Source: Opitutus sp.
GTDB lineage: Bacteria > Verrucomicrobiota > Verrucomicrobiia > Opitutales > Opitutaceae
DNA: 37,992 nucleotides
Direction: 5' to 3'
Assembly (NCBI GenBank): GCA_025361365.1
Contig: JANYAM010000011.1
Coordinates: forward strand, 1-37,992
The position numbers and the translations under genes were made by a program. The stretch's first letter is position 1, and the number at the start of each line of letters is the position of its first letter. This document shows, piece by piece, positions 1-37,992 of the stretch. Under the pieces are notes generated by a model, which was not told the DNA's origin, made no database searches, and saw only the letters and a program-made list of their open reading frames with translations.

Positions 1-678
1 GAGACCAAGCTGAAATATTCCGGCCCCAAGCCGCCCTACGCCAACCTCGACGTCGACGCCAAATACAGCTGGCTCAAGACGCCGCGCTGGAAGGGGCACG
101 CCATGGAGGTCGGTCCGCTCGCGCGGATGCTCGTCGGCTACGCCGCCGGCACCCCCGAGATCAAGGACGCCGTGACCGAGACCCTCGCGGCACTCAAGGC
201 GCCCGCCACCGTGCTTTTCTCCACGCTCGGCCGCACTGCGGCCCGCGCGATCGAGTCACGGCTCGCGGCGCGCTGGGGTCTGGAGTTTTACGACCAGCTG
301 CTCGCCAACATCAAGGCGGGCGACACGCGCACCTTCACCCGCGACAAGTGGGAGCCGGCCTCCTGGCCCACGACTTGCAAGGGCGTCGGCACGAGCGAGG
401 CGCCCCGCGGCGCACTGGCGCACTGGATTGTCATCAACGACCAGAAAATCGCCAACTACCAGCTGGTGGTCCCTAGCACCTGGAACGCGTCGCCCCGCGA
501 CGCGAAGGGCCAGCGCTCGGCCTACGAGGCCTCGCTCATCGGCACGCCGGTGCACGATCCGCAACAGCCCCTCGAGATCATCCGCACCATCCACTCATTC
601 GACCCCTGTCTCGCCTGCGCCGTCCACCTCTATGAGGACAAGAAGGAAATCGCGCGGCACGAACTGATGGTCAACTGA
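1..678 (+). CDS. hyaB: [NiFe]-hydrogenase large subunit, C-terminal part (5' truncated by window edge)
   Basis: Open frame from base 1; C-terminal DPCLACAVH motif typical of NiFe hydrogenase large subunits; followed by hyaC/hyaD-like genes. Confidence 0.95.
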   Translation, partial: ETKLKYSGPKPPYANLDVDAKYSWLKTPRWKGHAMEVGPLARMLVGYAAGTPEIKDAVTETLAALKAPATVLFSTLGRTAARAIESRLAARWGLEFYDQLLANIKAGDTRTFTRDKWEPASWPTTCKGVGTSEAPRGALAHWIVINDQKIANYQLVVPSTWNASPRDAKGQRSAYEASLIGTPVHDPQQPLEIIRTIHSFDPCLACAVHLYEDKKEIARHELMVN

Positions 679-693
679 CCCGGAGGCTTACCC

Positions 694-1458
694 ATGAATG
701 CCTCGCACGATTACCAACGCGTCTATGTCTGGGAACAGCCGGTGCGCTGGTTCCACTGGATCAACGCGGCCAGCATCACCGCGCTCGGCGTCACCGGCTG
801 GCTGATCGCGCACCCGCCGGGCCTGCTCAACGCCGGCGAGGCCTCGGGCAGTTTCTGGTTTGGCACCGTGCGCTTCGTGCACTTCGCGGTGGGCTATGTG
901 TTCCTGGCGAACTTCGCCTTCCGCCTCTACTGGGCCTTCGCCGGCAACAAATACGCCAGCTGGCGCAATTTCCTGCCGCTGCGGAAAGCGCAGGTCCGGC
1001 AGATCTGGGACGTGCTGAAGGTCGACATCATGCAGTCGAGCGACAAGCCCGTGCACACGCTCGGCCACAACTCGGTGGCCTACTTCACCTACGCGGGCAC
1101 GGGCCTGCTGACGCTGTTCCAGATTGTCTCCGGCTTCGCGCTCTATGCCTCGATGAGTTCGTCGGCTTTTCCCCACCTGTTCGCGTGGCTCGTGCCGGTC
1201 TTTGGCAGCGAGCAGAACCTGCGCCTGTTCCATTACGCGGCGCTGTGGGCCTTCATCGTCTTCACCCTGATCCATATCTACCTCGTGTTCTACCACGACT
1301 ACGTTGAGGGCCACGGCGTGATGTCGTCGATCATCGGCGGCTGGAAGTTCATGGAGAAGCACAAGGCCGCGGCCGAGGAGGCCCACGGCATCTCGGCCTT
1401 CCCCGAGGTCAAGGCCGCGCCGCCCCCGGTGCCGGCCAAACCGCACGCGACCCGCTGA
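694..1458 (+). CDS. hyaC: Ni/Fe-hydrogenase b-type cytochrome subunit
   Basis: YVWEQPVRWFHWINAASITAL N-terminus, multiple TM segments, membrane His residues; directly after the large subunit. Confidence 0.93.
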   Translation: MNASHDYQRVYVWEQPVRWFHWINAASITALGVTGWLIAHPPGLLNAGEASGSFWFGTVRFVHFAVGYVFLANFAFRLYWAFAGNKYASWRNFLPLRKAQVRQIWDVLKVDIMQSSDKPVHTLGHNSVAYFTYAGTGLLTLFQIVSGFALYASMSSSAFPHLFAWLVPVFGSEQNLRLFHYAALWAFIVFTLIHIYLVFYHDYVEGHGVMSSIIGGWKFMEKHKAAAEEAHGISAFPEVKAAPPPVPAKPHATR

Positions 1459-1461
1459 GCC

Positions 1462-1995
1462 ATGGCCGCACTGCTCGATTCCCCGCTCGTTGGCGAAGCC
1501 AACTCCGCCGCTCCCCAGGGCACGGTGGGCGACCGCGTGCTCGTGCTCGGCGTCGGCAACCTGCTCATGGGCGACGAGGGCGTGGGCATCCATATTCTCC
1601 GCCGGCTCGAGCGCGAACGGCCGGTCGCCGGCGTGCGCCTGCTCGATGGCGGCACCGGCGGGGTCAACCTGCTCACGGAGTTCGACGGCGCGGACGACAT
1701 CGTCATGATCGACGCGACCCGCGACGGCCGGCGGGCCGGCACCATCACTTTCCTTCAGCCTGAATTCGTCGGTGACCTTCCGCGTGGGTTGGGAGCCCAT
1801 GACTTTGGGTTGAAGGATCTCTTTGCCGCAGCCGCCCTGCTGGGCCGGCTGCCCCGGATCCACCTCTACACCATTGCGGTGGAGGAGGTGAGGCCGATGT
1901 GCACCGAACTGTCCCCAGCCGTGGCGGCGATGGTGCCGGCGGTAGTGCGCGCGGTGCATACGCACGCCGCCCGGCTGGCGGCTACTCTCCGATGA
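1462..1995 (+). CDS. hyaD: Hydrogenase maturation protease
   Basis: VLGVGNLLMGDEGVGIHILRRLE and LDGGTGG motifs of the HyaD/HupD family. Confidence 0.95.
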   Translation: MAALLDSPLVGEANSAAPQGTVGDRVLVLGVGNLLMGDEGVGIHILRRLERERPVAGVRLLDGGTGGVNLLTEFDGADDIVMIDATRDGRRAGTITFLQPEFVGDLPRGLGAHDFGLKDLFAAAALLGRLPRIHLYTIAVEEVRPMCTELSPAVAAMVPAVVRAVHTHAARLAATLR

Positions 1996-2681
1996 TCCCG
2001 GAATTCCACGCGCACACCCTCGACGCACCGCAGATGTCCGTGCTGCTGCTCGGCACGGCGGGGGTCGCCATCCTGCACACGCTGGCCGGCCCGGATCATT
2101 ACCTGCCGTTCATCTTCATGGGCAAGGCCCGCCGCTGGTCGGTGGCGCGCACCACGTTCTGGACCGTCCTCTGCGGCCTCGGCCACGTTGGCAGCTCCGT
2201 CGCGCTCGCGCTGCTCGGCGTGATGCTGGGTTACGGCCTGGAGCGCGTGCAATTCATCGAGGGTTTCCGCGGCAACCTTGCCGCGTGGGCCATGATCGCC
2301 TTCGGGTTGGTCTACCTGGTGTGGGGCCTGAAGCGCGCCGCGCGGCACCGGCCGCACGCCCACGGGCACGACCATGGGCACGGGGAGACGGAGGGCTTCC
2401 GGCTCACGCCGTGGATCCTCTTCACTATTTTTGTCTTCGGTCCCTGCGAGACCATGATTCCGCTGGTGATGTATCCCGCCGCCCGCGGCAGCTGGGCCGA
2501 CGTGTGGATCGTGGTCGCCAGCTTCAGTGTGCTGACGGTCGGCACGATGCTCGTCGTGGTGCTGCTCGCCCTGCAGGGCATCCGCCTGCTGCCCGAGTTG
2601 CAGTTGAGCCGCTACAGCCATGCGCTGGCCGGCGGCACGGTCCTGCTCGCGGGTTGCGCCATCCAATTCCTCGGGCTGTAG
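1992..2681 (+). CDS. Polytopic membrane protein with His-rich loop (UreH/NicO/TauE-like, putative nickel or metal permease)
   Basis: ATGA overlap with hyaD stop; HTLAGPDHYLPF motif; loop RHRPHAHGHDHGHGE; several TM segments. True start taken at 1992, not the ORF-track start 1899. Confidence 0.75.
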   Translation: MIPEFHAHTLDAPQMSVLLLGTAGVAILHTLAGPDHYLPFIFMGKARRWSVARTTFWTVLCGLGHVGSSVALALLGVMLGYGLERVQFIEGFRGNLAAWAMIAFGLVYLVWGLKRAARHRPHAHGHDHGHGETEGFRLTPWILFTIFVFGPCETMIPLVMYPAARGSWADVWIVVASFSVLTVGTMLVVVLLALQGIRLLPELQLSRYSHALAGGTVLLAGCAIQFLGL

Positions 2682-2689
2682 GCCCGCTT

Positions 2690-2723
2690 GTGCATTCCTT
2701 GCGGAGTGCTGTGCATTATTTGG
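2690..2723 (-). promoter_or_regulatory. 21-bp-spaced direct repeat between the permease and araC copy 1
   Basis: Minus-strand CCAAATAATGCAC (2723-2711) and GCAAGGAATGCAC (2702-2690), 21 bp apart. Confidence 0.45.
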
Positions 2724-2776
2724 CGTGGAGGGCCCGGGTGCTTGCGACGGGCCGGGCCGCGGCCTACGGGATAGGC

Positions 2777-3670
2777 ATGCCCGTTTCCCTCGCTCCCCGC
2801 CCGCCGCGCCCGCTGGTCGAGCAGCTCCGCCGGTCGCAGATCTATCGCGACTACGAGAAGGCGTTTCGCGAGACCACGGGCCTGCCGCTGGCGCTGCGCG
2901 GCAAGGGGAATTTCAACCTGCCCCACCACGGCGACCCGAACGAGAATCCCTTCTGCGCCCTGATGGCCGGCACCAACCACACCTGCGCCTCCTGCCTGCA
3001 GCAGCAGCAAAAAGTGGAGGACGCGGCGGGCGCGAGCCTGAAGACGCTCCGGTGCGCCGTCGGGCTGTGCGACTCCGCCGTGCCGGTGCGGGTCGGCGAT
3101 GACCTCGTCGCCTTTCTCCAGACCGGCCAGATCCTGCTGCGCAAGCCTACCGCCGCCCAGGTGCGCCGGCTGACGGGGTTGCTGCGGCGGTACGGTGTCG
3201 AGACGGACCTGCCGCGGTTCGCGGAGGCCTTCGGCCGAAGCCGCGTGGTCTCGCCGAAGCAATACCAGTCCATCCTGCAGCTGCTCACCATTTTTGCCCA
3301 GCACCTCGGCACGCTCAGCAACCAGCTCGCGGTGCAGGAGGAGGCGCGCGAGGCGCCCGCGATCGGCCGGGCCCGGGCCTACATCACGGAGCACCACGCC
3401 GAGGAGATGTCGCTCACGCAGGTCGCCACGGCCGTCAACATGAGCGCGTTTTATTTCTGCAAGAGTTTCCGCAAGGCGACCGGCCTGACATTCACCGACT
3501 ACGTGGCGCGGGTGCGGGTGGAGAAGGTCAAGGAGCTGCTGCTCAACCCCAACAAGCGCGTGAGCGAGGCCGCCTACGAGGCCGGCTTCCAGTCGCTCTC
3601 GCAGTTCAACCGCGTGTTCCGGCGTGTCGCCGGCGAGCCGCCCTCGGCCTATCGCGGCAAGCTCGGCTAG
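2777..3670 (+). CDS. PocR-domain AraC-family transcriptional regulator (copy 1)
   Basis: N-terminal PocR-like Cys-containing sensory domain (CALMAGTNHTCASC...CAVGLCDSAVPV..GQIL) and C-terminal AraC HTH (SEAAYEAGFQSLSQFNRVFRRVAGEPPSAYR). Confidence 0.9.
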   Translation: MPVSLAPRPPRPLVEQLRRSQIYRDYEKAFRETTGLPLALRGKGNFNLPHHGDPNENPFCALMAGTNHTCASCLQQQQKVEDAAGASLKTLRCAVGLCDSAVPVRVGDDLVAFLQTGQILLRKPTAAQVRRLTGLLRRYGVETDLPRFAEAFGRSRVVSPKQYQSILQLLTIFAQHLGTLSNQLAVQEEAREAPAIGRARAYITEHHAEEMSLTQVATAVNMSAFYFCKSFRKATGLTFTDYVARVRVEKVKELLLNPNKRVSEAAYEAGFQSLSQFNRVFRRVAGEPPSAYRGKLG

Positions 3671-4131
3671 GGATGGGCGTGGTGCGTGTGACCGCCCGGA
3701 GCCGGGTGCGCGTGCGCGGCGGGTCGGGACTGACAGAGGGCGCAGAAGGACTCGATCTCGCGGCGGGACATATGATCCAGCACCTGCTCGAGGCAGGCCA
3801 GGGCTTCCTCCCGCGCCGCGTGGCTGAGGCCCGGGGTCGCCGCCTGCGCTCCGACGAGGGCCTCACGCAACGCCTGCCGGCCGGCGCCGAGATAAGCCAG
3901 CCACGGGTTCAGGCCGCACGGGCAATGCGGGACGTAAGACCGGGGGTGCGCGCGTGGCGACCAGAGCGCCAGATCCTTGAAGATCTCATCCAGGCTGCGG
4001 TCCAGCAGGTGCACGAGCGTGTCCGGGTTCGCCAGCGGCGAGGACGGCCGCTCGAGCCGCAACAGGGTTTCCCAGGCGGCGCGGATGGCGGGGCGCTGCG
4101 CCGCGAGGGCCTGGAGAATGGCGGTTTCCAC
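3667..4131 (-). CDS. Uncharacterised small Cys-motif protein with His-rich C-terminus (paralogue A)
   Basis: GTG start; CPCGL and CALC motifs, tail HAHPAPGGHTHHAHP; shares ordered motifs with the protein at 8290-8733; convergent with araC copy 1, overlapping 3667-3670. Confidence 0.75.
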   Translation of the reverse strand: METAILQALAAQRPAIRAAWETLLRLERPSSPLANPDTLVHLLDRSLDEIFKDLALWSPRAHPRSYVPHCPCGLNPWLAYLGAGRQALREALVGAQAATPGLSHAAREEALACLEQVLDHMSRREIESFCALCQSRPAAHAHPAPGGHTHHAHP

Positions 4132-4137
4132 GCCCCT

Positions 4138-4199
4138 AGCTTACCGCGCGGGCCGCGCCGCCGCTCACCGTCCCTTGCCATTTGTCCGCCGTCAATTGC
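4138..4199 (-). promoter_or_regulatory. 21-bp-spaced direct repeat upstream of paralogue A with -10-like TAAGCT
   Basis: Minus-strand GCAATTGACGGCG (4199-4187) and GCAAGGGACGGTG (4178-4166), 21 bp apart; TAAGCT at 4143-4138. Confidence 0.5.
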
Positions 4200-4239
4200 T
4201 GCGCATGGATTGGCGCGCGGCCGGCCGGGGCCGTTCCGG

Positions 4240-5205
4240 TCAGGCGGCGTGCGCCGCGATCCGATGGTGGCCCGTGCTGCGGGCGGGGGCGTGCAGCTGG
4301 TCGCGGTAGTGGCTCGGGGACTCGCCGACGATCCGGTGGAAGACGCGGTTGAACTGCGAGAGGGACTGGAAGCCGGCCTCGTAGGCGGCCTCGCTCACGC
4401 GCTTGTAGGGGTTGAGCAGCAGCTGCTTCACGGCCTCGACGCGCTGGCGGGAGAGATATTCCGTGAAGTTGAGACCCGTGCCCTTCTTGAAGTTTTTACA
4501 GAAGTAGAACGAGCTCATGCCAACCGCCGAGGAGACCTGGGCGAGGGAGAGGTCGTCGGACAGGTGCGCGGCGATGTAGGCGCGGGCGCGAGAGATCACC
4601 GGCGCCTCGGCGAGCGATTGCTTGACCATGAGCTGGTTGCTCAGGGCCGCGAGTTGCTGGGCGAAGATCGCGAGGAGCTGGAGGGTGGCGTCGTATTGGG
4701 CGCGGAGGACCACGCGCGATTGCTTGAAGGCGGCGCTGATTTCCTTCCGGTCGAGGGTGGGCTCCAATTTGACGGCTTGCCGGACGGCCTCGTTGGTTTC
4801 GGCGGCGGTGGGCAGGTGGAACAGCACCTGGCCGGTCTGGAGGTAGGCGACGATCTTTTCGCCGAGGCGGATTGGCACGGCGGACTCGTTGAGCCCGGCA
4901 AAGCACTGGGCGGTGCCCGGCTGCGCACAGGCGGTCTGCTCGAGGCGTTGCTGCAGGTCGAGGCACGCGGCGCAGGTCTTGTTGCGGCCGGCCAGCAGGG
5001 CGCAGAGGGGGTTGCCGAGCTTGGCGCCCTGCATGGGCGGCTGGAAGGAGCCGGCCGCGCGCAGGGAGAGAGGCAGGCCGGTGATGGACTGGAAGGCGCG
5101 CTGGTAGTCGCGGAAGATCTCGGAGGACTGGAGCAAGGCGACGAACGCAGTGGCTTCGCGGAGCGCGGTATCGGCGGGGGCGGGGAGGGAAGTCGTGGTT
5201 TCCAT
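4240..5205 (-). CDS. PocR-domain AraC-family transcriptional regulator (copy 2)
   Basis: Same architecture as 2777-3670; near-identical HTH (SEAAYEAGFQSLSQFNRVFHRIVGESPSHYR); TATAGT -10-like at 5219-5214. Confidence 0.9.
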   Translation of the reverse strand: METTTSLPAPADTALREATAFVALLQSSEIFRDYQRAFQSITGLPLSLRAAGSFQPPMQGAKLGNPLCALLAGRNKTCAACLDLQQRLEQTACAQPGTAQCFAGLNESAVPIRLGEKIVAYLQTGQVLFHLPTAAETNEAVRQAVKLEPTLDRKEISAAFKQSRVVLRAQYDATLQLLAIFAQQLAALSNQLMVKQSLAEAPVISRARAYIAAHLSDDLSLAQVSSAVGMSSFYFCKNFKKGTGLNFTEYLSRQRVEAVKQLLLNPYKRVSEAAYEAGFQSLSQFNRVFHRIVGESPSHYRDQLHAPARSTGHHRIAAHAA

Positions 5206-5368
5206 GAGCCCCCACTATACCAGCCCGCGCGGTTTCGCGTAATTGGAGGCGGGGCGGTTTCGGACTAGGGAAAATCTTTAGGCCGGCTAGGCGCCGGGAT
5301 TGTCCGCTCTTGCGCCCCCGTTGCCGCGTGTTACCCGTTCAGGGGTGCCTGCCAAGAGATATGCCGAG

Positions 5369-6409
5369 ATGACGAAGGACGAGCTGGTGGCCGCGGAGGC
5401 CAGCTCGGAGCAACGCCTGCTCACGACCATGAGCGAGCTCAGGAACATCAAGGCGGCGCTCGACGAGCACTCCATCGTGGCGATCACCGACGCGGCCGGC
5501 CGCATCACCTACGTCAACGACAAGTTCTGCACCATCTCGCAATACTCGCGGGAGGAGCTGCTGGGCCAGGACCACCGCATCATCAATTCCCACCACCATC
5601 CGAAGACCTTCTTCCGCGACCTGTGGGGGACGATCGGCCGCGGCCACGTGTGGCGCGGCGAGATCAAGAACCGCGCCAAGGACGGCTCGTTCTACTGGGT
5701 GGACACGACGCTCTTCCCGTTCCTCAACGCCACCGGCAAGCCCACGCAGTTCGTCGCCATCCGCACCGACACCACCTGGCGCAAGGCGGCCGAGGCGCAG
5801 ATCATCGAGATCACCGAGAACGGGCAGCGCCAGATCGGCGAGGACCTGCACGACGGCCTCGGCCAGCAGCTCACGGCGGTCGAGATCCTCTGTGCCGGCC
5901 TGAAGGAGGACGTGGCGGGCACCCCGCGCCTCGCCAAACAAGTGGACCGCATCGGCCGGTTCCTCCGCGAATCGATCAGCCAGGTGCGTTCGCTCGCCCG
6001 CGGCCTGGTGCCGGTCAGTGACCGGCCGGACGCCCTCTGGGCGAGCTTGGTGGAACTCGCCGACCGGACCAACGCCCCCGGCCGGCTGGAGTGCAAGTTC
6101 GACTCTCCGGTGGTGCTGGTGGACGACCACAACACGGCGGGCCAGTTCTACCGCATCGCGCAGGAGGCGGTGAACAACGCCCTGAAGCACAGCCGGGCCA
6201 AGCGCATTACCCTGACCCTGGTCCGCACCGCGCATACCCTGGAACTCGGCGTCGCGGACAACGGCCGCGGTTTTCCCAAGGTCCTGCGTCCGGGCATGGG
6301 CCTGCAGGTGATGCGGCACCGCGCCAGCGTGATCAACGCCGAGCTCACGATCGACGCCCGGCCCGGCCAGGGCACCACCATCAGCTGCCGGGTGCCCATG
6401 CTAAAATGA
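5369..6409 (+). CDS. PAS-domain sensor histidine kinase (NarX/DegS-type HisKA_3)
   Basis: PAS motif (ITDAAGRITYVNDKFCTISQYSREELLGQDHRIINS), phosphoacceptor region IGEDLHDGLGQQLTAVE, ATPase ADNGRGF; ATG at 5369 preferred over TTG at 5300. Confidence 0.9.
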   Translation: MTKDELVAAEASSEQRLLTTMSELRNIKAALDEHSIVAITDAAGRITYVNDKFCTISQYSREELLGQDHRIINSHHHPKTFFRDLWGTIGRGHVWRGEIKNRAKDGSFYWVDTTLFPFLNATGKPTQFVAIRTDTTWRKAAEAQIIEITENGQRQIGEDLHDGLGQQLTAVEILCAGLKEDVAGTPRLAKQVDRIGRFLRESISQVRSLARGLVPVSDRPDALWASLVELADRTNAPGRLECKFDSPVVLVDDHNTAGQFYRIAQEAVNNALKHSRAKRITLTLVRTAHTLELGVADNGRGFPKVLRPGMGLQVMRHRASVINAELTIDARPGQGTTISCRVPMLK

Positions 6410-7119
6410 AACCAGCCTCGAAAAAGAAGCGGGCGGCGCCCGCCGCCGCCCCGGCCGCCGCCCGGCGCCAGCGCATCCTGATCGTGGACGATCATCCGTT
6501 CATGCGGGCGGGACTGGCGCAGCTGATCGACCGGCAGACCGATCTTCTCGTCTGCGGCGAGGCGGGCAATCCGGCGGAGGCCCTGCTCCGGCTGGCCGCC
6601 GGTGGCGTGGACCTGATCCTGACGGACATGACCATGCCCGGCCGCAGCGGCCTGGACTTTCTCAAGGATTTGCTGGCCCAACATCCCGCGCTGCCCGTCC
6701 TGGTGGTGTCGATGCACGACGAGGTCGTCTACGCCGAGCGGGCGCTGCGGGCCGGCGCGCGCGGCTACATCATGAAGGAGGCCGGCGGGGAAAACCTGCT
6801 CGCTGCCATCCGGCAGGTGCTCGGCGGCCAGGTTTACGTCAGCCCCCGGATGTCGGCGCAACTGCTCGACAGTTTCTCCGGCCGCAAGTCGCGACAGGCC
6901 GATTCACCGTTCGGGAAACTGACTGACCGCGAGTTCGAGGTCTTCCAGCTGGTCGGCCACGGCCGCAGCACCCGCGAAATCGCGCAGCAGCTCGGTCTGA
7001 GCACCAAAACGGTCGATGTGCACCGCGCCAATCTCAAGGCGAAGCTCGAGCTGCGCGACACGACCGCGCTGGTCCGGCACGCGGTCCGCTGGGTTGAGAC
7101 GCAGGGCACCGACCGCTAG
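6406..7119 (+). CDS. NarL/FixJ-family response regulator
   Basis: ATGA overlap with the kinase; receiver ILIVDDHPFMRAGL...DMTMPG and LuxR HTH LTDREFEVFQLVGHGRSTREIAQQLGLSTKTVDVHRANLKAKL. Confidence 0.95.
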   Translation: MKPASKKKRAAPAAAPAAARRQRILIVDDHPFMRAGLAQLIDRQTDLLVCGEAGNPAEALLRLAAGGVDLILTDMTMPGRSGLDFLKDLLAQHPALPVLVVSMHDEVVYAERALRAGARGYIMKEAGGENLLAAIRQVLGGQVYVSPRMSAQLLDSFSGRKSRQADSPFGKLTDREFEVFQLVGHGRSTREIAQQLGLSTKTVDVHRANLKAKLELRDTTALVRHAVRWVETQGTDR

Positions 7120-7148
7120 GGTGGGGCGGCGGGCGGGGCCGCAGATTC

Positions 7149-7210
7149 GCAAGATATGAGCAGCGAACGGCAAGCAACCACCAGCGGAGGCCCGGAAATA
7201 CTGTAAGACT
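7149..7210 (+). promoter_or_regulatory. 21-bp-spaced direct repeat (AraC-type site) upstream of the DksA/TraR-like gene
   Basis: GCAAGATATGAGC (7149-7161) and GCAAGCAACCACC (7170-7182), 21 bp apart; TAAGACT from 7204. Confidence 0.5.
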
Positions 7211-7237
7211 GGGGGCGTCAACTCGACCCTCCCAGTC

Positions 7238-7552
7238 ATGTCCAAATCCAAGCCTGCCCGCCCGCGCCGTGACCAGCTCCGCGTGGACCCGCAGTGGGCC
7301 TGGCATTATCGCACCCTGCTGGCGTTGCGCGACCATCTGATCCAGGAACAAAAGTCGCCGCAATCCGCCGACCGCTTCGACCGCGATTTTGTCCGCGCGT
7401 TGCTGGCCCGCGAGCCGGATGCGCTGGGCGAGATCAACGCGGCGCTCGAGCGCATCCTGCGCGGCACCTATGGCGTGTGCGAGGTGACCGGCCGGCCCAT
7501 CGCACCGACCCGGCTGCGGGCCGCGCCGTGGACGCGCCTTCGGTCCCGCTGA
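7238..7552 (+). CDS. DksA/TraR-like protein lacking a complete zinc finger
   Basis: LERILRGTYGVCEVTGRPIAPTRLRAAPWTR matches the DksA/TraR C-terminal region; stops before a second Cys pair. Confidence 0.75.
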   Translation: MSKSKPARPRRDQLRVDPQWAWHYRTLLALRDHLIQEQKSPQSADRFDRDFVRALLAREPDALGEINAALERILRGTYGVCEVTGRPIAPTRLRAAPWTRLRSR

Positions 7553-7591
7553 TTCTCCCGGCGGCGCGCTGCCTATCGGGAAGAGGTGCGG

Positions 7592-7653
7592 CCAAGATAT
7601 GCCTCGGTTTGGGCAATCGGTGCCCAGCATTGCGAAGACCGTTGCCGTAAGCT
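7592..7653 (+). promoter_or_regulatory. 21-bp-spaced direct repeat upstream of the cytochrome c gene
   Basis: CCAAGATATGCCT (7592-7604) and GCAATCGGTGCCC (7613-7625), 21 bp apart; TAAGCT at 7648-7653. Confidence 0.5.
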
Positions 7654-7665
7654 GTCGCCACTATC

Positions 7666-8277
7666 ATGAAAACACCGCGCCTAGTTTCCGTTGTTGTGGT
7701 GGCTGGCCTTGCCGTGGCGGCCGCATTGGTCGCCCTTAAATTCACCCGGGCCACCCCCGGCGTGCCGCCGGTGGCTGAGGGCGGAAAGCCCGCCGCCACC
7801 CCCGGCCGGGAGAGTGCGGAGACGCACCCGGAGATCCCGGCCCGGACTGAGGCGGAGCTGGCCCGCGACGAAGCCGAGCTCGCGGCCATGTTCACCATCG
7901 TGGGCAAGCCCAAGCCCGCGCTCGCCGCCCCGGCCTTGGATGCCCAAGGGGAACGCGGCAAAAAAGTTTACCTCGGTCTGTGCTACGCTTGCCACCAGCC
8001 CGATGGCCGGGGTCTGCCGGGCACCTTTCCCATGCTGGCCAAATCCGACTTCCTGCTCGCCAGCCGGGAGCGCGCCATCGGCATCGTGCTGCAGGGCCTG
8101 ACCGGCCCCGTCACGGTCAACGGCCAGACCCTCAACAGCGCCATGCCGCCGCAGGCGGCCGTGCTCACGGACGAACAGATCGCCGATGTGCTGACCTATG
8201 TCTTCAACGCGTGGGGCAACCGCGGCGAGCCCTTCAACCCTGCCCAGGTCCGGGCGATTCGTCACCCGGGACACTAG
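7666..8277 (+). CDS. Membrane-anchored mono-haem c-type cytochrome
   Basis: N-terminal TM anchor; CYACH haem motif; distal SAMPPQAAVLTDEQIADVLTYVFNAWG typical of class I cytochrome c. Confidence 0.9.
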   Translation: MKTPRLVSVVVVAGLAVAAALVALKFTRATPGVPPVAEGGKPAATPGRESAETHPEIPARTEAELARDEAELAAMFTIVGKPKPALAAPALDAQGERGKKVYLGLCYACHQPDGRGLPGTFPMLAKSDFLLASRERAIGIVLQGLTGPVTVNGQTLNSAMPPQAAVLTDEQIADVLTYVFNAWGNRGEPFNPAQVRAIRHPGH

Positions 8278-8289
8278 CGCGACCACCCT

Positions 8290-8733
8290 TCAACCGGGTT
8301 TCCCGCCCGGCCGCAACGAGCACAGTGCACCGCCGCGGTGGTTGCACACGTCGCACAGCGCGGTCATTTCCTCGCGGGCGAGCTGGTTGAAGCAGTGCAG
8401 TACCTCGCCGCGGGCGGCGCCCAGTTCTGCGGGCAATGTCTCCCGCAGGGCGCGGGCACCGGCCAGGTAATATGTCAGCAGCAAATGCAGCCCGCAGTGG
8501 CAGCCGGTGCGGGCGTAGTTGAACCGGCCAGGCCTCTCGCGGTGGCCGGCCGGGGCCCCACCCAAGCGCGAGAGCAGCCGGTCGATCGTGCCATCCACGA
8601 GGAGCACGAGCATCTCGGGCGTCACCAGCCCCGCGCCGGGCGGCTCGGCCGGGGCCTGGTGGAGCCGTCCGGCCCAATCCCGCTTGAGCACGGGCCGCAG
8701 GGCGTCGAGTCGGGCAACCAGGCCGGGATCCAT
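8290..8733 (-). CDS. Uncharacterised small Cys-motif protein (paralogue B)
   Basis: CHCGL...AGARALRETL...CFNQL..EEMTALCDVCNHR mirrors paralogue A; ATG at 8733 supported by identical promoter spacing in both paralogues. Confidence 0.75.
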   Translation of the reverse strand: MDPGLVARLDALRPVLKRDWAGRLHQAPAEPPGAGLVTPEMLVLLVDGTIDRLLSRLGGAPAGHRERPGRFNYARTGCHCGLHLLLTYYLAGARALRETLPAELGAARGEVLHCFNQLAREEMTALCDVCNHRGGALCSLRPGGKPG

Positions 8734-8739
8734 GCCAGC

Positions 8740-8801
8740 ATGATGCCACCGCCGGCCCGGGGCGGCTGGGCACGGCTTGCCCAAAGGTGCGCACATCTTG
8801 C
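8740..8801 (-). promoter_or_regulatory. 21-bp-spaced direct repeat upstream of paralogue B
   Basis: Minus-strand GCAAGATGTGCGC (8801-8789) and GCAAGCCGTGCCC (8780-8768); CATCAT -10-like at 8745-8740. Confidence 0.5.
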
Positions 8802-8809
8802 GGCGCGGA

Positions 8810-8871
8810 GCAAAAAATGCGCGGAGATGGGCAAGGGCTGCAGAGCGGGCCGGGCCGCCGGCTGGTAGGGT
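8810..8871 (+). promoter_or_regulatory. 21-bp-spaced direct repeat upstream of ccoS-ccoNOQP
   Basis: GCAAAAAATGCGC (8810-8822) and GCAAGGGCTGCAG (8831-8843); TAGGGT at 8866-8871. Confidence 0.5.
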
Positions 8872-8890
8872 AGGGCCGACATACCACGCC

Positions 8891-9163
8891 ATGTCCGTCA
8901 TTCCGCTTACCATCTTCTTCAGCCTGCTCCTCGCCGGCCTGTTCATCGGCCTGTTCGCCCACGAGCAGCATCGCCGCCGTTTCGCGAGCGCCGAGCGCGA
9001 CTCGCTGCTGCCCCTGGCCGACGAGATCCCGCACGCGGTGGGGCGGGGCAGTCATGATCAGGCTCCCGTCTGCGGCTGCCGCAACGGCTCGCGGCCGCCC
9101 TGCACCGACTGCCTGCGGCGCGCGGCCGCCGAGGATCCGGCGTCCGCCCCGGTTTATTTCTAA
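8891..9163 (+). CDS. ccoS: CcoS-like cbb3 oxidase assembly protein with Cys-rich C-terminal extension
   Basis: Single N-terminal TM, position directly before ccoNO; tail CGCRNGSRPPCTDC. Confidence 0.7.
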   Translation: MSVIPLTIFFSLLLAGLFIGLFAHEQHRRRFASAERDSLLPLADEIPHAVGRGSHDQAPVCGCRNGSRPPCTDCLRRAAAEDPASAPVYF

Positions 9164-9181
9164 TCTCCGCTCCGCCCACCC

Positions 9182-11494
<2,313 letters not shown>

Positions 11495-11525
11495 TCGTCC
11501 CGCCACTCTCAACCCAACTCCTCCC

Positions 11526-11684
11526 ATGCTCCACCGCATCATCTACGAAGACTGGCAGCTGGTCTTCCCCGTCATCGCCCTCGCTGTCGCGTCGTCCGTC
11601 TTCCTCGCCGCCGCCTGGCGCGCGACCCACATGAAGTCCGAACAGGCCGAGCAACTCGCCCGCCTGCCGTTCGACGAGCAATAA
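11526..11684 (+). CDS. ccoQ: CcoQ-like small membrane protein (52 aa)
   Basis: Translated manually: MLHRIIYEDWQLVFPVIALAVASSVFLAAAWRATHMKSEQAEQLARLPFDEQ; between ccoNO and ccoP; below ORF-track length cutoff. Confidence 0.75.
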   Translation: MLHRIIYEDWQLVFPVIALAVASSVFLAAAWRATHMKSEQAEQLARLPFDEQ

Positions 11685-11694
11685 CCCGGCCGCC

Positions 11695-12279
11695 ATGCCT
11701 CCGTCCCCGCCACCGCCCGACGATCCCGGCATCAAGCTCCGGGAACACACCTACGACGGCATCCAGGAATACGACCAGCGCCTGCCGAACTGGTGGCTCT
11801 ACACTCTCTATGGCGCCATCGTCTTCTGGGTCGTTTACTGGTTCGCCCACATGCTCTCCGGCCTCGCGACGACCGACGGCGCGCAGGTGGACGCGGCCAT
11901 GACCCGCATCGCCGCGGCCAAGATGGCCTCGTCGATCGACGTCTCCAACGACGGCAAGTTCTGGGAGATGAGCCGCAACCCGGTGTTCGTCGAGGCCGGC
12001 AAGCAGACCTTCCAGAGCAACTGCGTGCCCTGCCATTTGCCCAGCATGCGAGGCAAGTCGGAGAACCCGGCCGCCGTCGGCCCCGACCTCACGGACACCG
12101 CGTGGATCCACGGCGGCACGCCGAAGGAAATTTACGTCACCGTCTCAAAGGGCGTCCCCACCAAGGGCATGCTCTCCTGGGAACCGGTGCTCGGCCAGAA
12201 GAAGACCGTCGAGGTCGTGGCCTATCTGCTCAGCCACCATCAACCCGGAGAGACGATCACCGTCCAGTTGTCCAACTGA
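11695..12279 (+). CDS. ccoP: cbb3-type oxidase subunit III, mono-haem
   Basis: CcoP N-terminal motif (YDGIQEYDQRLPNWWLYTLYGAIVFWVVYW) and one CVPCH haem site. Confidence 0.92.
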   Translation: MPPSPPPPDDPGIKLREHTYDGIQEYDQRLPNWWLYTLYGAIVFWVVYWFAHMLSGLATTDGAQVDAAMTRIAAAKMASSIDVSNDGKFWEMSRNPVFVEAGKQTFQSNCVPCHLPSMRGKSENPAAVGPDLTDTAWIHGGTPKEIYVTVSKGVPTKGMLSWEPVLGQKKTVEVVAYLLSHHQPGETITVQLSN

Positions 12280-12282
12280 TCC

Positions 12283-12332
12283 TGTAGCGGCGGTCTGCGA
12301 CCGCCGTCCGGCGCTCATAGAGCGCCGCTACA
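12283..12332. repeat. REP-like double palindrome, TGTAGCGGCG family, copy 1
   Basis: TGTAGCGGCGGTCTGCGACCGCCGTCCGGCGCTCATAGAGCGCCGCTACA; second copy inverted at 22133-22185. Confidence 0.85.
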
Positions 12333-12347
12333 AGTGCTCAAACCACG

Positions 12348-13862
12348 ATGAGCGCCGAAATCATCCCTCCCGTTGCGCCCGCCCGTCGCCCGGCCCGTCA
12401 TGGACCGGCGGTTGACTCCGTCACGACGATCAATGCCGACGGGTCGCGCTATTTTCTATATCCGGCCGACGCCCGCGGCCCGTTCACGCACTGGCGGCGG
12501 ATCAGCGCCTACCTGCTGATCGCCTTCTACCTGCTGCTGCCCTGGATTCCGGTCAACGGCGCGCCCGCCGTCTTCCTCGACCTCGCCGAGCGGCGTTTTC
12601 ATTTCTTCGGCTACACGCTGGCGGCGCAGGACGCCTGGCTGCTGTTCTTCGGCGTCAGCGGCCTGGGCTTCGGCCTGTTCTTCCTCACCGCGCTCTTCGG
12701 CCGATTGTGGTGCGGCTGGGCCTGCCCGCAGACCGTGTTCCTCGACCACGTCTACCGCCGCATTGAGCGCTGGCTGGAGGGGGATGCCCCTGCGCGCCGC
12801 GCGCTGAAACTCGCGCCGCTGACCGCCGGCAAGTTTTTCCGCCGCGTCGCCAAGCACGCGCTCTACGCCGTGGTGTCGCTCGCGATCACCCATCTCTTCC
12901 TCGCGTATTTCGTCAGCCTGCCGGAGTTGTGGTCGTTCATGCACGAGGCCCCGGGCGAACACTGGGCGGCCTTCCTCTTCGTCTTCACCGCCGCGGGTCT
13001 CCTTTATCTCAACTTTGCCTGGTTCCGCGAGCAGCTCTGCATCGTCATCTGCCCCTACGGCCGGTTGCAGTCGGCGCTGACCGACGACCACACGCTGGTG
13101 ATCGGCTACGACGGCAAACGCGGCGAACCCCGGGGGAAAATCCGCGCAGTACTGGATGGTGCCGGCTTGCCCTCCGTAGCCTTGGCGAAGGAGGGTGCTT
13201 GCATCGACTGCAACCGCTGCGTGCAGGTCTGCCCGACGGGCATCGACATCCGTCACGGTCTCCAGATGGAATGCATCGGCTGCGCGGCGTGCATCGACGC
13301 GTGTGACGAGGTCATGGCCAAGGTGCACCGGCCCGCCGGTCTCATCCGCTACGATTCCTTCGCTGGATTCGGTGGCGGCATCACGCGCTGGGTGCGAGCG
13401 CGCACCTTGCTCTATGGCGTGCTCCTCGCGGTCGGTGCCGCGGTGGCCACGTTTGCCTTCTCGACGGTGAAGCCCGCGAACTTCCTCGTCTACCGCACCG
13501 GCGGCGCGGCGTATTTCGTCGGGCCCGACGAGGTGCGGAACCAGTTCCTGGTGCGCCTCGTCAACAAGCGCACCGTGCCCGCGACGTTCAGTGTCGAGGC
13601 CGAGGGGCTGCCGGCGGGGCTCCGGTCGAGTGGTTTCGCGGCGCCCGTGACGCTGGCGCCGATGGCGGAGTCGGTCAGCCCGCTCGTGCTGGTGGCATCG
13701 CGCAAGGACTACCGCGGGCCGTTCAAGTTTACCGTCCGCGTGCGCGACGCCGCGCGGACCTTCACGCTCGCCCGCGAGGTCGAGTTCATGGGCCCCGACG
13801 CCCGCCTGCTGGAGGAAGGCGCCAAAGAAAAGGAGGACCATGACCGGGAACACAAACACTAG
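12348..13862 (+). CDS. ccoG: Cytochrome c oxidase accessory protein CcoG (4Fe-4S)
   Basis: CGWACPQTVFLDHVYRRIE, CIDCNRCVQVCPTGIDIRHGLQMECIGCAACIDACD. Confidence 0.95.
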   Translation: MSAEIIPPVAPARRPARHGPAVDSVTTINADGSRYFLYPADARGPFTHWRRISAYLLIAFYLLLPWIPVNGAPAVFLDLAERRFHFFGYTLAAQDAWLLFFGVSGLGFGLFFLTALFGRLWCGWACPQTVFLDHVYRRIERWLEGDAPARRALKLAPLTAGKFFRRVAKHALYAVVSLAITHLFLAYFVSLPELWSFMHEAPGEHWAAFLFVFTAAGLLYLNFAWFREQLCIVICPYGRLQSALTDDHTLVIGYDGKRGEPRGKIRAVLDGAGLPSVALAKEGACIDCNRCVQVCPTGIDIRHGLQMECIGCAACIDACDEVMAKVHRPAGLIRYDSFAGFGGGITRWVRARTLLYGVLLAVGAAVATFAFSTVKPANFLVYRTGGAAYFVGPDEVRNQFLVRLVNKRTVPATFSVEAEGLPAGLRSSGFAAPVTLAPMAESVSPLVLVASRKDYRGPFKFTVRVRDAARTFTLAREVEFMGPDARLLEEGAKEKEDHDREHKH

Positions 13863-13989
13863 CCGGCTCTGGTTCGGTGTCCTCTTCGGCTTCGCCTGTC
13901 TCGTTGCGGCGTATTTCTTCGCGTTCCGCGCGTCGCATGCGGCGCAGATCCAGGACGTGCCGTTGGCGACCAAAGGAGTCCGGCCATGA
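13840..13989 (+). CDS. 49-aa single-TM protein in the ccoH position
   Basis: Translated manually: MTGNTNTSRLWFGVLFGFACLVAAYFFAFRASHAAQIQDVPLATKGVRP; overlaps ccoG end by 23 bp; not in ORF track. Confidence 0.6.
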   Translation: MTGNTNTSRLWFGVLFGFACLVAAYFFAFRASHAAQIQDVPLATKGVRP

Positions 13990-14009
13990 CCGCTGCGGCA
14001 ATCTGCCCG

Positions 14010-14064
14010 GTGGGAGCGACCTTGGTCGCGACTTCGCGCCCGTCGCGTGCGAGCACGCTCCCAC
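14010..14064. repeat. REP-like palindrome, GTGGGAGCG family
   Basis: GTGGGAGCGACCTTGGTCGCGACTTC...GCGAGCACGCTCCCAC, terminal arms perfectly complementary. Confidence 0.7.
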
Positions 14065-14086
14065 AAAGGGAACGGGAAGGCTGGCC

Positions 14087-14788
14087 ATGACCGCGGAACT
14101 CGCCGGCATCACCGGGCCGGGCACGGCGTTCCTTGCCGGGCTGGTCACGAGCCTGCACTGCGCCGGGATGTGCGGGCCGCTGGCCTGTGCGCTGATGCCG
14201 GCGGCGCGTGACGACAGTGATCCGCAGGTCGTGGCCTCGACCTATCATCTGACGCGCCTCGCCGGCTACAGCCTGCTTGGCGCCCTGGCGGGCGGAGTGG
14301 GGCGGTGGCCGCTCGCATGGCTCGGCGAAAGCACCCTGCGTTACCTGCCGTGGCTGCTCGTGGTTTTCTTCGTCGGGATGGCATTCCGCCTCGACCAGCG
14401 CCTGCCGCGCCTGCCCCTGCTCGGGGGCGCCTATGCGGCGCTGCTCGCGCGATTGCGCGGGGGCTCGCGCGTGCGGGCCGCGGCCGCGCTGGGCCTGGCC
14501 ACACCGCTGCTGCCGTGCGGCCCACTCTATTTCCTGCTCTCGCTGGCGTTGTTGTCCGGTTCGGCCCTGCACGGCGCCGAGACGCTGCTCGCCTTCGGCC
14601 TCGGCACGGTGCCCCTGCTCTGGCTGGCCCAAGCCAACTTCCACTGGGTGCGCGCGCGCCTCGGCCCGCGCACGCTGGCGCGCGCCCGGGGCGTGGCCGC
14701 GCTGGCCGTGGCCGTGCTCCTGGCTTGGCGGCTTCGCGGGACGCTCGGCCTAGGCGGACCCGGCGTGACCGACTTCCTCTGCTTTTGA
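14087..14788 (+). CDS. DsbD_2/TauE-SafE-like membrane protein of the cbb3 assembly cluster (probable metal delivery)
   Basis: LVTSLHCAGMCGPLACAL and ATPLLPCGPLYFLLSLAL motifs, located between ccoG/H-like and ccoI. Confidence 0.8.
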   Translation: MTAELAGITGPGTAFLAGLVTSLHCAGMCGPLACALMPAARDDSDPQVVASTYHLTRLAGYSLLGALAGGVGRWPLAWLGESTLRYLPWLLVVFFVGMAFRLDQRLPRLPLLGGAYAALLARLRGGSRVRAAAALGLATPLLPCGPLYFLLSLALLSGSALHGAETLLAFGLGTVPLLWLAQANFHWVRARLGPRTLARARGVAALAVAVLLAWRLRGTLGLGGPGVTDFLCF

Positions 14789-14790
14789 TC

Positions 14791-17313
14791 ATGAACCGGG
14801 CCACGACAAATTTACTTGGAGGCCGGGTGCCCTCACCCGGCGGCGCAAACGTCGCGCTGCGGGGTGAGGGCACCCCGCCTCCAGGGGCTGACTTGGTGAA
14901 CGGGGGTGTGAGCCCTACGGTGCGAGTGCGTGGACTGCGTGCCGAGTCAGCCGCCCCCGTTCACCATTGCCGGCACTGCGGAACGCCGCTCGCAGGGGAG
15001 GCAGCCCAGGCCGCCGGCTTCTGCTGCGCGGGCTGCAGCTACGTTTTCCGGCTCGTGGCAGAGCACGGGCTCGACGGTTACTACAAGATCCGTGATGCGG
15101 TGACGGTCCCGGTGGGCGAGGCGGTGTTCCAGCCGCGCGATTTCACCTGGCTGGCCCGGTTGCAGGCGGAGGCGGAGATCGCCGCCGGCACGCCGGAGCT
15201 GACGCTCGCCGTGCAGGGCATCTCGTGCGCGGGCTGCGTCTGGCTGATCGAGAAGGTGTTTCACCAGCAGCCCGGGGCGCTCGACATCGAGACCGATGCG
15301 CAGCTCGGCCGGATGCGGTTGCGGTGGACGCGCGGGGTGTTTGACGCGCCGGCCTTCGCCCGGCTGCTGCAGTCCTTCAATTACCTCGCGGGCCCGCCGG
15401 GTGAGGAACCCACGGTGCCGGAGAGCCGGCGGCTGGTGCGGCGCGTGGGGCTGGCCGCGGCATTCTCGATGAACGTCATGTTGTTCACCCTGCCGGCTTA
15501 TTTCGGCATGGCGGCGACGTTCCCGTATGCGCGGCTGTTCGGCACGCTGTCGCTGGTGTTCGCCACGCTCAGCCTGCTGACAGGTGGGATGTATTTCCTC
15601 GGCCGCGCCGTGGCGGCGCTGCGCGCGGGGAGCATGCACATCGACCTGCCGATCGCGCTCGGCATCCTGGGCGCCTACCTCGGCTCGCTCTACGGCTGGC
15701 TGGCGCACCGGGAGGAGTTCGTCTATTTCGATTTCGTCAGCGCGTTCATCCTGCTGATGCTCGTGGGCCGCTGGGCGCAGACCGCCGCGGTGGAACGCAA
15801 CCGCCACCGGTTGCTGCGCGACGCCGGCCGGCCCCAACCGGTGCGGGTCGAGACGCCCGTTGGCACCGAGGAACGGGCCGCGGACCGGCTGGCGCCGGGC
15901 GACGTCTTTTTCGTGCGTTCGGGCCAGGTGATCCCGGTCGAGAGCCGCCTGCTGTCGGCGGCCGCCACGGTCGGCACGGCGTGGATCTCGGGCGAAGCCG
16001 ACCCGCGCGAGTGCCGGGCCGGGGTCCAGGTGCCCGCCGGCGCCGTCAACCTGGGCCGGGATGAAATCCGGCTGCACGCCACCCAGCCGTGGGCCGAGTC
16101 GTTGCTGGCCGAATTGCTGCGGCCGGCCGGCCGCGACGGCTATCGTCACCGTTTCCTGGAGCAGGTTATTCGCGGCTACTTGTTCGCCATCCTGTTCATC
16201 GCCACCGCCACCGGGCTCGGCTGGTGGCTCGGCACGCACGACGCGGTCCGCACCTGGTCGGTGGTCACCGCGGTGCTCGTCGTGTCCTGTCCGTGCGCCA
16301 TCGGCCTGGCCTTCCCGCTGGCGGACGAGATCGCCACAACGGCGCTGCGCCGCGCCGGGGTCTTCGTGCGCTCCGCCGACCTGTGGCCGCGGTTGAAGCA
16401 GGTCCGGAAAATCATCTTCGACAAGACCGGCACGCTCACGCGGGAGACGCCGGTGCTCACCAACCCTGAAGAGCTGGCGCAGCTCGCGCCGACGCCCCGC
16501 GCCGCGTTGCTGGCGCTCGTGCGGGACAACCCGCATCCCGCCAGCCAGGCGCTGCACGAGGCCCTGCTGGCCGGTGGGCCGCCGGACCCGGCGCCGGCGG
16601 GCGAATTCCGCGAGGACCCGGGCTTCGGCGTGACGCTCCGCAACAAGCACGGCTGCTGGTCGCTGGGCCGCCCTGGCTGGCGCGGGAACTTCTGGAGCGC
16701 CGACCTCCCGGAAGCGGACCATGACACGGAATTCGCCCTCGAGGGCGTGGGGCTGGCGCGCTTCCGTCTCGCCGATGCGGTGCGGCCCGACGCTGCCGTC
16801 GAGATCGCGGCGCTGCAGCGCCGCGGATTCCTGGTCTGCATCCTCAGCGGTGATCGCCGGGAAAAGGTCGAGGCCATGGCCGCGGCCCTCGGGATCAAGG
16901 AGAGGGACGCCCGCGCGGAATTCACCCCGCAGGAAAAGGCCGCCTGGCTGCGGCAACTGGACCGGCGCGACACCCTGATGCTCGGCGACGGCGCCAACGA
17001 CAGCCTCGCCTTCGACGCCGCGTTCGTGCGCGGCACCCCGGTCATCCACCGCGGCGTCCTGGAAGGGAAGGCGGATTTCTATTACCTCGGTCGCGGCCTC
17101 GCCGGCCTCCGGCGGATGTTCGAGGTCAACGACGCGCGCCGGCACACCCAAGGTTGGCTGCTGGCATTTTCCATCGCCTACAACCTCGTGGCTGTCGGTC
17201 TCGCGGTCGCGGGCCGGATGAGTCCGCTGCTCGCGGCGGTGCTGATGCCGGTGAGCTCGCTGCTGACGCTGGCCATCGTGGCCGGCGGCATGCGGCGCTG
17301 GCTGGCAAGGTAG
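14791..17313 (+). CDS. ccoI: Copper-translocating P1B-type ATPase CcoI/FixI
   Basis: Metal-binding N-terminus (CRHCG...CCAGC, GISCAGCVWLIEK), SCPCAIGLAFPLADE, DKTGTLT, GDGANDSLA. Confidence 0.93.
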   Translation: MNRATTNLLGGRVPSPGGANVALRGEGTPPPGADLVNGGVSPTVRVRGLRAESAAPVHHCRHCGTPLAGEAAQAAGFCCAGCSYVFRLVAEHGLDGYYKIRDAVTVPVGEAVFQPRDFTWLARLQAEAEIAAGTPELTLAVQGISCAGCVWLIEKVFHQQPGALDIETDAQLGRMRLRWTRGVFDAPAFARLLQSFNYLAGPPGEEPTVPESRRLVRRVGLAAAFSMNVMLFTLPAYFGMAATFPYARLFGTLSLVFATLSLLTGGMYFLGRAVAALRAGSMHIDLPIALGILGAYLGSLYGWLAHREEFVYFDFVSAFILLMLVGRWAQTAAVERNRHRLLRDAGRPQPVRVETPVGTEERAADRLAPGDVFFVRSGQVIPVESRLLSAAATVGTAWISGEADPRECRAGVQVPAGAVNLGRDEIRLHATQPWAESLLAELLRPAGRDGYRHRFLEQVIRGYLFAILFIATATGLGWWLGTHDAVRTWSVVTAVLVVSCPCAIGLAFPLADEIATTALRRAGVFVRSADLWPRLKQVRKIIFDKTGTLTRETPVLTNPEELAQLAPTPRAALLALVRDNPHPASQALHEALLAGGPPDPAPAGEFREDPGFGVTLRNKHGCWSLGRPGWRGNFWSADLPEADHDTEFALEGVGLARFRLADAVRPDAAVEIAALQRRGFLVCILSGDRREKVEAMAAALGIKERDARAEFTPQEKAAWLRQLDRRDTLMLGDGANDSLAFDAAFVRGTPVIHRGVLEGKADFYYLGRGLAGLRRMFEVNDARRHTQGWLLAFSIAYNLVAVGLAVAGRMSPLLAAVLMPVSSLLTLAIVAGGMRRWLAR
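14817..14883. repeat. REP-like palindrome, TGGAGGC family, inside the annotated 5' end of ccoI
   Basis: TGGAGGCCGGGTGCCCTCACCCGG...GGGGTGAGGGCACCCCGCCTCCA. Confidence 0.75.
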
Positions 17314-17330
17314 GGCGCAAGGATTTTCCC

Positions 17331-17439
17331 GGTGGGAGGGGCTTTATGCCCCGACTGGATTGGATGGAACGCGCACAGCTGCAGCCAGCGTCTTGAGGGC
17401 AAGACGCTCCACCTGTCGGGGCATAAAGCCCCTCCCGCC
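17331..17439. repeat. REP-like palindrome with nested half of another repeat family
   Basis: Arms GGTGGGAGGGGCTTTATGCCCCGA / TCGGGGCATAAAGCCCCTCCC; interior 17382-17415 matches 34005-34038 at 33/34 positions. Confidence 0.85.
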
Positions 17440-17452
17440 AAGCGGGAAACAA

Positions 17453-19267
17453 TCACCGCGGCGCGAACAGCGGCAGCAGCTGCATGCCCGGCACCGTGAC
17501 GAGGCCCTTGTCCGTGATGCGCACCTCGGGGATGACGGAAAGCGGGATGAGGTTGAAGCCCATGTAAGGCAGCGTGCAGCCGGCGGCGGTCCACGCGGCT
17601 TTCAGCGCGGTGGACTCGGCGGCGACCACGGTGGCGCGCTTGTCGGAGAGCAGGCCGGCGACGGGCAGTGCGACCTTGGCGACAACTTTTCCGCCGCGGA
17701 TGACACACACACCGCCGCGCATGGCCTTGATGGTCTTCAGCGCCAGCTGCAGGTCGGCCTCGTTGGTGCCGGCGAGGATGATGTTGTGCGCGTCGTGGCC
17801 GACGGAGCTGCCGACCGCGCCCTCCTTGAGGTTGAAATCCTTCAGCAGGCCGTGCGCGACCTCGCCCGATTTGCCGTGGCGCTCGACGATGGTGACGAAA
17901 CACAGGCCGTGCTTCGTGAACAAGTCCGGCCAAGTCGTGCCTGGCGTGGGATCGAGGGCGACCTGGTCGTGGAAGAGGATGATGCCTGGCAGCGCGGTGC
18001 GGATCACGTTGGCGGTGACCGGGCCGGCCGGAAGGTCGGGCGTGAGCTTCAGCTTCTTCGACGCGAGCTTCACCGTCTCATAGGCGGCCTTGGGGTAGCG
18101 GTAGCGTTTCGAGAGCGCCTTGTCCAAAATTGGCGTCACCTTGCGGTGTTCGACGACGAGTTCGCCGCCATACCAGGTGTTCTGCGGCACGAGGTCGTCG
18201 TTGAGCAACACGAGGTCGGCCCGGCGCGCCGGGGCGAGGCCGCCGATGTCGCCGTCCTGCGCGTAACGCGTCGCCGGGTGGAGCGAGCCCATGCTCCAGG
18301 CGGTGACCGGCTTCATGCCGTATTTCACGGCCTCGCGCACCACCCAGTCCATGCCGAAGAGAAACAGATCGTCGGCATCGCGGTCGTCGGTGCATACGCA
18401 GACGCGCTTGGGGTTGGCGCCGAGCTCGGTGACGGCCTTGATGGCCTGCGGCAGCGAGTGCCACGGCGTGGTCGGCGGGCCGCCGCGAAGGAAGACCCAG
18501 ACGCCATTCTCGAGGAAATCATTGGAGATATCGCGGTCGATGGCTTCGTGCGTGTCGGAGATGCCGCTGGCGGCGCCGGCGGCGACGAACTCGCGGCCGT
18601 AGATGTGGCCGCAGACGGGGCGGCCGCGCTTGATCGCCTCGGCGAGGACGGCGTGGCTGCGTTTGTCGCCCATGGCTACCTGCACGAAGTCCATTTTCTC
18701 GCCGAGCGCGACAGCCTCGGGCCACTTGTCGAAAAGTTTGCCGATCTTGGCCGGCGTCAGGTCGCCGCCCGCGGTTTCGAAATGCGAGGAGGTGGCCGGC
18801 ACGGTGCTGGGCACGGTGAGAAAAATATTCAACGGGGCCTGGCGGGCGTCGCGCAGCATCCACTCGATGCCCGCGGCGTCGCAGACATTGCCGATCTCGT
18901 GGCTGTCGCAGAAGATGGTCGTCGTGCCGTTGAGGAGCGCTCCCTCGGCGTAGGCGCAGGCGGTCATCATCGAGCTCTCGATGTGGATGTGCGGGTCAAC
19001 GAGACCAGGGGCCAGGATACCGCCGCGCGCGTCGTAGATCTTTGTTTTCGAGCCTTTCGTCGGAGAAAATGAGCCGGCCGGCTTCACCACCGCGATGCGG
19101 CCGGACTTGATCCAAATCTCGCGGTCCGCGTGGATCCGCTCGGTGTAGGTGGAGAGCAGGCGGCCGCCGGTGATGACGAGGTCGGGGGCCGCGCGGCCCA
19201 TGGCCACGGCGGCGAGCGAGCGGGTGACGGTGTGGAGCGGCGGGACGGAAAAGCGGGTGAGGGGCAT
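17453..19267 (-). CDS. ade: Adenine deaminase
   Basis: [46 protein letters not shown] motifs; 604 aa. Confidence 0.93.
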
Positions 19268-19382
19268 GGCCGTGTTTTAGCACCGGCAGTGCCAGCGGCG
19301 AGGTGTTTTGTGGCGGCGGCATTTCGTTCTTTTACCGGCACGCCTGAAGCTGTAGGCATGGGCGCGCTTCCCTCACTCCTTC

Positions 19383-20069
19383 ATGCAATTCGGCCGTCTC
19401 CGCTTCGTTCTCATTCTTGCCCTGCTTGCCTCCAACCTCCTGGTGGGCGTGCTCAGCCTGCTTTTCCTCCGTTCGATGGAGCAGCGCTATGCCCAGCTGT
19501 TCGACCGCAGCGTGCCGCTGATCAACAATCTCCGCACCCTGACGCGCGAGTTGAGTGGCGTGCAGCGACTGGCGCGGCGCATTTCCGACCCCAAGAACGA
19601 GACCGCCTGGGCCCCGTTGCTGCAGCAGATGGACGACGCCAGCAACAGCGCCAAGACGCACGCGATCGAGATCAGCGTCATGGAATCGCTCAAGGACAGC
19701 CGCCACGTGGCCACCATGGCCCGTTTCGGCCGCGAATATGACGAGAAGGTGGACCAGTTTCTGGCGCTGGCTCACGCCGGGAAGATCCCTGAGTCCAACC
19801 AGTTCAACGTCGACGTGTTGCGCCTGGCCTACGACCGCTACATGGATGCGGTGGACGACGCCGCCAACTATGTGGAGCGCGAGGGCATCGACCTGCGCGC
19901 GCGCTATGCGCAGGATTCGCGGCTGTTCGGCGGCTTCCTGCTGGCGGCCGCCGGCTGGCCGCTGCTCGCAGCAGCGGGGCTCGTCGTGGTAATGGCGCTG
20001 CTGGTGATCGGGCTGTTCGCCGCTGTGTTCTTCCCACGGCTCTTCACGTCAAAGCAACCCGTGGCCTGA
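19383..20069 (+). CDS. Membrane-bound four-helix-bundle sensor-like protein without recognisable output domain
   Basis: N-terminal TM, helical periplasmic region resembling MCP 4HB domains, C-terminal TM, short cytoplasmic tail. Confidence 0.6.
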   Translation: MQFGRLRFVLILALLASNLLVGVLSLLFLRSMEQRYAQLFDRSVPLINNLRTLTRELSGVQRLARRISDPKNETAWAPLLQQMDDASNSAKTHAIEISVMESLKDSRHVATMARFGREYDEKVDQFLALAHAGKIPESNQFNVDVLRLAYDRYMDAVDDAANYVEREGIDLRARYAQDSRLFGGFLLAAAGWPLLAAAGLVVVMALLVIGLFAAVFFPRLFTSKQPVA

Positions 20070-20081
20070 GCGGAGGCTGGG

Positions 20082-21356
20082 CTAAATGCCCTTCGGGATC
20101 GCCGCGCTCAGGTTCACGGGTGCGCCGTCGGTCACGAGAATGTTGTCCTCGAAGCGCACGCCGCCGAGGCCGAGCATTTGCTCCGCCAGCGGCCAGTTGA
20201 CGGCGTCGCGGTATTTGGCACGGCGGGCCGGGTCGTTGAGGATCGCGGGGATGAAATACATCCCGGGCTCGACGGTGACGAGGTAGCCGGGGCGCAGGAC
20301 GAGGTCCATGCGCAGGGTGCGGAGACTGGGGCGCGGGTCCTTGGTGCGACCCGGCTCGAGGCCGCCGGCGTCGCGCACGCCGAGGCCGAGCATATGGCCG
20401 AGACCATGCGGGAAGAACAGTGTGTGCGCCTCCTGTTCGACGAGCGAGGTGGGGTTGCCCTTCATCACGCCCATGGTGACGAGGCTGCCCAGCATGTCCA
20501 CCGCGGTGGCGAGATGCAGGTCCTTCCACTCCGCGCCTGGCCGGCAGCGTTCGCAGGCGCGGATCTGCGCCCCGAGCACGGCTTGCGCGAAGTCGCGCTG
20601 GAAGGCCGACGGCTTGCCCGCCACGTAGGTGCGGGTGACGTCGATCACGTAGCGGTCGGTCTGCGGGCCGGCGTCGATGAGGATGAAGTCGCCGTCCTTT
20701 GCCACGCGATCAGGCGAGGGCGAGCCGTGGAAGACGGCGCTCTGCGCACCGACGCCGATGATGGAGTCGTAGCCGGTGGTCTGCGCGCCTTGGCGGAAAA
20801 ACTCGGCCTCGAGCTCGATCTGCAGCGTGCGTTCACTGACGCCGGGCTTGAGCAGCGGCTGGATCTTTGCGTAGCCGGCGGTCGCGGCCGCGGCGCAGCG
20901 TTTCATCACGTCGATTTCGGCCGGCTCCTTCGGGCGGCGCGCGTGCTTGTAGGCTTCGCGGACCTGGGTCGTGCGTTTCTCGTCCAACACCACGCCGGCC
21001 ACGGGCGCGCCGAGCCCGATGACCCGGCGGCCCTTGCGCGCGGCGAGCCACGCGGGGAATTGGCTGAGCAGTTCGCCGGGCAGCTGCTCCTTGCCCTCCC
21101 ACACGCGGTCCAACTCGGTGACCTCGGGCACGAAGGAAATCCACCCGCTCTTCGGGTCGTAGGCGATGATGCCGCCCGTCGCCTCGACGTGGCCGGTCAG
21201 GTAATAGTATTCCTGGTGCGCGATGAACGGCAGGTGGATGTCGCTGATCTCGGGCTTCGGGAGCGGCGAGCCGGCGCCGACGAGGAGAATCTCATCGGCC
21301 GTCAAGCCGAGGGCGGGGGCAATGCGGGCGCGGCGGACGGTGTAATCAATGGTCAT
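20082..21356 (-). CDS. pepP: Xaa-Pro aminopeptidase-like M24 metallopeptidase
   Basis: ILIDAGPQTDRYVIDVTRTY, FFPHGLGHMLGLGVRDAGG, VTVEPGMYF. Confidence 0.88.
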   Translation of the reverse strand: MTIDYTVRRARIAPALGLTADEILLVGAGSPLPKPEISDIHLPFIAHQEYYYLTGHVEATGGIIAYDPKSGWISFVPEVTELDRVWEGKEQLPGELLSQFPAWLAARKGRRVIGLGAPVAGVVLDEKRTTQVREAYKHARRPKEPAEIDVMKRCAAAATAGYAKIQPLLKPGVSERTLQIELEAEFFRQGAQTTGYDSIIGVGAQSAVFHGSPSPDRVAKDGDFILIDAGPQTDRYVIDVTRTYVAGKPSAFQRDFAQAVLGAQIRACERCRPGAEWKDLHLATAVDMLGSLVTMGVMKGNPTSLVEQEAHTLFFPHGLGHMLGLGVRDAGGLEPGRTKDPRPSLRTLRMDLVLRPGYLVTVEPGMYFIPAILNDPARRAKYRDAVNWPLAEQMLGLGGVRFEDNILVTDGAPVNLSAAIPKGI

Positions 21357-21364
21357 GGGAAGTT

Positions 21365-21403
21365 TGTTGGCCACAAAAAGGCACAAAAATTCGCGAAAAG
21401 GAA
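21365..21403. repeat. Partial A-rich tandem-motif repeat (CACAAAAAGGCACAAAAA)
   Basis: GTTGGCCACAAAAAGGCACAAAAATTCGCGAAAAGG, low-GC island in a high-GC background. Confidence 0.4.
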
Positions 21404-21465
21404 GCCTCTCCAGACTCAGAGCAGACCGGATTAACGGGGGAAGGCCACGACGGTAGGGCGCAAAA

Positions 21466-22122
21466 TCAGATTAGGCCCATCTCCCGGGCGCGGAGGGCGG
21501 CCTGGGTGCGGTCGAGGGCGCCCAGTTTGCCGAGCACGTTTGTCATGTGGTTCTTCACCGTGCCCTCGGTGATGTTCAAGCGGGAGCCGATCTCCTTGTT
21601 GCTGCAACCGGCGGCGAGCAGCTTGAGCACGCCGAGTTCGCGCTCCGAGAGCGGATCGGCGAGCGTTTGCGAAACTTTTTTGCCCTCGCGGGCCGAGAAG
21701 CGGTTGACCTCGGCCATCAGCCGGGCCGTCACGGTGGGCTCGAGGACCGAGGCGCCCTTGGCGGCGGCGCGGACGGATTCGTTGAGCTTGTCGGCCGAGC
21801 ACGCCTTCAGCAGGTAGCCGAGCGCGCCGGCGCGCATGGCCTCGAAGATCTCCTCGTCCTCCTCGAAGGTGGTGAGCACGACGACCTTCGTGGCCGGCAC
21901 GGCCGCCATGACGCGGCGCGTGGCCTCGACGCCGCCCATGACCGGCATGCGCAGGTCCATGAGGATGACGTCGGGTTTGTGCCCCTTCGCCAGGGCGACG
22001 GCGCGCTCGCCGTTCTCGGCCTCGGCGACGATCTCGAAGTCGGGCTGCAGCGTGAGCAGGGTGCGGAGCGCTTCGCGGAAGAGCGACTGGTCGTCGACCA
22101 GCATGAGCCGAAGTTTTTTCAT
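21466..22122 (-). CDS. NarL/LuxR-family response regulator
   Basis: Receiver (LMLVDDQSLFREALRTLL, DLRMPVMGGVEATRRV) and LuxR HTH (LSERELGVLKLLAAGCSNKEIGSRLNITEGTVKNHMTNVLGKL). Confidence 0.93.
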   Translation of the reverse strand: MKKLRLMLVDDQSLFREALRTLLTLQPDFEIVAEAENGERAVALAKGHKPDVILMDLRMPVMGGVEATRRVMAAVPATKVVVLTTFEEDEEIFEAMRAGALGYLLKACSADKLNESVRAAAKGASVLEPTVTARLMAEVNRFSAREGKKVSQTLADPLSERELGVLKLLAAGCSNKEIGSRLNITEGTVKNHMTNVLGKLGALDRTQAALRAREMGLI

Positions 22123-22132
22123 CGGAGATTGC

Positions 22133-22185
22133 TGTAGCGGCGCTCTATGAGCGCCGGGCGACGGCGGTCATAGACCGCCGCTACA
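22133..22185. repeat. REP-like double palindrome, TGTAGCGGCG family, copy 2 (inverted relative to 12283)
   Basis: TGTAGCGGCGCTCTATGAGCGCCGGGCGACGGCGGTCATAGACCGCCGCTACA; reverse complement matches 12283-12332 apart from a 3-nt indel and central changes. Confidence 0.85.
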
Positions 22186-22207
22186 GGGGATGCAGCATGA
22201 AGCGGTT

Positions 22208-23386
22208 TCACGCCGGCACCTCGACGGTGAGGGTGAAGCCGCGGCCCGGGCGGTTGCCGGACTCGACGCGCCCGCCGATGACCTCGATGCGCTCACGGAT
22301 GCCGATCAGGCCGAAGCCGGCCGCGGGGCCGGCGGCGCCCCGGCCATTGTCAGTCACGGCGAGGGTCACGCGCCCGCCCGTGGCGAAATCGAGAACGAGT
22401 TCCGCGGCGGTGGCGTCGGCGTGCTTGCGGATATTGGTCAGGGCCTCCTGCGCCGAGCGGAAGAGGGCGTGCTCGACGCCGGGCGTCAGGGGGCGCGCGG
22501 TACCGGCGATGCGGATCGTCACGGGCAGGCCGGCTTCATGCACGAGGGCTTGCAGAGCCGCGGGCAGGGGCGGGCGAGTGGTGTCGGTGCGGAGGGCGCC
22601 GACGGAGCGGCGGACATCGTCGAGCGCGTCGCCGGTGAGCTGGGCGGACTTGAGGATGGCCTCGCGGGCCTTCTCCGGCTGGCCTGGGAGGATGGCGGCG
22701 GCGGCGTCGAGCTGCGTCTTCACCACGGTGAGATAGTGGCCGATGCCATCGTGGATCTCGCGGGCGACGCGGTTGCGTTCGCGGGTGGTTGCGAGGTCCT
22801 CGGCCTGGGCGGCTTGCGCGCGGAGCTGAGCGTTGGCCGTCTCCAGCTCGCGTTGCAGTTCCTCGGCATGTTCCTTGGCGCTCAGCGCTTGGCGCGTGAT
22901 GAGGGTGAAGGCGATGGTGAAGGCGAACGCCGCCACGAAATCGAGCACGGCTTCGGGAATGGCGCGCGGCCCGTAGCGATACGCAAACACCCCGACCGTA
23001 ACCGCGAACAGGTAGGCGGTGGCGGCGGCGGCGGCGGGCCACTTAAAGTCAAAGTAGGCCTGGCTGACCAGCGGGAGGAGGATAATGTTGAAGTAGCCGA
23101 GCACCGGGCTGACGAAGACCATCGCCGTGCCCACGATACATTGGATCAGGTAGCGGATGGTTTCCCATTTCCAGCTTGCGGTGTCGTCGAAGCAGTGGCC
23201 GAGGATCGCGACCACGGTGTAGACTCCGCCCAACAAAAAGGTCGCCGCCACCTGCGCCACCGAGCCCTGAATGTGATTCATGAAGGCGAACTGCGAGAAG
23301 CAGGTCAGCACCACGCAGACGAACGCGCCGGCCCCGTAGAGGTCGGTGCGCCGGTGCCGGTGCGGGCTGTGTTCGTGCAATGCCAT
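22208..23386 (-). CDS. Membrane sensor histidine kinase (HisKA_3/NarX-like)
   Basis: Multiple TM segments, REIHDGIGHYLTVVKTQLDAA, VTDNGRGAAGPAAGFGLIGIRERIE. Confidence 0.9.
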   Translation of the reverse strand: MALHEHSPHRHRRTDLYGAGAFVCVVLTCFSQFAFMNHIQGSVAQVAATFLLGGVYTVVAILGHCFDDTASWKWETIRYLIQCIVGTAMVFVSPVLGYFNIILLPLVSQAYFDFKWPAAAAATAYLFAVTVGVFAYRYGPRAIPEAVLDFVAAFAFTIAFTLITRQALSAKEHAEELQRELETANAQLRAQAAQAEDLATTRERNRVAREIHDGIGHYLTVVKTQLDAAAAILPGQPEKAREAILKSAQLTGDALDDVRRSVGALRTDTTRPPLPAALQALVHEAGLPVTIRIAGTARPLTPGVEHALFRSAQEALTNIRKHADATAAELVLDFATGGRVTLAVTDNGRGAAGPAAGFGLIGIRERIEVIGGRVESGNRPGRGFTLTVEVPA

Positions 23387-23447
23387 GTCGCCAGCCTATC
23401 ACGCCCGGCCCGCTTGGCGATATAGGAAGGAAGTCATGGTTCGGTCA

Positions 23448-23517
23448 TGTAGGGTCGCCGCTGGTCGGCGGACCATATCAAATCCAGAGCGGTCCGGCGA
23501 CAAGCGCCGACCCTACA
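23448..23517. repeat. REP-like palindrome, TGTAGGGTCG family, overlapping the stop codon of the FAD/Fe-S gene
   Basis: TGTAGGGTCGCCGCTGGTCGGCGGACC...GGTCCGGCGACAAGCGCCGACCCTACA. Confidence 0.8.
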
Positions 23518-26458
23518 AAAGCGCGGCGTGCAGGATCTCGACCGGATGCAGGGCGATGCGGCCGGTGGCATCCTTGATCTGGTGGCGGCAACTGGTGCCG
23601 GGCGCGGCGACGAGCGTGTCCGCCGGCGCGCTGCGCACGGCGGGGAACAGCACGAGTTCGCCGATCTGCTGGGAGATTTGGAAATGCTCTTCCTCGTAGC
23701 CGAACGAGCCGGCCATGCCGCAGCAACCCGACGGGATGAGCGCCACCTTGTGGCCCGCCGGCAGCTCGAGCATTTTCACCGTCGGCACCAGTGACGACAG
23801 CGCCTTCTGGTGGCAGTGGCCGTGCAACTTGATGGCGCGGGTCTCCGGCTTGAAGGCCGCGCGGGTGATGCGGCCGGCGTCGGCCTCGCGGGCGATGAAC
23901 TCGTCGATGAGCAGGGCGTTCTTCGCCAGCGCCCTGGCCGCGTCGAGCAGGTGATCCGGCATGAGATCGGGATACTCGTCGCGGAAACCCAGAATGCACG
24001 ACGGCTCGAGGCCGATGAGCGGCGTCTTCGCGCTGACGACGTCTTTCAAGAGCTCGACGTTGCGGATGGCGAATTTCTGTGCGTCGCGCACCAGGCCCTT
24101 CGAGAAATGCGCGCGGCCGCTCTCGACGTGCTCCGGGATGACGACCTCGTAGCCGAGCTTGTTCAGCAGCTGCACGGCCTTGATGCCCATGGGCGTGTCG
24201 TTGTAGTTCGTGAACTCGTCGCAGAAGAGGAAGACCTTGCCGTTGGGATAGGCGAGCGACGGTGGGTTCGCGTGCTGCGCGTGCCATTTGGCGAGTGTGG
24301 TGCCATGCAGCTCCGGCAGGCTGCGCTTGAGCGAGAAGCCGGCAAAGCGCTTGATCCAGCGCGAGACATCCGGCGCGGTGACGGCCCAGTTGTAGAGCGC
24401 GGGGAAGAGCGAGGCCAGGCGCATGGACGGTGTGAAGCCGGCTACGAGCCGCGAGCGCAGCGGCACGCCGTTGGCGTCGTAATAATGCTGCTGCCACTCG
24501 GCTTTGAGGCGGGCGACGTCCACGTTGGACGGGCACTCGGACTTGCAGCCCTTGCAGGAGAGGCAGAGGTCCATGACGTCCTTCACCTGCTCGCTGTCCC
24601 AGGCGTTCATGCCCTCGCGCGACTCGGTCAGGACGTGGCGCAGCATGTTCGCGCGGGCGCGGGTCGTGTCCTGCTCATTGCGCGTCGCCATGAAGCTCGG
24701 GCACATCGTGCCGCCCATCAGGTGGGTCTTGCGGCACTCACCGACGCCGTTGCATTTTTCGGCGGCGCGGAGCACGCCCTGGGTCGCGCTGAAATTGAAG
24801 ACCGTCTTGTATTCCGGCGTCGGGTGGTCAGGCCCGTGGCGCAGCGACGTGTCCATCGGCGGTGTGTCGATGATCTTGCCCGGGTTGAACAGGCCGCGCG
24901 GATCGAAGGTCTCCTTCACGCGCCGCATCATCGCGAAGCACTCGGGGCCGACCATGAACGGAATGAACTCGCCGCGCAGGCGGCCGTCGCCGTGCTCGCC
25001 CGAGAGCGAGCCGCGATATTTCTTCACGAGGTGCGCGACGTCAGTGGCGATGCCGCGGAAAAACTTCATGCCCTCGGGTGTCTTCAGGTCGAAGAGGGGG
25101 CGGGTGTGCAGCTCGCCGGCGCCGGCGTGGGCGTAGTAGACGGAGCTGAGGCCATATTTGTTGCGCATCAGCGAATCGAACTCGGCGATGTAGGCCGGCA
25201 GGTCCTCGACGGCGACGGCCGTGTCCTCAACGACCTCACGCGGCTTGGCGTCGCCGGGGACATTCATCATGAGGCCCTGGCCGGCGCGGCGGAGGTCCCA
25301 GACCTTGTTGGCGTCGTCGCCCCAGAGCACGGGGAACGCGTAGCCGAGGCCGGCGGCGCGGAATTCACTCTCGAGCGTGCGCATGACGGCCTCGATCGCT
25401 TCGCGCTTTTCGAGGCGAACCTCAACGACCAGCACGGCGCCGGGGTCGCCCTGGACGAAGAAGCGGTTCTTGGCCTGTTCGAGGTTGGACTTGGTGCACT
25501 CGAGGATGTGGCGGTCAATTAGCTCGCAGCCGAACGGCCGGTGGCGCATCGCGATGAGCGTGGCGTGGAGCGAATCCTGGATGGTCTTGAAATGGGCGCA
25601 CATCAGGGCGCCCGCCGGCGGCAGGGGCTCGACGTTGAGTTCGAACTCCACGCCGAGGAAGAGCGTGCCCTCGGAGCCGGCGAGCAGCTGGCAGAGGTTA
25701 AAGGGCTTCGCGTTCGCCGGGTCGAAGACATTGCACTCCATCAGCCGGTCGAGCGCGTAGCCGGTGTTGCGGCGCGTGACGGTCGGCTTCGGGTAATGGT
25801 CGCGGATGAGCTGCCGGTTCTTCGCGTCGCCGAGCAGGTCGCGGACGGTGCGGTAGATTTTGGTCTCGAGCGTGTCGGGTCCGGCGCACTTGGCGGCGAA
25901 CTCGGTGGCGGTGAGCGGGCCGAAGGTGACCGCGGAGCCGTCGCTGAGGAAGCCGCGCGTCGAGACGAGGTGCTCGCGGGTCGTGCCATGGACGATGGAG
26001 TTGGCGCCGCAGGAGTTGTTGCCGACCATGCCGCCGATCATGGCGCGGTTGGCGGTGGAGGTCTCGGGCGTGAAGAAGAGGCCGAGCGGCTTGAGGTGGA
26101 GGTTGAGCTCGTTGCGGACGACGCCCGGTTGGACGCGGACCCGGCGCGCCTTCGCGTCGGTGGCCACGATGCGGTTCAGGTGCCGGCCGACGTCGACGAC
26201 CATGCCGCCGCCGACGACCTGGCCGGCGAGGGAAGTGCCGGCGGTGCGCGGGATGAGGCCGATCTGGTGCTGGTTCGCGAACGCGATCAGCTCGCGCAGG
26301 TCCACCTCGGTTTTCGGCAGCGCGACGGCGACGGGCGTCTCCTGGTATTCCGAGGCATCGGTCGCGTAGAGCGCTCGCATGGTGCGGTCGAAATGCAGCT
26401 CACCGGTCAGGCGGGCGGCCAGGGACGACAAGTCGGCGGAGGTGGGAGCGGCGATCAT
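23513..26458 (-). CDS. FAD-linked oxidase/Fe-S dehydrogenase (GlcD-GlcF fusion, YdiJ-type; candidate D-2-hydroxyglutarate dehydrogenase)
   Basis: FAD domain (RTAGTSLAGQVVGGGMVVDVGRHLNRI, GGMVGNNSCGANSIVHGTTREH), GLFNPGKI, Fe-S CLSCKGCKSECPSNVD, C-terminal GHCHQKALSS and SGCCGMAGSFGYE. Confidence 0.88.
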   Translation of the reverse strand: MIAAPTSADLSSLAARLTGELHFDRTMRALYATDASEYQETPVAVALPKTEVDLRELIAFANQHQIGLIPRTAGTSLAGQVVGGGMVVDVGRHLNRIVATDAKARRVRVQPGVVRNELNLHLKPLGLFFTPETSTANRAMIGGMVGNNSCGANSIVHGTTREHLVSTRGFLSDGSAVTFGPLTATEFAAKCAGPDTLETKIYRTVRDLLGDAKNRQLIRDHYPKPTVTRRNTGYALDRLMECNVFDPANAKPFNLCQLLAGSEGTLFLGVEFELNVEPLPPAGALMCAHFKTIQDSLHATLIAMRHRPFGCELIDRHILECTKSNLEQAKNRFFVQGDPGAVLVVEVRLEKREAIEAVMRTLESEFRAAGLGYAFPVLWGDDANKVWDLRRAGQGLMMNVPGDAKPREVVEDTAVAVEDLPAYIAEFDSLMRNKYGLSSVYYAHAGAGELHTRPLFDLKTPEGMKFFRGIATDVAHLVKKYRGSLSGEHGDGRLRGEFIPFMVGPECFAMMRRVKETFDPRGLFNPGKIIDTPPMDTSLRHGPDHPTPEYKTVFNFSATQGVLRAAEKCNGVGECRKTHLMGGTMCPSFMATRNEQDTTRARANMLRHVLTESREGMNAWDSEQVKDVMDLCLSCKGCKSECPSNVDVARLKAEWQQHYYDANGVPLRSRLVAGFTPSMRLASLFPALYNWAVTAPDVSRWIKRFAGFSLKRSLPELHGTTLAKWHAQHANPPSLAYPNGKVFLFCDEFTNYNDTPMGIKAVQLLNKLGYEVVIPEHVESGRAHFSKGLVRDAQKFAIRNVELLKDVVSAKTPLIGLEPSCILGFRDEYPDLMPDHLLDAARALAKNALLIDEFIAREADAGRITRAAFKPETRAIKLHGHCHQKALSSLVPTVKMLELPAGHKVALIPSGCCGMAGSFGYEEEHFQISQQIGELVLFPAVRSAPADTLVAAPGTSCRHQIKDATGRIALHPVEILHAALL

Positions 26459-26595
26459 GCGGCGTCCGGTTTAAGTAGGAGCCGGAAACCGGTTTGGCGA
26501 GCCCGCGGATGCCCAATCTACTCCTTTCGGCCCAGTAGAAGAGGCTTGGACAGGGCCGGGGCCGGGGCTTATGACATACGCCGGAGATCCCGACC

Positions 26596-27981
26596 ATGAC
26601 CGCCCTGAACGCCCCCGCGAATTTCAACTGGCCGCTCGCCTACGAGGCCGAAGCGCTGCTCTCGACCCATATCAACGCCTTCCTGGCGAAAAACGCCACG
26701 GCGGCCCGGCTGGCGGCGCGCATGCACGCCGAGACGGGCACCGAGTTCTTCGAGTGGACCGACCATTTCGTTGTGTCGCAGAACCACGAGGCGGCGTTCC
26801 GTGCCGCGGGTTTTGTCACCGAGGTGACAGACGTCCCGACCTTCCACACCGTGCTGGCCCACCCGCATGCGATGCTGCCGCGGGTCATTGTGAGCCTGAA
26901 GGCCACGCCGTCCGCCGCGCCGCTCTCGCTGGCCGTGCGGCCGGAGTTCCTGGCGGACTTCATGGCGCGGCACGGTCTGACCGGCGCGCCGCTCGGCGCG
27001 CCCTGCGCCCGCTATCGCATCATTGATGTCAGCACGGAGAACGGCGCGTTGCTGCAGGCCGTCGAGCGGCTCGGCTACCGCGGGTTCATCGTGAGCGAGC
27101 CGCGTCCGGGTTTCGCCGACGCCGTGCTCAGGGTCCGCGAGCTGTGGCGCACCCGGAAGCGTGACTTCGCCAACGACGACGACGGTGAGCAACACGCCTT
27201 CGATGTGCTGCAGCAATGCGTCGACCTCGTCGGCGTGGACGTGGCGTGTGAACTGTATTTCGCCGAGGAGCGTTATTTCTGGGAGCTGCGCAACCGCGCC
27301 GGCCGCGTGCAGAAGCGCCGGCAGGACCTGGTCGGCCTCGGCTGGGCCAACCACGACCACCACACCTTCCGCTGTTCGCGCCGGCATTTCCCGGGCCTGG
27401 TGAAGTTCATGGAGCAACTCGGCCTGTCAAAGCGCGAGCGCTTCTACGCGGGAGCCGAGGCGGGGTGGGGCGCTCAGGTGATGGAGACGCCGTCCGTCGG
27501 CATCGTGGTGTTCGCCGACGTGGACCTGCAGCCTGACGAGGTGGATCGCGACTACGCCGCCGAGCGCTTGCCCGAGGTGGCGAAGGTTGGCACGGTCGGT
27601 CTCTGGTGCGGGCTGCACGGTGACAGTTTCCTGCAGGCGGGCATGCACCACCTCGAGGCGCGCTTCAACCACCCGCTGCTCAAGGAGCAGCTTGCGGCTG
27701 AGGGCATCGTCACGATGAAGCCGTTTTCCGATTTTCCGTTCCTCAAGCAGGCCTTCACGGAGGGCGAGCGCTGGACCGTCAACCCGGCACGCGCCGAGCT
27801 GCTGCGGAAAAAAGGCCTGATCACGAACGCGCAGGCCGACGGGTTCATCAAGGACGGCGCCATCGGCAGCCACCTCGAGAACCTCGAGCGCAAGGGCGGC
27901 TTCAAGGGATTCAACCAGAAGGCCGTCAGCGCCATCATCGCCGCGGTCGACCCGCGCCTCGTCCAGGCCGCGGCCCACTAA
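26596..27981 (+). CDS. hglS: DUF1338 / 2-oxoadipate dioxygenase-decarboxylase (HglS-like)
   Basis: FEWTDHFVVSQNHE and LGWANHDHHTFRCSRRHFPGLVKFMEQL match the DUF1338/YdcJ family as I know it; neighbourhood fits lysine catabolism. Confidence 0.75.
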   Translation: MTALNAPANFNWPLAYEAEALLSTHINAFLAKNATAARLAARMHAETGTEFFEWTDHFVVSQNHEAAFRAAGFVTEVTDVPTFHTVLAHPHAMLPRVIVSLKATPSAAPLSLAVRPEFLADFMARHGLTGAPLGAPCARYRIIDVSTENGALLQAVERLGYRGFIVSEPRPGFADAVLRVRELWRTRKRDFANDDDGEQHAFDVLQQCVDLVGVDVACELYFAEERYFWELRNRAGRVQKRRQDLVGLGWANHDHHTFRCSRRHFPGLVKFMEQLGLSKRERFYAGAEAGWGAQVMETPSVGIVVFADVDLQPDEVDRDYAAERLPEVAKVGTVGLWCGLHGDSFLQAGMHHLEARFNHPLLKEQLAAEGIVTMKPFSDFPFLKQAFTEGERWTVNPARAELLRKKGLITNAQADGFIKDGAIGSHLENLERKGGFKGFNQKAVSAIIAAVDPRLVQAAAH

Positions 27982-27988
27982 ATCTCTC

Positions 27989-28060
27989 AGACAGAATTAA
28001 CAAAATGAACAGAATGGGATGAAGGAGAACTGCATTCTGTAGATTCTGTTCATTCTGTCT
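27989..28060. repeat. Imperfect inverted repeat built from ACAGAAT-type units
   Basis: AGACAGAATTAACAAAATGAACAGAATG ... CATTCTGTAGATTCTGTTCATTCTGTCT. Confidence 0.8.
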
Positions 28061-28073
28061 AAAATCCTTCCCC

Positions 28074-29150
28074 ATGAAAATCGGAATTGTCGGTGCCGGC
28101 AAAGTCGGCGGCACCATCGCCACCCTCCTCGAGTCCTGCAAGTTCTGCACCCGCGTCGCGCTGGCGGACGCCCGCGCGAACATCGACCTCACCGGCTTGA
28201 AGAAGTCGAGGTTCGTCCAGGTGGACGTCAAGGAAACCGCCTCGCTCGCAGCCTTCGTCCAGGGCGTGGACGCCATCGTCAGCGCCGCGCCGTATTTCCT
28301 CAACAAGGCCATCGCCAGCGCTTGCGCCAAGGCGGGTGTCAGCTACTTCGACCTCACTGAGGACGTGGAGACGACGGCCTTCATCCAGAAGCTCGCGAAG
28401 AAGGCACCGAAGGCCACATTCATGCCGCAGTGCGGACTGGCGCCGGGCGCCATCAACATCGTGGGCGGCTCGCTGGCCTCGTCGCTGCAGTTTGTCCGCA
28501 ACTGCGAGATGCGCGTCGGTGCGCTGCCGCTCAATGCGAGCAACCAGATGAAGTATTACCTCAGCTGGAGCACGGCCGGGCTGATCAACGAATACTGCCA
28601 GGTCGGCGAGGCGCTGCACGGCGGCAAGCTGGTCACGACCATGCCGCTCGACGGCGTGGAGCGCATCACGATCGACGGCACGGAATACGAGGCCTTCAAC
28701 ACCTCGGGCGGCGTCGCCACGATGTGCCAGACCTTCGCCGGTAAGGTCGGCGACCTGAACTACAAGACCATGCGCTATCCGGGTCACCGCGACCTGATGA
28801 AGTTCCTCCTGCAGGACCTCAACCTCGCGCCGCGCCAGGAGCTGGTCACGCAGATCTTCGACCAGGAGGTGCCGCTCACCGAGTCCGACGTCGTGGTGTT
28901 CTACGTCAGCGTCGTCGGCAACGAGGCCGGCGGCGGCCTCAAGCAGCGCAGTTTCATCAAGAAGATGCACGGCGACACGATCCACGGCCGCAAGCTCAAC
29001 GCCATCCAGCTGACCACGGCCGCCGGGATCGTGGGCGTGCTCGAGCTGTTCTCCAGAAAGAAGCTCGGCCCGGGCTTCGTGCGGCAGGAGTCCGTCTCGC
29101 TCGAGAGCTTCCTCGGCACCCAGTGGGGCGGCCGCGTCTACGGAAAATAA
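28074..29150 (+). CDS. Saccharopine dehydrogenase-like / lysine 6-dehydrogenase-like protein
   Basis: N-terminal Rossmann MKIGIVGAGKVGGTIA; FMPQCGLAPGAINIVGG; LNYKTMRYPGHRDLMKFLL. Confidence 0.82.
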   Translation: MKIGIVGAGKVGGTIATLLESCKFCTRVALADARANIDLTGLKKSRFVQVDVKETASLAAFVQGVDAIVSAAPYFLNKAIASACAKAGVSYFDLTEDVETTAFIQKLAKKAPKATFMPQCGLAPGAINIVGGSLASSLQFVRNCEMRVGALPLNASNQMKYYLSWSTAGLINEYCQVGEALHGGKLVTTMPLDGVERITIDGTEYEAFNTSGGVATMCQTFAGKVGDLNYKTMRYPGHRDLMKFLLQDLNLAPRQELVTQIFDQEVPLTESDVVVFYVSVVGNEAGGGLKQRSFIKKMHGDTIHGRKLNAIQLTTAAGIVGVLELFSRKKLGPGFVRQESVSLESFLGTQWGGRVYGK

Positions 29151-29163
29151 AAACAACCGGATT

Positions 29164-29248
29164 TTTAACACCGAGGTCGCAGAGAAATGACATGGTTTCG
29201 ACAGGCAAAGATTCTTCCTCTGTGTTCTCTGTGACCTCTGTGTTTAAA
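29164..29248. repeat. Imperfect inverted repeat TTTAACACMGAGGTCRCAGAGAA
   Basis: TTTAACACCGAGGTCGCAGAGAA ... TTCTCTGTGACCTCTGTGTTTAAA. Confidence 0.8.
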
Positions 29249-29260
29249 CTATTTTAATTC

Positions 29261-30805
29261 ATGTCTTCCAAATCCACCTCCGTCGCGGCCGTCGCCAAGG
29301 CGATCTTTCCCGAGCTCGGGCTCTCGCAAAAGGCGACGAACCCCGGCGTCTTCGCCGGCGCGTGGGGTGGCTCGGGTGCCGTGCTCGCGAAGCACTCACC
29401 GATCGACGGCTCGCTGCTCGGTCGCGTGCGGCAGGCGACGCCCGAGGACTATGAACTGGCCGTCGCGGCGGCGCAGAAGGCTTTCCTCGCGTGGCGCGAG
29501 GTGCCGGCGCCGAAGCGCGGCGATATCGTCCGCCAACTGGGCAACGCCCTGCGCAGCCTGAAGACCGAACTCGGCCAGCTCGTCTCGCTCGAGGCGGGCA
29601 AGATCCTGCCGGAGGGCGGCGGTGAGGTGCAGGAGATGATCGATATCTGCGATTTCGCGACCGGCCTCTCACGCCAGCTGCACGGCCTGACCATCGCGTC
29701 GGAGCGCCCCGGCCACCGCATGATGGAGCAGTGGCAGCCGCTCGGCGTCGTCGGCATCATCTCGGCTTTTAATTTTCCCGTGGCCGTCTGGGCCTGGAAC
29801 AGCGCGCTCGCGGCGGCCTGTGGCGACGCGACGCTCTGGAAACCCTCCGAGAAGACCCCGCTCACCGCCATCGCCTGCATCAAGATCGCCGAGAAGGTCT
29901 GCCGCGCCAACGGCGTGGACCCGGCCATCTTCTCGCTCATCATTGGCGACGGCCCCTCGGTCGGCGAGCTCATGACCAACGACCGCCGCATCCCGCTTAT
30001 CTCGGCCACCGGCTCGACCCGCATGGGTCGTCGCGTTGGCGAGGTCGTGGCGAAGCGCTTCGGCCGCTCGCTGCTCGAGCTCGGCGGCAACAACGCGATC
30101 ATCGTCGCGCCCTCGGCCGACCTGAAGCTGGCGAAGCGCGCCATCGTCTTCGGCGCTGTCGGCACCGCCGGTCAGCGCTGCACCAGCACGCGCCGCATCA
30201 TTGTCCATGAGTCCATCCGGGCGAAGTTCACCGAGTCACTCATCACCGCCTACAAGCAGCTCCCGATCGGCAGCCCGCTGCAGGCGGGCCACCTCGTCGG
30301 CCCGCTCATCGACGAGGCCGCGGTGGAGAACATGATGAAGGCGCTCGCCGACCTGAAGAAGCAGGGCGGCAAAATCCTGCACGGCGGCGGCCGGCTTAAG
30401 GGCAACTACGTCACACCCTGCATTGCCGAGGCGAAAAATCACTGGCCGGTGGTCCAGCACGAGACCTTTGCCCCGATCCTCTATGTGATGGGCTACAAGA
30501 CGCTCGACGAGGCCATCGCGCTGCAGAACGGCGTGCCGCAGGGCCTGAGCTCGGCGATTTTCACGACCGACTTGCGCGAGGCGGAGCAATTCCTGGCCGC
30601 GCGCGGCAGCGACTGCGGGATCGCCAACGTCAACATCGGCACCAGCGGCGCCGAAATCGGCGGCGCGTTCGGCGGCGAAAAGGAAACCGGCGGCGGCCGC
30701 GAAAGCGGCAGCGACGCGTGGCGGACTTACATGCGGCGCCAGACCGTCACGGTGAACTACTCCGACGCCCTGCCGCTCGCGCAGGGCATCAAGTTCGGGG
30801 ATTGA
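29261..30805 (+). CDS. amaB: Aldehyde dehydrogenase, ALDH7 type (alpha-aminoadipic semialdehyde dehydrogenase)
   Basis: GIISAFNFPVAVWAWNSALAAACGD, LLELGGNNAIIV, GTAGQRCTSTRR, NIGTSGAEIGGAFGGEKETGGGRESGSDAWRTYMRRQT. Confidence 0.93.
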   Translation: MSSKSTSVAAVAKAIFPELGLSQKATNPGVFAGAWGGSGAVLAKHSPIDGSLLGRVRQATPEDYELAVAAAQKAFLAWREVPAPKRGDIVRQLGNALRSLKTELGQLVSLEAGKILPEGGGEVQEMIDICDFATGLSRQLHGLTIASERPGHRMMEQWQPLGVVGIISAFNFPVAVWAWNSALAAACGDATLWKPSEKTPLTAIACIKIAEKVCRANGVDPAIFSLIIGDGPSVGELMTNDRRIPLISATGSTRMGRRVGEVVAKRFGRSLLELGGNNAIIVAPSADLKLAKRAIVFGAVGTAGQRCTSTRRIIVHESIRAKFTESLITAYKQLPIGSPLQAGHLVGPLIDEAAVENMMKALADLKKQGGKILHGGGRLKGNYVTPCIAEAKNHWPVVQHETFAPILYVMGYKTLDEAIALQNGVPQGLSSAIFTTDLREAEQFLAARGSDCGIANVNIGTSGAEIGGAFGGEKETGGGRESGSDAWRTYMRRQTVTVNYSDALPLAQGIKFGD

Positions 30806-30813
30806 AGCGGGCC

Positions 30814-30893
30814 ACCGCTAATGGACGCTAATCTTCGCTAATTTTAAAACGCCCGGGCATCAATTAGTGCCAATTAGCGCAGATTAGCGGTTA
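30814..30893. repeat. Imperfect inverted repeat built from CGCTAAT units
   Basis: ACCGCTAATGGACGCTAATCTTCGCTAATTTT ... CAATTAGTGCCAATTAGCGCAGATTAGCGGTT. Confidence 0.8.
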
Positions 30894-30904
30894 GTTACCG
30901 ACTC

Positions 30905-31636
30905 TTAAAACTTGGTCCCGAGGTAGTGCGGGAGCATCCGGCGCCACCAGGGCCAGTCGTGGTTTACGTCGTGGCCCCACAGGTCGATCTCGTGCGGGAT
31001 GCCCTTGCTCGACAGGATGCGGCCGATGTCCACGGACGATGACGGCATCTCGTGGTCGCCCTGGCCGGAGACGAAGTGGATGTGGCTCTTGGCGCGGAGG
31101 TGGGCGAGGGTGCCTTCGTCGTTCAGGTTGGGCAGGTAGTCGATCGGCGAATTGAAATACACGTCCTCGTCCCAATAGCCCTTGGTATATTCCTTGAGGT
31201 CGTAGACGCCGGACATCGCGATGCAGCCGTCGATCAGGTCGGGCCGGCGGAAGAGGGTGTTGGCGGCGTGCAGCGCGCCGAAGGAGGCGCCGGTGGTGAT
31301 GGTCTGCACGCGGCCGCCACACTTCGAGTGGATGAAGGGGATGACCTCCTCCGTCACGTAGCCGTTGAACTGCTGGTGGCGGATGGCCTTGTGCCGCGGG
31401 TGCATGTGGTCGTTCAGCCAGCTCTCGTTGTTGATGGAATTGATCGAGAAGACCTTCACCCAGCCGCTGTTAATGAAGCGACTCAGCGAGTCGATCACGT
31501 GGAAGCGTTCGTATTCCAGGTAGTCGGCCGCGGCGGTGGGAAACATCAGCAGGGCGAAGCCGTAGTGGCCGTAGACCGCCACCTCCATGTTCTTGTCGAG
31601 GTGCGGGCTGTGCCACTGGTGGATTTCGCGGTGCAT
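30905..31636 (-). CDS. Alpha/beta-hydrolase esterase (esterase-D-like)
   Basis: TTGASFGALHAANTLFRRPDLIDGCIAMSGVYD nucleophile elbow; HFVSGQGDHE; C-terminal WGHDVNHDWPWW. Confidence 0.85.
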   Translation of the reverse strand: MHREIHQWHSPHLDKNMEVAVYGHYGFALLMFPTAAADYLEYERFHVIDSLSRFINSGWVKVFSINSINNESWLNDHMHPRHKAIRHQQFNGYVTEEVIPFIHSKCGGRVQTITTGASFGALHAANTLFRRPDLIDGCIAMSGVYDLKEYTKGYWDEDVYFNSPIDYLPNLNDEGTLAHLRAKSHIHFVSGQGDHEMPSSSVDIGRILSSKGIPHEIDLWGHDVNHDWPWWRRMLPHYLGTKF

Positions 31637-31757
31637 GCTTGAGCTGGGAGCAGGGAGCACGGAGCCGGGAGAGGCGAGCGGGAAAAGGGCGGCGTCCCGA
31701 CCTTCGCGTTTGCCAAAGTCCCCCGGACTGCAAGACTGGCCGCCCACTACCTTGCGC

Positions 31758-33956
31758 ATGCACACTTGGAAATTCTTCCGGACCGGCGAGCTCGACCAGG
31801 TCTCCCTCGAAACCGGCGCCGACTTGCTCAACCTCGAGCAGCTCGACCCCAAGCTGTGGGTGGCACTCAGCTGCCCCGTGAAAGGCCTCGAACTCGACGA
31901 GAAAACCCTCGCGATGATCGACACCGATGGCGACAGCCGCATCCGCGTGCCGGAGCTGCTCGCCGCGATCAAGTGGGCGTCCGCCCGGTTGAAGGAGCCC
32001 GGCGACCTTTTAAAAGGCGCCGAGGCCCTGCCGTTGGCGGCGATCAACGATGCGACCCCCGAGGGGAAGATTCTCCTGGCCTCCGCCAAACAGGTGCTGG
32101 CCAACCTCGGGAAAAGGGACGCTGTCGCCATTTCCGCGGCCGATACCGCTGACACGGCAAAGATCTTCTCCGCCAGCCCGCTCAACGGCGACGGGGTGAT
32201 CCCGCCCGAGGCCACGGAGGACGCGGAGGCCCAGGCCTTGATCAAGGACATCATCGCCTGTTTTGGGGGCGCGGCGGACCGCACCGGTTCGGTCGGCGTC
32301 ACTGCGGAAAAGGTTGACGCCTTTTTCGCGGAGCTCGCGGCCTACGCTGCGTGGGTGAGCCAGAGCTCGGCCAAGGACATTGCCATCCTGGGAGATGCGA
32401 CCGATGCGGCGTGCGCCGCGTTGAAAGCCGTCCGCGCCAAGGCCGAGGATTACTTCGGCCGCTGCCGGCTCGCCGCCTTCGACAGCCGCGCCACCGCGGC
32501 GCTCAACCGTGCCGAGAGCGAATACCTGGCGATCGCCGCCAAGGACCTGAAAATCACCGCCGAGGAGGTCGCCGGCTTCCCGCTGGCCCGCATCGAGGCC
32601 GGACGCCCACTGCCCCTGTTGGAAGGCGTCAACCCCGCGTGGGCCGCCGCCCTGGTCACCTTGCAACAGGCGGTCGTCAAACCAATCTACGGCGCCGATA
32701 AAAAGGTGCTGACGGCGGAGGAGTGGGCGGCGTTGAACGCCAAGTTCTCGGCCTACGAGACGTGGCTGGGCGGCAAGGCCGGCAGCGCCGTCGAGAAGCT
32801 CGGCCTGCCCCGGGTCAAGGCGGTCCTCGCCGGCCAGGGCCGCGCCGTGCTGACCGACCTGCTCGCGAAGGACAAGGCCCTCGAGCCGGAGTTCAAGGCC
32901 ATCACCGATGTCGACCAGCTGGCACACTACTACCGCGACCTCCGCGCATTGCTGCACAACTTCGTGAATTTCGCCGACTTCTACTCGCGCGACAAATGGG
33001 CCGTCTTCCAGGCCGGCACGCTCTACCTCGACAGCCGCAGCACGGAGCTGTGCATCCAGGTGGCCGGGCCGAGCCCGCTCGCCGCGATGAGCAAGATCTA
33101 CATCGCCTACCTCGACTGCAAGCGGACCGGCGGCGCCACGATGAAGCTGGCCGCCTGCTTCACCCAAGGTGACAGCGACTACCTGTTTGTGGGACGCAAC
33201 GGTGTCTTCTACGACCGGCAGGGCCGCGACTGGGATGCGATCATCACCAGCCTCGTGGAGAACCCGATCAGCCTGCGCCAGGCGTTCTGGTCGCCTTACA
33301 AGAAGGGCGTGCGCATGATCGACGAGATGGTCGCCAAGCGCGCGGCCGCCGCCAATGCCGCTTCCAACGACCGCCTCGGCAAGGTCGCGGACAAGGCGGT
33401 GGATGCCGCCGCGGCCGCCGCGGCGAACAGTGCGGTGGCGGCCGCCCAGCCCGCGCCACCCCTGCCGCCGAAGAAAATGGATATCGGCGTCGTCGCCGCC
33501 CTCGGCGTGGCCGTCGGCGCCATCGGCGGCGCGCTCGCCACGGTGAGTGCCAAACTGGCCGAGCTGCACTGGTGGCAGATCCCGCTGGTGGTGGTTGCCG
33601 TCATGCTCGCGATCTCGCTGCCGGCCGTAATCATCGCCTGGCTCAAGCTCCGGCAGCGCACGCTCGGGCCCATCCTCGAGAGCAACGGCTGGGCCATCAA
33701 CGGTCGCGTAAAGATCAACATTCCCTTCGGTTCCGCCCTGACCGAGCTGGCACGCAAGCCCGCGGGGTCGACGCTTTCGCTCGACGATCCCTATGAGGAC
33801 AAGGCGGCCGCGGCCCAGCGCCGGCAGTTTATCCTGCTCGTGGTGCTCATCGCCCTCATCGTCGGCGCCCTCTGGATTCGCTACAACCGCGTGGAGCGGG
33901 GTCACTACTTCTGGGAACCCGCGCCGGTGACAATGCCGGCCGCGCCGGCGAAGTGA
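31758..33956 (+). CDS. Large membrane protein with EF-hand-like N-terminus, function unknown
   Basis: EF loop DTDGDSRIRVPE (31920-31955), second degenerate loop PLNGDGVIPPEA, C-terminal TM segments. Confidence 0.75.
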   Translation: MHTWKFFRTGELDQVSLETGADLLNLEQLDPKLWVALSCPVKGLELDEKTLAMIDTDGDSRIRVPELLAAIKWASARLKEPGDLLKGAEALPLAAINDATPEGKILLASAKQVLANLGKRDAVAISAADTADTAKIFSASPLNGDGVIPPEATEDAEAQALIKDIIACFGGAADRTGSVGVTAEKVDAFFAELAAYAAWVSQSSAKDIAILGDATDAACAALKAVRAKAEDYFGRCRLAAFDSRATAALNRAESEYLAIAAKDLKITAEEVAGFPLARIEAGRPLPLLEGVNPAWAAALVTLQQAVVKPIYGADKKVLTAEEWAALNAKFSAYETWLGGKAGSAVEKLGLPRVKAVLAGQGRAVLTDLLAKDKALEPEFKAITDVDQLAHYYRDLRALLHNFVNFADFYSRDKWAVFQAGTLYLDSRSTELCIQVAGPSPLAAMSKIYIAYLDCKRTGGATMKLAACFTQGDSDYLFVGRNGVFYDRQGRDWDAIITSLVENPISLRQAFWSPYKKGVRMIDEMVAKRAAAANAASNDRLGKVADKAVDAAAAAAANSAVAAAQPAPPLPPKKMDIGVVAALGVAVGAIGGALATVSAKLAELHWWQIPLVVVAVMLAISLPAVIIAWLKLRQRTLGPILESNGWAINGRVKINIPFGSALTELARKPAGSTLSLDDPYEDKAAAAQRRQFILLVVLIALIVGALWIRYNRVERGHYFWEPAPVTMPAAPAK

Positions 33957-33961
33957 GTCGG

Positions 33962-34036
33962 GGTGGAGCGCGTTGCCCCCAACGCGCTGCAGGATGCCCG
34001 CCCCCAGCCAGCGTCTTGAGGGCAAGCCGCTCCACC
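33962..34036. repeat. REP-like palindrome, GGTGGAGCG family
   Basis: GGTGGAGCGCGTTGCCCCCAACGCGCT...CGTCTTGAGGGCAAGCCGCTCCACC; right half shared with 17382-17415; followed by GGCCCGCGGAGACGCGGGCC hairpin. Confidence 0.8.
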
Positions 34037-34075
34037 TGCTGCGGCCCGCGGAGACGCGGGCCCTCCAGCTGAGAC

Positions 34076-34750
34076 CTAGTTGGTGATGTAGAACGGATTC
34101 GGCAGCTTGAAGGTCCGCTCGGCGTAGCCGCCGAGCAGGTCGCTGTCCTGGTCGCCCATGTTGAGGATGATCAGGTAGCCCTCGGCGGCCAGCTTGCGGC
34201 GGACGTCGATCTTGAAGGCCTTGGTCGATTCCGTGAAATCGGCGGGCTTGTAGATGATACGGGTCCAGGTCTCGTAGCCGACCTCACGCAGGTTGCGCTC
34301 GGTGCCGCGCGCGTCGGCCGGCTTGCGGCCGGTGATGAAGAACACGTCCACCTTGGCGTTCACCGCGGTCTGGTAAACGGCCTGGACTGGGTAGATGGCG
34401 GTGCACTGGCCCTCGGCCACCCAGGCATCCCAGATTTTCGGGATATACCCATAGTCGTTGGCCTGGATGTGGCGGATGTTGCTCAGGGTCGTCTCGTCGA
34501 TGTCGAACACGACGGCCAGCTTCTTGCTGATCTTGGCGCTGCGGGGAATGCCCTTGGGGATGCGCTTGACGAGGTAGGCGTTGGCCTCGGCGGCGAGCTT
34601 GGCGACCTGCTTGCCGTATTCGCCCGTGGCGACATACGCGTTGATCTGCTGCTTGAGGGTGTAGAGGTTCGGCGGCTCGACGGACTGGGCCGGGAGGGAG
34701 CCGACGGCAAAGATCAGGGCCAGCCCGAGGGGAAGGAGGCGTTTCAACAT
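34076..34750 (-). CDS. HAD-superfamily class B-type acid phosphatase (secreted)
   Basis: Signal peptide; AVVFDIDETTLSN; FFITGRKPADARGTERNL; MGDQDSDLLGGYAE. Confidence 0.88.
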   Translation of the reverse strand: MLKRLLPLGLALIFAVGSLPAQSVEPPNLYTLKQQINAYVATGEYGKQVAKLAAEANAYLVKRIPKGIPRSAKISKKLAVVFDIDETTLSNIRHIQANDYGYIPKIWDAWVAEGQCTAIYPVQAVYQTAVNAKVDVFFITGRKPADARGTERNLREVGYETWTRIIYKPADFTESTKAFKIDVRRKLAAEGYLIILNMGDQDSDLLGGYAERTFKLPNPFYITN

Positions 34751-34815
34751 GGCCCGGAGCAAAGCAGGCGCGGCCGCAAAACTCAATGCGACAAACCGGC
34801 CCGTCCCTCCGCCTC

Positions 34816-37467
34816 TTACTCGGCGCGCAGGACGGTCATCGCGTCCACCTTGCCGGCGCGGCGGGCCGGGATCCAGCAGGCGACCAGAGCGACGCCCACG
34901 AGCAGCAGGGTGGTGCCGACGAGCACCGGGAGACTTTCCAGGTGCATGTTGGGAAAATCGGCGGCGAGCACCCGGGCCACGCCCACGGCACCCAGCAGGC
35001 CAAGGGTCGAACCGAGGAGCGCCTGCTTCACCCCCGCACCGAGCACGAGCCGGGTGATGTCGCGCACGCTCGCACCGAGGGCGAGGCGGATGGCGAACTC
35101 GCCGGTGCGCTGCGCGATGGTGCGGGCGATGACCCCGTAGATGCCGAGCGACGCCAGGCCGAGGCCGAGCACGGCGAAGGACGAGAGCATGTCACGCAGC
35201 ACACCCTGCTGGTAATTGGCCCGGAAGATGATGGCGTCCGCCGGCTGGAGCTTGCGCACGGGGAGGTCGGGATCCAGTTCCGCCATGGTCCGGCGGACGC
35301 TGTCCACGAGGGTGGAGGGGACGGCGCCGGTGGCGCGCACCGCGATCTCGAAGCGCAGCCGCGGATCCTGCGCCATGGGCTGGTAGACCTGAAGGGCCGC
35401 GGCGTCAGCCTCGGGGACGGTGGAGACGACGTCGTTCACGACGCCGACGATCTCGCCCCATTGGGGTTGGGCGGCGGCCAAGGCAAGGCGTCCGCCGACG
35501 GGATCGGCTTCGCCGAACAGGTTCCGCGCCAGCGACTGGCTGATGACATAGACGCGGGCGGTCCCCGCCTTGTCGTCGGTGGTGAAGCCGCGGCCGGTGA
35601 GGACGTGCGTGCCGACCGTGGCGAAATAATCCGGGCTGACGCTGTTGAAGAGCGCCGCCGGCTCCTTGCCCGGTTCCGGCCGCGGCCGGTCCTCGACAAG
35701 ATATTTCCGGGAGTCGGGCCAGTTGAAATACGGCATGGTCGCGGCGAGGCCGGCCGAGGCGACGCCCGGCAGGGCGGCGAGCCGCTGCAGGGTCAGCCGT
35801 TGGAACTGCAGGATTTTCTCCGGCGTGGCGTAGGTGCCGGCCGGCAGCAGCACGGAGCCGCTGACCAGGCGCTCGGACTCCCAGCCGGAACGGCGGTGGT
35901 TGAGTTCGTCGAGGCCGCGGATGAACAGGGTGGCGCCCGTGAGGAGGATCATCGCGAGAGCGAACTGGCCGACGATGAGCAGCTGGCGGAAGCGCTGGTG
36001 GCCGCGGCCGCCCGTCGACCCGCGGCCGCCGTTCTTGAGCGTGCCGTTCAGGTCGAGGCGCAGGGCGAAGAGGGCGGGCGCGAGCCCGAAGGCCAGCGCG
36101 GTGGCCAGCGAGGCGCCGAACGCCCATGCGAGCACGCGCCAGTCGAGGGCGATCAGGACGCGCTCGCCGTTGTCGCCCGTCGAGCGGAACGACAGCCAGT
36201 CATCGACCCACAGGGCGACAATCACCGCGATCACGCCGCCGGCGAGGGCCAGCAACAGCGCCTCGATCAGCAGGGGCCGCAACAGCTGGAGGCGTGAGGC
36301 GCCGAGGGCGCCGCGCACCGCGAACTCGCGTGCGCGGGCCATGGTGCGCGCGAGGAGGAGGTTCGCGAGGTTCGAGCAGGCGATGAGCAGCACGAAGCCG
36401 GAGAGGCACATCAGCATCTTGAACATCACCGGGCCGTTCTCGCCAGCGACCAGCTCGGTGAGCGGCACGATCCGCCAGGTGGCGCCGGTGTTCTCCGCGG
36501 CATAGTCGGCCGCGAGCCGTGCGCCCAGGCCGGCGATGAACGCGTCCGCCTCGGGCCGCGACAGCGGGCCGGAACGGCGGCCGAGGATGCGAAGCAACTG
36601 GAGGTACCGGTCCGCGGCGGCGTCCGGCTCGAGGCCGAGCGGGCGGAAGAAGTCGATGTTGCCCATGTGGCGCCAGTCGTTGAAGGCGAGGGGCAGCACG
36701 CCGATGATCTCGTGCGGCTCGCCGTCGACCCGCACGCTGTGGCCGATGATATCGGGGCGGCCGCCAAACCGGTTTTGCCAGCAGCGCTGGCTGAGGATGA
36801 CCACGCGGTCGCTGCCGTGCGGCTCCTCGGCGGAGCGGAAATTCCGGCCCAGTTGCATCGCGGTCCCGAGCAGCGGGAAAAGATTGGCGGTGATGCGCGC
36901 CGCGGAGGCCATCTCGGCGGGCCGGCCCGGGTCCGCCAGGCCGGCGTCGCCGAGCTGGTAGGCGGCGACCTCGCCGTAGGGCCCGACGGCCGACCGCAGG
37001 TCGCGGAAGTCGGCGGCGGAGAAGTTGCCGTCGGGATTCTGGGGCGTAGCGCGATAAAGGCGCTCCAGCTGCGCCGGGTTGGCATAAGGGAGCGGGCGCA
37101 GCAGGATGGAATTGAACGCGCTGAACATCCCGGTGTTGATGCCGATGCCCAGCCCGAGCGTGACGACGGCCAGCAGGGAGAAGCCGGGGGACTTGAGCAG
37201 GGAACGGACCCCGAGGTGGAGATCCTGGAGGTAATTCTCCAGCCAGTGCCAGCCACGGCCCTCGCGCGCCTGCTCCTGCAGGCTGGCGACATTGCCGAAC
37301 TTCCGTTGCGCGGCGTAGCGGGCCTCCTCCGCAGGAAGGCCGTCGGCCTGCTGGTCGGCGGCGCGCTGCTCGAGATGAAAGCGCATTTCCTCGGCCATGT
37401 CCTGCTCGAGCTTGCCCTTCCCAAACAGCGCGCGGAGCGGGCGGAAGAGGCGACGGAGGGGATTCAT
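34816..37467 (-). CDS. ABC-type permease, MacB/FtsX fold (ADOP-like)
   Basis: N-terminal QDMAEEMRFHLEQRAADQQADGLPAEEARYAAQRKFGN motif, two FtsX-like permease halves; paired with PadR. Confidence 0.9.
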   Translation of the reverse strand: MNPLRRLFRPLRALFGKGKLEQDMAEEMRFHLEQRAADQQADGLPAEEARYAAQRKFGNVASLQEQAREGRGWHWLENYLQDLHLGVRSLLKSPGFSLLAVVTLGLGIGINTGMFSAFNSILLRPLPYANPAQLERLYRATPQNPDGNFSAADFRDLRSAVGPYGEVAAYQLGDAGLADPGRPAEMASAARITANLFPLLGTAMQLGRNFRSAEEPHGSDRVVILSQRCWQNRFGGRPDIIGHSVRVDGEPHEIIGVLPLAFNDWRHMGNIDFFRPLGLEPDAAADRYLQLLRILGRRSGPLSRPEADAFIAGLGARLAADYAAENTGATWRIVPLTELVAGENGPVMFKMLMCLSGFVLLIACSNLANLLLARTMARAREFAVRGALGASRLQLLRPLLIEALLLALAGGVIAVIVALWVDDWLSFRSTGDNGERVLIALDWRVLAWAFGASLATALAFGLAPALFALRLDLNGTLKNGGRGSTGGRGHQRFRQLLIVGQFALAMILLTGATLFIRGLDELNHRRSGWESERLVSGSVLLPAGTYATPEKILQFQRLTLQRLAALPGVASAGLAATMPYFNWPDSRKYLVEDRPRPEPGKEPAALFNSVSPDYFATVGTHVLTGRGFTTDDKAGTARVYVISQSLARNLFGEADPVGGRLALAAAQPQWGEIVGVVNDVVSTVPEADAAALQVYQPMAQDPRLRFEIAVRATGAVPSTLVDSVRRTMAELDPDLPVRKLQPADAIIFRANYQQGVLRDMLSSFAVLGLGLASLGIYGVIARTIAQRTGEFAIRLALGASVRDITRLVLGAGVKQALLGSTLGLLGAVGVARVLAADFPNMHLESLPVLVGTTLLLVGVALVACWIPARRAGKVDAMTVLRAE

Positions 37468-37495
37468 GATCGGAGGACGGAAGACAGAGAACGGG

Positions 37496-37825
37496 TCAGG
37501 CGGATTCCATGACGAGGGCGATGATGGCGGACATGCGGTCCCAGCCTTCGGTGGCGGTCTCGAGCTGTTTGCGGCCGGCGCGGGTGAGGGTGTAATACTT
37601 CGCGCGGCGGTTGTTCTCGGTCACCTTCCACTCAGCCTCGATCCAGCCCTTTTCCTCCATGCGGTAGAGCGCGGGGTAGAGGGAGCCCTCGTCCACCTGG
37701 AGCGCGCTCTTCGAAAGCTGCTCGAGCTTGAGCGTGATGCCCCAGCCGTGCAGCTCGCCGCGGCTGAGGACGCGGAGGACGAGCATGTCGAGGGTGCCTT
37801 GGAGGAGATCTTCTTTCTTGGCCAT
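37496..37825 (-). CDS. PadR-family transcriptional regulator
   Basis: LLQGTLDMLVLRVLSRGELHGWGITLKLEQLS...GSLYPALYRMEEKGWIEAEWKVTENNRRAKYYTLT. Confidence 0.95.
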   Translation of the reverse strand: MAKKEDLLQGTLDMLVLRVLSRGELHGWGITLKLEQLSKSALQVDEGSLYPALYRMEEKGWIEAEWKVTENNRRAKYYTLTRAGRKQLETATEGWDRMSAIIALVMESA

Positions 37826-37837
37826 GGCCTGCTTACC

Positions 37838-37848
37838 TAGATGTTCTA
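37838..37848. promoter_or_regulatory. Short palindrome TAGA-TGT-TCTA upstream of padR (candidate operator)
   Basis: Perfect 4-bp arms 13 bp from the padR start; short, so weak. Confidence 0.25.
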
Positions 37849-37992
37849 AGGAAGTCGTCAAGCTTCTTCCTTAGGCGGGCCAAGGCAAAGAGGCGGAAAC
37901 CTCACCGTTGCTGGCTGCTGCCTGCCCAGTGTTTGTCCCGAGTTCTGCGAGGTGACCCCGCAAACACGGGCAAAGAAACCTGAAACCTGAAA

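Follow-up and report, generated by a model that had tools for sequence, protein, structure and literature searches.

A divergent promoter with two putative AraC-type operators between gene B and the cbb3 oxidase genes of Opitutus sp., and its candidate PocR-AraC regulators

Gene B, the cco genes and the region between them

The window, i.e. the whole stretch of Opitutus sp. DNA that was analysed, comprises 37,992 nucleotides (contig JANYAM010000011.1). It contains a 157-bp intergenic region flanked by gene B, with its ATG at 8733 on the minus strand, and by a gene in the position of ccoS, with its ATG at 8891 on the plus strand. The features discussed below are:

2777-3670, plus strand: PocR-AraC regulator 1, the favoured candidate for the trans-acting factor (PF10114 and PF12833 above cut-off)
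3667-4131, minus strand: paralogue A, a member of the B family arranged tail-to-tail with PocR-AraC regulator 1
4138-4199, minus strand: weak putative operator upstream of paralogue A, with a well-placed -10, TAAGCT (4143-4138); the predicted start is the GTG at 4131
4240-5205, minus strand: PocR-AraC regulator 2, 54% identical to regulator 1 (PF10114 and PF12833 above cut-off)
7149-7210, plus strand: the same putative operator, with a -10-like AAGACT (7205-7210), upstream of a DksA/TraR-like gene (7238-7552)
7592-7653, plus strand: the same putative operator, with the -10 TAAGCT (7648-7653), upstream of a cytochrome c gene (7666-8277)
8290-8733, minus strand: gene B, encoding a helical protein of about 147 aa with conserved CxC and CxxC
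8734-8890, both directions: divergent intergenic region of 157 bp between B and the ccoS-like gene
8745-8740, minus strand: predicted -10 hexamer of B, CATCAT, at the conserved offset
8764-8801, minus strand: putative operator facing B, half-sites 8801-8785 and 8780-8764 in a 21-bp direct repeat
8810-8847, plus strand: putative operator facing ccoS/ccoNO, half-sites 8810-8826 and 8831-8847
8866-8871, plus strand: predicted -10 hexamer of the cco promoter, TAGGGT, at the conserved offset
8891-9163, plus strand: gene for a small membrane protein in the ccoS position
9182-11494, plus strand: ccoNO fusion gene (COX1 and FixO)

The two sites stand back to back, and each displays GCAA-N4-TGC as a direct repeat at 21 bp. 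The 34-bp site facing B is found at 8801-8768 (-) and reads GCAAGATGTGCGCACCTTTGGGCAAGCCGTGCCC, the one facing ccoS at 8810-8843 (+) and reads GCAAAAAATGCGCGGAGATGGGCAAGGGCTGCAG; 8 bp (8802-8809) separate them. The initial annotation had described this gap, the two repeat pairs and the spacer, and all of them lie exactly where it had placed them. Since a half-site is about 17 bp long, each operator is really about 38 bp (8801-8764 and 8810-8847). The name ccoS, taken from the same source, holds as far as gene position and a CcoS-like N terminus go, while no Pfam family matches the product at E<=1. The ccoN and ccoO genes are fused into one gene of 770 aa, and similar full-length matches are found in Myxococcales, Bacteroidota and others.

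Distribution of the operator in the genome and among relatives

Without mismatches the simple consensus occurs three times in the window, twice within 8734-8890. When one mismatch is allowed the loose consensus gives mostly noise genome-wide, and it was therefore replaced by matrices and by a pattern combining the operator with a -10; over the order, the strict pattern with one mismatch is uninformative beyond the family. A first matrix was seeded on sites from the genome itself. To keep the test from being circular, a second matrix of 62 columns was built exclusively from sites of other genera, 77 in number, which had been gathered with the first matrix. This second matrix scores the ccoS-facing operator at 44.7 and the B-facing one at 42.8, ranks 1 and 2 among approximately 76,000 window positions, while the best score over 40 random Markov-1 windows is 19.4. 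The original matrix finds 103 sites with a score >=20 in 536 kb of DNA from relatives, against an average of 0.07 for 30 column-permuted matrices, a figure that measures specificity and not frequency because the relatives' loci were partly picked for the motif or for B. None of the 48 distinct matches (score >=18) in contigs of the own genome and in the relatives' B loci lies inside a called gene, the genes of the relatives having been called by a simple in-house caller. The strict pattern gives 145 matches in 120 genomes of the family, compared to six for the reversed pattern, and the end of a B-facing match is mostly 44-47 bp away from the B start.

The operator followed by a TA-type -10 is found ten times in the 3.56-Mb genome, and the reversed control not once. 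The ten targets are cco, B, the cytochrome c gene, two multihaem cytochrome genes, usp, hemN, a flavin amine-oxidase-family gene (protoporphyrinogen oxidase-like), a gene for a 2-oxoacid:ferredoxin oxidoreductase (POR-type) and a nirK-like gene. Further targets among the matrix matches are hemA, hypE and a cytochrome c gene divergent from a haem-oxidase-like gene; the names nirK, hypE and haem-oxidase come from reading and general domain matches. The B/cco promoter is one node of a genome-wide regulon, which the initial annotation had missed, and judged by its gene content the operator-bearing set would make up an FNR-like regulon that lacks an FNR-type protein. This presumed low-oxygen gene set, conserved in the family and larger than the B/cco pair, has apparently not been described.

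On contig C119 of the own genome (G000, L061) a second divergent double operator, at 13206-13239 (-) and 13282-13315 (+), separates a cytochrome c gene from one that is protoporphyrinogen-oxidase-like, and genus g93 (L136, L138) also has paired divergent sites at a cytochrome locus. The first part of the window (1-2681), beside the regulators, encodes a NiFe hydrogenase large subunit, a cytochrome b and a maturation protease. In the relative G012 a hydrogenase small-subunit operon carries its own operator (L079:3499) with a good -10, which suggests that hydrogen oxidation and the cbb3 oxidase are co-regulated. An operator-like site at 2690-2723 (-), with a score of 23.0 in the outside-genus matrix, lies between a HupE-like gene and PocR-AraC 1 and points away from the regulator. 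It is conserved in G012 (L079:8558-8591) and possibly serves autoregulation or an antisense transcript.

The divergent pair between B and cco recurs across the family. Among the named genomes with ccoNO, in a collection where some record names look mislabelled, a strong operator is found upstream of cco in all six loci of the Opitutaceae/Opitutia type, four times as a divergent pair. Several other Verrucomicrobiota have moderate sites at cco, including an Akkermansiaceae locus with a score of 28.2; apart from that locus the remaining ccoNO loci (63 of 64), mostly from other phyla, never score above 15.9. In other families of the order PocR-AraC and ccoNO share a locus with a remotely related B homologue (hhalign probability 89%) and with an operator that has diverged in sequence but keeps the 21-bp layout. 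This operator, CGAAgAATTGCGCA...GTCAGnATATGCGGAGAC, is found in L089-L098 upstream of ccoNO, between the genes for PocR-AraC and the B homologue, and it seems to have diverged in step with the regulator in these families. In two loci from other Verrucomicrobiota (L268, L269) PocR-AraC adjoins cco though the operator of the Opitutaceae type was not detected there, hinting at a link that is phylum-wide.

The recurrence of the pair, together with the second one in the own genome at the cytochrome c and haem-oxidase-like genes, could mean that the back-to-back sites form one composite element, where dimers cooperate or loop and the regulation of B and cco is inseparable. We consider this unlikely. 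Among the relatives the paired sites stand anywhere from 0 to about 29 bp apart, out of helical phase, single sites seem to function elsewhere in the regulon, and in G014 cco has one strong site with no B alongside.

The candidate regulator and the anatomy of the promoters

The search of the genome yielded no more than two proteins with a PocR domain, both of them encoded in the window. B-family genes are present in 69 of the 120 family genomes; in 54 of these 69 no more than 3 kb separates a B from a PocR domain, and such pairs, 55 in all, are without exception arranged tail-to-tail. Four cysteines of the PocR domain, C60, C70, C73 and C93, are invariant in 55 of 55 sequences. The initial annotation had linked B functionally to cbb3, and computational support for such a link comes from the order, where PocR-AraC, a B-family gene and cco are repeatedly found together. 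The protein that binds the operators is most likely one or both of the PocR-AraC proteins of the window, which are favoured on account of the operator geometry typical of the family, the gene neighbourhood conserved across the order and the lack of a strong operator at the cco loci of the PocR-less relatives G028, G032 and G198. Present evidence does not distinguish between the two as the acting paralogue.

It is quite unlikely, in our judgement, that the sites are genuine AraC-type activator sites bound by some other protein of the AraC family, with PocR-AraC as a neighbour that has a separate job. Generic AraC proteins are present in PocR-less relatives, and 17 strict sites occur in 11 genomes without a strong PocR among the matches listed. 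The complete genome G070, in which no PocR domain was detected, has one site, and another AraC protein could thus bind some of the single sites in genomes of this kind. However, seven of the 17 sites belong to G175 and G232, which lack PocR, B and a true ccoNO together; one contig of their sister G210 carries the three, so that the locus seems to be missing or lost in G175 and G232. Further, in several families PocR-AraC adjoins B, cco or both, and the variant of the operator found near it changes from one family to another while the layout stays the same.

The architecture of the promoters was derived from 117 stacked sites. The half-sites are about 17 bp each, with the consensus CAAgAtaTGCgcAgc and CCAAgcggTGCGgAGC directly repeated at 21 bp, and "AGC" continues the second one. 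A -10 stands at a fixed offset (positions 56-61 of the stack), with A in 96 and T in 97 of the 117 sites and a preceding G, as in an extended -10, in 83. The expected -35, 17 bp upstream of the -10, falls at positions 33-38 at the end of the second half-site (21-37), which it overlaps. The stack thus combines a 21-bp direct repeat of half-sites of about 17 bp, a proximal half-site over the -35 and a fixed distance to the -10, and as far as can be read from the DNA this is textbook geometry for a class II activator of the AraC family. The AraC-type layout and the activation of both sides proposed for the B/cco region gain computational support, the -10 spacing being constant across the stack and the divergent double site recurring in relatives.

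An operator that overlaps a promoter could also serve repression, an AraC protein at the -35 blocking the polymerase when oxygen is plentiful, and the sign of regulation is not readable from sequence alone. Repression is nevertheless very unlikely, as the promoters pair poor -35 hexamers with a conserved and frequently extended -10 at a fixed spacing from the half-site, all of which is expected of promoters that depend on an activator. LuxR/NarL-type regulators bind short heptamer sites. Control by the PAS kinase and LuxR-type response regulator encoded nearby (5300-7119) is highly improbable, for although the two lie beside regulon genes and a PAS domain could sense redox, the sites here are 17-bp half-sites at 21 bp and not heptamers, and the pair is absent from the PocR-B-cco loci of several relatives, within the stretch read.

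We therefore prefer, with a probability of about 0.8, to read the region as a divergent promoter pair where either side has its own AraC-type class II operator, belonging to a low-oxygen regulon that would be driven by PocR-AraC. Two regulator monomers would bind the 21-bp direct repeat on each side and switch on that side separately. As the proximal half-site overlaps the -35, the regulator probably takes the place of the weak -35 and recruits RNA polymerase to the extended -10. The same operator would drive the cbb3 oxidase, cytochromes c, haem synthesis, hydrogenase maturation, 2-oxoacid:ferredoxin oxidoreductase, nitrite reductase and usp. The signal is likely to be low oxygen or a redox cue, as read from the respiratory and haem-related target genes only, and may be perceived by the PocR domain through its four invariant cysteines, with B perhaps assisting.

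The geometry of AraC operators, PocR and FNR regulons are already known kinds. At I1-I2 of E. coli araBAD, AraC acts as a class II activator on half-sites of about 17 bp in a 21-bp direct repeat, with the proximal one over the -35. The Opitutus operators resemble I1-I2 in half-site length, repeat and -35 overlap. They differ from it in half-site sequence and in having two divergent operators 8 bp apart, the candidate regulator has a PocR sensor instead of an arabinose domain, and a global respiratory regulon would be controlled rather than one sugar pathway. The FNR, ANR and FixK regulons of Proteobacteria include cbb3 oxidase, hemA, hemN, cytochromes, usp and nitrite reductase. The target set found here overlaps with theirs, whereas the proposed regulator belongs to a different protein family and its site is a direct repeat of asymmetric half-sites rather than the palindrome of FNR. 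FNR itself was rejected as regulator, since the search of the genome yielded a single full-length CRP/FNR-like protein (L081), which by reading does not have the FNR cysteine spacing; an FNR-type operator was also rejected, the directly repeated CAAgAtaTGCgcAgc / CCAAgcggTGCGgAGC not being the palindrome TTGAT-N4-ATCAA.

A PocR domain fused to an AraC helix-turn-helix is also found in PocR of Salmonella and in the PocR-like regulator of Lactobacillus reuteri (PMC3162504). Those proteins control propanediol or glycerol use and vitamin B12 genes, unlike the respiratory and haem targets seen here. The PocR domain has been predicted to sense simple hydrocarbon derivatives (Anantharaman and Aravind, 2005, as cited in PMC5847659 and PMC1592074). 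If the proposed regulon is real, the domain would have a role beyond the sensing of propanediol and hydrocarbons, and an AraC-family protein would perform a task usually given to FNR, ArcA or FixLJ. A search of the open-access literature, with subscription journals mostly outside its scope, found no link of PocR or AraC to cbb3 or to a low-oxygen regulon in Verrucomicrobiota, and the control of low-oxygen respiration in this phylum is apparently undescribed there. The analysis puts a name to a candidate regulator, defines the operator exactly, lists targets and adds an uncharacterised partner family, all of which can be tested in cultured Opitutaceae.

The B family

The initial annotation was right in calling B an unknown Cys protein, as no family was found in Pfam or NCBIfam; nor did PDB sequences, PDB folds or viral folds give a significant match. 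B alone as query against the contig collection found nothing. RsbRD_N was rejected (best E 0.15, in one of 28 members), and so were globin-like and other known folds (best PDB Foldseek E 0.5). CxC and ExxxxCxxC motifs are almost invariant in the family, and the structure model of B is all-helical with a mean pLDDT of 82, consistent with an uncharacterised helical family with four cysteines. The start codon of B coincides with the predicted transcription start, so that the mRNA is probably leaderless, and the position of the start codon of paralogue A suggests the same for A.

Because B appears to be co-activated with cco and is in most cases encoded tail-to-tail with the regulator, it is best regarded, tentatively, as a sensory or feedback partner rather than an oxidase subunit. 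A more far-reaching proposal, to which we give slightly less than even odds, is that PocR-AraC with its four-cysteine sensor and the small cysteine protein B together form a global low-oxygen regulator that takes the place of FNR in Opitutaceae and, as a diverged version, in other Verrucomicrobiota. B would then be an oxygen or redox co-sensor in a feedback loop, translated from a leaderless mRNA and made together with the cbb3 oxidase.

In this lineage the B copy beside cco forms a clade of its own (100/100), apart from paralogue A. One cco-adjacent B homologue (L034, contig C140 of G015, 1135-1569) has an in-frame TAG and is thus probably decayed or misassembled.
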